Origin: a candidate division LCP-89 bacterium B3_LCP
Lineage (GTDB): Bacteria; Electryoneota; B3-LCP
Length of the DNA stretch: 64,000 nucleotides
NCBI GenBank assembly: GCA_005223185.1
Contig: NJBN01000006.1
Location: 199,022 to 263,021 of the forward strand
Direction of reading: 5' to 3'
Shown here: piece after piece, positions 1 to 64,000 of the stretch
Layout: each line of letters starts with the position of its first letter
Position numbering within the stretch: the first letter of the stretch is position 1
The notes under the pieces: generated by a model
Databases searched by the model: none
Seen by the model: only the letters and a program-made list of their open reading frames with translations
Told to the model about the DNA's origin: nothing
Made by a program: the position numbers and the translations under genes

Positions 1-399
1 AAACTGCAACCAGCCGGTATCCCGTTGTGAAAGCGAATCGTTCTGGTCGGTCCAGATGGTCCAGCCGGGAGCCATAGCGCGGTTGACGTCAGCCAACACG
101 ATGGGCAGGCGACCCAGCGAAGCCCAGTGGATGAGTTCATGCATCAGCGCCAGACCCTGTGCAGACGTTGCAGTAAACGTGCGTGCCCCTGCCTGCGCTG
201 CTCCGATGCAGCCCGCCAGCGCAGAATGTTCGGATTCCACTTTGATGAAGCTGGCTTCCAGTTTGCCTTCGTCAACCAAGTTGGCTAACTCTTCGATGAT
301 GGTGGTCTGCGGAGTGATGGGATAAGCGGCGATAACTTGCGCTCTGGCCCGCATCACACCCCAGGATACTGTCTGATTACCGGTTAAGACTTTTTGCAT
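1..399 (-). CDS. porA: 2-oxoacid (pyruvate):ferredoxin oxidoreductase alpha subunit, N-terminal part
   Basis: The minus strand reads from an ATG at 399 off the left edge (133 codons). The protein starts MQKVLTGNQTVSWGVMRARA and continues with AAYPITPQTTIIEELA and VESEHSALAGCIGAA, the hallmark of the alpha-subunit pyrimidine-binding domain of pyruvate/2-oxoacid:ferredoxin oxidoreductases. These enzymes convert pyruvate, CoA and oxidised ferredoxin to acetyl-CoA, CO2 and reduced ferredoxin in the cytoplasm. The upstream genes on the same strand encode the gamma subunit and a delta-like fusion, so this belongs to a split four-subunit enzyme; a beta subunit should follow beyond the window. Pyruvate is the likeliest substrate, but 2-ketoisovalerate or another 2-oxoacid cannot be excluded from this fragment. 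Confidence 0.9.
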   Translation of the reverse strand, partial: MQKVLTGNQTVSWGVMRARAQVIAAYPITPQTTIIEELANLVDEGKLEASFIKVESEHSALAGCIGAAQAGARTFTATSAQGLALMHELIHWASLGRLPIVLADVNRAMAPGWTIWTDQNDSLSQRDTGWLQF

Positions 400-454
400 G
401 GTGGATTATTTCTGTTATTGAAGAATCACAATTTTTATTTATAATCTCAAGTTA

Positions 455-1027
455 TCAACGTAATTTCAACCTCCACACCCCTCTGCCCGTCTTACCTCTA
501 CGGATGGCAACCTCAAAGCCTGCCTCTTCGAAGATCGGTTCCATGCCGGTCCAGGCGAAGGCATCGGGTGTGCGTTCTTTCTTCCGGGGAAGGGGATAAC
601 CTTCTATTGTATCGGCACCCTTTGTACGGGAATGTTTGACTGCGGCTTCCAACAGAGCTTTCGATACTCCCTGCCGTCTGTGCCCTTTAGCAATGAAGAA
701 ACATACTACAGACCAGACCGGTTCATCGTCCACTCTAGCCAGTACTCGCGATCTTTCCAGCGCCGGGAATCTCCCTCGGGGACCTACACAAATCCAGCCG
801 ACAGGTTCGCCATCCGAATAGGCAATCAGACCCGGTTCTTCCCCACTCCGGATAATTTCAAAGAATGCCTTGCGGTTGGCTTCTCCTTTGTTCCTCTCAA
901 ATTCGGAACGGCTCTGCCGCCACCACATGCACCAGCATCCCCCGCAAGCGCCCTTCGAACCGAACAATTTTTCAATATCACCCCATCGATCCGGGGTTAA
1001 AGACAGTATTTCAAGAGCAGTATTCAA
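455..1027 (-). CDS. GNAT-family N-acetyltransferase
   Basis: 190 residues. The segment VCFFIAKGHRRQGVSKALLE (about 107-126) is the acetyl-CoA-binding motif A of GNAT enzymes (V-x-x-F-x-I-x-x-x-x-R-x-x-G-V). A Cys/Trp-rich N-terminal stretch, GACGGCWCMWWR (about 26-37), is typical of one GNAT subfamily annotated only as 'GNAT family'. The substrate is unknown. The gene starts 9 bp after the GltD-PorD fusion and ends 55 bp before porA, so it is co-transcribed with the oxidoreductase and sits between its delta and alpha subunits. That position suggests, but does not show, a role linked to acetyl-CoA or to modification of the enzyme. Confidence 0.85.
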   Translation of the reverse strand: MNTALEILSLTPDRWGDIEKLFGSKGACGGCWCMWWRQSRSEFERNKGEANRKAFFEIIRSGEEPGLIAYSDGEPVGWICVGPRGRFPALERSRVLARVDDEPVWSVVCFFIAKGHRRQGVSKALLEAAVKHSRTKGADTIEGYPLPRKKERTPDAFAWTGMEPIFEEAGFEVAIRRGKTGRGVWRLKLR

Positions 1028-1036
1028 GGTATCCTA

Positions 1037-2740
1037 CTACAACACCTTAATGGAAATGGCACTGCGCGGGCATTCCGCCACACAGATACCGCAGCCTTTG
1101 CAGAACTCATAATTTATGGTGTAACCACCGTCAGGGTTTTTGGTAACAGCCGAATCGGGACAGAACACCAGGCAGTTATCGCATTCGGGACAGTTCCCAC
1201 AGGACATACAACGGCTGGTTTCATGAAGTACTTCCTCCTCAGTAAACCCGGAATATACCTCTTCGAAGTTCTTGACTCTATGCGGTATTTCGAGACCCTT
1301 TGGCTTCAATCGTTCCGCTGGTTCAAAGTAAACAGGATTGATCTCCTCCCATTCCACCTGATGCATACTGCGACCTTCGACAGAATGTTCAATAACTTCA
1401 CAGTCAGGTGGATCTTCGCCTTTGAGGAAGGCATCTATAGCCAAAGCTGTCTGGCGGCCGTGCCCAACAGCATGCGTTACAGTTCCGTCACCTGTAGCAG
1501 AATCGCCTCCGGCAAAAACATCCGGAAGGTTGGTGCGCCCGTAGCCGTCAACCAGGACACCCCAGCTTTCGGCTTTAACATCTGAAGTCAGATAGGACAG
1601 ATCGGGTTGTTCACCGATGGCGGTGATGACCATATCGGCTTCGACGTTGAAGTTCGATCCCTCTATTTCCACCGGACGGCGGCGACCTGAATCATCCGGT
1701 TCACCCAATTCCATGCGCACGCATTCTACCTTGACGATCTTGCCATTATCATTCCCGTAAACTCTCTTCGGCAGGGTCAAGAAATCTATGGGGATGCCTT
1801 CCTCTATGAGATCCTCAATTTCCTCCGCAATAGCGGGCATCTCTTCCCGCGAACGGCGATAGACAATCCTGGGTTTACAGCCCATTCGCAGTACCGATCG
1901 TGCTGCGTCCAGGGCGGTGTTACCGCCGCCAACGACCAGTATCTCATCTCCCAGACTGATTTCATCTTTAAAGGCAATTTTGCGCAGCACTTCAATCCCT
2001 GGGATGACGTCTTCCAGTTCCTGCCCTTCGGCGCCCAAATTGCGGGAAAGATGGAGACCTGTAGCAACGTAAACCGCATCGTGTTCAGCACGGATGTCTT
2101 CGAAGGTGATTTCTTTTCCTATGCGCGTATTGAGCTTCAGTTTCACACCGTGATCCAAGATGAAATCTATCTCCCTTGTGAGGATCTCCTTGGGCAGACG
2201 GTAATCAGGGATACCGACACGCATCATGCCACCAGGTTCAGATAGAGCTTCATAAACGGTTACACCGTAACCTCGGCGAGCCATCTGGTAGGCACAGGAA
2301 AGACCAGCAGGACCAGCTCCTACTACTCCAATTGATTTGTCTTTCTTATCCTCTAAAAATTCGGGTTCCAGTTTTTTATCGAAATTAACGTCCCCTAAGA
2401 ACCTCTCGATCATGTGAATGTTCAGCCTGCCGCCAAGGTTTTCCCTGTTACAGTTGACTTCACAAGGGTGAGGACAAACGCGACCGCAAGTCGCGGGGAA
2501 TGGATTGGTATTGAGTATAGTCTTCCAGCCCTCCTCATATTTGCCCTGAGTAGCAAGATGCAGGTATTTCACCACATCGGTGCCTGCGGGGCAGCCTAAG
2601 TTGCAAGGGGCTGATTTCTCCTCGTAATAGGGCTCAGCGTTACGCCAGGAGGCTGTTTTGTTAACACTCATCTTCCCCAGGGATGCTGCGGCTATGGGGA
2701 TGTCACGGTAGCTTTTTATGTTGACTTTTTCATCGTTCAT
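1037..2740 (-). CDS. GltD-like NAD(P)H oxidoreductase fused to a PorD-type 2x[4Fe-4S] ferredoxin domain
   Basis: 567 residues. The N-terminal cysteine region (CNLGCPAGTDVVKY; CGRVCPHPCEVNCNR, about 47-100) matches the Fe-S domain of glutamate synthase small subunits. It is followed by an FAD-binding GAGPAGLSCAYQMARRGY (about 140) and an NAD(P)H-binding GGGNTALDAARSVLRMG (about 275). The last ~60 residues hold two ferredoxin clusters (CMSCGNCPECDNC-x3-C and CKGCGICVAECP), corresponding to the delta subunit of 2-oxoacid:ferredoxin oxidoreductase. No separate porD is present, so this protein probably replaces it and could pass electrons between the oxidoreductase and NAD(P)H. It lies 50 bp downstream of porG. 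An independent glutamate synthase role is unlikely, because no large subunit is nearby. Confidence 0.88.
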   Translation of the reverse strand: MNDEKVNIKSYRDIPIAAASLGKMSVNKTASWRNAEPYYEEKSAPCNLGCPAGTDVVKYLHLATQGKYEEGWKTILNTNPFPATCGRVCPHPCEVNCNRENLGGRLNIHMIERFLGDVNFDKKLEPEFLEDKKDKSIGVVGAGPAGLSCAYQMARRGYGVTVYEALSEPGGMMRVGIPDYRLPKEILTREIDFILDHGVKLKLNTRIGKEITFEDIRAEHDAVYVATGLHLSRNLGAEGQELEDVIPGIEVLRKIAFKDEISLGDEILVVGGGNTALDAARSVLRMGCKPRIVYRRSREEMPAIAEEIEDLIEEGIPIDFLTLPKRVYGNDNGKIVKVECVRMELGEPDDSGRRRPVEIEGSNFNVEADMVITAIGEQPDLSYLTSDVKAESWGVLVDGYGRTNLPDVFAGGDSATGDGTVTHAVGHGRQTALAIDAFLKGEDPPDCEVIEHSVEGRSMHQVEWEEINPVYFEPAERLKPKGLEIPHRVKNFEEVYSGFTEEEVLHETSRCMSCGNCPECDNCLVFCPDSAVTKNPDGGYTINYEFCKGCGICVAECPRSAISIKVL

Positions 2741-2790
2741 GATGATCTATAAGGTTTAAACCGAATTCTCCTTGTTATAAATATTCAGAC

Positions 2791-3348
2791 TCAGATGGCT
2801 ACTGCTTCAACTGAGTTATACGCTTCGATGGCAGCGGCGGCATTGGCTTCAGGCTTGACCGGCGCTTCCTCCTTCACAGCCGCCACGACTGAATCCAGGC
2901 TTACTATTCCGGTAATCTTCGCCAGGGCGCCCAGTATGGCAGTATTCACTATTGGCTGAGTGATAGATCCTAACTTGTGATTTATGGCAATGCGGGCAGC
3001 ATTGACAGCTACTGGATGGAAATCAGACGGGAAATTAAACTCGGAAACGTCCTTATCAGTATTGATGATGATAATCCCGTCTTTTTTCAACCCTTGAGTA
3101 ACGTCGAAATGCTGTATGAGGGAAGGATCTAAGATCACTATGTGATCCGGTTCATACACCTGGTTGCGAAGCCGTATGGGTTCATCAGATATGCGCACGA
3201 AGGTCATCACCGGTGCTCCCCTGCGTTCCACTCCGAAAGTCGGGAAAGTCTGCACATGCTTTCCTTCTTTAAATAGAGAGACTGCCATGAGCTTACCTGC
3301 GACAACGCCTCCTTGTCCACCTCGACTGTGAAATCGAAATTCGACCAT
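2791..3348 (-). CDS. porG: 2-oxoacid (pyruvate):ferredoxin oxidoreductase gamma subunit
   Basis: 185 residues, the usual size for a free-standing gamma subunit. MVEFRFHSRGGQGGVVAGKL at the start and TFPTFGVERRGAPVMTFVRIS (about 35-55) are diagnostic of this family, which forms the CoA-interacting gamma subunit. It is the first gene of the minus-strand group porG - GltD/PorD fusion - GNAT - porA. It acts in the cytoplasm in acetyl-CoA formation or reductive carboxylation, supplying or using reduced ferredoxin. The ATG at 3348 has only a weak ribosome-binding site. There is a 59-bp gap to the radical SAM gene upstream, so both could be on one transcript. Confidence 0.92.
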   Translation of the reverse strand: MVEFRFHSRGGQGGVVAGKLMAVSLFKEGKHVQTFPTFGVERRGAPVMTFVRISDEPIRLRNQVYEPDHIVILDPSLIQHFDVTQGLKKDGIIIINTDKDVSEFNFPSDFHPVAVNAARIAINHKLGSITQPIVNTAILGALAKITGIVSLDSVVAAVKEEAPVKPEANAAAAIEAYNSVEAVAI

Positions 3349-3407
3349 GATATAAGTACGTTTTTTATGTTATGTTGTTGCTTCTAATCTATAATTCACG
3401 CTACGGG

Positions 3408-4520
3408 TTACAATGGAATTTCTTCCATGTCATCAGTTACCTGAATTACCCTTGAACGACCGTGCGGGTTATAATCGTGATCTATGCTGCCGAATTTGTA
3501 CATGACGTTGGAATCACGGCGTAAAACGTTCTTCCAGGAAATACCGGTTATCGGTGTACGGGTAGGAAGAAAATGCAGGAGATCCACTCCAATTTTTCGA
3601 GCATGATTTACGGTAGCACGTAGAGATTTATCTGAATCATTCCAGCGGAAATATAGATACTGCCACACTATATAAGGATGTGCTAAACCTTTAGTCTGAC
3701 GCTTATTCACCAGACGTTCCATCGCGGATAATGCTCGTTTCAGATCCCCACCTTTTCGGTACTTAACGTATTCTTCCTGGGTGATTCCATCCACTGAGAA
3801 CAGAACGATATCCAATGGAGTATTCAGCAGCTTTTCTACATTATTTTCATTATCCAGAGGAATTCCGTTGGTAGAGATTGATACGATAACTTCAGGAAAA
3901 CGTTCCTTCAGGTAGCTAACATAGTCGTAAATATTTTTATCCAGAAATGGTTCTCCAAAACCGAAGAAAAGAACGAATTTATTTGTCTTATGCTTTATTA
4001 TTTCATCGAGCATGCGGTAAACCGTATCTGGCGACAGCCTGGCGTTACCGCGATGCTTCTCCACTTCATCGCGACGACAGATGGCACATTCGAGATTACA
4101 AACGGGGGTGGTCTCAATATGAGTATTCCAGAAAAAAGGAGTAATATCGTAAATATCATCTGAGGGCTTTTTAATCTTTTCAAAAGCAAAGCAAACCGCA
4201 CAGTGCCTCAAAGGCAATCTATTATTTCGGAAGCTTTTGCGTAAATCTTCAAATCCTTTGCCTTTCCAGATATCTTCAACAGACGAATCATTCACGTTAC
4301 CTAAATTGATCAGTCCGTGATCGGCACATACACAGGTAACTTCTCCATTGGCAAAGATCAGAGCGTTTCGTCCCTCAAAGATATTCCTGCAATGAAAGCG
4401 CACGGACGGTCGTAAAGGACGATAGACAAAATGGTAGAAAGCTCGTAGAAGTTCCTTCGCAACTATACGGAATAAGACGTTAAATCGGTAAGTTATCCCA
4501 GGGTTTGGATTATTTTTCAT
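3408..4520 (-). CDS. Radical SAM protein with the SPASM-like cysteine region in front of the SAM domain
   Basis: The ATG at 4520 gives 370 residues; the frame stays open upstream to 4628, but those codons would overlap the divergent promoter space. The radical SAM signature CNLECAIC (C-x3-C-x2-C) is followed by GFGEPFLDKNI and STNGIPLD, typical of the SPASM/twitch subclass. Unusually, a segment resembling a SPASM domain (GEVTCVCADHGLINLGNVND, then HCAVCFAF) precedes the SAM domain instead of following it. The substrate is unknown; relatives mature peptides or act in cofactor and cell-envelope pathways. It is divergently transcribed from priA across 231 bp. Family membership is confident, function is not. 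Confidence 0.82.
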   Translation of the reverse strand: MKNNPNPGITYRFNVLFRIVAKELLRAFYHFVYRPLRPSVRFHCRNIFEGRNALIFANGEVTCVCADHGLINLGNVNDSSVEDIWKGKGFEDLRKSFRNNRLPLRHCAVCFAFEKIKKPSDDIYDITPFFWNTHIETTPVCNLECAICRRDEVEKHRGNARLSPDTVYRMLDEIIKHKTNKFVLFFGFGEPFLDKNIYDYVSYLKERFPEVIVSISTNGIPLDNENNVEKLLNTPLDIVLFSVDGITQEEYVKYRKGGDLKRALSAMERLVNKRQTKGLAHPYIVWQYLYFRWNDSDKSLRATVNHARKIGVDLLHFLPTRTPITGISWKNVLRRDSNVMYKFGSIDHDYNPHGRSRVIQVTDDMEEIPL

Positions 4521-4751
4521 TTTACCATGATATGTCGGTCGGTGCGGCTTTCTAAGATAAAGAATAATTGCCCGCTTTTCAAGGAAAAATTGGAAAAGAT
4601 GGTGAACCGGGCGGAGCTGAAGTATCATCGTGCAGGTTTTCGGTCAATATTGCAGCCTGCACAAAGGACTTGCATTCGATGTAAGAAAAGCGTATTTTAC
4701 GCTCAGGTATGTTTTATAACCAGGGATTCCGACAACAAAACAATTAGATTT

Positions 4752-7004
4752 ATGCCTAATTTCCTACAGGTGGCATTACCGCTACCTATAGACAAGACCT
4801 TCGTTTACCGATTCCCCCCGGAATTACAGAGCCACGTTCAACCCGGCTGCCGCGCAGTAGTACCGTTCGGCAGAAGAGTTTTGACGGGAATAATAGTTGA
4901 CGATCCTGTCGAAGATCTTCCCGATAAACAGATTCGTGACGTCCTGGATCTACCGGATATTGATCCTCTGCTGCCGGAAGACATACTGCAACTAGCTCAT
5001 TGGATTAAAGATTATTACCTGTGTTCCTGGGGTGAAGCCTTAAAGGCGGCGTTACCTTCCGGTCATCTAAAAAAAGGAAAAGGGACGGCAATTCTCATCG
5101 AAGAGCGAATTTCTGCGGCAGATGGATTGATTCCCGATAACCTGCTTAAGAGAGCTGGTGAACTTGATGGTCGAGCGCCACGCCAGGCGGAGATGCTGCG
5201 TGTTGTAGTCGAGTCGGTAGTGAGTTTACCTGCAGGGGAACTATTACAGCGGTCAGGCGGACAGCGTTCCGCACTTAAATCACTGTTATCGGCGGGATTA
5301 CTTCAATCACAGAGAACTCAGGTTAAGCGTTATCCCACATTAGAAGCCTTATCGATAAGAGATGAAGCTCCCCTTCCCACGCCAAACGAAGATCAGCAGA
5401 AAGCCATCGAAACAATCAGCAGAAGCATCGAAGCAGGTGCGAATCAAACGTTTCTCCTTTACGGCGTTACCGGATCAGGCAAAACACTGGTTTATCAAAA
5501 GGCAATCGAGGAGGTTATCGAGCAGGGCGGCACTGCGTTGGTGCTGATCCCTGAAATATCCTTAACACCGCAACTGGTGGGGAGATTCCGATCACATTTC
5601 GGTGACAGGATCGCGCTGCAGCACTCCGCCATGCCAGCGGGTGAACGCCTGGACGTATGGAATGGCATCCGCAGTGGAGAGTTCCCTGTAGTTATAGGTG
5701 CACGTTCAGCACTGTTCGCTCCGTTGAAGAATCTAAAGTTGATAGTGGTGGATGAAGAAGGAGATTCCAGCTTTAAGCAGAATGAACCTAATCCTCGATA
5801 CAACGCCAGGGACGCAGCGTTGGTACGAGCCAAAATGAACAACGCCGTGGCAATCTTAGGCAGCGCTACTCCCAGTCTGGAATCATTTTATAATGCCGAA
5901 GGGAGCAGATATACCTTATTGGAACTTCCCACGCGTGTGGATAACGCTTCCATACCCGAAATAAATTTTACGCTGCCATCCAACAGCCGCACCGGTGTTT
6001 TAGGCAAGGTGCTTAAAAAGGCGATTTCAGAAAAAATAGCAAATGGGGAACAGGTAATTCTCCTCCACAATCGACGTGGTTTTTTCACCTTTGTTTTCTG
6101 CCCATTCTGTGACCATATTCTGCAGTGCCGTCATTGTGAAATATCACTAACGTATCACCATACGGACAGGATGCTACGCTGCCATGTCTGCGGATATGAT
6201 GCTCCGCCGCCGAGATTGTGTCCCGAATGCAGTGGCGCGCTACGTTATACCGGTAGCGGCACACAACGGCTTGAAGATGACTTAAAGGGGATACTACCTC
6301 TGGAAGAAACCGTAAGGTTAGATGCCGATACCACCCAGCGGAAGGGCTCGCATCATAGCATCCTCAAGATGTTCGCTGCCGGTGAGAAATCGGTGCTGTT
6401 AGGAACGAAAATGGTAGCCAGAGGACACGATTACCCCAGGGTTACGTTAGTAGGAATAGTAGCAGCGGATGCTGAACTCTTCTTCCCTGATTTCCGTAGC
6501 GATGAAAGGTCCTATGCCATGTTCCTGCAAGCTGCGGGGCGTGCCGGCAGGTCCGCAGAAAATGCCAATCCAGCGCAGGTTTTGGTGCAGACCTGGATGC
6601 CGGAAAACCGGGTTCTGCAATTGGTTAAATCGGGTGATTACCGTACCTTTTACGAAGGGGAGATAAAGCTGCGGCGCAGTTTAGGTTATCCTCCTTGTGG
6701 GGGGATGATTCTCTTCGTATTTTCTGCAAAAAGTGAAGAGAAAGCAAAAAAATCGGCCAAAGATTTTATACTTAAGGCTAAGCAGGATATTCCCAGGGGT
6801 AACTGGCTTGGTCCAGCACCGGCATTCCGCTTGCGCGTGAGGGATCGTTACCGATACCAGGTTTTCCTGAAATTCGACTTGAAACAGAGGTCTCCGAAAT
6901 CATCCCTGCGCGTGAAACTACGGGAGATGCTTAACAAATTCAAGGCAGAAATCGGGAAGGACGTTAATATGACGATTGATGTGGATCCAATCCAGCTTCT
7001 CTGA
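4752..7004 (+). CDS. priA: Primosomal replication-restart helicase PriA
   Basis: The ATG at 4752 gives 750 residues starting MPNFLQVALPLPIDKTFVYR, which matches the 3'-DNA-binding domain of PriA; the open frame begins earlier (4527), but those extra residues do not look like PriA. It has a Walker A GVTGSGKT (about 238-245), zinc-binding cysteine pairs (CPFCDHILQCRHC, CHVCGY, CPECSG, about 455-500) and helicase motifs LGTKMVARGHDYP and QAAGRAGR. PriA reloads the replisome at stalled forks. One oddity: the helicase motif II, normally DEEH, reads DEEG (334-337, VVDEEGDSSFKQ). The gene is full length with no frameshift, so it is probably functional. Confidence 0.95.
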   Translation: MPNFLQVALPLPIDKTFVYRFPPELQSHVQPGCRAVVPFGRRVLTGIIVDDPVEDLPDKQIRDVLDLPDIDPLLPEDILQLAHWIKDYYLCSWGEALKAALPSGHLKKGKGTAILIEERISAADGLIPDNLLKRAGELDGRAPRQAEMLRVVVESVVSLPAGELLQRSGGQRSALKSLLSAGLLQSQRTQVKRYPTLEALSIRDEAPLPTPNEDQQKAIETISRSIEAGANQTFLLYGVTGSGKTLVYQKAIEEVIEQGGTALVLIPEISLTPQLVGRFRSHFGDRIALQHSAMPAGERLDVWNGIRSGEFPVVIGARSALFAPLKNLKLIVVDEEGDSSFKQNEPNPRYNARDAALVRAKMNNAVAILGSATPSLESFYNAEGSRYTLLELPTRVDNASIPEINFTLPSNSRTGVLGKVLKKAISEKIANGEQVILLHNRRGFFTFVFCPFCDHILQCRHCEISLTYHHTDRMLRCHVCGYDAPPPRLCPECSGALRYTGSGTQRLEDDLKGILPLEETVRLDADTTQRKGSHHSILKMFAAGEKSVLLGTKMVARGHDYPRVTLVGIVAADAELFFPDFRSDERSYAMFLQAAGRAGRSAENANPAQVLVQTWMPENRVLQLVKSGDYRTFYEGEIKLRRSLGYPPCGGMILFVFSAKSEEKAKKSAKDFILKAKQDIPRGNWLGPAPAFRLRVRDRYRYQVFLKFDLKQRSPKSSLRVKLREMLNKFKAEIGKDVNMTIDVDPIQLL

Positions 7005-7087
7005 AGTTACATAATACAGTGTAAGATTGTATAGAAAAGGGAGAAGGAAAAACGGAAACCAAAATTAAGAAACCCGTCACCCTCCGC

Positions 7088-7729
7088 ATGGTTCAAAGCC
7101 ATCCTAAAGTCAAGATGCTGATGGATAAGGCAAATGAATTCTTAGGAGTGATCGGGTACACAGAACACGGCAATCGCCATGGCAAGGTGGTGGCAAAGAC
7201 CGCCGGAAATATTTTAGAATCTTTAGGTGACGACGAACGCATCCGGGAATTGACTACCATAGCGGGGTATCTGCATGATATCGGCAACGTTATAAACCGC
7301 GACCATCACGCTCAATCTGGAGCTTTAATCGCCGGTCAGATACTGGAAGAGTTGGAAATGCCTTTTGAGGAGTCCATCGAAGTTATAGGCGCCATAGGCA
7401 ACCATCACGAAGAGGACGGCACTCCGGTCAGCCGCATCACTGCCGCATTGATCCTAGCGGATAAAGCGGACGTGCATCGTTCCCGTGTGAGAACCACGCG
7501 CACGCTGAAAACCGACATACACGACCGCGTTAACTATGCTGCCACTAAGTCCATAGTTAAAGTGGATTCAGGTAACGGGATTACCCTGGAAGTAAAAGTT
7601 GACAACCGCATCGCTTCGGTGATGGAATACTTTGAAATCTTCATGGAGAGAATGCTGATATCCAAAAAAGCCGCCAATTTCTTGGGACGGGAATTCCATC
7701 TCGATATCAACGGAAACCACTTGCTTTAA
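7088..7729 (+). CDS. HD-domain phosphohydrolase
   Basis: 213 residues from the ATG at 7088. The HD-domain metal-binding pattern is visible as H19/H23 in YTEHGNRHG, H-D in AGYLHDIGNVINRDHH and H-x in IGNHHEEDG, so a metal-dependent phosphohydrolase on a nucleotide or phosphoester is likely; the substrate is unknown. The ATG lacks a good ribosome-binding site. The same frame is open back to about 7025, and a GGGAGAAGG at 7039-7047 sits just upstream of an in-frame ACG at 7052, which would add twelve residues (ETKIKKPVTLR) resembling the family's usual N-terminus; the true start may be there. One base separates it from the next gene, so they are probably translationally coupled. Confidence 0.85.
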   Translation: MVQSHPKVKMLMDKANEFLGVIGYTEHGNRHGKVVAKTAGNILESLGDDERIRELTTIAGYLHDIGNVINRDHHAQSGALIAGQILEELEMPFEESIEVIGAIGNHHEEDGTPVSRITAALILADKADVHRSRVRTTRTLKTDIHDRVNYAATKSIVKVDSGNGITLEVKVDNRIASVMEYFEIFMERMLISKKAANFLGREFHLDINGNHLL

Positions 7730-7730
7730 T

Positions 7731-8642
7731 ATGTCTAAATTCAGATGGGTTCTCGTAATCATATTACTGCTTCAGAGTGCTGCGGCATCTTTGACAACCC
7801 GTGATTGGAAAGAGGAGAGCAACGCTCATTTCCAGGTCTATCACCACGATACCGACGCCAGCAACGTTACCGCTCTGTTAAAAGCATTGATACCGATTAA
7901 GATTGATCTTGAGGAACAACTGCAAATCAAGTTAGCTTTCCCGGCACGGATCTTTCTCACTTCAAACCAGGAAGAATTTGATCGTATAACCGGAGGACGG
8001 TTACCTGTCTGGTCTCAGGGAGTGTCCTTCCCTACAACCGGAGTAATTGTGCTCAAGTCACCGGGATTTTCTCATGACATGAGCACCTTTCATAAAACTG
8101 CAGCACATGAACTGGTTCATCTAATAATCGGGGTTAGAACGGGCAATAACATTCCCCGCTGGTTAAATGAGGGTTTGGCGCAGATGCTTTCAGGAGAAGG
8201 TCCGGGCAAGCCCATGGCGCGTCTTTCCCGAGCGCTCTGGTCGGGTACGCTCATCTCTCTTAAATCGATTGAACACGTTGATTCTTTCTCTCACAGTCAA
8301 GCGGACCTGGCTTACCTACAGAGCTATCATGCAGCGGAGTTTCTCATAAAACAGTACGGCTGGGAAGCATTGCATGAAATAATGGGCTACCTGAATCAGA
8401 ATCTACCGTTCGATGATGCGCTTTACCGGACATTGGAGATGGATTCTACAGGTTTTGAAGCTGCCTGGCTGGCGAGTCTGAATAGATCTTACCGCTGGGT
8501 TATTTTATTAGATCTTCATCTTTACCTTTTCTTAGGCGCCACCATCCTGGTAATTGCGGCGGGTATCAGCGTCATCAGGCGCCGCAAGAAGATTTACCGG
8601 AAGTGGGAAGCTGAGGATGGACCGCAGGAGGATATATTTTAA
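7731..8642 (+). CDS. Membrane-anchored peptidase MA-like zinc metalloprotease
   Basis: 303 residues. A signal peptide or N-terminal anchor covers about 5-20. The zinc motif AAHELVHLIIG (H126-E127-x2-H130) is followed by a third ligand candidate, E147, in RWLNEGLA, the arrangement of the gluzincin-type 'peptidase MA' family. A C-terminal hydrophobic helix (about 255-280, LYLFLGATILVIAAGISVI) is followed by Arg/Lys residues, so the catalytic domain should face the periplasm and be tethered to the inner membrane. It starts two bases after the HD gene and is followed by the outer-membrane protein gene at 8713. The substrate is unknown; a role in envelope protein processing is an inference. Confidence 0.8.
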   Translation: MSKFRWVLVIILLLQSAAASLTTRDWKEESNAHFQVYHHDTDASNVTALLKALIPIKIDLEEQLQIKLAFPARIFLTSNQEEFDRITGGRLPVWSQGVSFPTTGVIVLKSPGFSHDMSTFHKTAAHELVHLIIGVRTGNNIPRWLNEGLAQMLSGEGPGKPMARLSRALWSGTLISLKSIEHVDSFSHSQADLAYLQSYHAAEFLIKQYGWEALHEIMGYLNQNLPFDDALYRTLEMDSTGFEAAWLASLNRSYRWVILLDLHLYLFLGATILVIAAGISVIRRRKKIYRKWEAEDGPQEDIF

Positions 8643-8712
8643 AGAAATATCTTGTTTTTTTACCATTTTTCGATAATTTGTATAGGACATTCATCTCGTA
8701 AAAAGGTACATT

Positions 8713-9711
8713 ATGCCGATTCGCCGTAAACATGTCTATCTCTCAGTTTTATCAATAATTACGTGGATGCTGATCTGTGCGCAGGTATCCGCACAGGGAA
8801 CCACCGGTTTCGAGATCCTGCGTCTGCAAACGCATCCGCGCGGAAGTGCCCTGGCAGGGGCTGTCATAGCCGATGCGGGAAACATAGAAAGTCTGTACTA
8901 TAATCCTGCTGGATTGGGAACCGTAGATAAAAGAGCCGCTTCTGCAGGGTACATGAATTATGTACTGGACATCGGATCCGGTTACATGTCCTACATTCAG
9001 CCGGATCCTCATTGGGGTGGCGTTTGGGGAGTGGGTTTAACTTACACCAATTACGGAGATTTTGACGGGAGGAGCGCTACGGGTGAAAATCTTCCCACTT
9101 TTTCAGCAACTGACATAGTTTTGAACGTTGCATACGCGATACACTACCGCGAGAAGTTCAATATTGGTTTAGGAGGAAAATTTGCCTATTCTGAGATTGA
9201 ATCGTACACCGGGTCGGCGCTGGCGTTTGATCTGGGCGCACAATATACGTTAATCGCAGATCGGATGGGTTTAGGTGCGGGCATATTCAACATAGGATGG
9301 ACGACGAAAGCCTTCGTGGATACCAAGGATAGCCTGCCACTTTATTACCGAATCGGTATCTGGGGAACGCCTGAGGGTTTGCCCGCTAAACTGTTCTTTT
9401 CGATGACACTGTACGAAGAATACGCCGATAATTATTCGATTGGCAACCTGAGTGGGTCGGGTTTCTTAGATCTGCTTGGGGAAATATACTACAGCGCTGG
9501 CGCTGAATTTCACCCGCAGGATGCGGTTTTTCTAAGGATTGGATACGATACGCGCGGTTTAGATCAAAAGGTAGGTACCCGTAAGGATGCATTAGCCGGT
9601 ATCTGCGGCGGGTTCGGGCTGGACGTTGGATTTATAAGGATGGATTATGGTCTTGCTTCTTACGGTGAATTGGGACTGGTGCAGAGATTGTCTCTATCGA
9701 GAAGCTTTTAG
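8713..9711 (+). CDS. PorV/PorQ-family outer-membrane protein (T9SS-associated type)
   Basis: 332 residues with a signal peptide (cleavage likely after AQVSAQ, about 28). The opening of the mature part, GFEILRLQTHPRGSALAGA, followed by ESLYYNPAGLG, is typical of the PorV/PorQ (UPF0164-like) barrel family. The rest alternates short hydrophobic/polar strands with aromatic ends and terminates in a Phe (LSLSRSF), consistent with an outer-membrane beta-barrel. In T9SS, PorV shuttles sorting-domain cargo to the attachment complex. Given the many sorting-domain proteins in this window, a role in their export is plausible, but the wider family also contains barrels of unknown role. A good terminator follows at 9735. 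Confidence 0.8.
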   Translation: MPIRRKHVYLSVLSIITWMLICAQVSAQGTTGFEILRLQTHPRGSALAGAVIADAGNIESLYYNPAGLGTVDKRAASAGYMNYVLDIGSGYMSYIQPDPHWGGVWGVGLTYTNYGDFDGRSATGENLPTFSATDIVLNVAYAIHYREKFNIGLGGKFAYSEIESYTGSALAFDLGAQYTLIADRMGLGAGIFNIGWTTKAFVDTKDSLPLYYRIGIWGTPEGLPAKLFFSMTLYEEYADNYSIGNLSGSGFLDLLGEIYYSAGAEFHPQDAVFLRIGYDTRGLDQKVGTRKDALAGICGGFGLDVGFIRMDYGLASYGELGLVQRLSLSRSF

Positions 9712-9734
9712 TGCGGAGTATATTTAGCTATTGG

Positions 9735-9770
9735 AAACCCGATCTGCTCTTGCACGGATCGGGTTTTTTA
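9735..9770 (+). terminator. Rho-independent terminator after the PorV-like gene
   Basis: A perfect ten-pair stem (AAACCCGATC / GATCGGGTTT, 9735-9744 with 9757-9766) is followed by a run of T. It separates the HD/peptidase/PorV-like group from the sigma-factor operon. Confidence 0.85.
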
Positions 9771-9807
9771 TTACCTCATTAAACCTTTCTGAAGATTATG
9801 GGTCTAA

Positions 9808-10374
9808 ATGAGTAGAATCGAAAGAGAAAGAAACCCGGCTTTGGACGATCAACGACTGGTAAAGCAATTCCTGAATGGTGACAAAGGAGCGTTCAATGAA
9901 TTAGTGCGGAAATATCAAAAGCCGGTCTATCAGATAGCCAGAAAACTGCTTAATTCGCATGAAGAAGCGCAAGACATAGCTCAGGAAGTGTTCATAAAAG
10001 TTTACCATAAATTAGAGCATTACAGAGGTGAAGCCTCTTTCTTCACCTGGATTTACCAGATAACCAAGAACCTGAGCTTCAATCACCTGCGCAAGAGAAA
10101 GATGCACCAGATATTGAGCTTAGAACATGTAGGTATGTCAATAGCAAGTTCCCAACCCTCAGCATCAAGTCTGGTCGAAGGGAAGGAAACGGAAATACTG
10201 CTAAATAAAGCCATCGAGCGTTTACCAAAAAAACAGAAGTTAGTATTCTACTTACGGTATTACCAGAAACTCCCGCATGCGGAAATAGCCCGAATTATGA
10301 ACCGTGAAATCGGTACGGTAAAGGCAAATTATCATCAAGCTGTGCGAAAACTGCGCGAGGCGATTGGAAAATGA
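9808..10374 (+). CDS. ECF-type RNA polymerase sigma factor
   Basis: 188 residues. Region 2 is visible as EEAQDIAQEVFIKVYHKL and GEASFFTWIYQITKNLSFNH (about 52-95), with the -10-binding WIYxIxxNLxxxHLRKRK core. Region 4 is RLPKKQKLVFYLRYYQKLPHAE-type sequence with IGTVKANYHQAVRKLRE (about 130-185), the helix-turn-helix that reads the -35. The gene overlaps the next one by four bases (ATGA), and that gene encodes a zinc-finger membrane anti-sigma. This is the classical regulated ECF pair, most like RpoE-type envelope-stress sigmas. The stimulus is unknown; the third gene (Spy-like) suggests periplasmic or metal stress. Confidence 0.93.
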   Translation: MSRIERERNPALDDQRLVKQFLNGDKGAFNELVRKYQKPVYQIARKLLNSHEEAQDIAQEVFIKVYHKLEHYRGEASFFTWIYQITKNLSFNHLRKRKMHQILSLEHVGMSIASSQPSASSLVEGKETEILLNKAIERLPKKQKLVFYLRYYQKLPHAEIARIMNREIGTVKANYHQAVRKLREAIGK

Positions 10375-10979
10375 AGCAGAACCGAAAAGATCTAAACTGT
10401 GAAGAAACCAGCAATAATCTGGTGGAACTGTTTGATAAAGGAGCTATCGGAAAAATTCCTCAGCATCTTCAAGCACACCTGAATGAATGCGAGAGATGTT
10501 CAGAAGAACTGCGAACATTAGAGTTATTATCCGATAATCTTGCCAGTCAGAAGGAAGAAGACCCCGGTGAGTTGTTCTGGGTTAACTTCGTTCCCAACTT
10601 GCGCAAGCGTCTGGAATACACTCAGATTACCAAACGCAGCAAGGATTTCACCTGGGCACCGGCATTGGGACTGGCTCTTCTGTTGGTAGCGGTATTGATA
10701 AATTCACCTTCTGAGATCGCTCCGCCAAAGTGGTATAGCGACGGTATTGCAGCTCAAAACATCAGCGTGAGTTCAGCCTACACTTATGTCGAAACTGATG
10801 AACTGTACGATGACCGATCCTTCACTATGGATGAAGCGGTAACAGATTTCATCGATAGTCTCTGCGAGCCTTATTCTGATTCGTCATCAGACCATATAGA
10901 CAAGTTAGTGCAGTTTGATGATGAATCCAGAACAGAATTCTTCAAGAAATTGAAGCAGATAAATATAATTCGATCATGA
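10371..10979 (+). CDS. Anti-sigma factor with N-terminal zinc finger and one membrane helix
   Basis: 202 residues. The N-terminal H-x3-C-x2-C motif (HLNECERCSEEL, about 34-45) with an earlier Cys (C10, LNCEE) fits the zf-HC2 anti-sigma domain that holds an ECF sigma inactive. A single transmembrane segment (APALGLALLLVAVLIN, about 100-117) follows, and the C-terminal half should be periplasmic and act as sensor; it is rich in Asp, Ser and Tyr. Its start overlaps the sigma-factor stop by four bases, implying translational coupling and balanced stoichiometry. Activation probably requires proteolysis or a conformational change after an envelope signal, as in related systems. Confidence 0.85.
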   Translation: MKQNRKDLNCEETSNNLVELFDKGAIGKIPQHLQAHLNECERCSEELRTLELLSDNLASQKEEDPGELFWVNFVPNLRKRLEYTQITKRSKDFTWAPALGLALLLVAVLINSPSEIAPPKWYSDGIAAQNISVSSAYTYVETDELYDDRSFTMDEAVTDFIDSLCEPYSDSSSDHIDKLVQFDDESRTEFFKKLKQINIIRS

Positions 10980-11017
10980 CAAAAAGACACCAATAAGCAA
11001 AATACAAACGGGAGGAA

Positions 11018-11551
11018 ATGATGTTATCAAGAAGCCACATCTTCATACTGACCTGGGCGATATTACTGCCAGCGGTGGTATATGCACAGGGACCTCCACC
11101 AGTGCCGGGACCGGCGCAACGCCATCGCGCCAAAATGGAGGCTAAAATCAAAACGATGAAAATATGGAAGATGACCGAAGAACTGGAACTTACAGAAGAA
11201 CAGGCTACGCGCTTTTTCCCTCTGCTTAATGAAATGGAAAAACGGATGGAAGAGGTCGAAGAGAACCGCCGCGAAGTTTTACGGAAGATGGGCGATTTAG
11301 TATGGAGTAACGATGGAGACGATGACAAAATTGACGAATTCTTAAATATACTGGAAGAACTTGGAGCTAAACAACTTGAAATTCGCAAGCAATTCCGCCA
11401 GGACGCTGAACAAATTCTCCAGTCGAAACAGATTGGCAGGATGGTTCTCTTCAATCACCGATTCCCTGAAATTGTCCGGGAATTGATACGCGATATGGAA
11501 GTTCCAAGATCACACGATAGACGACCGGGACCGCCTGATCCGGGTTGGTAA
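11018..11551 (+). CDS. Spy/CpxP-like periplasmic helical protein
   Basis: 177 residues with a clear signal peptide (ILTWAILLPAVVYAQG, cleavage near 24). The mature protein is almost entirely charged alpha-helix. The LTEEQATRFFPLLNEMEKRM segment (about 54-73) corresponds to the LTxxQ-type repeat of Spy/CpxP and periplasmic heavy-metal-sensor families. The tail is Pro/Arg/Asp-rich. It lies 38 bp after the anti-sigma gene with a GGAGG ribosome-binding site just before the ATG, so it is the third member of the sigma operon. It probably acts as a chaperone or feedback sensor for envelope stress. Sequence similarity is low, so the family call is tentative. Confidence 0.7.
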   Translation: MMLSRSHIFILTWAILLPAVVYAQGPPPVPGPAQRHRAKMEAKIKTMKIWKMTEELELTEEQATRFFPLLNEMEKRMEEVEENRREVLRKMGDLVWSNDGDDDKIDEFLNILEELGAKQLEIRKQFRQDAEQILQSKQIGRMVLFNHRFPEIVRELIRDMEVPRSHDRRPGPPDPGW

Positions 11552-11583
11552 AAACCACTTAAATCCCTATCCGTAACCTTTGC

Positions 11584-11612
11584 ATTCCGCTTGACTCCAA
11601 GCGGAATTTTTA
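11584..11612 (+). terminator. Terminator with an embedded promoter
   Basis: A perfect ten-pair stem (ATTCCGCTTG / CAAGCGGAAT) with loop ACTC and a T run ends the sigma-factor operon. The 3' end of the first arm plus the loop supplies TTGACT, the -35 of the next promoter, so termination and initiation share the same bases. Confidence 0.85.
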
Positions 11613-11619
11613 TTATATT
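11591..11619 (+). promoter_or_regulatory. Promoter for the methyltransferase-bshC group
   Basis: TTGACT (11591-11596), a 17-bp spacer and TATATT (11614-11619) form a near-consensus housekeeping promoter. It would start transcription about 40 bp before the TTG start at 11665. The -35 lies inside the terminator hairpin. Confidence 0.7.
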
Positions 11620-11664
11620 ATAGAGTTATATTTCATGAGATAACAGATTAACGGAAGAAAGTCT

Positions 11665-12411
11665 TTGCGAAACACAGCATGGTATCATCACTGGTTCGGA
11701 GCTGACTATTTGCAGTTGTACCAGCATCGCTCAGCGGGTGAAGCTGAAAGGACAATTGCATGGCTTGTAGGGGCGATAGGATTATCTCCTCCGGCAAAAG
11801 TCCTGGATTTAGCCTGTGGGAACGGCCGACACAGCGTAGAGTTGGAAAAATGGGGATTTACAACTTACGGGTTGGATCTATCCTGGCCACTACTCATCAA
11901 CGCCGATTCACCTGGAAATTCTTCAGGTATAGTGCGCACACGCGGCGATATGAGGTGTCTGCCGTTTGCCGATGGGTCTTTTAATCTTATACTTTCGCTA
12001 TTCACAAGTTTTGGTTATTTCAGCCTTCCGGAAGAGGACAATAAAGTGCTGGGCGAGGTCTCTCGTTGTCTTTCCGGCGGTGGTTTCTACGTTCTGGATT
12101 TCCTGAATGCAACTGTGGTCAGGGAAGAGATCATTCCGTCTGAAGAAGCGGAAATTGATGGAAAAAAGGTTGATATTCTGCGCTGGGTGGATGACCGGAA
12201 CGAACGTATTGAAAAGCGGATATTAATTCATGAAAGGGATGGCGCTTTGCGTGAGTATAGAGAATCTGTGAGGTTGTATTCACGTGATAAGCTTATTGAC
12301 ATGATGAATGCTGCAGGGATTTCAGTAAAATCAGTTTACGGAGATTACACTGGATCAGCGTTTGAAGATAACTCGCCACGCTTGATAATAATCGGTCGTA
12401 AAAATGCCTAA
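11665..12411 (+). CDS. Class I SAM-dependent methyltransferase
   Basis: 248 residues beginning at a TTG (11665) preceded by GGAAGAAAG. Motif I is VLDLACGNGRHSVELEKWG (about 49-67), followed by motif II YGLDLS, RGDMRCLPFADGSFNLILSLFTSFGYF (motif III/IV region) and a long variable C-terminus; this is the methyltransferase-11/25 fold. The substrate cannot be read from the sequence. Its stop overlaps the start of bshC by eight bases, so the two are co-translated. A link to bacillithiol or to methylation of a small thiol is conceivable; methyltransferases are often found next to bshC in this context. Confidence 0.88.
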   Translation: MRNTAWYHHWFGADYLQLYQHRSAGEAERTIAWLVGAIGLSPPAKVLDLACGNGRHSVELEKWGFTTYGLDLSWPLLINADSPGNSSGIVRTRGDMRCLPFADGSFNLILSLFTSFGYFSLPEEDNKVLGEVSRCLSGGGFYVLDFLNATVVREEIIPSEEAEIDGKKVDILRWVDDRNERIEKRILIHERDGALREYRESVRLYSRDKLIDMMNAAGISVKSVYGDYTGSAFEDNSPRLIIIGRKNA

Positions 12412-14053
12412 GAGTATCTCATTTCGCCGTCTGCCCGCCCCCAACCCGATCTTCTGGGACTATGTCGATAATTTCGACAAATTAAGACGATTTTACAATA
12501 TAGATTACCAACAACCAATTGAGAAGTGGGTTTCCACGGCAGAACTAACCAATTCCGTTAAAGAAGATTTAGTCAAAGGGTTGCTCGCAAGCGCGGAAAG
12601 GTGGGGCAGCGGTGCGCATGTAATAGATAACATACACAAACTATCCCAACCTGAAACCCTCGCAGTGGTAACCGGACAGCAAGCGGGGCTTTTCGGTGGT
12701 CCTCTTTTCACTTACTATAAAGCTACCGGTGCTGTGTTGTGGGCGAAGGAGATTGAGCGGGTTACCGGTCGTCCTACAGTTCCGGTTTTCTGGATGGAAA
12801 CTTCCGACCATGACTTCTATGAGATAAATCACATTCGGTTGTTAGATAAAGAAGGCGAGGAAATTACTCTCTCCCTGACTACTCCACCAAAAGAGAAACG
12901 CCGGGTGGTGGGAAGTATTGCCTTCAACGGCGAGATAGAACAACTGGTTCACAGGTTGTGGAACCTGCTGCCTGCCAATACCAATCGCGGCCCTCTATTA
13001 GAGGAGATCGGATCCATATATAAACCCGGGGAGACGGTAGGTGACGCTTTCGCTCGCTTATTGAACGCCCAGTTTGCCGATGATGGGTTAATAGTGTTCG
13101 ATGCAGAGTGTGCGCAGTGTAAAAAAGCTGCAATTCCTTTAATTGATAAGATTCTAGCTACTTCAACGGATCTCAATAAAAAACTCACAGAGATAACTGA
13201 AGGGGTCCAAGCCTGTGGGTATCCACCACAGATCCAGCCGCAGGAAGACCGATTGCAGCTATTTGCCAAGGTTGGTGACGTCAGAATCCCCATTGACGAA
13301 CGAGGTACACTCCTCTTCGAAGACCAGCAACCGGACAAGGTGGGCATAGAGGAATTACGCAGGCGTGCTCAGGAGCACCCTGAACAATTTCTGCCGAAAG
13401 TCAGTTTACGCCCCATCATGCAGGATTACCTCTTCCCCACTGCAGCTTACATAGCCGGACCATCAGAAATCGCATATTTCGCCCAGCTTAAGCCGCTATA
13501 CGAGAGTTTGGACGTAACAATGCCAGCAATTATCCCCAGAATATCGATCACTTTAATTGAAACCAGGATAAAACGAATTCTCGATAAATACCACTTCACG
13601 CCTGAAGAACTTAAAGATGGCTCCCAAAAACTGATCAGAGATCACCTGGAAAACGATCCAACCAATGATTTGGTAAGCCTCTTTGCTCAAGCTAGAAAGA
13701 AATGGGAAGAGATAGATAACGACCTGTCATTGGGGCTCATGCGCATCGATCCAACTTTGCAGCATCCGTTGGAAAAAGCTGTACAACGTTGGCAACAGGG
13801 TTTAAATGTCTTAGAAGAAAAAGCTCGAGATGCGTTAAACAGGAAGAACATAACAACCGTCAATCAGATCAAAAAATGCTGTATGCACCTCCTCCCCGGC
13901 GGACATTTTCAGGAAAGGCGCTTCAGCCTCTTGTATTATCTGGTTCATCATGGTTCCGGACTGGCTGAGCAAATCCGTTCACAAGTTGACATAAAACTAT
14001 ACCGCCATCAACTGGTTTATCTCGAAAAAGGCGCAGGACAAGTAAGTAGATAA
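12404..14053 (+). CDS. bshC: Bacillithiol biosynthesis cysteine-adding enzyme BshC
   Basis: 549 residues, the normal length for BshC. Recognisable blocks are VVTGQQAGLFGGPLFTYYKA (about 90-109), VPVFWMETSDHDFYEINHI (about 126-144) and SLRPIMQDYLFPTAAYIAGPSEIAYFAQL (about 336-364), with coiled-coil sequence after 440. BshC is thought to add cysteine to GlcN-malate, the last step of bacillithiol synthesis, in the cytoplasm. bshA and bshB are not in the window. Its presence indicates that the organism uses bacillithiol, as many Bacteroidota/Chlorobiota and Bacillota do. The gene overlaps the methyltransferase upstream. Confidence 0.93.
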   Translation: MPKSISFRRLPAPNPIFWDYVDNFDKLRRFYNIDYQQPIEKWVSTAELTNSVKEDLVKGLLASAERWGSGAHVIDNIHKLSQPETLAVVTGQQAGLFGGPLFTYYKATGAVLWAKEIERVTGRPTVPVFWMETSDHDFYEINHIRLLDKEGEEITLSLTTPPKEKRRVVGSIAFNGEIEQLVHRLWNLLPANTNRGPLLEEIGSIYKPGETVGDAFARLLNAQFADDGLIVFDAECAQCKKAAIPLIDKILATSTDLNKKLTEITEGVQACGYPPQIQPQEDRLQLFAKVGDVRIPIDERGTLLFEDQQPDKVGIEELRRRAQEHPEQFLPKVSLRPIMQDYLFPTAAYIAGPSEIAYFAQLKPLYESLDVTMPAIIPRISITLIETRIKRILDKYHFTPEELKDGSQKLIRDHLENDPTNDLVSLFAQARKKWEEIDNDLSLGLMRIDPTLQHPLEKAVQRWQQGLNVLEEKARDALNRKNITTVNQIKKCCMHLLPGGHFQERRFSLLYYLVHHGSGLAEQIRSQVDIKLYRHQLVYLEKGAGQVSR

Positions 14054-14076
14054 CTAACCAATTATATGGGGAAAAC

Positions 14077-14319
14077 ATGAAAGCACAAGCTCACATACTA
14101 ATTTCCGTTACAGTTGGAAAGGCTCGCCAGGTATATGAAAAGATGCGGGACATTCCAGAAATTACGTCTGTTGACGCCATTTCGGGACCTTATGACATCA
14201 TCGCTAAAGTGGAAGCATACGATTTCTCAATCATAGGGACAGTAGTCCTCGATAAAATCCAAGCGATTGAAGGGGTTGTGGACACTATCACCTGTCACGT
14301 TGTTCCTCTGGAAAATTAG
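14077..14319 (+). CDS. Stand-alone Lrp/AsnC ligand-binding (RAM) domain protein
   Basis: 80 residues. The sequence consists only of the ferredoxin-like RAM domain of Lrp/AsnC regulators (ARQVYEKMRDIPEITSVDAI, SGPYDIIAKVEA, GVVDTITCHVV) with no helix-turn-helix. Such small SraM-type proteins form ring oligomers that bind amino acids. Its partner is unknown. It follows bshC by 23 bp with a GGGGAAA ribosome-binding site, so it is on the same transcript. Confidence 0.88.
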   Translation: MKAQAHILISVTVGKARQVYEKMRDIPEITSVDAISGPYDIIAKVEAYDFSIIGTVVLDKIQAIEGVVDTITCHVVPLEN

Positions 14320-14527
14320 CTGCTATTCAATCAATTTTCGCCTGCCGAACCAAGATATTAGTGCACCTGTGTGTTGCAAAACACAGACGGCCCGCATTTT
14401 GCTTGTTATCCTATAGTCTGATGATTAATATCTACTTCACTTCAAGTAGTGCAAAAACCTGTTTTACAGCGAAAAAAACGCCAAGTCATTGATGCGACTG
14501 CAACGGAAGGTTAGAGAAGTGCATAAT

Positions 14528-16198
14528 ATGCGGCGCTGGGTGTATTCATTTGGAATGGTAATAGCCGTTCTTGCTACACTAATTCCTGCATACGCTCAAA
14601 ATCCATTTACATCGTCGTATCAATATATTACCGTACACGAAACGACCGTCTTCGGTGAGACGATCAAGTTCTGGAGTGAGGATACTCTCTGGGGACCCGT
14701 TCACAGCAACGATAAGATCGCCATTATGCAGTCCCCGGTATTTTTCGATACAGTATCCACCAGTTCATCTTGCTTCTGGCAGGGATCAGGTTATCATCCG
14801 CAGTTCTCTATTGAACCGATCTTTAACGCACCGCGCGTTGCGCTTCCGGATAGTGCTATTGCCATTCGAGAAATGGCTGCACAGCAAGGCTTGTTCTTTA
14901 TATCCGCGAACGGTTATTATGCCAGCAGGCTTTGTTTTAACGATAATCTTGGGTGGACGCTCTACCAGTGGCCCATGGGGACCCACTTTGACAGTACCGC
15001 AATTATAGCTACCGGAGCGCCTCCTGATGATCGGGTGTTCTACATTGATGGCTATTTGGAATTAAAAGGCATTTTTCGGGGAACGGCTACTGTCGGAGCC
15101 ACGGGACATCCTGATCCGGATAATTACTTAGGGTATCATAGCATCCGGCTCTTAGATGATATACGCTACTGGTTTGCCGATCCGGCGACGGGTGCATTTA
15201 ATGATACAACCGGTGGTTATACGGACATGCTGGGTATAGTGTCCGAAACCAACATAACCGTCGCCAACACCTGGGAAAACGGCCGCGAAAACATGGCACA
15301 GGGATCTGATATAATCATTAATGCAGCAATAGTGGCATTAAATGAGAGTTTCTCGTTTGAAGATCAGAATGAAGATCCCGCTACAGCTACTCCCTGGGAA
15401 CTCTGGACTGGTCACTATAACTGTCCCTCACCGCCTTATAACGACGAACGTGGTGATATTTTCCTCTACGGATCGGTAGCTCAGAAAAGACGGGGCTATG
15501 TTCATCGTTCAAATCACAACGGCACTGGCTACGGGAAAAAGTATCATTTCGATGCCAGATTGAGAGAACAATCACCTTTTTTAGGAATTCTGGCGAGGCA
15601 CCAACCCGTACTTGATCCTGAATCGCTGGATTTCGGCGGTACACCACTGAATCAGCCGATAGTGTCAGAGCTGGCACTCTACAATGAAGGGGGCACATTC
15701 ATAGACGTGGAAAGCATAGCACTGGCAAACCCGACATTCAGCTTCAGCGTGCTGGGTCCGCAAGATTATTCTGAGATCGCACCCGGGGACAGCATCATCT
15801 TTTCAGTGTCATTTCAACCGGCTGAACCGATGACATATGAGGATACACTGACGATCACTCTGTTCTATGGGGATGATATACTGGTACCGCTATGCGGAAC
15901 TGGATCAGCACTGGGAATCAAGGATAACGTAGAGGTACCGGAAGATTATGAAATATCAGTTTTCCCCAATCCATTCAATGATGAATTGAAGATCGCCTGG
16001 AACTTCGATGCGCAGACTGTACGTGTTGCGATATACAACATTCACGGTCAGCAGATTGAAGCAGTTGATACGAATGGCGCCCACCAATCGGGAGGGCATT
16101 ATATGTGGAAACCAGGAAATATGACGGGAGGAATCTATTTTGTTTCGGTTACAGCTCCGCAATGGCGTCACGTTCAGAAGGTGATATATTTGAAATGA
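14528..16198 (+). CDS. Secreted protein with choice-of-anchor-D-like domain and T9SS sorting domain
   Basis: 556 residues from the ATG at 14528 (MRRWVYSFGMVIAVLATL, signal peptide ending near AYAQ); the frame is open from 14489, but the start at 14528 puts the signal peptide at the N-terminus. Residues about 20-355 are an unrecognised extracellular region rich in aromatic, Asp and Asn residues. About 365-460 (LDPESLDFGGTPLNQPI, GDSIIFSVSFQPAEP) is an Ig-like domain of the ASPM/SPD-2/Hydin or choice-of-anchor-D type. The last ~80 residues (YEISVFPNPFNDELKIAWNF, ending KVIYLK) are a type A sorting domain, so the protein should be exported by T9SS. It lacks the IPAxGGSFDF domain found in most of its neighbours. 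Confidence 0.82.
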   Translation: MRRWVYSFGMVIAVLATLIPAYAQNPFTSSYQYITVHETTVFGETIKFWSEDTLWGPVHSNDKIAIMQSPVFFDTVSTSSSCFWQGSGYHPQFSIEPIFNAPRVALPDSAIAIREMAAQQGLFFISANGYYASRLCFNDNLGWTLYQWPMGTHFDSTAIIATGAPPDDRVFYIDGYLELKGIFRGTATVGATGHPDPDNYLGYHSIRLLDDIRYWFADPATGAFNDTTGGYTDMLGIVSETNITVANTWENGRENMAQGSDIIINAAIVALNESFSFEDQNEDPATATPWELWTGHYNCPSPPYNDERGDIFLYGSVAQKRRGYVHRSNHNGTGYGKKYHFDARLREQSPFLGILARHQPVLDPESLDFGGTPLNQPIVSELALYNEGGTFIDVESIALANPTFSFSVLGPQDYSEIAPGDSIIFSVSFQPAEPMTYEDTLTITLFYGDDILVPLCGTGSALGIKDNVEVPEDYEISVFPNPFNDELKIAWNFDAQTVRVAIYNIHGQQIEAVDTNGAHQSGGHYMWKPGNMTGGIYFVSVTAPQWRHVQKVIYLK

Positions 16199-16219
16199 CG
16201 GGTATGTAAGCGAATTAAC

Positions 16220-16248
16220 TTGAATATAAGATTAATTACGACTATAGA
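16220..16248 (+). promoter_or_regulatory. Possible promoter upstream of the deiminase gene
   Basis: TTGAAT (16220-16225), a 17-bp spacer and TATAGA (16243-16248) lie about 60 bp before the ATG at 16306. The match is moderate. Confidence 0.4.
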
Positions 16249-16305
16249 TGTCATGTGTATCGAAATGAAAGTGCTAAATAGAGGATTATTTAGAAAGGGA
16301 ACAGT

Positions 16306-18162
16306 ATGAAAAACTTGTCAATTCTTATGTGCGGCTTACTGATGATAGCAGCCGCAGCGCAAATCTCCTACGCTAATGAAGAAATACCTGAAACGTTATC
16401 ATGGCCTGAGGGCTTGCCCCTGCCGGCCTGGGAAACGCCCCAGGAAAAACTGGTACCGCCCGAACCGACCGACGACGTTACCCCGCCTCCAACAGAACCG
16501 GTAACTGCCGTTCCCGAATTTGGGTTGCAGGAAGCCGTGCAGGTGGTTTATCCTTACAGTTTTGATCAAAACATTCTCATTGAGATGGTGCGTGCCTGCG
16601 AAGAGGTGGGTGTGGTCTATATTGTCGTCCCCAACACGGCATCTATGAGTAACTGTAACAGCTTGCTCATAGCCAACGGTGTACCTGTGGACAATGTGGA
16701 ATACTATATCCACGCCGTCGATGGTCAGTGGTCCCGCGATTATGGTCCACACTTCATCTGGGGAGACGTCTCCGGCGAAATCGCCATGCTCGACTGGCAG
16801 TACTACGACAGCCGCCCCAATGATGACGAGATACCGGACTACATGGCTGATCTCTGGCACATGAATTTCTACGAAACGCCCATTTACCACGAAGGGGGTA
16901 ACTACATGTCAGATGGGCACGGTACGGTCATGTGCAGTACCGTTCTCTACAATAACAATCCATCCTGGACACCAGCCCAGTGCCGGCAGGAAATAATGGA
17001 TTACTTCGGCGCATCGTCGGTGCACGTCTATGAGCGTATCCCCAATTCTCATGATGCTACCGGGCATATAGATTTGTGGGCTAAGATGCTGAACGATACC
17101 ACAATTATGGTGGCCCAATTACAGCCGACCGATCCCAATTATAACATGATCGAGCAGCATGCTGCTGCAATGGCGACTGTGCCTACGGTTTACGGCACCC
17201 CCTTCAACATAGTACGCTGTCCCATGCCGCGACCTTATCAGTACTATATCTGGTACTACTACAAGAGTTTCCTGAACAGCCTGATCTTCAACGGCAAAGT
17301 TCTTGTACCGATTTATGCAACTGAACCCGTGCTGACTCAACAGGCGCTAGACGCTTATCAGGCTGCTATGCCAGATTATGAGGTTGTCGGTATTTACTGC
17401 GACAATATCGCCTTTGCTGGTGGAGCAATCCACTGCACCACCATAGGTATCGCCGATCATATAGATGATTACTACCATGATGCCACCGTAACCGCCGATC
17501 CCGTTTCACCGCCCATTACCATACCGGCTGGTGGTGGCACCTTCGATTTCACCGCTTCGGTGACCAACAACGAAGCCGACAGCATCTACACGCAAGTTTG
17601 GTCGGAAGTTATCCTCCCCAGCAGCACAGTCTTTGGACCGCTTCTGGAGAGAAACCTGCTTCTGGCCAGCAGTGGAAGCGTTAGCCGCACGCTCACGCAG
17701 AACGTGCCTGCTGGAGCTCCGGCTGGGACCTACACCTACACCATGTATACCGGAAGCCGCCTTCCACGTGTGGTTAACGATGAGAGTTCCTTCACCTTCA
17801 CCAAGACTGCATCTGACGGCGGTATTTCCGAAGATATGACCGGTTGGTGGGCAGAAGGATGGGAAGATGTTGCAGAAACAGTTTCACCAGTTACGCCGAT
17901 GGACCACAATTTGATAACGGCACATCCCAATCCCTTCAATCCAACGACAGCACTCAGTTTCGAGTTGCGAGATGCCGGTTTAGTGGGACTTACTGTGTAC
18001 GACATTTCCGGTCGTCAGGTTGCCGAACTGGTAAATGGCTGGCGGGATGCTGGTCTGCATGAGGTCAACTTTGATGGATCATCGTTAACCTCAGGAATAT
18101 ATTTTGCCAAACTGGCTCACGCTGGCAACACCAGTACCATTAAGATGGTGTTGATGAAGTAG
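16306..18162 (+). CDS. Secreted peptidylarginine/agmatine deiminase-family enzyme with T9SS sorting domain
   Basis: 618 residues: a signal peptide (to about 23), a Pro/Glu-rich linker (to about 65), and a PAD_porph-type catalytic domain (about 70-395). The guanidine-hydrolase residues are all visible: D145 in WSRDYGP, GGNYMSDG (197-204), H254 and D256 in GHIDLW, and C377 in GGAIHCTT. These correspond to the catalytic Asp, His, Asp and Cys of agmatine deiminases and Porphyromonas peptidylarginine deiminase (PPAD). An IPAGGGTFDF domain (about 405-505) and a sorting domain with PNPFNP, ending KMVLMK, follow. Secretion by T9SS with this domain order resembles PPAD, so it may citrullinate peptides outside the cell; agmatine or free arginine remain alternative substrates. 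Confidence 0.88.
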   Translation: MKNLSILMCGLLMIAAAAQISYANEEIPETLSWPEGLPLPAWETPQEKLVPPEPTDDVTPPPTEPVTAVPEFGLQEAVQVVYPYSFDQNILIEMVRACEEVGVVYIVVPNTASMSNCNSLLIANGVPVDNVEYYIHAVDGQWSRDYGPHFIWGDVSGEIAMLDWQYYDSRPNDDEIPDYMADLWHMNFYETPIYHEGGNYMSDGHGTVMCSTVLYNNNPSWTPAQCRQEIMDYFGASSVHVYERIPNSHDATGHIDLWAKMLNDTTIMVAQLQPTDPNYNMIEQHAAAMATVPTVYGTPFNIVRCPMPRPYQYYIWYYYKSFLNSLIFNGKVLVPIYATEPVLTQQALDAYQAAMPDYEVVGIYCDNIAFAGGAIHCTTIGIADHIDDYYHDATVTADPVSPPITIPAGGGTFDFTASVTNNEADSIYTQVWSEVILPSSTVFGPLLERNLLLASSGSVSRTLTQNVPAGAPAGTYTYTMYTGSRLPRVVNDESSFTFTKTASDGGISEDMTGWWAEGWEDVAETVSPVTPMDHNLITAHPNPFNPTTALSFELRDAGLVGLTVYDISGRQVAELVNGWRDAGLHEVNFDGSSLTSGIYFAKLAHAGNTSTIKMVLMK

Positions 18163-18195
18163 ATACAGAAAACAGAAGACAGAGAACAGAAGACA

Positions 18196-18221
18196 AAAGC
18201 CTCGCATTGCGGGGCTTTTTA
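18196..18221 (+). terminator. Rho-independent terminator after the deiminase gene
   Basis: An eight-pair stem (AGCCTCGC / GCGGGGCT with one G-U), an ATT loop, flanking A-T pairs and a T run follow the stop codon at 18162. Confidence 0.8.
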
Positions 18222-18230
18222 TTTCAGTGC

Positions 18231-18259
18231 TTGATTTTAATGCCAAAATGTATTATATT
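18231..18259 (+). promoter_or_regulatory. Promoter of the M14 carboxypeptidase gene
   Basis: TTGATT (18231-18236), a 17-bp spacer and TATATT (18254-18259) lie directly after the preceding terminator and about 45 bp before the ATG at 18305. The layout matches other promoters in the window. Confidence 0.65.
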
Positions 18260-18304
18260 TAGAGTCAGCCGAAAAATTTCGATCATTTAAAGCGGAGATC
18301 CGTT

Positions 18305-20209
18305 ATGAAGTACTCACACACTTTGCTGATATTGATAATACTACTGCTGACATTGGCAGTTGTAAACGCTGAAGAACCCCCCTACATGTTAGTTCGCGTT
18401 GACGTCGAAGCTGAAATGCAGGTTATTCCCCTTTTAAGGATGGGATTGGACATTGTGGACGGAGTGAAAGGTGAATACGTTGAACTGGTCTGCCATCCTG
18501 AAGAATATACTCAGATATTAGCGCAGGGATATGCGGCAGAGATCCTGATAGAGGACATGGAACAGTTCTATGCGGATAGAGCCGCCACCGATGACATGGG
18601 CGGATATCACACCTGGTCTGAAGCAATTGATGAGATCTATCAGATTCATCTGGATCACCCTGACATAACCACCGAACCGTTTTCTATAGGTCAGACCATC
18701 GAAGGACGGGAAATGTATGTCATCAAGATTTCCGATAATCCGGAGATTGATGAAGACGAAGGGGAAGCATTCTTCAACGCGCTTATTCACGCTCGAGAGC
18801 CAATAGGTGTTGAACTGGCTTTAGGATTAGTAAACCATCTGACTGATCAATACGGATCTGATCCGTACATCACCGATCTCGTGGACAACAGGGAAATATT
18901 CGTTCTACCGGTTTTCAATGTGGACGGTTACGTTTACAATGAGACCACAAACCCGTCCGGCGGCGGTATGTGGCGCAAGAACCGGCGTGATAACGGCGGC
19001 GGTATATACGGCGTTGACTTAAACCGCAACTTCAGCTTCGATTGGGGCTATAATAACATCGGCTCATCGCCCAGTCCCGGGTCAGCAACCTATCGAGGAA
19101 CCGGACCTTTTTCCGAACCTGAAACTGAGAATGTCAGGCAGTTCTGCAACGAACACAACTTCGCTATAAACCTGAACATTCACTCATACTCCAACCTGAT
19201 GATGTACGCATGGTCAGGTCCACACCGGGGATTTACTCCTGAAGATGCGCTCTTTGCCGCCATCTCCACGACAATGATCCAATGGAACGGTTATCCCTTT
19301 GGTACCGGATGGCAGGTCCTATATGAGATGAACGGCGAAGCCAACGACTGGATGTACGGTGAACAGTCTGAAAAGCCGAGGATCTTATCGTGGTTATTTG
19401 AAGTTGGTTCGAGTTTCTGGCCGGCGCCTTCACAGATTCCTGGCCTAGTGGCTGAAAACTTGCAGCCCTGCCTCTATCTGATCGAACAGGCGCAGTATCA
19501 CATGTCGCCACGCCTCACCTTGACGCCTTATAATCCACCGATACAGATTCCCGCAGCAGGTGGAAGTTTCGATTTCAACATCGCCAGTGCGTACATCGGC
19601 GCAGAACCGGTTACGGTCAATCTATGGATTGACGTTACCCTGCCTTCAGGAACGGTCTTTGGTCCCTTGTTAGGGCCAGCACAACTGACTATGCCTTCGG
19701 GTTTCACCTTTGATCGCGATAGAACGCAGGACGTTCCAGGTAATGCACCAGAAGGGACGTACATTTACAGCGTTCATGCAGGTATCTACCCTGATATTAA
19801 CTGGCATACTGCCAGCTTCGAATTTGAGAAGCTAAGTACGGGAGATGGTGAAGGTGCTTCATCCTGGTGGAATTATGTTGATGCTCTGGATGAGTTCAGC
19901 GGGGATACCATTGGCATGGCTTCGCCGCAAGCCTCCGCGCTACCGGCTGGGCATGAGATTATGGGAAATTACCCCAATCCTTTCAATCCTCTGACAGTTA
20001 TTAGTTTCGAGTTGCGAGTTTCGAGTTTAGTGAAACTGTCAATTTACGATATTACCGGCCGTCTGGTTGTTGAACTGGTCAACGGTTGGCGAGATGCGGG
20101 TGCGTATGAGGTTAACTTCGATGGATCAGCACTGGTGTCCGGAATATACATCGCCAAGTTGATTCATGGTAGTAATACCAGTACTGCCAAGCTGGTATTG
20201 ATGAAGTAA
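18305..20209 (+). CDS. Secreted M14 zinc carboxypeptidase with T9SS sorting domain
   Basis: 634 residues with a signal peptide (to about 22), an N-terminal propeptide-like part (to about 95) and an M14 catalytic domain (about 100-400). Zinc ligands are H162 and E165 (IHAREP) and H293 (NLNIHSYS); the substrate-binding DLNRNF is at 238-243 and the general base is E366 (SWLFEVGSSFW). This is the carboxypeptidase A/T type, which removes C-terminal residues from peptides outside the cell. An IPAAGGSFDF domain (about 413-515) and a sorting domain (NYPNPFNP, ending KLVLMK) follow. It could supply substrates for the adjacent deiminase (exposed C-terminal Arg) or for peptide uptake; that link is an inference. 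Confidence 0.93.
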   Translation: MKYSHTLLILIILLLTLAVVNAEEPPYMLVRVDVEAEMQVIPLLRMGLDIVDGVKGEYVELVCHPEEYTQILAQGYAAEILIEDMEQFYADRAATDDMGGYHTWSEAIDEIYQIHLDHPDITTEPFSIGQTIEGREMYVIKISDNPEIDEDEGEAFFNALIHAREPIGVELALGLVNHLTDQYGSDPYITDLVDNREIFVLPVFNVDGYVYNETTNPSGGGMWRKNRRDNGGGIYGVDLNRNFSFDWGYNNIGSSPSPGSATYRGTGPFSEPETENVRQFCNEHNFAINLNIHSYSNLMMYAWSGPHRGFTPEDALFAAISTTMIQWNGYPFGTGWQVLYEMNGEANDWMYGEQSEKPRILSWLFEVGSSFWPAPSQIPGLVAENLQPCLYLIEQAQYHMSPRLTLTPYNPPIQIPAAGGSFDFNIASAYIGAEPVTVNLWIDVTLPSGTVFGPLLGPAQLTMPSGFTFDRDRTQDVPGNAPEGTYIYSVHAGIYPDINWHTASFEFEKLSTGDGEGASSWWNYVDALDEFSGDTIGMASPQASALPAGHEIMGNYPNPFNPLTVISFELRVSSLVKLSIYDITGRLVVELVNGWRDAGAYEVNFDGSALVSGIYIAKLIHGSNTSTAKLVLMK

Positions 20210-20233
20210 CCTTTAACCAAATCCTGAATCCCG

Positions 20234-20260
20234 AAAGGGCGAACCTCGCGTTCGCCCTTT
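20234..20260 (+). terminator. Terminator-like hairpin after the carboxypeptidase gene
   Basis: A perfect eleven-pair stem (AAAGGGCGAAC / GTTCGCCCTTT) with a CTCGC loop is followed by CCTTTTCC. The T tract is interrupted, but the stem is strong. Confidence 0.75.
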
Positions 20261-20301
20261 CCTTTTCCCCGCCATCCTTCGAACTCAAGTGAACAAAGCT
20301 C

Positions 20302-20330
20302 TTGAATTCAATAGATGGATTTCGTATATT
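20302..20330 (+). promoter_or_regulatory. Promoter directly abutting the CCA-transferase ATG
   Basis: TTGAAT (20302-20307), a 17-bp spacer and TATATT (20325-20330). The ATG at 20339 begins nine bases after the -10, where transcription would be expected to start, so the mRNA may be leaderless. Confidence 0.6.
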
Positions 20331-20338
20331 CCGGTATT

Positions 20339-21226
20339 ATGGATCCGACGCAGATAGCCGTTAGTCATCGTGAAGATGATAGTTTTAAACAGGCAGCCCA
20401 GGTTGTGTCCAACCTGCAGAAAGGCGGCTGGCGGGCTTACTTCGTGGGTGGTTGTGTGCGGGACCTGATGTTGGATTTGAAACCCCAGGACTACGACATT
20501 GCCACCGATGCCAAGCCTGAGGACGTGAAAAAGATCTTTCCGGATGCAAAAGGAGTCGGCAAGCGTTTCGGGGTCTCCATCATAGATACGCCTTCCGGCA
20601 AATTTGAGATCGCAGCATTTCGGGAGGATGGCGTTTATTACGATCACCGGCGTCCTGCGTGGGTGAAATACGCGGGCATGGCTGAGGACGCCACGCGGCG
20701 GGATTTTTCCATCAATGCGCTTTATTACGATCCTGTTGCCGGTGAAACGATTGATTTAGTTGACGGCATTCAAGACCTGAATAACCGCCTGCTCCGCATG
20801 ATTGATGACCCTTTCGAGCGGTTGGACGAGGACTGGCTGCGGCTGTTACGCGTGGTGCGTTTTGCGGCGCGTTATTCCCTGCTAATCGAAAGACGCACCT
20901 GGGACGCTTTGCGGACATTAGCGCCAATGATCCCAGGTCTGTCAGCGGAAAGATGTACTGAAGAGATGCGGTTGATGTTGCAGGATAAGAATGCTGGCAG
21001 AGCAATTGGGCTACTCAAATCCAGTGGATTGTGGCGCGCAATGTGGCCAGATCTGCCCTTTGCGAGACACAGAATCCGAAAAGTCATCAGGCTTCTTGAG
21101 AAGACCGGATCAAAATCTGCCATCTGGAAATGTTTTTTTACCGATCTACCCGAAGAAACAGTCGTCAAGACTTGTGAAAACTTAAGGCTTACTCGAGCTG
21201 AAAAAAGATCATTGGGAATAAAATAA
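20339..21226 (+). CDS. CCA-adding enzyme / poly(A) polymerase-family tRNA nucleotidyltransferase
   Basis: 295 residues from the ATG at 20339. An earlier in-frame ATG (20315) lies inside the promoter and is therefore disfavoured. The nucleotidyltransferase motif GGCVRDLMLDLKPQDYDIAT (G-G-x-V-R-D and D-x-D) is near the N-terminus, followed by EDATRRDFSINAL, DLVDGIQDL and RLLRVVRFAAR, all typical of class II CCA enzymes that build or repair tRNA 3' ends. The protein is short: the C-terminal helical tRNA-binding part, often 100 or more residues longer, is mostly absent. It may be a CC- or A-adding specialist, a poly(A) polymerase or a reduced CCA enzyme. Confidence 0.88.
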   Translation: MDPTQIAVSHREDDSFKQAAQVVSNLQKGGWRAYFVGGCVRDLMLDLKPQDYDIATDAKPEDVKKIFPDAKGVGKRFGVSIIDTPSGKFEIAAFREDGVYYDHRRPAWVKYAGMAEDATRRDFSINALYYDPVAGETIDLVDGIQDLNNRLLRMIDDPFERLDEDWLRLLRVVRFAARYSLLIERRTWDALRTLAPMIPGLSAERCTEEMRLMLQDKNAGRAIGLLKSSGLWRAMWPDLPFARHRIRKVIRLLEKTGSKSAIWKCFFTDLPEETVVKTCENLRLTRAEKRSLGIK

Positions 21227-21367
21227 TGGGATTAAGTATTTAACATGTCATGATGAGTGTAGTTTTTTACAAAACAGATGCAAGGAAGGAATTATTGTAC
21301 TAATTCAGTACTATCAGTAGTTATCAGTAAGCAAAGGAAATAACATGAATCACAATAGAAGAATCCT

Positions 21368-22900
21368 ATGAAAAACAGCAATTTTATCGGTCTACCATTT
21401 TCAGGGCAGATATCACTTTTCAAAGATGTTGATAAGGATAACTACAACAAACAGATTTTAATACCTGAAGGTTATAAAGGATTTTCTGCTTTTCACAAAT
21501 ACTGGGGTAAGAAGCCCGTTGAATATTTAGTGTTTCTAATAGAGATTCTAACTGTACCAGGTGAGATAATTCTTGATCCATTCTTAGGATCTGGTTTAAT
21601 AGTGAGAGAGGCAGTATCTCGAGGAAGGAACTTCATTGGAATAGATATAAATCCCATTTCTGTTGAAATGGCCGTTTTGTCTTTAGATTTGCCTTTATTG
21701 TCTTCATTTAAAGAAGCAATTGAGCAAATGCATATTGAAGTAAGGCCTGAAATCGAAAAGACATATAAAATGAAAGACAGTAGAATTGCGACCCATTATC
21801 TATGGGAAGGTGATTCTTTGAAATCTGTCTGGATAGCAGGTAGGGGGAAGGGTAAACGTCAAGAAATAAAACCTGATAATCATGATTTGGACAATCTTGC
21901 GAAGCATTATAACTATCAATCTGAGTTCATACGAGAAATAAAACTCTTTCAAAACTCTCGTATTAATACGTTTAAAGGCATGACAACAAGAGAAATTTTT
22001 ACTGGGAGAGCATTATTTAATATTGATCTTCTTCTTGAATATATCAACAGCCAACCGGAACAATTAAGACGCGCTTTGTTGCTGTCTCTAACAGCGGCCT
22101 CTGGCCAAATGTCCAAAATGGTATTTGCAATTACCGGTAGAGGGAAGACCAACGGCGTGCGGTCTGACAAGATTGAAGTCGGTAGTTGGGTGATCGGATA
22201 CTGGCGTCCGAAGCTACATTTCGAGATTAACGTTTGGAATTGTTTTATAAATCGAGCTTTAAAATTACAGAAACTTCTATCTGATCTTAAAAAACCTCCG
22301 CACATCCGAATAGTTAATGACTTAGATCCATTGATCGGTAATTGTGAAACAACTGCTTGTATAATTGGTTCAGATGCAAGGGTGAAAATGAATGAAATTA
22401 AGGATGAAAGTGTATCTTTAGTGCTAACTGATCCTCCACATAGTGATAGGATTCCCTATTTAGAACTTAGTGAACTATGGAACTCTATAATTGGAAGTGA
22501 GTCAGATTTTACAAAGGAGATAGTTGTTTCTAATGCTAAAGGGCGAAATAAAACAAAATCAGTTTACTCTAATGAAATGAAGAATTTCTTTTCAGAGGCA
22601 ATTAGGGTAACAAAAAAGGGTGGCTTTATAGCTTTTTTATTCAATGCCCGCGATGAATTGAGTTGGAGTTACCTGAAAGATTTTAAAGAGCTATCAGAAG
22701 GAATTGAATATGTAGGCTATTTCCCAATGGCATATTCAGCAAATTCTGTTGTCCAGGACAATAGGAAGGGTGGGTTGAAGAATGATTACATCCTAATATA
22801 CCAGAAGAACACTTCAACTTGTAGCAGTACTAATCATCTTTCTATACTAAATCACTTACCTGGTTGGTCAATTTCTTTTCCAACCTTAAAGGGAGACTAA
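21368..22900 (+). CDS. Adenine/cytosine-N4-type DNA methyltransferase of a restriction-modification pair
   Basis: 510 residues. The SAM-binding motif DPFLGSG (70-76) is preceded by FHKYWGKKP and followed by GIDINP (91-96). The catalytic motif TDPPHSD (354-360) lies far downstream, so motif I precedes motif IV with a long (~200-residue) variable, probable target-recognition region between them. This HKYW-K-KP...DPF-GSG...TDPP order occurs in COG1743-like amino-methyltransferases. The gene is visibly more AT-rich than its neighbours and ends three bases before the putative endonuclease, with which it probably forms a type II system. The recognition sequence is unknown. Confidence 0.82.
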   Translation: MKNSNFIGLPFSGQISLFKDVDKDNYNKQILIPEGYKGFSAFHKYWGKKPVEYLVFLIEILTVPGEIILDPFLGSGLIVREAVSRGRNFIGIDINPISVEMAVLSLDLPLLSSFKEAIEQMHIEVRPEIEKTYKMKDSRIATHYLWEGDSLKSVWIAGRGKGKRQEIKPDNHDLDNLAKHYNYQSEFIREIKLFQNSRINTFKGMTTREIFTGRALFNIDLLLEYINSQPEQLRRALLLSLTAASGQMSKMVFAITGRGKTNGVRSDKIEVGSWVIGYWRPKLHFEINVWNCFINRALKLQKLLSDLKKPPHIRIVNDLDPLIGNCETTACIIGSDARVKMNEIKDESVSLVLTDPPHSDRIPYLELSELWNSIIGSESDFTKEIVVSNAKGRNKTKSVYSNEMKNFFSEAIRVTKKGGFIAFLFNARDELSWSYLKDFKELSEGIEYVGYFPMAYSANSVVQDNRKGGLKNDYILIYQKNTSTCSSTNHLSILNHLPGWSISFPTLKGD

Positions 22901-22903
22901 TTT

Positions 22904-24001
22904 ATGCCTTTTACTTATGATCAAGCAGTAAGGTCCTTCAACGAGAATAAAATTAGAGAGTTATCTGAAGATTCTGAAGGATTACGTTTTCTGCTTCTTA
23001 GGTCCTTATCTAGACGCGAACAAATGGAACGTCTTATAAAGGAAACTGGCATTAAAATAGAAGCGTCTGGGGCACGGCAGCTTCTTCCTGCTATCTATCA
23101 ATCGGAAGTTGCAATTGAGGACATAAAAAAGATTATCAGAGCCATTTATTCTGAGGAAAGAAAACAGCGACAACAGTCAGAAGACGAGCTGATCAGCGAA
23201 CTCTATAAAATTAAAGTCTTCGATTGGGGAGGACTACATCAAAACAGCTTAGAAAAAACGATTGTGAATAATTACGTTAAGAAGATACGTTCTTTTAACA
23301 CACTATCGGAAAAAATTGAGGATGAGTTACACCACAGTATGCGAGCTTATGTGCAATGCTCATGGTATAACCATTGGACCTCCATAATAATCGAGGATGT
23401 TTTTAGAGATCATCATCGTGTTTTACCCGCAGTTGGTCAAATTAAACAGATAGACTTCTTCATTGATGATACACCTTTCGATTTAAAAGTCACTTATTTG
23501 CCAGAAGGATACATAAAAGAAAAGAGAAGAGATGATGGATTACGACCAGAGACAACACTTTTAAAACAAATTTCGCGCTCGCTTGGAATTCATATTGATG
23601 CAAGTCTGCCGGAGGCTCGACTTTTAGAGGATCTTTGGAATAAAATATATGATCACCCATCCGGGGACGCACGTAGTTTAATTGATGAACTAAAATCTAA
23701 GCGATTTGAGATACTTAGGGCTTGTGTATCGAATCCTGAAGAGTTAATTCGCTGGCTTTATGAAAATCAAGGAGTTAGGAGATTTGATGCATCCAACCGA
23801 TTATTCCTGGTTTTGATTAATCGCAATGACTTCTTTTCATCCTGGAAATTAAAAAGAGCTAAGCCACTTCTTGTTAACCAGATTCATAACCATCTTAATC
23901 AATTAGGAAAGCATCCAGGGCAAGAGATCACGTTCAAGTGGGACGGAGATCACTATAAAGCAGTTTCTGAATCAATTTTTATAGTTCCATCTGAAGAATA
24001 A
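22904..24001 (+). CDS. Putative type II restriction endonuclease (PD-(D/E)xK fold)
   Basis: 365 residues, no family recognised by name. A PD-(D/E)xK-like active site can be seen at I-I-I-E164-D165 ... Q-I-D184-F-F-I-D-D-T-P-F-D193-L-K195: an acidic residue on a helix, then D184-x8-D193-x-K195 on beta strands. The N-terminal third is helical and charged; the C-terminal third contains FLVLINRNDFFSSWKLKR, a typical late beta-strand/helix of such nucleases. It starts three bases after the methyltransferase stop with a GGGAGA ribosome-binding site. Context and active site together support a cognate endonuclease; alone, the call would be weak. Confidence 0.68.
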   Translation: MPFTYDQAVRSFNENKIRELSEDSEGLRFLLLRSLSRREQMERLIKETGIKIEASGARQLLPAIYQSEVAIEDIKKIIRAIYSEERKQRQQSEDELISELYKIKVFDWGGLHQNSLEKTIVNNYVKKIRSFNTLSEKIEDELHHSMRAYVQCSWYNHWTSIIIEDVFRDHHRVLPAVGQIKQIDFFIDDTPFDLKVTYLPEGYIKEKRRDDGLRPETTLLKQISRSLGIHIDASLPEARLLEDLWNKIYDHPSGDARSLIDELKSKRFEILRACVSNPEELIRWLYENQGVRRFDASNRLFLVLINRNDFFSSWKLKRAKPLLVNQIHNHLNQLGKHPGQEITFKWDGDHYKAVSESIFIVPSEE

Positions 24002-24253
24002 AAGGGTTATCATCGATAGTGCTAATTCTAAAATAACCCATACATGATAAATACCTAGAACCTAAATCACTTTATCCGCAGAAAACAGAAAATGCCTTTA
24101 ATACTGCTTTCAAAGCTGACCCAGTAATGGTAGAGGTGAAAACTTAAGTCGAAAGGTATAAAGCAGGGTTGGTAGGGTTTTATTCCAGAGATAAGTATAT
24201 ATAAATTCACGGTTTGTTAAAGAAGTAATTCTGTAAAATACGACTAAAACATC

Positions 24254-24658
24254 ATGCCTTCCAAAGATGAAGAGATCGCCTTCCTGATTAAAGCGGCTAA
24301 GGTAGCTAAGAAATTTGCCCGCGCCAAATACTCAAAATTCGAAGTTGGAGCCGCCTTGCAGACCAAGGATGGTCAAGTGTTCGTGGGATGCAATGTAGAG
24401 TCATCTTCGTACGGTTTGACCGTATGTGCAGAACGGGTAGCGCTCTTCAAGGCGTTATCAGAAGGTGCTGACGATTTCCTACGGCTTGCAATCGTAACCA
24501 ATTCGAAAACCCCGACGTCGCCCTGCGGAGCCTGCCGACAGTTGCTCTTCGATTATGCTCCGGGAATAGAGATCATTCTGGCTGGAAATGACGGGGAACC
24601 CATAATCATCAATTCAGAAGAATTATACCCAAGACCTTTCGGCGATCATGACTTGTGA
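24254..24658 (+). CDS. cdd: Cytidine deaminase
   Basis: 134 residues, the size of the homotetrameric class. Zinc and catalytic residues are C58-A-E60 (TVCAERVAL) and P90-C91-G-A-C94 (SPCGACRQLL). It deaminates cytidine and deoxycytidine to uridine and deoxyuridine in the cytoplasm. It is followed 41 bp later by uridine kinase and then thymidine kinase, forming a pyrimidine-salvage operon. The C-terminus (LYPRPFGDHDL) resembles the usual LLPxxFxxxDL ending, so the gene is complete. Confidence 0.96.
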   Translation: MPSKDEEIAFLIKAAKVAKKFARAKYSKFEVGAALQTKDGQVFVGCNVESSSYGLTVCAERVALFKALSEGADDFLRLAIVTNSKTPTSPCGACRQLLFDYAPGIEIILAGNDGEPIIINSEELYPRPFGDHDL

Positions 24659-24699
24659 CCGCATTCAACTGGGAATCATAAACATCAGCAGATTTAACA

Positions 24700-25353
24700 A
24701 TGTATAGTGCGAATATAAATCCGAATAAAAAAGGCATCCTGATTGGTATTGCAGGCGGCACCGGGTCGGGGAAGACTACGGCAGCGAAGAACATCCTGCG
24801 CGGCTTGGGGTCCAAAGATGTAGCGATCGTGACTCAGGATTCCTACTATTTCGATCTATCGGATCTGCCGCAGAGCAATCTGCGCCACCACAATTTTGAC
24901 CACCCAGACGCAATTGATCGAACGCTACTCTTCGACCACATGAGGACGCTGCTATCCGGCGGAATGGTGGATCAGCATATTTACGATTATTCCGAACACT
25001 GCCGCACCGGTGAATTCAGGTCAGTCGGACCGCATACCATCATCGTCCTGGAGGGCATTCTGGTTCTGTACTATCCTGAACTGCGCGAAATGATGGACAT
25101 CAAAGTCTTCGTCGATACTGATGACGACATCCGCTTGATGCGGCGGCTACGCAGGGACATTCAGGAACGGGGGCGTACCATGGAAATGGTTTTAGAACAG
25201 TACATGGAAACCGTGCGCCTCATGCACGAACAGTTCGTCATACCCACCAAACGATATGCCGATATAATCATTCCTGAAGGTGGTAAGAAATTAGTAGCTA
25301 TCGATCTTCTACGAACAAAAATCAAGCAGTTACTCCAGGAAAGAGGATTATAA
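24700..25353 (+). CDS. udk: Uridine kinase
   Basis: 217 residues. The Walker A motif is AGGTGSGKTTAAKN (about 18-31). QDSYYFDLSDLPQSNLRHHN (about 46-65) and NFDHPDAIDRTLL are characteristic of uridine/cytidine kinases, as is VLEGILVLYYPELREMMDIKVFVDTD. It phosphorylates uridine and cytidine to UMP and CMP. Its last base is shared with the start of tdk (TAATG), so the two are translationally coupled. It lies in the cdd-udk-tdk operon. Confidence 0.96.
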   Translation: MYSANINPNKKGILIGIAGGTGSGKTTAAKNILRGLGSKDVAIVTQDSYYFDLSDLPQSNLRHHNFDHPDAIDRTLLFDHMRTLLSGGMVDQHIYDYSEHCRTGEFRSVGPHTIIVLEGILVLYYPELREMMDIKVFVDTDDDIRLMRRLRRDIQERGRTMEMVLEQYMETVRLMHEQFVIPTKRYADIIIPEGGKKLVAIDLLRTKIKQLLQERGL

Positions 25354-25961
25354 TGAATGAGGCTACTCATCCCGCTTCAACAGATATCGACCGTTCTCAC
25401 TATCCCCACCGAAGTGGATGGATAGAAGTAATTTGCGGCCCCATGTTCTCCGGCAAGACGGAGGAACTCATTCGCCGCTTAAGGCGTGCTCAGATTGCCA
25501 AACAGGAAGTAGCAATCTTCAAGCCGCAGATAGATGACCGCTTCAGCGCTGACCATCTGGTATCCCACAGTGACAGCAGCCTGCCTTCGACGTCGGTCAG
25601 ATCCGCACGGGAAATAATGGAAAAACTAGGCAATGCAACGGTGTTGGGGATAGATGAAGCGCAATTCTTCGGAAATGAATTGGTTGAGATTTGCAGGAAA
25701 TTAGCCGCGCAAGGCTGCCGTGTTATCGTGGCGGGATTGGATCAGGATTACCGATGTGATCCGTTCGAACCGGTGCCCCAGTTGCTGGCTGAGGCTGAAT
25801 ACATCACTAAAACGCTGGCTATATGCGTCAAGTGTGGAGCGCCCGGCAGCCGCACTCAACGCCTTTCAACAGAATCCGAACGCGTTATAGTAGGCGCCCA
25901 AGACCGCTACGAAGCCCGCTGCCGGTATTGTCATGAGATATTGGCAGATGACCAATCATAG
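25353..25961 (+). CDS. tdk: Thymidine kinase (type II)
   Basis: 202 residues. The P-loop GPMFSGKTEELIRRLRR (29-45), the Walker B/lid segment GIDEAQFF and the zinc-binding cysteine pairs (CVKCG and CRYCHE) define the bacterial-type thymidine kinase. TKTLAICVKCGAPGSRTQR is the usual zinc ribbon. It makes dTMP from thymidine. The first ~20 residues before WIEVICGPMF are an unusual extension. Overlap with udk by one base indicates co-translation. Confidence 0.96.
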   Translation: MNEATHPASTDIDRSHYPHRSGWIEVICGPMFSGKTEELIRRLRRAQIAKQEVAIFKPQIDDRFSADHLVSHSDSSLPSTSVRSAREIMEKLGNATVLGIDEAQFFGNELVEICRKLAAQGCRVIVAGLDQDYRCDPFEPVPQLLAEAEYITKTLAICVKCGAPGSRTQRLSTESERVIVGAQDRYEARCRYCHEILADDQS

Positions 25962-25976
25962 AATGCACTACCCCCT

Positions 25977-26615
25977 ATGAAATCCCTGAAAAAAACCGTC
26001 GCAACAGGATATCTTAAGGCTAAGGACTGGGAAGGTCTACTCTGCTGGTCTGAGAACGAGAGAGCAGCTATCAGAATATTATCTTCATTAGCGCTCGACT
26101 TGGATCCTCTAATTCACTGGCGCGCCATTGAAGGGTTGGGTAAACTGTTCGCTGGGTTGGCTGTAAATGATATGGGCAAGGTGAAGCAGTACATCCGCCG
26201 CCAGTTGTGGGGTATGAATGACGAATCGGGGAGTGTTATCTGGAGTGCACCGGAAACCATCGCGGAGATAATCACTAACGTGCCTTCACTTATTGAAAAA
26301 TACGGCATTATCTTAGCTTCATCGATCGATCTGGAACCATTCCCCCGAGGCGTGCACTGGGGGATAGCCCGCATTTCATCGGTAAATCCGGCTATTTATT
26401 CGGAGACGGTTCCAGTCTTGCGGCAATCGCTAAGTAGTAGTGACCCAGTTATAAGGGGTTGCAGCGTTATCGCTTTGAACAATATCGATCCCAGAGGATC
26501 ATATGCACATATCGACAACCTCAAGACTGATGAGGTAGTATTCGAGATGTACGATATGGAACTATCAGACTTCCGCAGCACCAGCCCGGCGGCCATGGTG
26601 CGTGATAAAGCATAG
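25977..26615 (+). CDS. DVU0298-like HEAT-repeat protein
   Basis: 212 residues, all helical. RRQLWGMNDESGSVIWSAPE (about 73-92) followed by IAEIITNVP matches the conserved core of the DVU0298 family, a group of HEAT-like repeat proteins without known function. Further helical repeats follow (HWGIARISSVNP; LRQSLSSSDPVIRGCSVIALNNI). It lies 15 bp after tdk, so it is probably in the salvage transcript, and ends 19 bp from the convergent membrane-protein gene. A scaffold role is possible. Confidence 0.75.
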   Translation: MKSLKKTVATGYLKAKDWEGLLCWSENERAAIRILSSLALDLDPLIHWRAIEGLGKLFAGLAVNDMGKVKQYIRRQLWGMNDESGSVIWSAPETIAEIITNVPSLIEKYGIILASSIDLEPFPRGVHWGIARISSVNPAIYSETVPVLRQSLSSSDPVIRGCSVIALNNIDPRGSYAHIDNLKTDEVVFEMYDMELSDFRSTSPAAMVRDKA

Positions 26616-26634
26616 AATATTATCTATTTGATAC

Positions 26635-28524
26635 CTATTCGTTTATCCGTTTTAATGCCTCTGCAGCCTGTCTCCCCCAGGGACTTCCCGGATTCCTCTG
26701 TACGGCTCTGTTGTAATGCATGACTGCCGCTCCACTGTTTCCCAACGCCTCTTCTACCATACCGAAGATGCAGTGAAACTGTTCGTTCTGTTTGCGAGTC
26801 TGCTTCATACCTGCTAACAGCATCTTCTTGGCTTCTTCCGGTTTGTCTCTACCCAGGTATATGTTTGCCAGCATGGAATAATGGTTGCCATCTGTGGATC
26901 CCAGTTGGATCGCTCGGGATAGAGCAGGTCCAGCCTGAGGCATCTTGCTCTGAAAAAAGAGAGTATAGCCGTAAAGCCCGTGCGCATGGAAATCGTCGGG
27001 CAGTTTTAGTGCTGCTTCACGCGCTAACGGTTCTGCTTTATCATAACTCCCGCGGGCGATTTCTATCTGTGCCAGACGCATGAAGTAGCGCCCGTTAGGT
27101 GAATGCCTGATGGCTTCCTGCAAGATGGATTCTTCCCTTCCGGTATCGCCTTTATCGCGGAAATAGACGCTCAATACCTCCCAGCCATATCCCGACCTTA
27201 TGGGATCTAATTTCAGATGCTTAACATGCCTGTTCACAGTGCGGTCTTCATCGTGCTGCAAGACAACCTGAGCGCCTACGGTTATCAAGCCAATGAAGAG
27301 AACGGCTGATACCAATCCGGCATTTACAGGTATTTTCCTATGATGAAAACGCCATAAAAACCACAGCGTCATAGGTATCGCGAACAAGCAGAGGAGATCC
27401 GCATCCCTCGCCACACCCAGATCAGGAGAGAAGAATAACACAAAAGCCAGCGTTCCAGCCAGTGCTGCAAGAAGGAATTTATCGACAGGGTCATCGATCT
27501 TTTGCAGTTTGATCTTGGAACCTAAAGAAATAGCTAATACTAAGAGAATCGGCGCAGCCCAGACCAACAAATTCAACAGGTCAATAAAATGCCGCATACT
27601 CCACAGCGTATAGGCATCTTCCGGCATGGGACCCAAGGGATAGAGAAGGTTGATCCTCGCCACCATCAGGGCGGCAGAAAACCCCAGAATAGAAAGAACC
27701 GCAAAGGATATAATTGCCCCGCGTTTTCCTAAAAGCGGCCTGGAAGCCAGTGCGAAAGCGGGCAGCAAAACCACCGCTTTGAAATGGAAACCAACAGCGA
27801 TAAAAGCTGCTAATAAACCTAACCAGGGAAATCGTTCCTTTTCGATGGCACCTACCGCGAGAACCAGGGACAGCATCATGAATGCCTGGGTCAACGGATA
27901 ATATTCCACCAATCCACTTAAAACAAGCAAGGAACCGGTGAAAATCCCCGAAACCATGACGAAGGCTTTAGCTGGAGCGCTGGAGAAACGGCTGCTGAAT
28001 TTCATCAGTGCTAAAATATAAATCAATGCCGCGATACTGTCAATTATGCGGAAAGCGACGGCAGGTTGAAATCCTAGTTGACGCACCATGGTCATCATTA
28101 GAGCGTTGTAGAAAAAGGTGCGTTCGTACACAATTTCATATTTCGCCAGCGTACTGATCAGAAGTTGACCGTCTCCTCGCAAGAATGTACTGGCTGGAAG
28201 TAGTATGGTTACCAGGAAAGCTGACAATCCAATCACAGGTACCAATAGAGAGATTCGGCTGGTTTTAAAGCACGCCCTGATCAATACTTTAAACAGAAAC
28301 GCCAGCGCAAGAGCGCTGGCAACCCAAACGATTTGGGTTGTCAAATCCAGACCCGACAGCCCGTCCAAACCCCATATCCGCCAATCTTGCGGAGCATTTG
28401 AAGCCAACATAACTAAGGCAGCTAACAATCCCGCGCCTATCCAAGTCTTAGCGATAGAGCAGGGATCATCTGTTAACAGCTCATCAGGCTGGCGACTCTT
28501 CGGCTTTTTCTTTCGTTTAGCCAT
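26635..28524 (-). CDS. Polytopic membrane protein with C-terminal TPR repeats
   Basis: 629 residues. A short basic N-terminus (MAKRKKKPKSR) precedes about ten to twelve hydrophobic segments between residues 30 and 415, with the appearance of a GT-C-type glycosyltransferase or a dolichol-phosphate-mannose mannosyltransferase-like protein. From about 430 on there are TPR-like helical pairs (SGYGWEVLSVYFRDKGDTGREE; HGLYGYTLFFQSKMPQAGPA; NHYSMLANIYLGRDKPEEAKK). The TPR part is probably on the opposite side of the membrane and binds partners. The catalytic DxD/DE of GT-C enzymes is not obvious, so enzymatic function is uncertain. Confidence 0.72.
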   Translation of the reverse strand: MAKRKKKPKSRQPDELLTDDPCSIAKTWIGAGLLAALVMLASNAPQDWRIWGLDGLSGLDLTTQIVWVASALALAFLFKVLIRACFKTSRISLLVPVIGLSAFLVTILLPASTFLRGDGQLLISTLAKYEIVYERTFFYNALMMTMVRQLGFQPAVAFRIIDSIAALIYILALMKFSSRFSSAPAKAFVMVSGIFTGSLLVLSGLVEYYPLTQAFMMLSLVLAVGAIEKERFPWLGLLAAFIAVGFHFKAVVLLPAFALASRPLLGKRGAIISFAVLSILGFSAALMVARINLLYPLGPMPEDAYTLWSMRHFIDLLNLLVWAAPILLVLAISLGSKIKLQKIDDPVDKFLLAALAGTLAFVLFFSPDLGVARDADLLCLFAIPMTLWFLWRFHHRKIPVNAGLVSAVLFIGLITVGAQVVLQHDEDRTVNRHVKHLKLDPIRSGYGWEVLSVYFRDKGDTGREESILQEAIRHSPNGRYFMRLAQIEIARGSYDKAEPLAREAALKLPDDFHAHGLYGYTLFFQSKMPQAGPALSRAIQLGSTDGNHYSMLANIYLGRDKPEEAKKMLLAGMKQTRKQNEQFHCIFGMVEEALGNSGAAVMHYNRAVQRNPGSPWGRQAAEALKRINE

Positions 28525-28619
28525 GTTTTATAGCAGTTATTGGCAAACCAGGCGAATATTACCTTCTGTACTTTTTTTCAAGTGAAACAGAAAAGGGGCT
28601 GTTCCAGAAGCCAGGAAAT

Positions 28620-28765
28620 GTCATTGCTCCATTGGAGTCCCTACGGGACGAGTTCCAATTTATTGGGGCGAAGCAATCTCGTAACCTATAAAACAGTTGA
28701 GATTGCTTCGTCATCCGTCGGTTGACGGATTCCTCGTTCCAAAGGAACCCCTACGGGGCAATGAC
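28620..28765. repeat. Composite palindromic intergenic repeat (REP/MITE-like)
   Basis: A ~146-bp element lies in the 299-bp gap between the membrane-protein gene and the cNMP-binding gene. Its ends are inverted (GTCATTGC at 28620 and GCAATGAC at 28758). A central inverted pair, CGAAGCAATCTC (28669-28680) and GAGATTGCTTCG (28699-28710), brackets an 18-bp spacer. Smaller palindromes lie inside (GTCCCTACGGGAC; ATCCGTC-GGTT-GACGGAT). It resembles the GAGATTGCTTCG...GCAATGAC elements seen in many bacterial genomes. No transposase is present. Confidence 0.7.
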
Positions 28766-28823
28766 CATCAGAGACACATTTGGGACAGTCCCGTACACTG
28801 TGCGAAGATATCTGGCGCACACC

Positions 28824-29279
28824 TTAGAAAGTTACTGCTTCCTGTAATCGCGATAGAATGTTGATATATCTGTTAAAGTAGATGCGTGCAACTCTATTTA
28901 TTATATCTAACCCGGCTGGACAATTCTCGCGAAGCAGATCCCTGAATGGTTTCGCTTCGATTGAGAGAACTTTTGTTGGTTTGTAACATTTTGCAGTAGC
29001 CGTATATCTGGGTGAATCGAGCAATGGCGACAGACCGAACAGTTCGCCCTGCTCAACTTTCAGTACAGCAAAGCTGAATTCGCTGGTTTTGCCCGGAAGT
29101 TGAAGATAAACCCCACCTTCCAAGAGCACATAGAAATGGGAGCTCGCCTGGTTGTAATCAAAGATAATCTCATCCGCCTCGAATTCCTTCACTGAGGAAA
29201 AAGTACTGGTGAGGTAAACTTCATCCACACTCAGCGATGCAAACAACTCCTGACCTTTCAGCATCTTATCGATAATCAT
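28824..29279 (-). CDS. Cyclic-nucleotide-binding-domain protein without a DNA-binding domain
   Basis: 151 residues from the ATG at 29279, chosen because GGAGG lies about eight bases upstream; the frame is open to 29348. The sequence shows the cNMP-binding beta-roll: FEADEIIFDYNQASSHFYVL, LLEGGVYLQL, KVEQGELFGLSPLL, SPRYTATAKC and KVLSIEAKPFRDLL. It has only a short helical tail and no helix-turn-helix, so it is not a Crp-type regulator by itself. The phosphate-binding cassette is degenerate: the usual E-x-x-x-x-x-R-x-A appears as LSPLLDSPRYTATA. It may be a stand-alone sensor or structural module. Confidence 0.82.
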   Translation of the reverse strand: MIIDKMLKGQELFASLSVDEVYLTSTFSSVKEFEADEIIFDYNQASSHFYVLLEGGVYLQLPGKTSEFSFAVLKVEQGELFGLSPLLDSPRYTATAKCYKPTKVLSIEAKPFRDLLRENCPAGLDIINRVARIYFNRYINILSRLQEAVTF

Positions 29280-29447
29280 GATTCTTTCCTCCATATTAGG
29301 ATTAGGCTTAGCCCTAAATCTGCAAGGATAAAATTCTACATTGATCAAATCGAAAGAGCTAAGCAGGGCAAATCACATGCTAGTCTTATAGTAGGTATTG
29401 GCGCTTTTTCTGGTCTTGTGAGCAGCGCGAGTCGGTTTTTTGGTAAC

Positions 29448-29657
29448 TTACTTGATGCTTGCGGCAATTTCCTGGATGTCTTTCAGGTAACTGGTACTCA
29501 AATTTTCAAACATCGAGAGGACTTTTTTCAAAATATCGTCCTTCTCAGTATTATTGGGTTCGCGATCGTTGTTAAGACAGAAGCTGACCTTGGCGGCGTA
29601 GTATGAAGATAGAATGTTAGATACCACGACCATAGTTAGAAGGCGTTTTTCGTCCAT
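29448..29657 (-). CDS. Small helical protein of unknown function
   Basis: 69 residues from the ATG at 29657, preceded by GGAGGA six bases upstream; the open frame extends four codons further to a TTG. The protein (MDEKRLLTMVVVSNILSSYY...) is predicted to be helical, has one Cys and ends IQEIAASIK. I do not recognise the family. The strong ribosome-binding site and continuous charged/hydrophobic pattern suggest a real gene. It lies 168 bp upstream of the cNMP-binding gene on the same strand and may be co-transcribed. Confidence 0.55.
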   Translation of the reverse strand: MDEKRLLTMVVVSNILSSYYAAKVSFCLNNDREPNNTEKDDILKKVLSMFENLSTSYLKDIQEIAASIK

Positions 29658-29940
29658 TTCTTCCTCCAATTTTGAAGTGATTGACCAGCAGTTTTCAGGT
29701 AAAGTAATTTATCCTATCCCTAAAGTCAACGGGTTTTATGGACAATTCGTGTTCACTATATCTGCAGAATACCACAGATTTAGTTGATTTTATGCCGGTT
29801 TTGCAGCTTTCTAAATGGACGCCGGAACCGTTTTTTATTCTAAATATCAAACCATAGCTTAAGCATAATCACCTATGTTTCTATTTCAATTTTACCGTTT
29901 TGTTAGCATATTATAGTATAACGTATGGGAATTTATATTG

Positions 29941-31491
29941 ATGACAAAAAGTTCAAGTAAATTGAAAGAAACCTGCCGGATATATCTCAGATCGGAAGAG
30001 AGAACAATCAAGGCTACTGTAGGAGCAAATCTAAGGTCAGCTTTGATGGACGCCAGCTATTATTTCCCTCAGAACTGTGGCGGTAAGGGTCAATGCGGGC
30101 ATTGCCGCGTGGAAATTCACGGGTATCCGCCCAAAATGCGCCATCGTGAACGTGAGTTGTTGGGGAAATCGAGTAGCCAACGTATGGCGTGTCTGTATAA
30201 GGTTACCGAGGATATTGAAATCTCCCTTCCTGATGTCCAGGAATGGCTGATAGAAAAGAGCATCACTGATTTTGATTTCGCCGGTATAGTCGGAGACAGG
30301 TACGGAATTGCTGTGGATCTAGGCACCACTGTAGTAGCACTTTATCTGGTGAGCTTTAACTGCGGGGAAATTGTTACTCAATACAGTTTCCTGAACCCCC
30401 AGGTTCATTTAGGTGGGGACGTTATGACCCGCCTCGATATGGCTAAGAAGGAAGGACAGCGAAGGGATCTGACCAAAGCAATCCGCCAGGGATTTAAGGT
30501 TGGCGTTAAAAAATTATTAATCCGCCAGGGATTATCAGAAAGAGACATTGCCAAACTTTTTCTGGCAGGAAATACTGCCATGTTGCACCTGCTGTTGGGA
30601 AGAGGCGGTGAGGGTTTAGAAGTTGCTCCGTTTCGCAGTCCTTTAGAGGAACTCGATAAAATTCACCTACAACCTGACTGGTTCGATTTAACCGATGATT
30701 GCACCTGTGCTGCTTGTCCGGTTATTCGAGGTTTCATCGGGGGAGACACCATTTCTGCTATTGTTGCCACAGACCTTGACCGAGGTGAAGGCAACCGGCT
30801 TTTAATAGATTTAGGAACAAACGGGGAGATTGTTTTAGCAGTAAAGGGAACTTTACAGGCGGTATCCACGGCTGCCGGACCTGCCTTTGAGGGAGTGGGG
30901 CTTCATAATGGTATGCCTGCTGTCAAGGGAGCTGTGGAAGGGTTTGATGATCAGGGCAATCCTTTCGTAATTGGAGGTGGTCAACCGGTTGGTTTCTGCG
31001 GTTCGGGTTACATTGCTGCCATTGCCCGATTGCTTAAGTCCGGTAAGCTGGATAATACCGGTTTATTGGACAAAGATGAAAATGAGATAAGACGATGGGT
31101 ATTGGAACAGCCGGAAGGTAGACACATCTCTGTAATTCAGGATGACATTCGTAAGTTTCAATTAGCCAAAGGTGCCATTGCCGCTGGTATAACGATTTTA
31201 TGTAAGGAAACTGGAATTAACCCCTTAGAAGTTGACCAAGTCATTATCACCGGATCTTTCGGCAACCGCATAGATATACCGGCAGCCATGAAGGTTGGTT
31301 TAATTCCGGCAGTAGGGATAGAGAAGGTTACGTTTTTGGATAATGCAGCTGGCAGGGGAGCGTTACTATGTCTGGGTAATGCTCATTTTGAGAGGCGAGC
31401 CGAAAACTTACACAGATTGGTGCGGATTATCAACTTGGGTGAGCATCCCGATTTCCAGGATGCCTACATAGCCAACATGTCCTTCAAGTGA
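29941..31491 (+). CDS. RACo-like [2Fe-2S] ferredoxin with ASKHA ATPase domain (DUF4445 family)
   Basis: 516 residues from the ATG at 29941 (a TTG immediately precedes it). The N-terminal plant-type ferredoxin has C46-x5-C52-x2-C55 (NCGGKGQCGHC) and C84 (RMAC) as [2Fe-2S] ligands. The C-terminal ASKHA domain begins YGIAVDLGTTVVALYLV and contains LAGNTAMLHLLLG, LIDLGTNGEIVLA, GSGYIAAIARLL and VIITGSFGN. This is the architecture of reductive activators of corrinoid proteins (RACo, RamA-related), which reduce Co(II) to Co(I) at the cost of ATP. No corrinoid protein or methyltransferase is adjacent, so the target is not evident. Confidence 0.9.
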   Translation: MTKSSSKLKETCRIYLRSEERTIKATVGANLRSALMDASYYFPQNCGGKGQCGHCRVEIHGYPPKMRHRERELLGKSSSQRMACLYKVTEDIEISLPDVQEWLIEKSITDFDFAGIVGDRYGIAVDLGTTVVALYLVSFNCGEIVTQYSFLNPQVHLGGDVMTRLDMAKKEGQRRDLTKAIRQGFKVGVKKLLIRQGLSERDIAKLFLAGNTAMLHLLLGRGGEGLEVAPFRSPLEELDKIHLQPDWFDLTDDCTCAACPVIRGFIGGDTISAIVATDLDRGEGNRLLIDLGTNGEIVLAVKGTLQAVSTAAGPAFEGVGLHNGMPAVKGAVEGFDDQGNPFVIGGGQPVGFCGSGYIAAIARLLKSGKLDNTGLLDKDENEIRRWVLEQPEGRHISVIQDDIRKFQLAKGAIAAGITILCKETGINPLEVDQVIITGSFGNRIDIPAAMKVGLIPAVGIEKVTFLDNAAGRGALLCLGNAHFERRAENLHRLVRIINLGEHPDFQDAYIANMSFK

Positions 31492-31511
31492 TACAACATG
31501 GCTGATGATAG

Positions 31512-33188
31512 TTAATGAATCATCAAGTTCGCGATAATTAACAGTAGTTGTGCAATGAAGATCTTACCCACCATTGCCACCGGATAGGTCGTGGCATAAG
31601 CAATATAGGTATCATCCGAATTCGACATTTCGTACGCTCGAGCCAGAGTAGCAGGTTGCGTCTGCATGCCGCTGGTGGCGCCGATGGTTTCGATAATGGT
31701 AGCCTTTCCAAAATACCTCAATAGAAGCAGAGTTATCCCGGTAGTAACAGTCGTCGTTAACAGCCCCAGGAGAAACAGTTGCCCGCCTGTGCCGGATAGC
31801 GCCTGAAAGAAGCGTCCTCCCGCCATCACACCTACTGCTGCAAGGAAGAACAGGAGTCCTATATGCCGTAACGCATTGTTCGATTCCGCTGGCAGTGACC
31901 AGACTAAAGGACCGGTGCGACCTAACTTACCAAGAATCAATCCCGCCACTAAAGGTCCTCCGGCAAAACCCAAAGAAACAGCCGCCCCGCCAGGGATGGG
32001 TATGGGAATCATACCCACCAACACACCGATGAAAATCCCCAGAGTCAGTGCAGTGTAGTCAAGTTCAGAAATACTTCTTTCTGAGTCACCAAAAAATTCG
32101 GCAACTTCAGCAGATCTTTCCGATGGCATAACCACGCGCACTCTGTCGCCCAGTTCTATCCTGGTGTGATAATCAGGAACTATATCCACGTCTGCTCGCC
32201 GCAATCTGGTGATCTGAGCGTTAAAATAGTGGTCTAATTCCAGTTGCTGAATTGTTTTTCCGGCAAGTTCTTTACGTGAAACGAGGATACGCCGCATAGT
32301 TATGGCGCCCCCAACTTCATCTAAATTTGCGTTTGATTCGACCCCAAAATAACCTTCAGCTTTCCGCAAATCCGCTTCAACCCCGACAACTTTGACAATA
32401 TCACCTTCATACAGGACGGTATATTTGGTAGGAACTGTTGTATTCTGCGAATGCCGATAGCGGGAGATAATCAATCCCATCTTCTCCTGAATGCGCAATT
32501 CACCGATGGCTTTATCGATGATTTCCGGATTTGTTACTCCGAAACAGGCTGACTTCAAATCTGCCCTTTCTTTCGAGCGGGTTTCCGCCGCAATGCGCTC
32601 TCTATGGGCAGGTTTCCGGTAAACCCAGGCGAATAATTGAAAGGCAAGCATCCCTCCGACAATGCCGAAAGGATAAGTCATGGAATAGCCGACAATAGGA
32701 TCACGGGGATCACCTACGCCGCTGTTTGATATAAGTTCGGTAACTGCGGCAAGCGCTGGAGTATTGGTGAGACTTCCACAGAAGACACCGGCAATCTGGC
32801 CAGCTTGAAGGTGCATCAAGTAACCAAACATAAGGGTGAGGGCACCACCACAGAAAAGAGCAATAACCAGCGCCAGATTGAACCGAAGACCCTGCCTTTT
32901 TAGAGAAGCGAAGAAACCCGCGCCACTGGTCAATCCTACAGTATAGACGAACAGGATCAAACCTATTTGCATAACCTGATGCGCTATTTTGAATGACTGC
33001 TCGCCTTCAGGACACCAGGCGCCAAAGATCAAGCCAGCGAAGAGGACCCCAGCGACCCCTAACTTAAAACTGCCGATCTTAACCTGACCCAGGAGAAAGC
33101 CGCAACCGATCACTAAAAAGAGTAAAAGCGGTTCACTCTGCAGCAGGATGTCTCTTATAGATTCCATAGTGGAGTATTTATTTACCAA
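31512..33188 (-). CDS. AspT/YidE/YbjL-type transporter with two TrkA-C domains
   Basis: 558 residues from a TTG at 33188; an ATG at 33167 (MESIRDILLQSEPLLLFL) is the alternative. Two blocks of hydrophobic helices (about 15-180 and 375-555) carry the duplicated AspT-YidE domain (for example GQIAGVFCGSLTNTPALAAV and IIETIGATSGMQTQPATLA). Two TrkA-C regulatory domains lie between them (about 205-365; RILVSRKELAGKTIQQLEL). Family members exchange carboxylates such as aspartate and alanine or succinate; the substrate here is unknown. The gene overlaps the 3' end of glgX by 11 bp if the TTG start is used and is the last gene of the fba-glgP-glgX operon. Confidence 0.88.
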   Translation of the reverse strand: MVNKYSTMESIRDILLQSEPLLLFLVIGCGFLLGQVKIGSFKLGVAGVLFAGLIFGAWCPEGEQSFKIAHQVMQIGLILFVYTVGLTSGAGFFASLKRQGLRFNLALVIALFCGGALTLMFGYLMHLQAGQIAGVFCGSLTNTPALAAVTELISNSGVGDPRDPIVGYSMTYPFGIVGGMLAFQLFAWVYRKPAHRERIAAETRSKERADLKSACFGVTNPEIIDKAIGELRIQEKMGLIISRYRHSQNTTVPTKYTVLYEGDIVKVVGVEADLRKAEGYFGVESNANLDEVGGAITMRRILVSRKELAGKTIQQLELDHYFNAQITRLRRADVDIVPDYHTRIELGDRVRVVMPSERSAEVAEFFGDSERSISELDYTALTLGIFIGVLVGMIPIPIPGGAAVSLGFAGGPLVAGLILGKLGRTGPLVWSLPAESNNALRHIGLLFFLAAVGVMAGGRFFQALSGTGGQLFLLGLLTTTVTTGITLLLLRYFGKATIIETIGATSGMQTQPATLARAYEMSNSDDTYIAYATTYPVAMVGKIFIAQLLLIIANLMIH

Positions 33189-35304
33189 TCAGAACCACAA
33201 CAGATCGGGGACCTACATTATACTCAATCTGGGATTCAGTAATAATCTCGTTGTCATTCTCTAAGATATCATCCGGGTTCTTTAACATCGTATCGATCTT
33301 CCGATACCACTTCCGTTCATCCGATAATACAGGTAATTGAAAATTAGATGGCTCCCAATGAGCGTTGGTGGCAAGATAGATATCAATAATTCCACCAGAA
33401 AAATCAAGACACTTTTCGGTTATCTGCATGGCTAAGCAGTGTGATTCATAATTCCAATCAGGTTGGCGGAGTTTCTCACCATGCCAGACAACAGCAGAAC
33501 CAGTGGTTTCATCGGGGACCGCGAATTCATCATGGCGAAACACCGAGTGATCCTTGCGGAATTTTATCAATAATTTGAAAAACCGCAACAAGCCAGCATT
33601 TTTTTCTATTAAATCCCAATCAATCCAACTGATCTCGTTATCTTGACAATAGGCGTTGTTGTTCCCCTTCTGGGTTCTGCCGAATTCATCTCCAGCCAAT
33701 ATCATGGGGACACCGCGCGAAAGCATCAATAGCGTCGCAAAATTACGTACTTGGCGGTCGCGCAAGAACGCGATTTCAGCAGGGATAACAATGTCAGGAG
33801 AATTGAGCAATTTCAATCCGAAAGGATCTTCAACACCGCAGTTCCAACTGTCGTTCTGGTTAGATCCATCCCGCCCATCCTCACCGTTGTCCTCGTTGTG
33901 TTTTTCATTATAGGAAACTAGGTCGTTTAAGGTAAATCCATCGTGGCAGGTGATGAAGTTTACGCTGTGATAGGAAGACCTGTTCTCATCTTTGTACAGA
34001 TCCGGGCTGCCCATCAGTCTCTTCGCCAGCAAGGGCACCATCCCGGGATCACTCTTGACGAATTTTCTGACGTCATCGCGGTATTTCCCGTTCCATTCAG
34101 CCCAACGGTGCCCCGAAGGGAACATGCCCACTTGATAAATACCAGCAGCATCCCAGGGTTCAGCAATTAGTTTGGTGTTTCTCAGAACCGGATCTGCTGC
34201 GATTCTCTCTATAATAGGCGGATTGTCCAAGATTTCACCGTCTCGCCCCCTACCCAATATGGAGGCCAGATCAAATCGAAATCCATCAACGTGCATTTCT
34301 ATCACCCAATAACGGAGACATTCTAAGATCATATCTCGCACAACGGGGTGGTTGCAATTGAATGTATTACCGCAACCGGTGAAGTTCTTGTATTCCCCGG
34401 AAACTGGATCAATTATGTAGTAAACACTATTATCCAATCCCCGAAAGGAGTGAGTCTTCCCACGCTCGTCACCTTCGGAAGTGTGATTGAACACGACGTC
34501 AACAATCACTTCAATGTTAGCTTCATGGAGGGCTTTTACCAGTGACTTGAATTCATTTACCTGAGATCCCAAATTGGGGTTGGACGCATAGGACGCCTTT
34601 GGTGCGAAATAGTTGATGGAGTTGTATCCCCAATAATTGAGCAGCCTTTCACCGGTAAAAGGATTGATCATATTGGAATCGGTCTCTTCGAATTCATTGA
34701 TAGGGAGCAGTTCCACAGCCGTAATTCCCAATTCCTGCAGATGAGGTATCTTCTCCTTTACACCGGCGAAAGTTCCAGGCTGTTTTGCACAGGATGAAGG
34801 GTGTCGGGTGAATCCACGGACGTGTACTTCATATATGATGCTTTCCAAAAAAGGCAGGTTCAAAGGGGTATCAGACCCCCAATCGAACTGCTGGTCTGTG
34901 ATCAATGAACGGCGTGATTTCCCCTTTGGCTGCGATTGCTGCCCTTTATTCAATTCACCCCAGGTTTCACCACCGGTGAGAGTTTTAGCATAGGGATCAA
35001 CCAGGATAACAGAAGGGTCGTAACTGTGGATATGTTTACTAACGTTGGGCTGCATATCCACGCGATAGCCGTATTCAATCTTGGGATTGATACCTATAAG
35101 GAGGGTGTGCCAGACGTCACCGGTTTTATTCAGCAAAGGGTCGAGATGAAATTCAGCGTAGGGATTGTCTTCGCCCGGCAGGAATAGTATCAATGTAACC
35201 GAAGTCGCATGTCTGGAAAAGAGGGCGAAATTGATCCCATCTCGCTCTATGGTAGGACCCAGGGGAAGAGGCTTTCCCCTGGTGATCGTAATATCTTGTT
35301 CCAA
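33178..35304 (-). CDS. glgX: Glycogen debranching enzyme GlgX (GH13)
   Basis: 708 residues, typical for GlgX. The N-terminal CBM48-like domain (LGPTIERDGINFALFSRHAT) is followed by the GH13 barrel with VDVVFNHT (conserved region I), GFRFDLASILG (II, nucleophile Asp), IAEPWDAAG (III, acid Glu) and NFITCHDGFTLNDLVSYN (IV). It hydrolyses alpha-1,6 links of limit dextrins in the cytoplasm, acting after glycogen phosphorylase, whose gene lies immediately upstream on the same strand (65 bp gap). Confidence 0.95.
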   Translation of the reverse strand: MEQDITITRGKPLPLGPTIERDGINFALFSRHATSVTLILFLPGEDNPYAEFHLDPLLNKTGDVWHTLLIGINPKIEYGYRVDMQPNVSKHIHSYDPSVILVDPYAKTLTGGETWGELNKGQQSQPKGKSRRSLITDQQFDWGSDTPLNLPFLESIIYEVHVRGFTRHPSSCAKQPGTFAGVKEKIPHLQELGITAVELLPINEFEETDSNMINPFTGERLLNYWGYNSINYFAPKASYASNPNLGSQVNEFKSLVKALHEANIEVIVDVVFNHTSEGDERGKTHSFRGLDNSVYYIIDPVSGEYKNFTGCGNTFNCNHPVVRDMILECLRYWVIEMHVDGFRFDLASILGRGRDGEILDNPPIIERIAADPVLRNTKLIAEPWDAAGIYQVGMFPSGHRWAEWNGKYRDDVRKFVKSDPGMVPLLAKRLMGSPDLYKDENRSSYHSVNFITCHDGFTLNDLVSYNEKHNEDNGEDGRDGSNQNDSWNCGVEDPFGLKLLNSPDIVIPAEIAFLRDRQVRNFATLLMLSRGVPMILAGDEFGRTQKGNNNAYCQDNEISWIDWDLIEKNAGLLRFFKLLIKFRKDHSVFRHDEFAVPDETTGSAVVWHGEKLRQPDWNYESHCLAMQITEKCLDFSGGIIDIYLATNAHWEPSNFQLPVLSDERKWYRKIDTMLKNPDDILENDNEIITESQIEYNVGPRSVVVLIGK

Positions 35305-35369
35305 GAATAGCTGATGGTTGCTTATTAGTGAACGTTACACTAAGTTTCTTTTGACTCCATTCAGAAGGG

Positions 35370-37997
35370 TCATGATACGAATTCTTCGGAGGGAACTTTC
35401 AAAGCTTCAGCAGTATGATGAGACCTTCCCCCTTGAAATTCTCCTATCCAGTGCATCATTTCCAAACCGAAATGATCGATCATATCAGGATGATCGGGAA
35501 GCACTCTGACGGAATAACCAAATTGCCCGCTTTCATTGCAGGGTATATGTCCTTCATACCTATAGTTGGCATCCTCAAGTGTTTCCACGCATTTCATATT
35601 CTCAATTACACTCTCAACTATGTTATAATCCCCATCCAACGGTCCACTGTAGATTTGTACTACAACGTCCTCCGGTTTTAGAGCGCCTAAGTGCACTTCG
35701 GCGTCCACCTTCATGGACATACCCACTTTAGCTTTGCCTTTCTCCTGGAAGGTCTTGACAATTTTTACATCATGCCAGTTGTCCCGAATAATTTGTTTCC
35801 ACTGTACCAAGGTTTTCGTTTTGGCAAAATTATCAGCGGAAAGTTTCTGCCAGTTGTCAATTGCCCTCAGGTAGAATTTCTCCGTGTATTCCTGGACCAT
35901 CCTGTTGGTACTGAATACGGGACTTAATTTAGTCATGGATGCCTTCATTTTGGCAATCCAGCCGCGTGGAAGACCGTCGCTGCCTAAATCGTAAAACAGC
36001 GGCATGATCTCATTTTCCAAGACGTCGTAAAGGTCCTTGCTTTCGACCTCATCCTGGTATTCTGGATCGTGGTACTGTTCTCCGGCGCCGATAGCCCAAC
36101 CGGTATCTGTGTCATAACCTTCGCACCACCACCCATCCAGAACGCTAAAATTCAAACCACCATTGGGGATAACTTTCATGCCACTGGTGCCGCTAGCTTC
36201 CATAGGACGCTGAGGATTGTTCAGCCATACATCAACGCCTTGCACTAAGTAGCGCGCAATGCTGATATCATAGTTTTCCAAGAAGACAAAATGCTTGCGC
36301 ACATCATTCTGGCGAGCGAAATGGATCAACTCCTTGATGAATTCTTTGCCCGCATTATCCTTGGGGTGCGCCTTCCCTGCGAAGATAAACTGCACTGGCA
36401 TCATATGATTGCCAAGTATTTTCTTCAGTCTATTTAAGTCTTTCAGTAAAAGTGTGGCGCGCTTGTAAGTCGCAAACCTGCGGGCGAATCCTATGGTTAA
36501 GGCTTCAGGATTTAAGGTTTCCATAGCGTCGTCAAGTTCCTTGGCGCTGGCGCCGCGGCGCTTTAATTGTTCCACAAGCCTCCGGCGCGTGAAAGCAACC
36601 AGCCTCTCCCGCCTGCGTTCGTGCACTCGCCATAATTCCACATCCGGTATTCTTTCAACCCGGTCCCAGATGGATTGATCCGCCGGTTTCCTATGCCAGT
36701 CCGGTCCTAGATAACGCAGCAGCAATTCGGACATCTCTTTGGATATCCATGAATTTGTATGAATACCGTTGGTAACATAGCCGATGGGCACTTCTTCTTC
36801 AGGAATGTTTGGCCAGATGAAATGCCACATTTTTTTCGACACTTCACCATGAAGCCGGCTGACACCGTTGGCGTAGGCAGTAGTACGGAGCGCCATTAGC
36901 GCCATATTCAACGGCTCCCGGTGGTCATTGGGGTTTTCCCTGCCGAACGAAACGAAAAATTCATTATCGATATCGGAGAGCTGGGACAGATTGTGGATGT
37001 ACTTATTTACTGTTGACAATTGGAAAATATCAATACCGGCAGGCACCGGAGTATGAGTGGTGAAGATTGTTCCGCTCTTGACGATTTCGGTCGCCTCTTC
37101 GGTCGAGAGCCCATCTTTTTCCTTTCTATGCCTGATCCGTTCAAACGACATGAAGCCTGCATGTCCTTCGTTCATGTGACAGACTTTAACGTGATATCCA
37201 AGCTTCCTCAATGCCAGCATCCCGCCTATCCCTAAGATCAACTCCTGTTGAATGCGGGTCTCTTGATTCCCACCGTAAAGCTGGTAGGTGATTTTACGAT
37301 CATCATAGCTGTTTTCAGGAGTGTTTGTATCTAAGAGGAGCAGGGCGACGCGTCCAACCTGCACTCGCCAGACATAACAAGAAACCACACGTCCCGGGAA
37401 TTGAACTTGCACCACTATGGGTGATCCTTCCTGATCGACTTCCAATTTGATGGGCAGGTTATAGAAATCGTTGTCAGGATAGGTTTCCTGCTGCCAACCG
37501 TCGGCATTCAGATACTGCTGGAAATAGCCCTGCTGGTACATTAACCCTATACCCACCAGCGGAAGGCCTAATTCACTGGCGGATTTCATGTGGTCGCCCG
37601 CCAGAATTCCCAGACCGCCGGAATAGATCGGCAGACATTCAGAAAGACCGTATTCCATAGAAAAATAGGCGATTGCAGGTGCGTCAACCTTTCCGTATTT
37701 ACTTGCAAACCAGGTCGAACCGTTCATGTACTGCTGAAGCTGATTATAAGCTCGGTCTAGATGAGCCATAAAACCGTCATCCTGAATGATCTGATTGAAC
37801 CTCTCCTGCTTTATCTTCCCCAGCATTTTTATCGGATTGTGATTGGTCAAATCCCAAAGATCCCGATCCAGCCTATGGAATAGTTCAATAGCTTCGTGAT
37901 TCCAGGTCCAGTACAGGTTGAAAGCCAGGTCTGTCAATCTATTCAGTTCTTCTGGTAGAGTGGCTTTGACCTGAAAGGTGTTAAACGCTTTTGGCAT
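35370..37997 (-). CDS. glgP: Alpha-glucan (glycogen/maltodextrin) phosphorylase
   Basis: 875 residues. It belongs to the branch with an N-terminal DUF3417-like region (PEELNRLTDLAFNLYWTWNHEA). Conserved elements are YFSMEYGLSECLPIYSGGLGILAGDH, HMNEGHAGF and MEASGTSGMKVIPNGGLN, the last containing the pyridoxal-phosphate lysine (GMK). It releases glucose-1-phosphate from glycogen. The C-terminal extension after about 720 (KAKVGMSMKVDAEVHLGALK) is a beta-rich domain seen in this subfamily. GGGAG precedes the ATG. Together with glgX and fba this is a storage-glycan to glycolysis operon. Confidence 0.94.
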   Translation of the reverse strand: MPKAFNTFQVKATLPEELNRLTDLAFNLYWTWNHEAIELFHRLDRDLWDLTNHNPIKMLGKIKQERFNQIIQDDGFMAHLDRAYNQLQQYMNGSTWFASKYGKVDAPAIAYFSMEYGLSECLPIYSGGLGILAGDHMKSASELGLPLVGIGLMYQQGYFQQYLNADGWQQETYPDNDFYNLPIKLEVDQEGSPIVVQVQFPGRVVSCYVWRVQVGRVALLLLDTNTPENSYDDRKITYQLYGGNQETRIQQELILGIGGMLALRKLGYHVKVCHMNEGHAGFMSFERIRHRKEKDGLSTEEATEIVKSGTIFTTHTPVPAGIDIFQLSTVNKYIHNLSQLSDIDNEFFVSFGRENPNDHREPLNMALMALRTTAYANGVSRLHGEVSKKMWHFIWPNIPEEEVPIGYVTNGIHTNSWISKEMSELLLRYLGPDWHRKPADQSIWDRVERIPDVELWRVHERRRERLVAFTRRRLVEQLKRRGASAKELDDAMETLNPEALTIGFARRFATYKRATLLLKDLNRLKKILGNHMMPVQFIFAGKAHPKDNAGKEFIKELIHFARQNDVRKHFVFLENYDISIARYLVQGVDVWLNNPQRPMEASGTSGMKVIPNGGLNFSVLDGWWCEGYDTDTGWAIGAGEQYHDPEYQDEVESKDLYDVLENEIMPLFYDLGSDGLPRGWIAKMKASMTKLSPVFSTNRMVQEYTEKFYLRAIDNWQKLSADNFAKTKTLVQWKQIIRDNWHDVKIVKTFQEKGKAKVGMSMKVDAEVHLGALKPEDVVVQIYSGPLDGDYNIVESVIENMKCVETLEDANYRYEGHIPCNESGQFGYSVRVLPDHPDMIDHFGLEMMHWIGEFQGGRSHHTAEALKVPSEEFVS

Positions 37998-38027
37998 GAT
38001 CTACTCCCGTAGCTACGTGCAATTAAA

Positions 38028-38999
38028 TTAAGAGGATGAGGTTATTGAATAGGGCTCTGTTTCTACGCCCTCAACAGACACACGGTTGGCGCTTCCCAAC
38101 ACTTCCATTTTCCCTTTTATTATGGTTTTAACCGCTTGACGCGCGTACCCCAGAATCTTTCTCGGATCGAAGACACCGGGATCAGAGCTTAAGAGTTCCC
38201 GAATGGCAGCAGTAAACGCCAGACGCAGATCCGTATCTATGTTTATCTTATTTATGCCTCTATCGATGGCCTGGTGATAAGCTTCATCAGGAACACCTTT
38301 GGCGCCGGGAATATCCCCGCCGTATTGGGAAATTTTACTGATGAGATCTTCAGGAACGCCGCTGGCTCCGTGCAATACCAGCGGGATGCCTGTCATCTGT
38401 TTGATCGTTTCTATCCTGTCGAAATCTAATTTTGCTTCACCCTTAAACTTATGGGCGCCGTGGCTGGTGCCTACTGCAATCGCCAGAGCATCACATCCAC
38501 TTTCCTGCACAAACTTTACAGCTTCATCAGGGTCGGTGTAACAGGAATCTTTGGCTTCAACTTTGACTTCATCCTCCATCCCACTCAGCCTGCCCAGTTC
38601 AGCCTCAACGGTGACGTTAAACATGTGAGCATAATCAACAACCTCTTGCGTGAGGTGTATGTTCTCCTCCAGGGGGTGCTGCGATCCATCGATCATGACA
38701 GACGTAAATCCCGCATCCACGCACTGCCTGACGATTTCAACATCCGCGCCATGATCCAGGTGCAGAGCGATGGGGACGTCCAGATTCCCAACAGCAGTTC
38801 TGACTATGGCAACCAGATTTTCCAGCCCGGCATATTTGATGGCACTGGAAGATGCTGCGATGATAGCAGGTGAATTCATCTCTTCAGCGGCTTCCAACAC
38901 AGCCTGGACGAATTCCAGGTTGCTGACATTGAACTGACCGATTGCGTAGCGGTTGGCAACAGCGTCCTGGTACATTTCATGTAAGGGAACCAGCGGCAT
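38028..38999 (-). CDS. fba: Class II fructose-bisphosphate aldolase
   Basis: 323 residues. Class II zinc-dependent features are YAIGQFNVSNLEFVQA near the N-terminus, PIALHLDHGADVE (zinc-binding His), SVMIDGSQHPLEENI, VEAELGRLSGMED and IAVGTSHGAHKF. IPLVLHGASGVPED carries a further zinc His. It interconverts fructose-1,6-bisphosphate with DHAP and glyceraldehyde-3-phosphate. A strong GGAGG ribosome-binding site precedes the ATG. It is the first gene of the minus-strand carbohydrate operon. Confidence 0.95.
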   Translation of the reverse strand: MPLVPLHEMYQDAVANRYAIGQFNVSNLEFVQAVLEAAEEMNSPAIIAASSSAIKYAGLENLVAIVRTAVGNLDVPIALHLDHGADVEIVRQCVDAGFTSVMIDGSQHPLEENIHLTQEVVDYAHMFNVTVEAELGRLSGMEDEVKVEAKDSCYTDPDEAVKFVQESGCDALAIAVGTSHGAHKFKGEAKLDFDRIETIKQMTGIPLVLHGASGVPEDLISKISQYGGDIPGAKGVPDEAYHQAIDRGINKINIDTDLRLAFTAAIRELLSSDPGVFDPRKILGYARQAVKTIIKGKMEVLGSANRVSVEGVETEPYSITSSS

Positions 39000-39202
39000 G
39001 AGATACCCTCCTATTTATTTGGTTCAATCAAAGTAAACTAAATTCATGAATTTAGCAATACCATTATGGAAAAAATCAAGGTGTCAGGACAATTTTAATT
39101 TTACTCGATTATTTTTCCAGCACACTGCCGGGACATCCTGACTTTGTTAGCCCGCATATTATTTCAAAAATTACACCTTATTAAACGCAGTTGGTACGAA
39201 AT

Positions 39203-39232
39203 TTGACTTATTATTCTTATGCACATGATAAT
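39203..39232 (+). promoter_or_regulatory. Possible promoter of the five-gene secreted-protein operon
   Basis: TTGACT (39203-39208), an 18-bp spacer and GATAAT (39227-39232) lie about 20 bp before the start codon at 39255, in the 255-bp gap between the divergent fba and secreted-protein operons. I see nothing else in that gap. Confidence 0.5.
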
Positions 39233-39254
39233 CAACAGTATGGAGGTATCAATC

Positions 39255-41120
39255 ATGCAGTATCGTAATTTATCGAGGTTTTTCATGCACAAATTTCATA
39301 CTTCTCTGCTAATAATTCTGTTCTGGCTCACCAGTGGTAATGCTCAACCTACTATCTTCTGGTCGCAAAATATCGGAGGTACTTTAGATGAACAAGGTAA
39401 TTGTGTCCGACAGACAGATGATGGCGGATTCATTGTTACGGGGAAATCTGGACCTCCAGGTACAGGCGCGCCCGATTTAGTCCTGATTAAAACTGACTAT
39501 CAGGGAACGACCGAATGGACTCAAATGTACGGCGGCCACCAAGGCGATTGCGGCTACTGGGTTGAACAAACAAACGATGGCGGGTACATAATTGTTGGAT
39601 CAGCAGATGAAGGGATGTATGAACTCTACGGTGATTTGTACGTACTCAGAACAGACGCGCTGGGAGACACGATCTGGACGCGCAAGTATAACTGGGGTGA
39701 AATTGACCGCGGATTTGGCGTCGTGGAAACAGAAGAAGGAGATTTCGTTATTGCTGGCATCTATGATGGCGCATTTACCGCGCCTAATGGGGATGTTTTC
39801 CTGATGAAATTAGATAGTGATGGCGGAACTCTTTGGTTACAAACTTATAACTATCACGGACGTGATTGTGGATACGCTCTAGCTCAAACAGATGACGGCG
39901 GATTCATCATCTCAGGAGCCACGAATGAGGATCCATACGCTCCCTACGGTACCATCTTCATCATAAAAACTGACGGTGATGGGAATACCCTCTGGATGAA
40001 CGAATACGGAAACGGTCTGGGTTTGAGCGTTTTACAGGCGTCTGACGGTAATTACGTTGTCGGCGGTTGGACGGGAGGACCTGTATATGGTTCAGAAGAC
40101 CTCTTCATGCTGAAGGTTGATCCCGATGGTTTAGAGATATGGAAGGACTTTTGGGGTACACCCAATTCGGACAGTGGACATGGAGTTGTTGAATCAACCG
40201 ATGGTGGATATTTGTTGGTTGGTAGAGCCTTTGATGCATGGGTCATTTGTCATGAATTGTATATGGTGAGGACAGACACTGAAGGAAACACCATCGGCAC
40301 CTGGACATATTCCGGAGGTAGTTATGATCACGCAAGCTGCGTAACCCGGACCCAGGATGGAAACTATGTCCTTACCGGTAGTACTGTAGGTCTGGGATAT
40401 GGTGACATACTTCTATTACATCTGGATGATAACTTGGGTTCAGTGGTGGTGAAACTGACGCCACACGAACAACCGATCCAGATACCTGCGAGTGGCGGTT
40501 CCTTTGATTACGATTTCGAACTGGCCAATAACAGTGACACCAACTACACCGTTGACGTTTTGCTCTATGCTGTTCGGGATTGGTACTTAGGTTCGTACAA
40601 TGCTGCTTTCAGAACGGGGATAAGTTTGCCTTCGGGTGAGACAATTACTAGAAATGATTTAAGTCAACGCATACCTTCCAGTCTTCCCGGTGATGGATAT
40701 AATTACTGCGCCTGGATAACGGACTCCAACACTCAGCAACTGCTGTCCCTGGATTGTTTCCCCTTTGAGAAAATGGAAACCGGGGGTGATGGTTTGGCTG
40801 AAGCTGACTGGCTACTGATGGGATGGGATATAAAAACTGAGTCTGTAGCTGGTTCGAATTTAGTCGAGCTTAATTCAGCTTCTCCCAATCCCTTCAATCC
40901 TTCGACACTCATCAGTTACAAATTACCGGCTATGAGCTGCATATCCCTAAATGTATATGATATATCCGGCCGTCTGGTGTCAGAACTTGCCAACGGCTGG
41001 CGGGATGCGGGTGTGCATGAGGTGACGTTCGATGCTTCTGGTTTGACATCTGGTATCTATATCTACCGGTTAAAATCCGGTGATCATACAGTATCTGGCA
41101 AGATGGTGCTGATGAAATAA
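39255..41120 (+). CDS. Secreted seven-repeat beta-propeller-like protein with T9SS sorting domain
   Basis: 621 residues from the ATG at 39255, preceded by GGAGG; the longer frame from 39219 is disfavoured. A signal peptide ends near SGNAQ. Seven repeats of the type QTDDGGF-I-V-x-G (residues about 45-400: QTDDGGFIVTG, QTNDGGYIIVG, ETEEGDFVIAG, QTDDGGFIISG, QASDGNYVVGG, ESTDGGYLLVG, RTQDGNYVLTG) suggest a seven-bladed propeller. An IPASGGSFDY domain (about 413-510) and a sorting domain with SPNPFNP, ending KMVLMK, follow. First gene of a five-gene operon. A close analogue lies at 61907-63772. Binding function is unknown. Confidence 0.85.
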   Translation: MQYRNLSRFFMHKFHTSLLIILFWLTSGNAQPTIFWSQNIGGTLDEQGNCVRQTDDGGFIVTGKSGPPGTGAPDLVLIKTDYQGTTEWTQMYGGHQGDCGYWVEQTNDGGYIIVGSADEGMYELYGDLYVLRTDALGDTIWTRKYNWGEIDRGFGVVETEEGDFVIAGIYDGAFTAPNGDVFLMKLDSDGGTLWLQTYNYHGRDCGYALAQTDDGGFIISGATNEDPYAPYGTIFIIKTDGDGNTLWMNEYGNGLGLSVLQASDGNYVVGGWTGGPVYGSEDLFMLKVDPDGLEIWKDFWGTPNSDSGHGVVESTDGGYLLVGRAFDAWVICHELYMVRTDTEGNTIGTWTYSGGSYDHASCVTRTQDGNYVLTGSTVGLGYGDILLLHLDDNLGSVVVKLTPHEQPIQIPASGGSFDYDFELANNSDTNYTVDVLLYAVRDWYLGSYNAAFRTGISLPSGETITRNDLSQRIPSSLPGDGYNYCAWITDSNTQQLLSLDCFPFEKMETGGDGLAEADWLLMGWDIKTESVAGSNLVELNSASPNPFNPSTLISYKLPAMSCISLNVYDISGRLVSELANGWRDAGVHEVTFDASGLTSGIYIYRLKSGDHTVSGKMVLMK

Positions 41121-41352
41121 TAGATATACGCAAAGGAGATTACCATGGCTAAGAAAATGTTAATGACTTTGCTTGCGGGAATGATTGTAATTGCAGGGTT
41201 ATGTCATGCTGACACCCTCCTCGTTCCTAGCCAATACCCAACCATTCAGGCGGGAATTAACGCTTCGAACGATGGGGATACAGTTCTGGTTTCATCCGGG
41301 ACCTATACAGAAAATATCGATTTTCGGGGTAAGGAAATCGTCGTAAAGAGCG
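41102..41352 (+). repeat. Direct repeat copy A: operon junction and 5' end of a beta-helix gene
   Basis: This 251-bp stretch, from the last codons of one secreted-protein gene through the ribosome-binding site into the signal peptide and first domain of the next, is almost identical to 44461-44711 (about nine mismatches by hand alignment). Confidence 0.85.
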
Positions 41353-42980
41353 AACAGGGCGCTGATTTCACCGTTATCGATGGGGATCAGTACGGGAGCG
41401 TGGTGACATTCGAGAGTGGAGAGACTACGAACTCCGTACTGGATGGATTTACAGTGGAGAATGGAATGGGTGGGGGTAGTTATCCGAATTATAGGGGCGG
41501 AGGAATAAATTGCACCAATTCATCCTCTCCAACTATTACGAATAATATCTTTACCAGGAATATATCCCCCACAGCAGGTGGCGCAATCGCCTGTCTCAAC
41601 TACTCTGACGCAATCATTACAAACAATATAATTTACGGGAATACCGCCTCCAATGGTGGTGGAATTTACGGCAAGGATTGCTTCATGACCATCATGAACA
41701 ATACGATAACTGGGAATAGTGCCAGCAGTTTTGGTGGCGGGATCTATGGTTACTACGCAGGTGCAATAGTCAGTAACAATGTCATCGAAGGGAATACTGC
41801 TTCTTATAAAGGCGGTGGGATGGCAATCCTCGAAGCAACGCATACCCCCTACCCTATCTGGGAAATCAGTAACAACATAATCGCGAATAACTGGGGCCGC
41901 ACTGCCGGTGGTGGAATATCCATCCAATGCTCCTTCCCTCCCCCAGGTCATAACATCATAAACAATACAATCACCGAGAACAGTGCTGATCAGGGTGGTG
42001 CGGTCGCCCTCTTTTTAAGTGCTTACCCGGTCATCACAAATTCGATCCTTTGGGACAACAGCGCACCGGAGATATACGAATCAACGGGAGGAGGATACGC
42101 GACGGTTAATTATAGCAACGTCACAGGTGGTTGGACAGGAACGGGAAATATCGATGACGATCCATTATTCATCTATCCAGACCAGAGCGACTACCGCCTA
42201 CAGTGGGGTTCCCCCTGCATCGACAGGGGAGATCCGGTCTCACCTCTGGATCCAGATGGTACTATCTGCGACATGGGCTATTCGTTTTACGATCAGAGCA
42301 TCCCTGTACGCATCTTGATGACTCCGCACGATGTGCCAATAAAAATCCCGGCAAGTGGAAGTAGCTTTAACTATACCATCTGGGCTACTAACATAGATCC
42401 TGTATCTCAACTGGTCAATCTCTGGTGTGATGCCACACTACCAGATGGGAGTATTTTCGGGCCCGTTTTGGGGCCAGTTTCGATAACGATGGATTCAGCT
42501 CTGACCATCAGCCGTGAGAGAACACAGATCGTTCCAGCAGGGGCGCCGATGGGTAACTACACATATAATGCTTATGCAACTGTGGGAGCTGATACTTCAT
42601 CTGATGTGTTTACCTTCGTTAAGTTAGGATCGGTTGGGTTGGATGGATTAGCGGGATGGTTTAATACGGGGGAAGAGTTCGGTGAAGTTGGCGGGGGAAG
42701 CACCCCCGCTCTACAGGAAGATTTCGCCTTGTTAGGGGCATTTCCGAATCCATTCAATCCCATAACAGTTATCAGTTACAAGCTGCAAGATGCAAGTCTT
42801 GTAAAACTATCGGTTTATGATATTTCCGGCCGTCTGGTAACAAAACTTGCCAACGGTTGGCGGGATGCGGGTGTGCATGAGGTGACGTTCGATGCTTCTG
42901 GTTTGACATCTGGCATCTATATCTACCGATTAAAATCCGGTGATCATGTAGCATCCGGTAAGATGGTGTTGATGAAATAG
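41145..42980 (+). CDS. Secreted right-handed beta-helix protein with T9SS sorting domain
   Basis: 611 residues. A signal peptide (to about 22) is followed by LVPSQYPTIQAGINASNDGD and by ENIDFRGKEIVVKS, the opening of pectate-lyase-like parallel beta-helices. Rungs of the form SPTITNNIFTRNI and GGGIYG run to about 330 (NTASNGGGIYGKDCF, NSASSFGGGIYGYYA). A choice-of-anchor-Q-like ending (SPCIDRGDPVSPLDPDGT) precedes an IPASGSSFNY domain and a PNPFNP sorting domain. No catalytic residues of polysaccharide lyases are evident; adhesin-like or glycan-binding roles are possible. It shares nearly identical DNA segments with the genes at 39255 and 44504. Confidence 0.87.
   Translation: MAKKMLMTLLAGMIVIAGLCHADTLLVPSQYPTIQAGINASNDGDTVLVSSGTYTENIDFRGKEIVVKSEQGADFTVIDGDQYGSVVTFESGETTNSVLDGFTVENGMGGGSYPNYRGGGINCTNSSSPTITNNIFTRNISPTAGGAIACLNYSDAIITNNIIYGNTASNGGGIYGKDCFMTIMNNTITGNSASSFGGGIYGYYAGAIVSNNVIEGNTASYKGGGMAILEATHTPYPIWEISNNIIANNWGRTAGGGISIQCSFPPPGHNIINNTITENSADQGGAVALFLSAYPVITNSILWDNSAPEIYESTGGGYATVNYSNVTGGWTGTGNIDDDPLFIYPDQSDYRLQWGSPCIDRGDPVSPLDPDGTICDMGYSFYDQSIPVRILMTPHDVPIKIPASGSSFNYTIWATNIDPVSQLVNLWCDATLPDGSIFGPVLGPVSITMDSALTISRERTQIVPAGAPMGNYTYNAYATVGADTSSDVFTFVKLGSVGLDGLAGWFNTGEEFGEVGGGSTPALQEDFALLGAFPNPFNPITVISYKLQDASLVKLSVYDISGRLVTKLANGWRDAGVHEVTFDASGLTSGIYIYRLKSGDHVASGKMVLMK
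42531..42637 (+). repeat. Direct repeat copy A: identical 107-bp segment before the sorting domain
   Basis: Identical, base for base, to 45881-45987; similarity continues with few differences to about 42775. It encodes the end of the IPAxGGSFDF domain and its linker. Confidence 0.85.
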
Positions 42981-43036
42981 GCGTTGATAATAAAATCAAT
43001 GCGATCTAAAGAAGTGTTATAGAGAAGGAGACAATC

Positions 43037-44479
43037 ATGTTTCAGATCAAATTATCAATTGTGGCTTCTGCATTGTTTGTAGTTTTAGCAGGGGCAATTT
43101 CCTACGCGCAGACGACAATCAGCGGCGTGCAGTCGGGCACGCTGGGACCTGGACAATATCTCGTGGTCGGTGAAGTTACCGTTGGCGGCCAAGATACCCT
43201 GACCATTATGCCGGGCACTGAGTTTCTGCATAATGGAAACCACCAATGGAAAATTTACGGACTCTTCATCGCCGAAGGCATGGAAAATGACAGTATCAGC
43301 TTTGTCCGACAGAATCCCGTTGAAAACCATCGATGGGGTGGACTTCGTTTCCAGTCCGGCGCCTCAGCCAACAGCACCATCGATTATGTAATAATCGACA
43401 ACTGCAAGAATGAGTTCAATTTTAATTACGACCTCGGCGGCGGTATTTATACCGATGGTGTTCCGATTACAGTCACCAATTCCAGAATTTCGGAATGCGA
43501 TAATTATTGGGGTGGCGGCGGAGTCTATGCAAGTTCAGCAAATATAATCATCGAAAATTGTATTATAGTGGACTGTGAAGCTTTCGACGACGGTGACGAA
43601 GGCGGTAACGGCGGCGGTATATACCTTTACAACTGCGGCGATGCACAGATTTTAAACAACATAATTGCCCGCAATATCGCAACAGGAGGTTGAGGCAGCT
43701 GTGGAGGCGGCGGGATCCGCTGCGAAAACTCAGTTGCTTTGATATCTCATAACCTGATTTATGACAATATTTCCGTACTTAACGGTGCTGGAATATTTGC
43801 TACTTATTCGTCAACTGTAACGATTATAAATAATACTGTTGTTAATAACGAATGTACCTCAACCTCAACTGAAGCAAAAGGTGGCGGTATTTGCGTTGGA
43901 ACTGGAAATTCTTCCTTTTCTGGACAAAACAACATTATTTACTATAATTCATCTTATAATGATCCTGAAATTTACGGAACCGTGCAACTTACATATTCAT
44001 GCGTTTCAACCGGCTTAGCTGGAACCGGCAATATTTCCAATAGTCCGGAGTTCCTCGATTTAATAGGCGGCGATTTGAATTTGCATGAAACATCACCCTG
44101 TATCGATGCAGGTGATCCGAATAGTCCGCTTGATCCTGATGGAACTACTGCAGATATGGGAGCACTCTTCTATGATCATGGTTTAGGTGTCAACAGCGAC
44201 AATCCGCTAATCCAACCAAGTACTATGCGATTGAGCGCATACCCCAATCCCTTCAATCCTGTTGCGGTCATCAGATACCAATTACCGGTTATGAGCTACG
44301 TATCCCTAATTGTATATGACATTTCCGGTCGATTGGTAACAGAACTTGCCAACGGTTGGCAGGATACGGGGGAGCATGAAGCGATATTCGACGGATCGGA
44401 TTTAGCATCCGGTATTTATATTTACAGGCTTTCGTCCGGTGATCAGGCAATATCAGGTAAGACGGTGCTGATGAAATAA
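43037..44479 (+). CDS. Secreted beta-helix protein interrupted by one in-frame TGA (probable recoding)
   Basis: 480 residues if the TGA at 43691-43693 (codon 219) is read through. Residues 1-218 contain a signal peptide (to about 25), a start unlike the other helix proteins (SGVQSGTLGPGQYLVVGEVT) and beta-helix rungs (NSRISECDNYWGGGGVY, NNIIARNIATGG). The TGA is followed in the same frame, with no further stop, by GSCGGGIRCENS, more rungs, SPCIDAGDPNSPLDPDG and a sorting domain with YPNPFNP ending KTVLMK. Without readthrough, a 218-residue protein lacking the sorting domain would be made. It lacks the IPAxGGSFDF domain. The stop sits in GGTTGAGGCAGC, shared with the gene at 46437. A simple nonsense mutation is the alternative. 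Confidence 0.75.
43691..43723 (+). promoter_or_regulatory. In-frame TGA followed by a SECIS-like hairpin (copy A)
   Basis: TGA at 43691 is followed after 13 nt by a five-pair stem GCGGC (43707-43711) / GCTGC (43719-43723, one G-U) with the loop GGGATCC. Loop position (18 nt after the TGA) and size fit general rules for bacterial SECIS elements, but the loop lacks the GU seen in the E. coli fdhF element. A competing longer fold, GCAGC with GCTGC, is possible. Confidence 0.4.
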
Positions 44480-44711
44480 TAAATATACACAAAGGAGATT
44501 ACCATGGCTAAGAAAATGTTAATGACTTTGCTTGCGGGAATGATTGTAATTGCAGGGTTATGTCATGCTGACACCCTCCTCGTTCCCAGCCAATACCCAA
44601 CCATTCAGGCGGGAATTAACGCTTCGAACGATGGGGATACAGTTCTGGTTTCCCCCGAAACCTATATAGAAAATATCGATTTTCGGGGTAAGGAAATCGT
44701 CGTAAAGAGCG
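44461..44711 (+). repeat. Direct repeat copy B: operon junction and 5' end of a beta-helix gene
   Basis: Partner of 41102-41352 at an offset of 3359 bp. Confidence 0.85.
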
Positions 44712-46330
44712 CATCCGGGCCGGTATCCACCGTCATAGACGGAAACCAGGCTGGAAGAGTGGTAACGTTTGAGAGTGGGGAGAGTGTGAACGCCGTATTG
44801 GAAGGATTTACGGTGATGAACGGTGCGGTAAACGGCAGCGGAGGCGGCATCAGATGTACCAACTCATCCAACCCGACCATCGCAAATAACATTATTACGA
44901 GGAACTCGTCCTCAGGGTTCAGTACTAAAGGAGGTGGGATCGGTTGCGACGATTACTCCGACCCGATCATTATAAACAATACAATTACCATGAATACGGC
45001 TAACGACGGAGGTGGAATCGGTTTCGAAGATTGCTTTGTAACCATCACGAATAACACCATCACCAGGAACACCGCCAGCCACGGCGGCGGGATCTACGGC
45101 TACTACGCCGGTGCGCATGTTACTGATAATGTAATCTCAGAGAATTCGGCTTCCAGCTGGGGAGGCGGGTTGGCTGTCCTCGAAGCAACGCACTATTCTC
45201 CGAACCCCATCTGGGAAATCTGTAACAACCTTATCGCGAATAATGATGGTAGCAGCGACGGCGGCGGGTTATCTATCCAATGCTCCTGGCCCGACGGCCA
45301 TAACATCACGAACAACACAATCACCGGGAACACTGCCGACAACGGTGGCGCGATTGCTCTCTGGCTAACAGCAAACCCGGTTATTACAAATACGATCCTT
45401 TGGGGCAACACTGCACCGGAGATATATATCTCTTCGGGAGGAGGAAATCCCACCGTCAATTATAGCAACGTCATGGGCGGCTGGCCGGGAACAGGAAACA
45501 TCGATGACGATCCCTTATTCGTCTATCCAGACCAGAGCGATTACCGCTTGCACTGGGGTTCCCCCTGTATCGATACGGGAGACCCGGTTTCACCTCTGGA
45601 TCCGGATGCCACCATCTGCGATATGGGAGCATTTTTTTACGACCAGAGTATTCCCGTTCGCATCCTGCTGAATCCGCACGAGGCACCCATCGAAATTCCA
45701 GCTGGTGGCGGCAGCTTTGACTACACCATCCAGGCGACCTATATTGACCCAATATCCCAAATAATTAGCGCTTGGTGCGATGTTACACTTCCCACAGGAA
45801 GTATCTATGGTCCAGTTTTAGGACCGGTTTCCATCACGATGGATTCAGCTCAAACCATAAGCCGTGTAAGAACACAGACCGTTCCAGCAGGGGCGCCGAT
45901 GGGTAACTACACATATAATGCTTATGCAACTGTGGGAGCTGATACTTCATCTGATGTGTTTACCTTCGTTAAGTTAGGATCGGTTGGATTGGATGGATTA
46001 GCGGGATGGTTTAATACGGGGGAAGAGTTCGGTGAAGTTGGCGAGGGAAGCACCCCTGCTCTACAGGAAAATTTCGCCTTGTTGGGCGCATTTCCGAATC
46101 CTTTCAATCCCACAACAGTTATTAGTTTCGATTTGCGAGTTGCGAGTTTGGTAAAGTTCACGGTTTATGACATTTCGGGACGAAGGGTTGCTGAATTAGT
46201 AGATGGTTGGCGGGATGTTGGGGTGCATGAGGTTACCTGGAATGCGTCAGAAATGGCATCGGGCATTTATGTTTACCGTCTGACGGCAGGTGAGTTTGCC
46301 GCATCTGGCAAGATGGTGTTGATTAAATGA
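44504..46330 (+). CDS. Secreted right-handed beta-helix protein with T9SS sorting domain (paralogue)
   Basis: 608 residues. The signal peptide and first ~60 residues are almost identical to the gene at 41145. Rungs such as SNPTIANNIITRNSS, KGGGIGCDDYSDPIIINNTI and NTASHGGGIYGYYA run to about 320, then SPCIDTGDPVSPLDPDAT, an IPAGGGSFDY domain (about 395-500) and a sorting domain (FPNPFNP, ending KMVLIK). Where the two TGA-containing paralogues have their stop, this protein has SGFSTKGGGIGC, so the recoded position aligns with a Phe here. Last part of the duplicated block; the sorting domain itself differs from that of 41145. Confidence 0.87.
   Translation: MAKKMLMTLLAGMIVIAGLCHADTLLVPSQYPTIQAGINASNDGDTVLVSPETYIENIDFRGKEIVVKSASGPVSTVIDGNQAGRVVTFESGESVNAVLEGFTVMNGAVNGSGGGIRCTNSSNPTIANNIITRNSSSGFSTKGGGIGCDDYSDPIIINNTITMNTANDGGGIGFEDCFVTITNNTITRNTASHGGGIYGYYAGAHVTDNVISENSASSWGGGLAVLEATHYSPNPIWEICNNLIANNDGSSDGGGLSIQCSWPDGHNITNNTITGNTADNGGAIALWLTANPVITNTILWGNTAPEIYISSGGGNPTVNYSNVMGGWPGTGNIDDDPLFVYPDQSDYRLHWGSPCIDTGDPVSPLDPDATICDMGAFFYDQSIPVRILLNPHEAPIEIPAGGGSFDYTIQATYIDPISQIISAWCDVTLPTGSIYGPVLGPVSITMDSAQTISRVRTQTVPAGAPMGNYTYNAYATVGADTSSDVFTFVKLGSVGLDGLAGWFNTGEEFGEVGEGSTPALQENFALLGAFPNPFNPTTVISFDLRVASLVKFTVYDISGRRVAELVDGWRDVGVHEVTWNASEMASGIYVYRLTAGEFAASGKMVLIK
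45881..45987 (+). repeat. Direct repeat copy B: identical 107-bp segment before the sorting domain
   Basis: Partner of 42531-42637; see there. Confidence 0.85.
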
Positions 46331-46436
46331 TTTAGAGCTTATAAGGCATGTGATCTAAATCAACGATGTTACGCCGATACTTGGATAGATTTACGGGGAT
46401 AATTTGATAAACAACAAAAAGAAAGGAAGAGTTCTT

Positions 46437-48002
46437 ATGAAACGACTTAGTACTGCTGTATGCGTTATTATGCTCCTGGCAATGGCGGCATACGGCGCTA
46501 CAATCTTAGTTCCCGATCAGTACCCCACCATACAGGCAGGGATTAATGCTGCCAGTGCGGGAGATACCGTCTTAGTCTCAGATGGTGACTGGACCGGTCC
46601 CGGGAACAGAGGCCTGGACTTCGGTGGACGTGCCATTGTGGTCATGTCCGCAAACGGCCCTGAAAACTGCGTGATCGACTGCCAGAGCGGCGACCGCGGA
46701 TTCTACTTCCGTTCAGGTGAAACCGCTTCATCGGTTTTATACGGATTCACAATCGTGAATGGATATATGACGCAGGGTGGCGGGATTCACATCGCCAACT
46801 CGAGTCCAACCATCGAGCGCTGCATCGTCTTCGATAATGGTGCTTCATACGGTGGCGGATTCTACATCGCCAACAGCAGCCCGGTTATCGAACACTGCAC
46901 GATCATCGAGAATTCAGCCACTAACGGTGGAGCTGTCTATTCCACCAACTCCAATCCGGACATCAATAGCTGCGTAGTGGCGGATAATACCGCCTCTGGT
47001 TGAGGCAGCCTCTGCAGTGGGATCTACTGCGTATCAGGCAACCCGACCATTACTTACAATGACATCAGCAATTCCGGTGGTAACTTCTATGGTGGTGCAA
47101 CACCTGCAGGAGCCGGGACTATTACCGGTACCAACTACAATGGAGATCCGTGCGATCAGTACAACAATATCTTCTTGGGTCCGCAATTCCCATACGGTGG
47201 TGGCTTTAACGTTAAACCCAGTTCACCTTGTATAGATGCCGGTGACCCAGCCCATCCCAACGATCCTGATGGAACAATCGCCGACCAAGGAGCTCTTCCG
47301 ATTGATCAAAACAATCCCACTATGGCGGTTACCATCAATCTAACTCCAGCACAATCAACAATCTATGTACTTCCCGGTGGTAGTTCCTTCGATTTCTCAA
47401 TTGCTATCGAGAACGTCACTACCAACACTCAGACCGTGGACGTCTGGACTATGGCGCAGCTTCCTAACGGTGCAATGCGCGGTCCCATTATTTTACGGGA
47501 AGATATTGAATTGCCAGCCGGTATGGTCATGAGCCGCGATTTGAATCAGTATGTCCCAGGGTCAGCGCCCGGTGGTTCATACACTTACTTTGGGTTTGTC
47601 GGCATCTATCCAGGCGGTGAGGATGACCTGGATGGATTTAACTTCCTCAAATTTGGGGACGGTGATGGCGCCGGTAACGCCATGCCCGGCTGGTCGTTTG
47701 ATGGCTGGGATACTGAACCGGTATCATCCGTATTGCCGACAGAAGTAACCCTGTCGTCAGCCTATCCGAATCCCTTCAACCCACAGACGACCCTGTCTTT
47801 CTCTCTGCCAGAGGCAGGACAGGTTACTCTGATTGTCTATGACGTATCAGGACGCGAGGTTGCCAGACTATACGACGGTTGGTATGCTGCTGGTGAACAT
47901 CAGGCAGTATTCAATGGCGGTTATCTTGCCAGCGGTCTTTACATAGCTAAATTGACTTCCGCAAACAGCCAATTGACTCAGAAGTTGATGTTGGTGAAGT
48001 GA
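46437..48002 (+). CDS. Secreted beta-helix protein interrupted by one in-frame TGA (probable recoding, second case)
   Basis: 521 residues if the TGA at 47001-47003 (codon 189) is read. The ATG at 46437 is preceded by AAGGAAG; the frame opens earlier at a TTG. A signal peptide (to about 20), LVPDQYPTIQAGINAASAGD and rungs (SSPTIERCIVFDNGASYGGGF, SNPDINSCVVADNTASG) precede the TGA. The same frame continues without another stop through GSLCSGIYCVSGNPTI, SPCIDAGDPAHPNDPDG, a VLPGGSSFDFS domain and a sorting domain (YPNPFNP, ending KLMLVK). The interruption occurs at the same helix position and in the same 12-mer as in the gene at 43037. Last gene of the operon; a terminator follows. Confidence 0.75.
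47001..47030 (+). promoter_or_regulatory. In-frame TGA followed by a SECIS-like hairpin (copy B)
   Basis: TGA at 47001 is followed after 10 nt by a perfect five-pair stem GCAGT (47014-47018) / ACTGC (47026-47030) with the loop GGGATCT, 15 nt after the TGA. Compared with copy A the stem changes on both sides while the loop is conserved except for its last base. A competing GCAG/CTGC hairpin lies nearer the TGA. Confidence 0.4.
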
Positions 48003-48027
48003 TATAAAGTACAACTACTATAAAAAT

Positions 48028-48055
48028 AAGAGGCTGAACTCCGGTTCAGCCTCTT
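48028..48055. terminator. Bidirectional terminator between convergent operons
   Basis: A perfect twelve-pair stem (AAGAGGCTGAAC / GTTCAGCCTCTT), loop TCCG, has T-rich flanks on both sides. It ends the secreted-protein operon and the convergent homoaconitase-like gene. Confidence 0.8.
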
Positions 48056-48084
48056 TGCCGTTTATTTCAGCGTGATATACATCC

Positions 48085-50055
48085 CTATAGCTTCTCCTTC
48101 ACCCAGTTTTCCAGACCACCGGCGATGATTAATTCCTGCGCAGCTTCGCCGATGGGGCTAAGTCGATAGTCCTTATCGTCCAATACTAATCTGCTCTGAC
48201 GGAAGTCAATCTTGGCTGTCAAACCGGTTCTGATGGTGAGCTTCTCCGAACCGAATTTCTCCTTAAAGTCGTTCACCAGTTCCGGCGCTTCGATCACCAA
48301 AAAGCCGTTATTCAAGGCGTTGCGCTTGTAGGTTTCGGAAAATGAACCTGCCAGAACCAGACGGATTCCGCGATATTTCAGCGCAGTTGCCGCTTGCTCC
48401 CTGGAACTCCCGCTGCCGAAGGTGAAACCACCCACCAAGACGTCTCCCTCTTTTACGATTTTACCGAAATCGGGATCGTAGTTTTCCATAACCACAGAAG
48501 CCTGTTGTTCCGGAGTGAAATCATCGATGTAGGTGTATTTCCCTGGGTAGATACCATCCGTATTCATGTTATCCTGGTGGCAGAATATCAGTTCACCTTC
48601 GATTTCTTCAGGGAAACCGTCTAAAATGTTTATCTCAACGGTAACCTTTACTGCCTTCGGTTTGACTTCAGTCTCCCCCTTGAGAGTACCGGATAATGCC
48701 ATTTCTCCGGGAAGATCGATCTTGCCTGAAATTGCCGAAGCCGCCACGACGGCAGGTGAAGCTAAGTAAGCTTCTGCACTCTTGGCTCCCATCCTCCCCT
48801 TGAAATTTCGGTTGGTGGCGGAAATGCCAACCTCACCATCTTCTAAAAGACCCTTACCCAAGCCGATACAAGCTCCGCATCCCGGGGGTAAGGGAATGGC
48901 GCCAGCATCCAGCAGAACCTGCCAATTACCGCGCGCCTTGCTTTCAGCCTGAATCTCATCAGATGCTGCGGCAATGTACAGTTCAACTCCAGGAGCTACT
49001 TTTCTGCCACGCACTACATCAGCAGCATCCGCGAGGTCTTCAAGTCGGCCGTTCACACAGCTCAATACGTACGCCTTATTTATCTTGACGTCACGGTCAC
49101 GCATTTCCATGGCAGGGGCCATCACTTTTACAGTATTAGGACCGGAAACATACGGCTGTACCGTATCCAGATCCAACACCAGTTCGCGGCCGTATTCAGC
49201 GTCGGGATCAGCTTGCAGGCCTTCAGATTGCAGCGCTTTTATTCTGACAGCGTTCATACGCGGATGAAGACCGTTTCCATCCGTATCTGATGGCACTCCA
49301 GCGAGCCCACGTTTTGTAACGGTTTTTACCCGCTCATGTAGCCAATTAATAAGCACATCGTCAATAGGAAAGATTCCCACTAACGCTCCCCATTCAGTGG
49401 TCATATTAGCGATTGTTAGCCGTTCGCTGATGGAGAGATGCCTTAAACCGCTTCCATGGAATTCTATAGCGTGATTCAGCACTTCGTCGTTGTTGAACAA
49501 CCCGCATAGAGCCAGTATAGCGTCTTTACCTGAGACTCCGGCTGGCAACTTTCCATTAAGAACAACTCGCGCCACCGGAGGAACCTGCCACCAGGTGCGT
49601 CCCGTAGCCCAGATTGCGGCAGCATCGGTGCGCACTACAGGCGTCCCTAAACAACCTAAACCACCGTATGTGTTAGAATGACTATCGGATGCAACCACCA
49701 TAGTCCCGGGCCAGGCGTAGCCCTCTTCGCACATAATCTGGTGTCCGATACCTCGTCCGGCGGGATAGAAATCGTTACCCATGTCCCGTGCGAAGGATTC
49801 GATATTAGCGTATTTTTTGACGTTGGCTTCCGAAGTGTCCTGCACGTTATGATCAAGCGCAAAGACGACCTGTCGCGGATCTGCCAATTTTGTCGCGCCG
49901 ATTCCCTTGAACTTGGGAATTACAGCGCCGGTATTATCATGCGTCATCACGTGTGCGGGACGAATGCTGATATAATTGCCGCTGCGAACTTCATGATCGT
50001 TTTTTAGACCAACTGCATGCTTCTGGGCAATCTTTTCGATTAAAGTCTGAGGCAT
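48085..50055 (-). CDS. Aconitase-superfamily hydratase, homoaconitase-like
   Basis: 656 residues from the ATG at 50055 (GGAG upstream). Cysteine ligands of the [4Fe-4S] cluster are visible in LSCVNGRLEDL and PGCGACIGLG; the serine/arginine loop appears as FGSGSSREQAATALKYRGI in the swivel domain (about 555-600). IRPAHVMTHDNTGAVIP and VASDSHSNTYGGLGCLGT are typical of the LeuC/AcnA core. Large and small domains are fused, as in homoaconitases of the fungal type and some bacterial aconitases. It could act in lysine (alpha-aminoadipate), leucine-like or citrate metabolism; no pathway partner is adjacent. Confidence 0.8.
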   Translation of the reverse strand: MPQTLIEKIAQKHAVGLKNDHEVRSGNYISIRPAHVMTHDNTGAVIPKFKGIGATKLADPRQVVFALDHNVQDTSEANVKKYANIESFARDMGNDFYPAGRGIGHQIMCEEGYAWPGTMVVASDSHSNTYGGLGCLGTPVVRTDAAAIWATGRTWWQVPPVARVVLNGKLPAGVSGKDAILALCGLFNNDEVLNHAIEFHGSGLRHLSISERLTIANMTTEWGALVGIFPIDDVLINWLHERVKTVTKRGLAGVPSDTDGNGLHPRMNAVRIKALQSEGLQADPDAEYGRELVLDLDTVQPYVSGPNTVKVMAPAMEMRDRDVKINKAYVLSCVNGRLEDLADAADVVRGRKVAPGVELYIAAASDEIQAESKARGNWQVLLDAGAIPLPPGCGACIGLGKGLLEDGEVGISATNRNFKGRMGAKSAEAYLASPAVVAASAISGKIDLPGEMALSGTLKGETEVKPKAVKVTVEINILDGFPEEIEGELIFCHQDNMNTDGIYPGKYTYIDDFTPEQQASVVMENYDPDFGKIVKEGDVLVGGFTFGSGSSREQAATALKYRGIRLVLAGSFSETYKRNALNNGFLVIEAPELVNDFKEKFGSEKLTIRTGLTAKIDFRQSRLVLDDKDYRLSPIGEAAQELIIAGGLENWVKEKL

Positions 50056-50095
50056 TTTATCTCCATGATAAGGGGTAATATTTAGTCGAAGGTAC

Positions 50096-50124
50096 AATAT
50101 ATGAAGATTCTCCATAAAAAGCAA
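50096..50124 (-). promoter_or_regulatory. Possible promoter of the homoaconitase-like gene
   Basis: On the minus strand, TTGCTT (50119-50124), a 17-bp spacer and TATATT (50096-50101) lie about 40 bp before the ATG at 50055. Confidence 0.5.
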
Positions 50125-50182
50125 GTGGGAACATGGACGGTAATTTTTCCACAACTATGAAGAATTCGATTGCAGTTTTTTG

Positions 50183-50211
50183 TTGACATAGCTTGAGTAA
50201 TAGAGTATATT
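50183..50211 (+). promoter_or_regulatory. Strong promoter of the secreted M3 peptidase gene
   Basis: Consensus TTGACA (50183-50188), a 17-bp spacer and TATATT (50206-50211) lie about 130 bp before the ATG at 50344, leaving a long untranslated leader in which I see no clear structure. Confidence 0.75.
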
Positions 50212-50343
50212 ATATACGTATCCTACCCCATCTCAAGTTATGTTTGCTACCCACAATATGATTACGGATTTGGCAGATCCGCAATCCAGCTTAAATTCGG
50301 AAATACACAAGAAAAATCAATCAATAAACACGAAGGAATAGCA

Positions 50344-52275
50344 ATGAAAACAAAGAACATCTTCATCTTCTTTATCGCTGCTCTCTTTTTGGTGAGTATG
50401 CCTTTCACACTGACTGCTCTGGAACGCAGCGAAATCCCCGACAAGTACAAATGGCACCCGGACCATATCTATCCGAGCCTTGAGGAATGGGAAAAGGACT
50501 TCGAATATTTAGGGGAACAGATTGACGTCCTGGCCGCCTTCAAAGGGCGCTTCGCCGGTGAAAATGCAACTGATCCTGCCGGAGCATTAATTGAGTTCCA
50601 GGAAATCGGTGAAATTCTCGAACAGAAGTTAGAACGCCTCTGGGTGTACGTCATGTTCAACTACCACGTTGACATGGGGAACTCGGACTGGGCTGGAATG
50701 CAGCAGCGTATTCAGATGTTAGCCATTGGATTCAGTCAGAAGTTAGCCTGGGCTGAACCTGAACTGCTGGAAATCCCCCAGGAAACGATGAACAGGTACG
50801 TTGCAGAAAATCCCGAACTCGTCGATTATCAGAAGTCTTTCGATGATATGTACCTGCAGCAGGAACACGTGCTGTCTGAAGCGGAAGAGTCGGTTATAGC
50901 GGCTTCTTACAATATCACCGGGACCTCTCGCGACGTTTTTGGAAAATTAACTGACGTCGATATGAGTTTCGGTGAAATTAAGGACGAAGATAGTGAAACT
51001 ATTGAAGTCACCGACTCAGGTTGGAACAGTTGGCGAGTGGATAAGAACCGCCGTATCAGAGAAGATTACTTTAAAAAGCTGTGGAACGGCTATGAAGGTT
51101 TTGGTAACACTCTGGCAGCTTTGATGAACGGTAATATCAAGAAGAACGTTTACTTCAGCACCGTTCGCAAGTATGACAATACCTTGCAAGCAGCTTTGGA
51201 TGGCTCCTTCATTCCGGAAGACGTCTATGTCAACTTAATAGAGACGACCCGTGCAAATCTGGCGCCTCTGCACAAGTATAACGAGATTCGCAAGCGTCTG
51301 TTAGGTGTGGACCATTACCGCCACTGGGATTACTACGTTTCCCTGGTGGAAGCCGATGAAACTCGTTACACCTGGGAAGAAGGCGTAGATATGATAGTGA
51401 ACGCCTTAAAACCATTGGGCAAACAGTATCGCAAGGATATCAAGATGGCGTTAAACCCTGAGAACGGCTGGTGTGACGCATTCGCCAATGAGAATAAAAG
51501 AGGCGGCGCCTATTCGAGTTCCTGCTATGGTGTGCATCCTTACATGCTGTACAACTTCGACTATACCAAAGGACTAACCTTAGAAGACGTCAGCACCATT
51601 GCGCACGAAGTAGGTCATGCCATGCATACCTACTACTCAGAGAATACCCAGCCATTCCCGAATAAGAGCTACGCCACCTTTAATGCGGAAGTGGCTTCAA
51701 CGGTGAATGAAGCAATTATGGCGACCAAGCTATTGGCTGATGCACGCAAAGCTTACAAAAAGGCAAAGAAAGCAAACAAAGAAGCAGCTAAACAGCGTTT
51801 GATCTATCTGCTTGAAACTAACATCAACGCTGTGCGCACTACCTTCTACCGCCAGACCATGTTTGCCACCTGGGAATGGGAAGCTAACAAGATGGGCGAG
51901 GCGGGGCAACCGTTGACTAAAGACAGTATGAGCAAACTCTACTACGATACTCTGACTGAATTCCACGGACCTGCTGCAGAGTATGAAGAGTTGTCCAGCA
52001 TCTCCTGGGCGCGCATACCGCACTTCTATCGAGGTTACTACGTCTATACCTATGCCACCAGTTATGCTGCTGCGGTTGCACTGGCAACTGACATTAACGG
52101 AAAGAAAAAAGGAGCAGTTAAGAAATATATCGCCTATCTGCAAAGTGGTAGTTCTAAACACCCGGTTGAACTCCTGCAGGATGCAGGTGTCGATATGGCA
52201 ACGCCAGCTCCTGTCGAAGCGTTAGTAGCTTACTTCTCCAATATGGTTGAGGAACTTGACGAACTAACCAGGTAA
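50344..52275 (+). CDS. pepF: M3-family oligoendopeptidase F with signal peptide
   Basis: 643 residues. A cleavable-looking signal peptide (MKTKNIFIFFIAALFLVS..., to about 27) is unusual for PepF, which is normally cytoplasmic. The zinc motif is AHEVGHAMHTYYSE (H421-E422-x2-H425), with a downstream Glu in ATFNAEVASTVNE as third ligand. The overall pattern (KYKWHPDHIYPSLEEWEKD; SSCYGVHPYMLYNFDYTKG) is oligoendopeptidase F. It probably degrades oligopeptides in the periplasm or on the surface, feeding the two peptide transporters encoded downstream. No sorting domain is present. Confidence 0.93.
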   Translation: MKTKNIFIFFIAALFLVSMPFTLTALERSEIPDKYKWHPDHIYPSLEEWEKDFEYLGEQIDVLAAFKGRFAGENATDPAGALIEFQEIGEILEQKLERLWVYVMFNYHVDMGNSDWAGMQQRIQMLAIGFSQKLAWAEPELLEIPQETMNRYVAENPELVDYQKSFDDMYLQQEHVLSEAEESVIAASYNITGTSRDVFGKLTDVDMSFGEIKDEDSETIEVTDSGWNSWRVDKNRRIREDYFKKLWNGYEGFGNTLAALMNGNIKKNVYFSTVRKYDNTLQAALDGSFIPEDVYVNLIETTRANLAPLHKYNEIRKRLLGVDHYRHWDYYVSLVEADETRYTWEEGVDMIVNALKPLGKQYRKDIKMALNPENGWCDAFANENKRGGAYSSSCYGVHPYMLYNFDYTKGLTLEDVSTIAHEVGHAMHTYYSENTQPFPNKSYATFNAEVASTVNEAIMATKLLADARKAYKKAKKANKEAAKQRLIYLLETNINAVRTTFYRQTMFATWEWEANKMGEAGQPLTKDSMSKLYYDTLTEFHGPAAEYEELSSISWARIPHFYRGYYVYTYATSYAAAVALATDINGKKKGAVKKYIAYLQSGSSKHPVELLQDAGVDMATPAPVEALVAYFSNMVEELDELTR

Positions 52276-52618
52276 CGTCAATTTTCCATTTTCGCTGACA
52301 TAGTGAACCGCATGATGAGGGATGGATTCCAATATCTGATGGATCTGTCCCTCATTCTTGTAAATAAGCATGATGAGTGAATAACATGCCTCTAATATCC
52401 GATCTAAGTTGTGATTCTGGAAAATACTAAAATAATCCTTGTGGTATTTAATAAATATTATCGTAATTATCGTTTTAACAATGTATTATAAATACAAGAT
52501 ATGCAATTCATTACTTGATATTGACAAATTTATTGGCTACATTCATATGCGCTTAATGGGATGAACAAATATCTGCTATAGTAAATACTTCTAAATATCC
52601 TCGCTTCAGGAGTTAACC
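52276..52618 (+). other. 343-bp intergenic region before the first POT transporter
   Basis: AT-rich and without a credible gene. It contains one hairpin with an eight-pair stem (ATGAGGGA, 52315-52322 / TCCCTCAT, 52348-52355) lacking a T run, and the putative promoter at 52521. I see nothing else. Confidence 0.6.
52521..52549 (+). promoter_or_regulatory. Possible promoter of the POT transporter pair
   Basis: TTGACA (52521-52526), a 17-bp spacer and CATATG (52544-52549), about 70 bp before the TTG start at 52619. The -10 is a poor match. Confidence 0.4.
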
Positions 52619-53977
52619 TTGTCCCTACCCGGTACTTCAACTCACAAAAAACGGCACCCAAAGGGCTTGCCGGTTCTCTTTTTAACTGAAATGTGGGAGC
52701 GTTTCAGTTTTTATTGTATGCTCTCCATTCTGTCACTCTATATGATCGAACATAATATCGGTGGCGGGCTTGGATTCTCGAACGACAAAACGAGCCAGAT
52801 CTATGGACTGTATGTGGGGTTGGTTTATTTCACGCCTTTCCTCGGCGGGATAATCGCTGATAAGATTTTCGGAATCAGGAAGACCATCATTATCGGCGGG
52901 CTCTTCATGATGGCGGGACACTTTCTACTGGCGTTTCGTCCTCTGCCGTTTTTCTTCAGTGCGCTGTGCTGTCTGATTATCGGCAATGGTTGTTTCAAAC
53001 CGAACATATCGGTCATGCTGGGCAATCTGTACAGGGACATGCCTGAAAAGAAGGATGACGCCTATAACATCTTTTACATGGGCATAAATGTAGGCGCATT
53101 GTTCTCACCGTTGGTAGCTGCTTACCTGCGCAGCCTGCATCCGATTCACGGGTGGCATTACGCCTTCGCCGCTGCAGGCGTGGGGATGATTATCAGTCTG
53201 ATAACTTTCCTGATGTTCCAGAAGCATGTCCGTGCAGGAGAAAACATCAGCGATAGTAATGAATCGCAGATGGATCAAGAAGTCCAGCTTACTCCCCAGC
53301 AAGCGCGCAAAAGAATCACAGCACTCCTCGTTATTTTCGGCGCAGTTATCTTCTTCTGGATGGCTTTCCATCAGAACGGTCTAACCCTTACTTTCTGGGC
53401 AAGGGATGCTACAGACACAACACTAAGTCCTGAACTATTCCAGTCAGTCAATCCGTTTTTCGTTCTGGCGTTTACGCCGTTACTGGTCGGGTTCTGGAAT
53501 TTCCTGCGTCGCAGGAAATTTGAGCCTTCCACTGCAGCCAAGTTGGGCATAGGTATGCTTCTGACGGCAGGATGCTATGCGATTATGGCTTCTGCTGCTT
53601 TCGCTGGTGGCAATGCCGGCAGAGTGAGCGTCTCCTGGTTAATCAGCGCTTACGCGGTGATTACTATGGGTGAACTGTGCCTGTCACCTATGGGGCTCTC
53701 TCTGGTTTCCAAATTAGCGCCCTGGAAGATACGCGGAATGATGATGGGTGGCTGGTTTGCGGCTACTGCCATCGGAAATTACTTGTCAGGTCTCCTGGGC
53801 AGCTTCTGGGATAACTGGCAGCACAGCACCTTCTTCATAGTCTTGGTCGTTACGTCACTGTTTGCGGCAGCGTTGCTGTTCTTCCTGTTAAAATTCTTAA
53901 ATCCCGTTATCACCGAAGCTGAACAACAAGCGGAAGAATTAGCTGCTAAGATGGAGGCGAAACCCAAACCCTTATAG
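52619..53977 (+). CDS. POT/PTR-family proton-coupled peptide transporter
   Basis: 452 residues from a TTG preceded by CAGGAG. The POT signature E-x-x-E-R-F (TEMWERFSFYCML, about 22-34) is in the first helix, with a second conserved block YVGLVYFTPFLGGIIADKIFG and NPGINVGAL-like sequence (IFYMGINVGALFSPL). About twelve hydrophobic helices are visible. The family imports di- and tripeptides with protons. It lies 343 bp after pepF and shortly before a second transporter of the same family, so a peptide-uptake function is likely. Substrate preference is unknown. Confidence 0.9.
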   Translation: MSLPGTSTHKKRHPKGLPVLFLTEMWERFSFYCMLSILSLYMIEHNIGGGLGFSNDKTSQIYGLYVGLVYFTPFLGGIIADKIFGIRKTIIIGGLFMMAGHFLLAFRPLPFFFSALCCLIIGNGCFKPNISVMLGNLYRDMPEKKDDAYNIFYMGINVGALFSPLVAAYLRSLHPIHGWHYAFAAAGVGMIISLITFLMFQKHVRAGENISDSNESQMDQEVQLTPQQARKRITALLVIFGAVIFFWMAFHQNGLTLTFWARDATDTTLSPELFQSVNPFFVLAFTPLLVGFWNFLRRRKFEPSTAAKLGIGMLLTAGCYAIMASAAFAGGNAGRVSVSWLISAYAVITMGELCLSPMGLSLVSKLAPWKIRGMMMGGWFAATAIGNYLSGLLGSFWDNWQHSTFFIVLVVTSLFAAALLFFLLKFLNPVITEAEQQAEELAAKMEAKPKPL

Positions 53978-54021
53978 TACTACTATACTTTAGCTGAAAT
54001 AATTAACACGGATGACAGTTT

Positions 54022-54051
54022 TGCCCGGTTCCGGGGATGCCGGGCATTTTT
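54022..54051 (+). terminator. Terminator between the two POT transporters
   Basis: A seven-pair stem (TGCCCGG / CCGGGCA) with an 11-nt loop is followed by TTTTTAAT. The second transporter may therefore depend partly on its own promoter. Confidence 0.7.
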
Positions 54052-54082
54052 AATCTAATAATGACACGTAAGGATCGAAATA

Positions 54083-55633
54083 GTGAATAAACCAACTGAG
54101 CTGCCAGCCGAAACTGGTGAGGAAAAGAAAGCGACCTTCGGACGCACCTACTGGATGCTGAACGGCATCGAACTGTGGGAGCGTTTAGCTTACTTTGGCA
54201 TGCGCAGCGTAGTGCCGGTGTACATCATGCAAGCAGACAACCCCGGTGGCTTGCATTTCACTGCGGCTGATAAGGGAATTATCTACCTGTTCTGGTTTCT
54301 GTTTCAATCGGTACTGCCGATGTTCACCGGTGGATATGCCGATCGCTATGGGTATAAAAAGACCCTGTTCGTTGCAGTCAGCATGAACATCATCGGCTAT
54401 ATCATGATGGCGAACCTGCGCACGTTTCCCGGCTTTTTCGCGGGCGTACTGGTTCTGGCGGCTGGCACGGCGCTGTTCAAGCCCAGCCTTCAGGGTTCAT
54501 TAGCACAAAACCTGACCAAGGATCGCTCATCGTTAGGCTGGGGAATATTCTACTGGGTTGTAAACATTGGCGCTGCAATAGGACCTTTTATGGCGGACGC
54601 TATCCTCACCGCTGTTTATACACACAGTCCCGATAGTTGGTTTTTCGGTCTTTTCGGCGACGTGTATTCACAAGCATCCTGGCGGTCACTGTTCCTCGCT
54701 TCTGCGATGATTACTACCTTGAATTACCTGATGATGCTGACCTTTAAGGACGTACCATCAGGTGCATCGAAAGAGGAGAACCCCTTCCAGGTCTTCCTCC
54801 TAACCATAAAGAATATAGTCGAACCGAGACTTGTCGCCTGGCTGATTATCATGTCCTGCTTCTGGTTGATGATGTACCAGGTATGGGATCTGCATCCTAA
54901 CTTCTTAGAAGACTGGGTTGATTCGGGCGCTATCGCTTCCCATGTTCCCTGGAATATTCAAACGGATAGAGGCGTTATGGTTCCCCAGCACATCCTGCTG
55001 AATCTTAATGCTCTCTGGATCATCGTTTTCATGGTGCCCATATCCTGGATGGTGAGGAAAATGCGCGTACTGGAGTGCATGATCTTCGGTATGGCACTGG
55101 CTACCGCAGGGACACTGGTCAGTGGATTTACTAATACCGGTATGATTTTTCTGCTGGGAATCGTCTTCTTTTCCACCGGAGAGATGATGACAGGTCCCAA
55201 GAAAAATGAGTACCTGGGATTGATCGCTCCACCGGGGAAAAAGGGTCTATACTTAGGCTACGTAAACATTCCGGTGGGCATAGGCGGAGGATTCGGAGCC
55301 GTGTTAGCGGGATATCTATACGGTCAATACGGAGAAAAAGCCACGCTGGCGCTGAAGTACTTAGTGCAACACACTGACTATCTTGGCAGCAAGATCTGGG
55401 ATGGTAAGGTATCATCATTGGAAGCGATAACGGGAATATCCAGAACTGAAGCGATGGCAAAGTTGGTGGAATATACCGGCATGGATCCGGTTACAGCGAC
55501 CAGAACGTTATGGGACCTTTACAATCCTCAATACCATGTCTGGATTCCCTTTGCTGCGATTGGTATTGTTGCCATCATTGCGCTGATAATCTTCAGCCAG
55601 ATGGCGAAGAAATGGTCGGATATGGACGCATAG
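54083..55633 (+). CDS. Second POT/PTR-family peptide transporter
   Basis: 516 residues from a GTG (54083) preceded by AAGGA. The POT motif appears as IELWERLAYFGMRSVVPVY (about 30-48); further blocks are GGYADRYGYKKTLFVAVSMN and GIFYWVVNIGAAIGPFMAD. It has about twelve to fourteen helices and a longer loop near 245-330 than the first transporter. The two proteins are clearly related but divergent, so they are old paralogues rather than a recent duplication. It ends 11 bp before the flavin reductase gene. Confidence 0.88.
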   Translation: MNKPTELPAETGEEKKATFGRTYWMLNGIELWERLAYFGMRSVVPVYIMQADNPGGLHFTAADKGIIYLFWFLFQSVLPMFTGGYADRYGYKKTLFVAVSMNIIGYIMMANLRTFPGFFAGVLVLAAGTALFKPSLQGSLAQNLTKDRSSLGWGIFYWVVNIGAAIGPFMADAILTAVYTHSPDSWFFGLFGDVYSQASWRSLFLASAMITTLNYLMMLTFKDVPSGASKEENPFQVFLLTIKNIVEPRLVAWLIIMSCFWLMMYQVWDLHPNFLEDWVDSGAIASHVPWNIQTDRGVMVPQHILLNLNALWIIVFMVPISWMVRKMRVLECMIFGMALATAGTLVSGFTNTGMIFLLGIVFFSTGEMMTGPKKNEYLGLIAPPGKKGLYLGYVNIPVGIGGGFGAVLAGYLYGQYGEKATLALKYLVQHTDYLGSKIWDGKVSSLEAITGISRTEAMAKLVEYTGMDPVTATRTLWDLYNPQYHVWIPFAAIGIVAIIALIIFSQMAKKWSDMDA

Positions 55634-55644
55634 AAGGATAACAG

Positions 55645-56175
55645 GTGAAAGTAACAATTCCCCCCTACGTTCATTCATATCCCGCACCAGTTATACTAAT
55701 CGGCTGCGGGACGGTTGATAATCCCAACATCATCACCTGCTCCTGGTTCGGAACGGTATGTAGCGAACCGCCGATGGTCAGTGTTTCTATAAGGCAGTCC
55801 CGGCACAGCTTCCCACTGGTGAAGGAGACCGGAGAATTCACAGCAAATATACCCAGGGTGTCCGATCTGGAAAAGGTCGAGTTCTGCGGTTACAAATCTG
55901 GTAGGAGCGTTAACAAGTTTAAAGAGTTAAAACTGACTCCGTTGTCCTGCCCACCTCTGGATTCCGCACCGATGATCGAAGAATGTTCATTGATATTAGC
56001 CTGCAAGGTAAAGCACGAAATACCTTTGGGATCACACAATATGTTCATTGCGGAAGTTGTGGCAGTTCATTGCGAAGAGGATATGGTACGCCGAACTAAA
56101 ACGGCCGTTCCTTTCCCAGAAGAGCAGTTGATTTATCTGGATAAACGGTACTGGACGCCGAAGCTGTTGAAATGA
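55645..56175 (+). CDS. Flavin reductase-like (FMN-binding split barrel) protein
   Basis: 176 residues from a GTG. APVILIGCGTVDNPNIITCSWFGTVCSEPPMVSVSIRQSRHS-type sequence (about 14-55) and GEFTANIPRVSDLEKVEFCG are diagnostic of the flavin-reductase/FMN-split-barrel family, which reduces free FMN with NAD(P)H or binds FMN. It contains several cysteines. It is 11 bp after the second transporter and probably co-transcribed; a functional link to peptide uptake is not evident. Confidence 0.88.
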   Translation: MKVTIPPYVHSYPAPVILIGCGTVDNPNIITCSWFGTVCSEPPMVSVSIRQSRHSFPLVKETGEFTANIPRVSDLEKVEFCGYKSGRSVNKFKELKLTPLSCPPLDSAPMIEECSLILACKVKHEIPLGSHNMFIAEVVAVHCEEDMVRRTKTAVPFPEEQLIYLDKRYWTPKLLK

Positions 56176-56201
56176 AGAAAAAAAGATTGATGATATTAAA
56201 G

Positions 56202-56232
56202 GGGCGTTCCGGTCAACCGGGACGCCCTTTTT
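56202..56232. terminator. Terminator between convergent genes
   Basis: A twelve-pair stem (GGGCGTTCCGGT / ACCGGGACGCCC, one G-U) is followed by TTTTT on the plus strand; on the minus strand it may also serve the gene at 56259. Confidence 0.8.
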
Positions 56233-56258
56233 ATCCTTTATAATTTAGCCTTTATCCT

Positions 56259-57527
56259 TTATTTGAGAAGCACCATCTTGCTCGACGCTGTAAATTCTCC
56301 CGCCGTCAAACGGTAGATGTAGATACCAGAAGCGATATCAGAACCATCGAATGTTACCTCATGCACTCCAGCATCCCGCCAACCACCAACTAATTCCGCT
56401 ACTGTCCGTCCTGAAATGTCATAGATATTCAGAGACACTAAACTCGAAACTCGCATAGAGAAACTAATAACTGTCGTTGGATTAAACGGATTGGGATAAG
56501 CTCCCAACAATTCAAACTCTGACGGAGTGTATTGCTCCTCTCCCCCGCTGGCAAATTCATCGAATGGTTCCCCGCTGTCGATGAACCATTCACCAGTCCA
56601 ATCGCCATCTAAAGAGGCGGTTTTGGAAAAGTCAAAGTGGCTTTCAGACCAGATGGAAGGGCTGGCAGGATCGTATAAGCCCATGTAGCCATTCAGGGAA
56701 AAAGTCCCTGCTGGCGCACTGCCGGGTATAGTGAGTTCACGGTCTCTATCTGTAGAAAAGCCCACAAGCATGGTTAAATCCTGAACAGGACCCAGGACAG
56801 GTCCGTAAGCAAATCCTGAAGGCAGTGTTACATCGACCCAAATATCCACCGTCGCCGGAACTGAACCATTGTTGGATGCGCCTATGTTATATAAAAGTGC
56901 TCCCCCCATTGCGGGAAACGTAGTCGAACCGGTGGGTGTCAGAGTTACTTCCACATCGGGAGCGCTGCCCGACGGAATAGTCGGCACGGAAATAGTATAG
57001 CAGTAATCTCCCCATACACTTCCATTTCCGATACAGGCGGCACCCGCCACGTAAAATGTAACCAGACCGGTGGAGACGTCCGGTGCCCTCCAGTCGAATT
57101 GATAATAAACCGGACCCGGATCCCCCCAGAAAGTGCCTATTGAAGTTTGATTCAGATAATCAGGCGCATTTCCGGGTCCTGTCAGAAGGTTGGTATTAAT
57201 GGGATCAGTTACGATTATTGTACCACCTTGCAGGTAGTTACTCCCATCCTGATGAATGGTAGTCAACTGTGTCCCCCAGCGCGACAAACCCGGATCGGCA
57301 AGAGTTACGGTCAGCGGGTAAGTTGTCCCTGCTTCGTACCCCTGTGGCGGAAGTCCTGACAGTTGCATGTAACCGTCACCACTGTTTAAGGGATAATTGC
57401 TATGGCAGTTTACGCAGTTATAGTAATATGGCGGATTTCCAGCGTATCCCATGGGAGTATAACTGGAATAGGCAAATACCGCAGAAGTAGAAAATAACAT
57501 CGTTAAAGCAATTAAAAGAGACCGCAT
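56259..57527 (-). CDS. Secreted choice-of-anchor-V-type protein with a CxxCH motif and T9SS sorting domain
   Basis: 422 residues. A signal peptide ends near 19. YYYNCVNCHSNYPLNSGDG (about 34-52) contains C-V-N-C-H, a haem c-binding pattern, and is followed by a Reeler-like beta domain (SGLPPQGYEAGTTYPLTVTL ... DWRAPDVSTGLVTFYVAGAACIGNGS) as in 'choice-of-anchor V' proteins. A FPAMGGALLYNI domain (IPAxGGSFDF type, about 208-310) and a sorting domain with YPNPFNP, ending KMVLLK, complete it. If haem is attached, this could be a surface cytochrome; the CxxCH may instead be structural or bind metal. Confidence 0.85.
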   Translation of the reverse strand: MRSLLIALTMLFSTSAVFAYSSYTPMGYAGNPPYYYNCVNCHSNYPLNSGDGYMQLSGLPPQGYEAGTTYPLTVTLADPGLSRWGTQLTTIHQDGSNYLQGGTIIVTDPINTNLLTGPGNAPDYLNQTSIGTFWGDPGPVYYQFDWRAPDVSTGLVTFYVAGAACIGNGSVWGDYCYTISVPTIPSGSAPDVEVTLTPTGSTTFPAMGGALLYNIGASNNGSVPATVDIWVDVTLPSGFAYGPVLGPVQDLTMLVGFSTDRDRELTIPGSAPAGTFSLNGYMGLYDPASPSIWSESHFDFSKTASLDGDWTGEWFIDSGEPFDEFASGGEEQYTPSEFELLGAYPNPFNPTTVISFSMRVSSLVSLNIYDISGRTVAELVGGWRDAGVHEVTFDGSDIASGIYIYRLTAGEFTASSKMVLLK

Positions 57528-57728
57528 GTTTGATTCTCCTTTTTCATCATCAGCAAGGGTGGATTATTTCTGACTCATTTGTGGTTCCTTAATTTAATAC
57601 ATTTAGCCGGTAAAATCAAGTGTTCATTTTTTTAGAGCCACTCTCGAAAATCAGAATAATATCTATCTGACAATAAATGCCCTTCAAACGCAGTATGTAA
57701 CACTACCGTCGTGAAAATAAAACTCCCC

Positions 57729-57757
57729 TTGACTTTCCCAAACCTTTTTATTATATT
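57729..57757 (+). promoter_or_regulatory. Promoter of the B12/radical SAM gene
   Basis: TTGACT (57729-57734), a 17-bp spacer and TATATT (57752-57757) lie about 45 bp before the ATG at 57800. Confidence 0.7.
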
Positions 57758-57799
57758 ATGCGTATTATAAGACACCACAACCTGTAGGAATCACTTAAT

Positions 57800-59215
57800 A
57801 TGGCGCGTCTCGTTTTCCTCCACGAAACCCCCTTTGAATATTTAGGCGTACTGGTGCTTAGCGGCTATCTCAAAGAAAAGGGCCACGACATCGAAGTCTT
57901 TGTCGCATCCGAAGAGGGCAAACATTTTTGGGATAAAGTACGAGAGTATAAACCTGATTGGGTTGGTTTCAGCTCAATAGCCAGCATTCACCATGAGTGC
58001 TACAGATTAGCTAAAGCCGCCAAGAAAGAACTCGATGGTATAGGTACCATTTTCGGCGGCCCTTATGTTTCCTATTACCCGGATTGCATCAAACGTGAAG
58101 AGGTTGACGTTATAATCCGTGGTGAGGGTGAGGAAGCGTTATTGGACTTCCTCAACGCTCACGATGAAGGTGAAGATTACAGTAGTATCCCCAATTTATG
58201 GACGAAGAAAAACGGCGCCGTCATTTCTAACCCTGTCCGTCCCCTGGAAAGTAACTTAGATAAATACCCCGTCCCGGACAGAGACATCTACTATAAATAT
58301 AACTACTTGCGGAAGACCCAGTTCAAGTATTTCATGACTGGGAGAGATTGCCCCTATAACTGCTACTTCTGCTTCAACCAGGAATTCAGGAAACTATACG
58401 GTCTTAAAAGTTACCCTATGAGGCGGCATTCTGCTGACAGGGTGATGGATGAATTGCACCTGTGTAAGGAGAAATACCCGTTACAGAAGGTCTGCTTCAA
58501 CGATGACATCTTCCCCATAAATAAAGCCTGGCTGAATGAATTCCTACCGCGGTATAAGAAGGAAATCGGTATCCCTTATTCCTGTAATATTCACACTAAC
58601 ATGGTCAATGACGACGTGGCGCAGCTCCTCGGCCAAAGCGGCTGCGATCATGTGATGTTAGGATTGGAAGCGGGAAACCCGCGCGTCCGGCGAGAGATAT
58701 TGGGGAAGAAATTCAGCAACGAACAGTTCTACAAAGCAGCAGACACACTGCATAAATACGGCGTACGCATCAAGACCTACAACATGATGGGGTGTCCCAC
58801 GGAAACGCTTGATGAAGCACTGGAGACTATGGAGCTGAACAGCCGCGCCAAAGTGGAGTATCCCTGGTGCGGGCTGTTTCATCCATTGCCGGGAACGAGA
58901 AGTGAACAGATCGCCAGGGAAAAAGGACTTATCAAGGAAAGTTTTACTTTGGAGGATTCGAAAGGATCCGTATTCCTGGAAAGTCATCTGGATCAACCGG
59001 ACATTAAAAAAATACAGAGAGCACATAAGGTTTTTTACTTTGGTGCGAGAAACCACAGGTTGATACCGTTAATTCGAAAATTAGTGCAGTTCAGACTGGG
59101 ATACGTTTATAACATCATCTTCCTGATGACTTACTTAATCCGCTATATGCGGGAAACAGGAAACAGTTTCTTCAACACATTCCTGATGGGAATTAAAAAC
59201 ATCAAGAATTTTTAA
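57800..59215 (+). CDS. B12-binding-domain radical SAM protein
   Basis: 471 residues. Residues 1-145 look like a cobalamin-binding Rossmann domain (GVLVLSGYLKEKGHDIEVFV; IFGGPYVSYYPDCI; VDVIIRGEGEEALLDFL) but without the DxHxxG motif, as in many members. The radical SAM signature is GRDCPYNCYFCFN (C-x3-C-x2-C). LGLEAGNPRVRREILGKK and NMMGCPTETLDEALETMEL follow. The C-terminus has hydrophobic helices (about 440-460). Family members modify lipids, bacteriochlorophyll or other envelope molecules (for example hopanoid enzymes); the substrate is unknown. A monocistronic unit with promoter and terminator. Confidence 0.88.
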   Translation: MARLVFLHETPFEYLGVLVLSGYLKEKGHDIEVFVASEEGKHFWDKVREYKPDWVGFSSIASIHHECYRLAKAAKKELDGIGTIFGGPYVSYYPDCIKREEVDVIIRGEGEEALLDFLNAHDEGEDYSSIPNLWTKKNGAVISNPVRPLESNLDKYPVPDRDIYYKYNYLRKTQFKYFMTGRDCPYNCYFCFNQEFRKLYGLKSYPMRRHSADRVMDELHLCKEKYPLQKVCFNDDIFPINKAWLNEFLPRYKKEIGIPYSCNIHTNMVNDDVAQLLGQSGCDHVMLGLEAGNPRVRREILGKKFSNEQFYKAADTLHKYGVRIKTYNMMGCPTETLDEALETMELNSRAKVEYPWCGLFHPLPGTRSEQIAREKGLIKESFTLEDSKGSVFLESHLDQPDIKKIQRAHKVFYFGARNHRLIPLIRKLVQFRLGYVYNIIFLMTYLIRYMRETGNSFFNTFLMGIKNIKNF

Positions 59216-59253
59216 TGTTGGTATTAGTTCTGTGCTAATTCACTGTTAATGAG

Positions 59254-59281
59254 AAAAGGCGGGAGAAATTCCCGCCTTTTT
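59254..59281. terminator. Bidirectional terminator between convergent genes
   Basis: An eleven-pair stem (AAAAGGCGGGA / TCCCGCCTTTT) with loop GAAAT and T runs on both strands separates the radical SAM gene from the minus-strand gene at 59300. Confidence 0.85.
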
Positions 59282-59299
59282 GCCTCTTCTTATGTTATG

Positions 59300-61423
59300 T
59301 CATTTCATCAATACCATCTTGCCTGATGACGTGAATCCTCCTGCCGTAAGCTGGTAGATGTAGATACCGGAAGAAAGACCAGTACCGTCAAAGGTGATCT
59401 GGTGGGCGCCGGAAGGATAAAATCCCGTAGTCGGGGTCGCCCCTGACCCCGACAAGGGCGAGGCATGCCTCGCCGCTACAATACGCCCGTTTATATCAAA
59501 CACCTTTAGTTCTACCAAACTCGAAACTTGCAACTCGAAACTAAGAATTGTTATCGGATTAAACGGATTAGGATAGACGGAGAGTAGGTGGAAAGTATCC
59601 GGGGCTATGAGATTGGTATTGGCGAAGTTTTCGTGGAAATCTTCACCACTGTTGGTCCATTTATCTATGGTTAATCCACTTTCGGAAGAGCTTAACTTCT
59701 CGAAGGTGAAGGAGTCTGAAGTCCAGGGCTGAGTGGGATGAACTCCCACCCAGGCTTGATAGGTGTATGTTCCCGGGGGTGCCCCGGCAGGTACGTTCTG
59801 GGTGCGGGTGCGTTCGATAGTGAATCCGGGATTCATGCTTAAGGAAACAGGTCCCATCAGGGGACCGAACAAACTGCTATCGGGAAGCAATACATTTATC
59901 CACACATCGTAATCTATCTGGTTGTAAGCTATATTGGAAAGCTCAATGTCGAAATCGAAGCTGCCGCCGGATGCAGGGATTTGAATTGGAGGATTAACGG
60001 GCGTCACTTCCACAGTAATGGGAGAAGGACCGCCTAAACTGCCATCGCTATTGCAGCGCTTGGCGTAGACGTCGCGTCTGGTACTGACCCCCACATGCTT
60101 CTGAAATACAGCTTTTATTCCATCTTCATCATCAGGTAATACGCTGTAATAATTCAAGTCCCACCATTGTTCAGATATGTGTAATATTACCCCTAAATCA
60201 TCGCTGAATTTCCGATTGCCAGCGGAATCCAAAGCATTTGTACACAGATAAATGGGATAAGATGTGCCAGGATTGTAATCGTATAATCCGTAAAAATAGG
60301 GATACTGATAGATGTAATCATCCTGCATGTCGTGATTCCAATCCGGTGGGCTGATAGCCATCAGCGCACCGACATCACTACCCCCCCAAGTAGGCCAGTA
60401 ATTATTTCCAGCAATATCCATTCGCTGGCCATATACACCTGGACCATATATGAAACCAAGATAGAAGAAGCCAGGTTCTCCGGGTACCATCTTGGCGTGA
60501 AAATACCAGCTTAAGTGATCCCTTATCCAGAGAATGTTACCATCACCATCAATGCGCCAATGGGTGTTGAAGTCTGCGCCATAATTTGTCTGTAAGATAA
60601 AACCACCTTCACCGTCTGAAATGACTATGTGTTCCCATACTAAGCCTTCGGTGATATACAGGTCATTCAGCCATAGGATGTTTCCGGCAGAATCTATGTG
60701 CTGAGCGAACAAAGCTGCCTCCGGCCAATAAGGAGGACGACTATCTTCCCAAATTACAAACAGCCCTCCGTTACTGTCATGTGTAATACGTGGATATCTC
60801 GCTGTGACGTCTGGCAGTCCGGCCAATAAGATGCCTTCTTCACCCCAGGGCAGACTGCCATCGCCTTCGATACGCTGTATCCAGAGGTCAGACCAATCAA
60901 GAGCAGATTCATCAGGTGCGGCAGCTAAGTAAAATCCTCCCATGCCGTCCGTGCAAATGTCTCGGTCAGTTTCAAAAAAAGGAAAAACTCTAACGCCCGA
61001 ATCTCCCCAGAGGCAGTTTCCCAAACTATCTAAGCGCTGAGCGTAAATTCCCTCAACACCATCATTCGTCGCATACGATATAATTGCACCGCCCTCATCA
61101 TCGGAAATAACGTCTGATAATCCATTCTCAGAGATATTATAAAAAAGTAGTTGTGGCGTTTCATATTTCAACTGGCCAAACCGATCGATGATTTGGTAGC
61201 AATCACCAAATCCGACTTTGTGGTAAACCACTAACGTCGAACCATCCGGATAGGGCAATGCTTTGGGATTCCATTCCATCGTATCAGGATCAGCAGCGAC
61301 TGGCAGGTTTTCTTCAATGGTAGTGGGCCAGTAGGCGTAGGAAGCCAACGGCAGGAAAAGTAGGATGCTGGAAAGAAAGCAGACCTTGGAAGACATGGCT
61401 GATATTTTGACTAGAATGTGCAT
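59300..61423 (-). CDS. Secreted repeat protein with T9SS sorting domain carrying an in-frame palindromic insert
   Basis: 707 residues from the ATG at 61423; a second ATG at 61396 is the alternative. Both lack a ribosome-binding site, and the first lies directly after a promoter. A signal peptide ends near 32. The body (about 35-480) has propeller-like repeats (ISDDEGGAIISYATNDGVEG; TDGMGGFYLAAAPDE; HDSNGGLFVIWEDSR). An IPASGGSFDF domain (about 495-600) and a sorting domain (YPNPFNP ... KMVLMK) follow. Inside the sorting domain the usual ELVNGWRDAG segment is replaced by ARHASPLSGSGATPTTG-FYPSG, encoded by a palindromic DNA element (59427-59479). The reading frame stays intact. Confidence 0.83.
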   Translation of the reverse strand: MHILVKISAMSSKVCFLSSILLFLPLASYAYWPTTIEENLPVAADPDTMEWNPKALPYPDGSTLVVYHKVGFGDCYQIIDRFGQLKYETPQLLFYNISENGLSDVISDDEGGAIISYATNDGVEGIYAQRLDSLGNCLWGDSGVRVFPFFETDRDICTDGMGGFYLAAAPDESALDWSDLWIQRIEGDGSLPWGEEGILLAGLPDVTARYPRITHDSNGGLFVIWEDSRPPYWPEAALFAQHIDSAGNILWLNDLYITEGLVWEHIVISDGEGGFILQTNYGADFNTHWRIDGDGNILWIRDHLSWYFHAKMVPGEPGFFYLGFIYGPGVYGQRMDIAGNNYWPTWGGSDVGALMAISPPDWNHDMQDDYIYQYPYFYGLYDYNPGTSYPIYLCTNALDSAGNRKFSDDLGVILHISEQWWDLNYYSVLPDDEDGIKAVFQKHVGVSTRRDVYAKRCNSDGSLGGPSPITVEVTPVNPPIQIPASGGSFDFDIELSNIAYNQIDYDVWINVLLPDSSLFGPLMGPVSLSMNPGFTIERTRTQNVPAGAPPGTYTYQAWVGVHPTQPWTSDSFTFEKLSSSESGLTIDKWTNSGEDFHENFANTNLIAPDTFHLLSVYPNPFNPITILSFELQVSSLVELKVFDINGRIVAARHASPLSGSGATPTTGFYPSGAHQITFDGTGLSSGIYIYQLTAGGFTSSGKMVLMK
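59427..59479. repeat. Palindromic repeat element inserted in frame into a coding sequence
   Basis: 53 bp bounded by GTAG and CTAC. It contains a nine-pair hairpin (GTCGGGGTC, 59430-59438 / GACCCCGAC, 59445-59453) and a perfect 18-bp palindrome (GGCGAGGCATGCCTCGCC, 59457-59474). It replaces about five codons of the sorting domain with about seventeen, keeping the frame. The arrangement resembles intergenic palindromic repeats rather than protein-coding sequence. Confidence 0.75.
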
Positions 61424-61429
61424 ATTATT

Positions 61430-61458
61430 AATATACGCAATATTTTCAGATTTGTCAA
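61430..61458 (-). promoter_or_regulatory. Promoter directly abutting the ATG at 61423
   Basis: On the minus strand, TTGACA (61453-61458), a 17-bp spacer and TATATT (61430-61435). Only six bases separate the -10 from the ATG, suggesting a leaderless transcript. Confidence 0.65.
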
Positions 61459-61552
61459 GGGGTTTATTTTTCTGGGGGAATTTGGAGTAAAAAGGGCAGG
61501 GGAAACACCCCTGCCCTACGGTTTGTCGGGTACGACCCCGAAGGTGGGAACT

Positions 61553-61640
61553 GTCACTCCCGTGAAAACGGGAGTCCAGTGAGTATTATTGGATTTTAAT
61601 TACTGGATTCCGGGTAGGGCTGAAGCCCTCCCGGAATGAC
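61553..61640. repeat. REP-like composite palindrome
   Basis: Starts GTCACTCCCG and ends CGGAATGAC. It contains ACTCCCG/CGGGAGT (61556-61575) and ATTCCGGG-T-AGGGCT / AGCCCT-CCCGGAAT (61607-61637), joined by GTCCAGT...ACTGGAT. It resembles the GTCATTCCCG...CTGGATTCC...GGAATGAC elements dispersed in many bacterial genomes. Confidence 0.7.
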
Positions 61641-61906
61641 ATTGTGTATCTTCCCACAGCAGAGCTATAGGGCACCCAGCGACAGACACAAATGTCTGTC
61701 CTCCGGTTGTGTTTGGTGAGTTAGCACTGTAGTATTTGTATCTAAAAGGGGGTGAAAACTGAGAGTTTTTAAAATCAAGTAATGAAGTCGCATGAGGAAA
61801 CATATTCAGGAGAAATAGAACTTAAACTATGGGATAACAAGTCAGATGCTTTGTGATCCACGTCACAATCTTCAAATACCTACTTCACGAATTCAGGCAT
61901 TGACGC

Positions 61907-63772
61907 TCAGTTGACTATGATTAACTTATCCCTCTCTATCATACCATTGAAGTGGATATTAACGATATAAACTCCCGATGATAAATTAGTTCCGTCGATA
62001 TTCACCTGGTGTTTCCCGGCAGAATACCAGCTCTGCCTGCAGAGTTCGATGATGCCAGCAGTACAGTTTTCCCCCAGGATATTATAAATTTCGATCATCA
62101 CCTGACCTGCAGATGGCAGTTCAAACTGAATGGTGGTTGTCGAATTTGCGCTTGAAAAACATGAGAGGTTGAGATGACTTCTATTATCATCAGCTTCAGG
62201 TTGAGCGGGAATTAGCTGATTGTATGCAGATGAATTAGAGAGTGGATCAGAAGCATGCAAAAAGGAATTACACGTGTCTTTCGTGAAAGGAAAACTCGCT
62301 GTTGATATAATTGAATCCGGATATAAACCGGTGTGGAGGAAATACCTGTAAAAGCCTGGGGGCGCTGAAGCAGGTATTTCCTGAGAAAGCTGCCTGATTA
62401 TACTGTATGCCGGTGGTATGGTTCGGTTCTGAAGTAATACCGTGGGGCCGTAAATACTACCGCCAGGCAAAATGACTTCCGCCCATAAATCGAAAGTTAA
62501 TTCAAGAGCAGTGTTGTTAGATAATGCCGCGGTTGCTTCTATTGTACCGCCTGTATAAGGGATAACAACCGGTGTAGATATAGGGTTGCATATAATATTT
62601 AGTGACGGATCAGCTAAACGCACCAACCAGACGTCCAAAGCGCCGGCGCCAAGAGAATTCGTATGCCCGGTAGCTATGTACCCTCCTTCTCTAATTTGCT
62701 GGATACATTGACCATGATCGAACCCGCTCCCCCCAACCGGAAGGTTCCATTCTTCTATCCCACAGTAGTCGGTCTTCACCATCCAGAAATCACATTCGCC
62801 GGCTCCGAATGAATAACACCACCCGGATAAAATAAATCCACCGTCTATTGTTTGTTGTAGAGAATAACAACAGTCGCAGGCATATCCTCCATACGCATTA
62901 CTCCATTCGAGATCGCCGTTGTTACCAGTTTTGACTAACCAGAAATCGCATCCGCCTGAACCGAATGACCAGGTACAGCCAGCCAGAGCGATACCTCCGT
63001 CGTCGCACAGTTGCATACTATGAGTAAAGTCATTTTCCAGCCCACCAAACGTTCTGTTCCACTGTTCAATTCCGGCAGCGTCCGTTTTCACCAGCCAGAA
63101 ATCATAACCGCCACTTCCGAAGGATGCAGTCGAACCAGCCATTAAATAACCGCCATCACCCGTCTGACAAACCGCATGACAATAATCAGCCTGAGAACCT
63201 CCAAAGGTACGGTACCAGCGGACGCTCCCTATTTCATCAGTTTTAACCAGCAGAAAATCTCGATTGCCTGCGCCGAGTGATGTGGTTTCACCGGCAATAA
63301 TATATCCGCCATCATCGGTCTGCTGTACAGCATGACCCTTATCATCCGAATTACCTCCGAAAGTCTCTCTCCATTGTTCAATACCGCAGGAATCAGTTTT
63401 TAGCAGGCATAAATCCGCATTAATTCCGGAAAGTGAGTTGGATAGTCCCGTACATATAAAACCGCCATCAGAAGTTATCTGCACATCGTGAAACAGTAGA
63501 TCTCCTGTGCCAGCATAGTGCCGCGTCCAGCTTTCTTCACCGTAAGGATCGGTTTTGACCAATAGGCCCTGGTAGAAAGTGGAGTCGGGCGGTTTAGTAT
63601 ATCCCGCAATGATGAAACCGCTGCCAGAAGTCTGTCGCACACGGATACCAACATCATTACCGGCGCTGCCAAACGTGTTCGTCCACAGCGTATCAGGTGG
63701 GTCAGCGTAGGAATTCAGTAGAGGAAAACCTAAACTTAAAAGCAGCGCTATTTTCAATCCGGAAGAATTCAT
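61907..63772 (-). CDS. Secreted seven-repeat beta-propeller-like protein with a divergent sorting domain
   Basis: 621 residues. A signal peptide ends near SYA (23). Seven repeats of the QTxDGGYIIAG type (QTSGSGFIIAG, ITSDGGFICTG, QTDDGGYIIAG, QTGDGGYLMAG, LCDDGGIALAG, QTIDGGFILSG, QIREGGYIATG) span about 45-385, each followed by DFWLVKTD and EQWNRTFGG, as in the gene at 39255. An IPYTGGTIEATA domain follows. The final ~80 residues have the sorting-domain layout (TTTIQFELPSAGQVMIEIYN ... LSSGVYIVNI) but lack the PNPFNP motif and end DKLIIVN. Export by T9SS is likely but less certain than for its neighbours. Confidence 0.83.
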   Translation of the reverse strand: MNSSGLKIALLLSLGFPLLNSYADPPDTLWTNTFGSAGNDVGIRVRQTSGSGFIIAGYTKPPDSTFYQGLLVKTDPYGEESWTRHYAGTGDLLFHDVQITSDGGFICTGLSNSLSGINADLCLLKTDSCGIEQWRETFGGNSDDKGHAVQQTDDGGYIIAGETTSLGAGNRDFLLVKTDEIGSVRWYRTFGGSQADYCHAVCQTGDGGYLMAGSTASFGSGGYDFWLVKTDAAGIEQWNRTFGGLENDFTHSMQLCDDGGIALAGCTWSFGSGGCDFWLVKTGNNGDLEWSNAYGGYACDCCYSLQQTIDGGFILSGWCYSFGAGECDFWMVKTDYCGIEEWNLPVGGSGFDHGQCIQQIREGGYIATGHTNSLGAGALDVWLVRLADPSLNIICNPISTPVVIPYTGGTIEATAALSNNTALELTFDLWAEVILPGGSIYGPTVLLQNRTIPPAYSIIRQLSQEIPASAPPGFYRYFLHTGLYPDSIISTASFPFTKDTCNSFLHASDPLSNSSAYNQLIPAQPEADDNRSHLNLSCFSSANSTTTIQFELPSAGQVMIEIYNILGENCTAGIIELCRQSWYSAGKHQVNIDGTNLSSGVYIVNIHFNGMIERDKLIIVN

Positions 63773-63798
63773 GATAATTCCAAAAGTCGGCTCTTTAC

Positions 63799-63827
63799 AA
63801 TATAATACATGAAAGAGGAAATATCAA
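63799..63827 (-). promoter_or_regulatory. Promoter of the propeller-protein gene
   Basis: On the minus strand, TTGATA (63822-63827), a 17-bp spacer and TATATT (63799-63804) lie 26 bp before the ATG at 63772. Confidence 0.65.
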
Positions 63828-63873
63828 GTGATAAGATTATATTGAGCATGTTTTATTCTTGAGATAAGTGCAC

Positions 63874-63906
63874 AAAAAAAGAGGCTGACCTATAAAAGTC
63901 AGCCTC
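63874..63906 (-). terminator. Terminator of the gene entering from the right edge
   Basis: A nine-pair stem (GAGGCTGAC / GTCAGCCTC, 63881-63889 with 63898-63906) is followed, on the minus strand, by seven T. It terminates the partial gene ending at 63928. Confidence 0.85.
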
Positions 63907-63927
63907 GTGTAGTGCGAAGTGTAAAAA

Positions 63928-64000
63928 TTACTTCATCAGGATCATCTTGCCTGTGTAGTTGTATTCGCCAGCTTCCAGACGATACAGATAGACGCCTGAA
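63928..64000 (-). CDS. C-terminal end of a further T9SS sorting-domain protein
   Basis: Only the last 24 codons are in the window: SGVYLYRLEAGEYNYTGKMI followed by LMK and a TAA. This is the terminal strand pair of a type A sorting domain, so another secreted protein lies to the right. Confidence 0.85.
   Translation of the reverse strand, partial: SGVYLYRLEAGEYNYTGKMILMK

Follow-up and report, generated by a model that had tools for sequence, protein, structure and literature searches.

Two paralogous genes of candidate division LCP-89 bacterium B3_LCP each carry one in-frame TGA upstream of a C-terminal sorting domain. This raises the question of whether the genes are decayed copies, or intact genes in which UGA is read as an amino acid. 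Both lie in a 64,000-nt stretch of genomic DNA, referred to here as the window. The relevant features, all on the plus strand, are listed below.

43037 to 44479, plus strand: predicted type-B selenoprotein gene, 480 aa with the TGA read through
43691 to 43693, plus strand: in-frame TGA of the type-B gene, predicted Sec219, in U-G-S-C
43707 to 43723, plus strand: SECIS-type hairpin of the type-B gene, GCGGCGG-GAU-CCGCUGC, triloop at 43714 to 43716, 20 nt between TGA and triloop
44240 to 44464, plus strand: T9SS sorting domain of the type-B gene, in the product only upon TGA read-through
46437 to 48002, plus strand: predicted type-A selenoprotein gene, 521 aa with the TGA read through, β-helix and T9SS sorting domain
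47001 to 47003, plus strand: in-frame TGA of the type-A gene, predicted Sec189, in U-G-S-L-C
47013 to 47031, plus strand: SECIS-type hairpin of the type-A gene, UGCAGUGG-GAU-CUACUGCG, triloop at 47021 to 47023, 17 nt between TGA and triloop
47763 to 47990, plus strand: T9SS sorting domain of the type-A gene, in the product only upon TGA read-through
48000 to 48002, plus strand: ordinary TGA terminator of the type-A gene
39219 to 41120, plus strand: neighbouring T9SS-tailed gene without internal TGA
41145 to 42980, plus strand: neighbouring T9SS-tailed gene without internal TGA, a family relative that matches the β-helix alignment
44504 to 46330, plus strand: β-helix/T9SS paralogue between the two selenoprotein genes, without internal TGA

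Both frames are as the initial annotation described them: each contains a single internal TGA (43691 and 47001), placed within the 12-mer GGTTGAGGCAGC, and stays open to the sorting domain. Ribosome-binding-site-like sequences, AAGGAG and AAGGAAG, precede the ATGs at 43037 and 46437, respectively. The type-B gene terminates with TAA and the type-A gene with TGA, so UGA also acts as a terminator inside the latter gene. The protein flanks around the two TGAs align as proposed, with the first corrected to IATGG-TGA-GSCGGGGIRC. The two sites are not fully equivalent: one subfamily spaces Sec and Cys as U-x-x-C, the other as U-x-x-x-C. The type-B protein comprises a signal-peptide-like N-terminus, a right-handed β-helix (Pfam Beta_helix, aa 113-299) and the T9SS sorting domain. 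The sorting domains of the two proteins score 38.8 and 40 bits with TIGR04183 (cut-off 23), and 35 and 37.7 bits with PF18962 (cut-off 27). AlphaFold2 models the type-B read-through protein as one continuous β-helix with Sec219 in a high-confidence region (mean pLDDT 82). The type-A model is weaker (74.4), yet residue 189 is still flanked on either side by helix strands. A fold search of the PDB gave only weak β-helix matches, plus matches to T9SS C-terminal domains. Rfam returned no match within the 64,000-nt window, and neither did a plasmid search.

Across the 3.79 Mb genome, the 12-mer GGTTGAGGCAGC is present five times and its reversed control not once. The window has two of these copies, contig C14 another two and contig C2 the fifth, and all are in the same frame of paralogous β-helix genes that run on to a T9SS sorting domain. 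A type-A protein profile recovered a fourth copy in the same genome, together with copies carrying exactly one TGA in four genomes of the same family and in one genome of another family. The motifs SG-U-[GA]xxC[SG]GI[YR] (type A) and U-[GSDA]xCGGxGIR (type B), searched in all fetched DNA without requiring a TGA, gave 53 matches: 44 distinct TGA genes and nine others. The TGA form is found in same-family genomes and in two other families, in independent assemblies, and the proteins of this family are about 35-60% identical. Two of the nine other matches (L076 and L351) look like real β-helix proteins with Ser at the site and without the GGGATC loop, and the remainder look like unrelated frames. 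The search for TGA, TGC or TGG proposed in the initial annotation thus yielded 44 TGA genes in this genome and relatives, and none of the 53 matches has TAA, TAG, Cys or Trp at the β-helix site. Alignments A8 and A9 show the Sec as invariant, together with a Cys three residues after it in type B and four residues after it in type A; alignment A1, in which the Sec of type B is misplaced, was left out of the site counts. A nearby Cys is absent from two members of the own-genome inventory (L078 minus strand 6231 and L068 minus strand 10999).

Of the best 80 loci in a wider scan of genome contigs, those with the TGA form came exclusively from Ca. Zixiibacteriota SURF_9, LCP-89 Meg19_1012_Bin_459 and Ca. 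Tariuqbacter arcticus; their sequences correspond to G002, G001 and G010, respectively, already in the genome set. Among the same 80 loci, β-helix relatives in other phyla have no TGA at the site. Upstream and downstream of the TGA alike, dN is about 0.30-0.59, dS ranges from about 1.7 to saturated, and third positions change most. The protein is thus constrained equally on both sides, and the window genes are not decayed.

A hairpin with a GAU loop follows the TGA by 16-21 nt across sites, and by 16-20 nt in the genes of this genome. Both window genes agree with the published bSECIS model on all four of its points. Its energy limit, applied to the bare perfect stem, is passed by 43 of the 56 sites, both window genes included. 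All but two of the 18 own-genome genes have a perfect stem of at least 6 bp closed on GAU; a stem mismatch is found in two members (L068 plus strand 12143 and L025 minus strand 13853). Among hairpin-followed TGAs in open frames, the GAT triloop occurs 15 times and the next commonest 4 times. At 25 sites picked without a hairpin criterion, covariation was 0.614 against 0.229 for shuffled alignments (0 of 500 shuffles), with changes on both sides in all seven stem pairs. An earlier 22-site set, which was partly hairpin-selected, agreed. The GGG-ATC loop codons are fixed in 44/44 TGA genes, GGG being 12% of the Gly codons in these genes. For those of the 44 that the hairpin model retrieved, the hairpins are not independent evidence, and this count is partly selected; sites fetched by protein similarity likewise have fixed GGG-ATC.

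The selA, selB, selC and selD genes that the initial annotation proposed to look for were all found. The genome encodes two SelA (44% identical), two SelB (38% identical) and two tRNA-Sec above the cut-off, both with a UCA anticodon and about 64% identical to each other, as well as one SelD, whose gene has an in-frame TGA of its own. The combination of selA, selB, selC (UCA) and selD by which bacterial selenoprotein synthesis is recognized is therefore present. From the conserved TGA, the covarying hairpin, the silent-site conservation and the complete machinery, we infer that the window genes are very probably intact and encode exported β-helix selenoproteins through SelB-dependent Sec insertion at UGA, the reading that the initial annotation had named first. 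The ribosome would insert Sec, brought as Sec-tRNA(UCA) by SelB, at the internal UGA. The hairpin 17 or 20 nt 3' of the UGA, with its conserved GAU loop, would act as the bacterial SECIS that recruits SelB. Read-through would produce one continuous right-handed β-helix, a turn of which would carry a Sec-x-x-Cys pair in type B and a Sec-x-x-x-Cys pair in type A. It would also add the C-terminal domain, and judging from this sorting domain the protein should reach the cell surface by way of the type IX secretion system. If translation ended at the UGA, the product would be a partial helix lacking the sorting domain. The exposed Sec-Cys pair suggests a surface thiol/selenol redox, peroxide or metal-handling role.

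Other readings of the shared TGA were weighed. Gene conversion might have spread one stop among decaying copies, or a sequencing or assembly error might have produced the TGA, as could be argued from the 12 bp context common to five own-genome copies and from a family member at C16:55057 (L120 minus strand 1494) in which the TGA, hairpin and downstream frame are present and the 5' frame is disrupted. However, the TGA is retained in 44 diverged genes of independent assemblies, no TAA or TAG form accompanies it, and purifying selection downstream equals that upstream. Shared decay, which the initial annotation already thought unlikely, or error is thus extremely improbable, and is effectively refuted by the conservation of the TGA, short of one artefact common to independent assemblies. 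UGA is a leaky stop, and a Trp might be tolerated in the turn of a β-helix, which would suit a reading of UGA as tryptophan, or leaky read-through by a normal tRNA, giving GWGS. This option, left open by the initial annotation, finds no TGG form among the motif matches. In the stretches sampled for frames and tRNAs, totalling about 1.42 Mb, the UCA-anticodon tRNAs are tRNA-Sec only, and the single tRNA-Trp seen carries a CCA anticodon. Moreover, UGA terminates 12 of the 73 long coding frames sampled in 800 kb, and simple read-through would not predict a covarying SECIS-type hairpin, so we consider the tryptophan reading very improbable. When 617 kb were screened, blind to hairpins, for coding frames interrupted by TGA, the β-helix family made up most of the hits, alongside a few unrelated exported proteins, and in the further 800 kb interrupted frames were at noise level (17 TGA, 30 TAA and 7 TAG). 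These noise-level counts and the 12 terminating TGAs indicate that UGA is not freely used as a sense codon in this genome, in keeping with the earlier view that global reassignment is unlikely.

Sec might also be inserted while the purpose of the UGA is regulatory, with selenium supply deciding between a short partial helix and export of the complete protein. The position of the TGA upstream of the sorting domain would allow this, as would the in vivo recoding efficiency of 30-40% and the need for sufficient selenium that PMC4513850 gives for the system studied there. The invariant Cys three or four residues from the Sec argues instead for a chemical role of Sec itself. We regard such a switch as unlikely.

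Under the selenocysteine reading, the genome holds about 18 predicted selenoprotein genes plus selD. Fourteen are β-helix genes, of which two lie in the window, three on C14, one each on C2, C7 and C13, four on C16 and two on C18. The other members are one FG-GAP gene, one short T9SS gene and two AhpC-TSA/thioredoxin-like genes, in all of which the TGA is also followed by a GAU hairpin; the latter two genes are located near one selB. When one of the thioredoxin-like genes is aligned with solved thioredoxin-family proteins, its TGA falls on the first Cys of their CxxC. This catalytic-Cys placement, in a gene that shares the GAU hairpin, is the strongest single indication of Sec. Because the β-helix site has no Cys form in the fetched DNA, a Sec/Cys pair of homologues is provided only by this gene.

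The FG-GAP/T9SS gene lies near selD and a tRNA-Sec, with its TGA in SY[GA]-U-C before the GAU hairpin. TGA loci of this type are found on C18 (L030 minus strand 11194) and in two other genomes, G004 (L271 plus strand 3015 and 4654) and G005 (L243 minus strand 2198), and these genes are candidates for a second exported selenoprotein family. The short T9SS-tailed protein (L066 minus strand 17006, on C16) was seen in one copy, with its TGA in FLKYA-U-DCDHPGSGW. One locus on C12 (L140 minus strand 16130), with a TGA between coding stretches of 226 and 557 codons, was excluded from the inventory as its hairpin is outside the GAU class; it is possibly a pseudogene or another Sec gene.

The window genes resemble known SelB-dependent bSECIS selenoproteins of bacteria in their in-frame UGA, a hairpin 16-21 nt downstream with a G starting the loop, and the presence of SelA, SelB, SelD and tRNA-Sec. 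They differ from them in the host fold, a T9SS-tailed β-helix, in the lack of any Cys homologue found for the site, and in one GAU loop common to about 18 genes of one genome. The type-B protein has the same U-G-S-C tetrapeptide as the UGSC-containing protein (NF041046) listed in a May 2026 review (PMC13188914), which gave no match for helix, T9SS or sorting domain. NF041046 is absent from the NCBIfam matches of the window proteins (E up to 1), which comprise the T9SS tail and β-helix repeats instead; the likeness is thus a coincidence of motif. The Sec-x-x-Cys pair is shared with thioredoxin-like and AhpC-TSA selenoproteins, although the fold is unrelated and the pair of the window proteins sits in a solenoid turn.

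The deep-Sep paper (PMC12013277) lists candidate division LCP-89 bacterium B3_LCP (GCA_005223185.1; genome size 3,794,239) with 4 known and 0 new selenoprotein genes, as against about 18 plus selD predicted here, a comparison by counts alone. Its authors acknowledge that a family may be screened out when it has no Cys homologues (PMC12013277). A search of the open-licence literature gave nothing relevant on β-helix or T9SS selenoproteins. The exported β-helix selenoprotein family of LCP-89, an uncultured group, is thus apparently unreported, its novelty being provisional on a search of that scope. It would add an exported solenoid-fold class to the selenoprotein catalogue and expose a blind spot of current predictors, which can drop families without Cys homologues. 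Dozens of genes split or truncated by standard annotation would be whole.

Two Sec machineries of different ancestry appear, from their sequences, to coexist in this genome. Among 41 genomes, two selA are present in six same-family genomes and in G010 and G015, two selB in the same set minus G003, where one was found; the six same-family genomes also have two tRNA-Sec each. The other genomes have one copy or none at the thresholds applied. In quick trees, one SelB and one SelA group with the single-copy set of a sister family, and the other SelB lies on long branches, with weak deep placement. All eight genomes with the second, divergent selA hold verified TGA-type β-helix genes, which the hairpin-model search found in 0 of 16 other relatives. 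Weak matches to this model in genomes without the second machinery included none with an in-frame TGA before the hairpin. Since the eight genomes form one clade, they probably represent one evolutionary event rather than eight independent ones. Tentatively, and with no great confidence, we propose that the divergent SelA/SelB/tRNA-Sec set originated together with the expanded exported β-helix selenoproteins and is dedicated and partitioned to them, which would give each bacterium two partly orthogonal systems. Since SelB and tRNA-Sec each come in two unlike forms in this clade, the partition of Sec insertion within one cell becomes testable.

Two Sec machineries in one genome are also known from Photobacterium profundum 3TCK, which has two complete sel operons (PMC5330540). 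In LCP-89, by contrast, the sel genes are dispersed, the copies are 38% (SelB) and 44% (SelA) identical, and the second set is shared across three families of one clade, as is the selenoprotein expansion. The two tRNA-Sec classes (loci L006, L007 and relatives) coexist, the second resembling tRNA-Sec of other families in the phylum. The divergent SelB of G002 (L180) has an open frame of 1061 aa against the usual 640, possibly a fusion or a missed start.

A strict model in which the GAU loop belongs to the second SelB was dropped, as G022, a single-machinery genome among the 16 other relatives, has a thioredoxin-like gene with a GAU hairpin, and as the loops of selD hairpins vary. Across the selD loci compared (L006, L236, L237, L245, L271, L261, L185, L191 and L194), the loop is GGA in the family of the window, GAU in G010 and AGUUG in another family, hinting at a drift of SECIS recognition within the phylum.

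Follow-up and report, generated by a model that had tools for sequence, protein, structure and literature searches.

The host gene and its palindromic insert

The stretch of DNA analysed here (the window) comprises 64,000 nucleotides, positions 199022-263021 of contig C4 in a genome of 3.79 Mb (G000). On its minus strand, at 59300-61423, lies an open reading frame for a predicted secreted protein of 707 residues, whose C-terminal part is a T9SS type A sorting domain (59303-59575, minus strand, from the YPNPFN motif to GKMVLMK). The C-terminal profile match places the domain in this class, with 34.1 bits for TIGR04183 (cut-off 23) and 29 bits for PF18962 (cut-off 27), and profile comparison also retrieved the solved T9SS substrate domains 8glk, 8glj and 5hfs. 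Between the second and third predicted strands, the segment 59427-59479 is a dispersed palindromic element through which the reading frame is kept. The first-pass annotation had delimited this element exactly and had recognised that it is in frame. It had also described its two palindromes as nested; they are, however, side by side.

REP A (GTAGTCGGGGTCGCCCCTGACCCCGAC; 59427-59453, plus strand) consists of GTAG followed by TCGGGGTC-GCCCCT-GACCCCGA and a terminal C. It is antisense to the host gene, where it is read as SGSGATPTT. A spacer of three bases (59454-59456) separates it from REP B (GTAGCGGCGAGGCATGCCTCGCC; 59457-59479, minus strand), which is sense to the host gene and, from 59479 down to 59457, begins with GTAG and C and continues with GGCGAGGCATGCCTCGCC. 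The usual form of REP B is GTAGGGGCGAGGCATGCCTCGCC, read as the peptide VGARHASP. Both units are short imperfect palindromes with GTAG at one end, i.e. REPs of the GTAG class, and they face each other so that the tags form the outer ends of the element. As a BIME is made up of at least two REPs that alternate in orientation and are joined by a short linker, the element is a hybrid BIME, formed by two REPs of two families and located in frame in the loop of a sorting domain. The dispersed copies of the units and the occurrence of the B+A composite at other loci are in line with this assignment. Allowing up to three mismatches, each palindrome occurs once in the window versus 0.02 and 0.00 times in shuffled sequences, and the strand carrying the element folds better than its shuffles (z -3.1). 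These values, together with the dispersed copies relative to a reversed control, eliminate a chance palindrome.

On the protein level, the element is a replacement of the loop. The inserted peptide, (A)ARHASPLSGSGATPTTG, puts about 18 residues in place of the usual six or so, a net gain of 12 residues. The in-frame exchange of the loop had been anticipated, as had the absence of the element from the remaining sorting domains of the window, which have the canonical length of 79 residues. Full-length homologues in two genomes of the same GTDB family (G004 and G005) are devoid of the element, while the homologue in a third (G002) has a different insert at this position. Hence, the proposed comparison of orthologues yielded plain absence in two cases and another occupant in the third, and the segment is neither unique in its genome nor conserved in distant orthologues. 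With homologues being 39-44% identical, there was no pair of nearly identical genes with and without the element to compare.

A hairpin scan revealed another GTAG-tagged hairpin, of a different REP-like family (GTAGGGCAGGGGTGTTTCCCCTGCCC; 61494-61519, minus strand), 70-96 bases upstream of the host reading frame. Similar sequences of the form GTAGGG(C)GGGGGTGTTTCCCCC are found beside REP A copies.

REP families and associated transposases

Copies were gathered by pattern search and from sequence stretches. With at most two stem mismatches, about 50 REP A copies are present in the genome and none of the reversed pattern; REP B has 13 copies, and a third family, REP C (GTAGGGGTCGGTCTTGCGCCGACCC), has 38. 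Since reversed controls for the three families gave only 0-2 matches in 3.79 Mb, these are true dispersed repeats with tens of copies. The predicted dispersal thus holds for both halves of the element, and the copies are found both between and within genes. Most of them keep the GTAG tag. Variants of the REP A stem alter both arms together (GTCGGCGTC/GACGCCGAC), and those of the REP B stem are likewise paired (GACGCATGCGTC and GATGCATGCATC), the pattern to be expected where the hairpin is the relevant feature. REP A is likewise common in four of the five other genomes of the GTDB family (G001, G003, G004 and G005) and is present in two genomes from other families of the phylum (G015 and G011); the 22 genomes examined from beyond the phylum do not contain it. 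REP B is present in G001-G004.

Ten genes for Y1 (IS200-like) transposases were found in G000. One of them (L086:3551-4015) is situated between inverted REP A copies and scores 79.2 bits with the RAYT model NF047646 of NCBIfam (cut-off 80). This gene is 5'-truncated, and with its N-terminal part missing the genome's own REP A RAYT may be inactive today. A 47% identical, intact RAYT from G015 (L172:1369-1824) has inverted REP A copies close by on both sides, the first immediately before the ATG and the second within a few bases after the stop codon; it reaches 103.2 bits with the RAYT model versus 24.5 bits with the IS200 model. Next to its truncated RAYT, G000 has a second one (L086:1458-2000), which scores 96.9 bits, matches the solved TnpA_REP 4er8 with E 3e-7 and lies between copies of its own family, REP C. 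All three loci have the architecture of a REPtron, a RAYT between two inverted REPs of the same family, and RAYT genes in other REPtrons are flanked by inverted REPs as well (PMC2817692). No RAYT adjoining REP B was found in G000. A cousin of REP B (GTAGGGACGAGGCACTGCCTCGTCC) flanks a RAYT-like gene in G010 (L148), which with 63.2 bits is below the cut-off. Among the Y1 transposase matches examined in G001-G005, none was a RAYT with REP A alongside. Hairpins of a fourth REP family (GTAGCGCGGGGGCTTGCCCCCGC) are repeated on either side of a RAYT-like gene (L089:1427-2099).

In other REPtrons, single-stranded REPs are bound and cleaved by TnpA_REP, for which GTAG serves in recognition or as a guide (PMC8266576). 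In analogy to these published cases, it appears probable that RAYTs have moved the elements described here. The features shared with the known GTAG REP/BIME systems are the GTAG beside a GC-rich palindrome of 7-10 bp, tens of copies, inverted pairs, hybrid pairs belonging to two RAYTs, and a RAYT between inverted REPs (PMC2817692, PMC3733652, PMC8266576). What sets the present case apart is its occurrence in the candidate phylum LCP-89, an unusually large intragenic share, and the concentration in a single protein domain. There is also a relationship to IS200/IS605 elements, as these employ Y1 (HUH) transposases related to RAYTs and have hairpin ends with a guide tetranucleotide; yet the element in the window has no open reading frame of its own, and the cognate gene is of the RAYT rather than the IS200 type by the scores given above.

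Two loops of the sorting domain as insertion sites

REPs take their name from lying outside genes. About 36 of the 50 REP A copies are located outside convincing genes, whereas the majority of REP B (11 of 13) and of the REP C copies examined (19 of 30) are located in sorting domains, each time in the same loop after the NGRxV motif (site i). The 14 REP A copies in convincing genes are all in sorting domains, six of them at site i and eight in the final hairpin, which precedes GKMVLMK (site ii). At five further loci (L022, L034, L040, L047 and L049) REP A is covered by long open frames that look upstream or spurious and were left uncounted. Given that sorting domains account for approximately 1-2% of the genome, an accumulation of 14 of the 50 copies there has a probability of 3e-17 to 2e-12. 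All 14 copies are antisense and use a single frame, giving SGSGATPTT or something close to it, even though four of the six frames through REP A are open. A phase-free pattern placed before the GKM motif retrieved 22 REP A copies from four genera, and every one of them is in phase. REP C is found at site i in both orientations and in three frames, read as VGVGLAPTR, VGSAQDRPLR and SGRRKTDPYA.

Composite elements recur as well. The B+A arrangement is also present in L004, L008 and L009 and in sibling genera (L215, L216), and L002, L005 and L012 contain REP B together with an antisense REP C. In L003 and L011 the half of the loop downstream of REP B is of the canonical INGWRDAG type, and these two domains look like recombinants or separate entries. 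Altogether, the same two loops carry the same insertions in four sibling genera. Sorting domains of sibling genera with REP-like inserts in both loops simultaneously were also noted (L193, L197, L202). Moreover, the linkers upstream of the sorting domain in L226 and L242 contain REP-like peptides, e.g. GVDSEGARSAPLQD and VGAQHAAPLHG, so that further positions of such proteins may carry REPs.

In AlphaFold models, the site i peptide forms an unstructured loop between the strands at residues 19-27 and 50-53, with pLDDT below 50 for residues 35-46, and the site ii peptide forms the turn joining the last two strands (residues 72-80). According to these models, extra residues should do little harm in either loop, which fits the idea of tolerance. 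That the loop accommodates additional residues had been presumed in the first-pass annotation, and both the comparison of domain lengths and the predicted disorder speak for it. A Foldseek search with the loop i model returned only weak Ig-like matches, including the T9SS domains 8qb1 and 8glk.

Insertion, inheritance and probable turnover

Codons used for identical residues provide a measure of the relative age of the REPs and their host domains. Between REP A-bearing domains, same-residue codon identity is 93% within the REP versus 45% in the flanks, and it is still 92.5% versus 39% when the flanks are restricted to G, S, T, P and A residues. The separate values for REP and flank are 97/53 for site i, 89/50 for site ii, 89/56 for REP C and 91/53 for REP B. 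As the REP codons are far more alike than those of the flanks, the REP DNA is either younger than the divergence of the domains or held uniform by conversion or hairpin-level selection.

A tree was built from 149 sorting domains with the loops removed (about 165 bases). Carriers at site ii occupy eight tips and require eight changes, the same as with random labels, i.e. the gains are scattered. At site i, all 30 REP-bearing domains belong to one supported clade of 31 (93/94), which requires two changes versus 27.5 with shuffled labels, and within this clade the REP type switches at least 11 times. We read this as one or two early entries, probably followed by turnover through new insertion or recombination. 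An independent insertion of every loop i copy, which we had considered, was withdrawn, as the tree unites the loop i carriers in one clade. Domain duplication or recombination therefore contributes to the spread in this loop. Plain gene duplication as the whole story was dismissed on the basis of the codon comparison and the scattered site ii carriers, but it is still a contributor at loop i.

We thus arrive at the following model, to which we assign a probability of roughly 0.85: the insert in the window is a hybrid BIME in a sorting-domain loop that was mobilised by RAYTs and survived by tolerance, with turnover at loop i. A RAYT (TnpA_REP, REP-associated tyrosine transposase) would recognise single-stranded REP hairpins together with their GTAG tag, cut them and join them into new sites. 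Selection would remove insertions from ordinary genes, and sorting domains, which are very abundant, would retain them in two loops at their surface whenever the frame is kept and the resulting peptide is harmless and rich in Gly, Ser, Thr and Pro, or otherwise tolerated. At loop i, one clade of sorting domains would have taken up such an element early, and the REP types may since then have been swapped or combined by new insertions or by recombination between domain copies. The observations themselves are the repeats and their GTAG tags, the RAYT linkage, the in-frame positions, the similarity at the DNA level and the clade pattern, whereas mobilisation by the RAYT, survival by tolerance and turnover at loop i are inferred.

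It is also conceivable, if clearly less probable, that the host alone accounts for the spread, i.e. that a REP entered a sorting domain once or twice and was then multiplied with it by gene duplication and by recombination or gene conversion between sorting domains, with no recent transposition. Such a scenario would explain why the loop i carriers share one clade with so few changes, why some domains look chimeric (L003 and L011 with their INGWRDAG-type half behind REP B), and why tandem genes at C16:92-108 kb have REP C in common. Plain duplication would not, however, make REP codons so much more similar than adjoining ones, nor would it scatter the site ii carriers over the tree. Furthermore, a single loop holds three REP families in both orientations and three frames, and most REP A copies are intergenic, beyond the reach of domain recombination. 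A conserved protein loop whose DNA is palindromic by accident, with no mobile element involved, would be compatible with the recurrence of the peptide in many paralogues, but it is practically untenable: the approximately 36 REP A copies outside convincing genes refute it, and both the codon-level identity and the G004 and G005 homologues speak against it.

Rather unlikely, in our view, is the notion that the REP-derived loops have been put to use, such that the loop i clade represents a distinct class of sorting signal in which the loop matters for recognition or anchoring. None of the 31 domains in this clade has gone back to a canonical loop, three REP families have arrived at the same place, and one frame is favoured for REP A; on the other hand, the loop is predicted to be disordered, there is free variation in its sequence and in its length (16-30 residues), and it is absent from 115 of the 149 domains. 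In general, a use of such loops by the cell is possible, if unsupported. Little more probable is a broader idea in which REPs are a standing source of new secretion-signal loops, RAYTs or recombination at their palindromes continually swap the peptides of a large clade of sorting domains, and the loops serve as variable tags on secreted proteins.

The first-pass annotation had likened the element to the Rickettsia palindromic elements (RPEs), which are likewise palindromic, dispersed and found in frame within proteins that tolerate the extra loop. Despite this similar behaviour, we consider a RPE or a RPE-like element highly improbable: the element has a GTAG tag and an association with RAYTs, whereas RPE-4/6 belong to the CGTC class, which has no reported link to a transposase, and RPE-1 inserts are longer (PMC3733652), the comparison being one of published descriptions rather than of aligned sequences. 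Membership among the RPEs was accordingly rejected, and the GTAG REP/BIME and RAYT system takes their place. The event had also been regarded as rare. In this genome it is commonplace, and intragenic GTAG REPs have been published for several species, among them Opitutus terrae; they are in frame in proteins and often form dimers of 20-30 codons (PMC3733652). The authors of that study suggest a neutral insertion in loops or linkers. Those published REPs are distributed over many unrelated proteins, with emphasis on DNA repair genes (PMC3733652), whereas the ones described here are located at two loops of one domain, where REPs were gained repeatedly and probably turned over.

REPs, RAYTs and intragenic GTAG REPs as such are already known. 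As far as we could find, what is new is the reuse of two secretion-signal loops by three REP families, apparently in LCP-89 only. A search of 84,980 species for the site ii pattern, in a set that perhaps did not include G000 itself, retrieved only three MAGs, of which one bears the name candidate division LCP-89, and we found no report of REPs in T9SS sorting domains in the open-access literature. Three REP families have been built repeatedly into two export-signal loops in five genera of one candidate phylum, and in this way numerous proteins with predicted export now incorporate mobile palindromes. Filled and empty domain copies in one genome amount to an insertion scan made by nature in the T9SS sorting domain, and the genome can be used to trace the selection and retention of sites by RAYT elements. 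The set of cargo proteins is itself very large for a candidate phylum: G000 encodes at least 150 T9SS-type sorting domains in 3.8 Mb, with scoring of the best 150 of 338 candidates.
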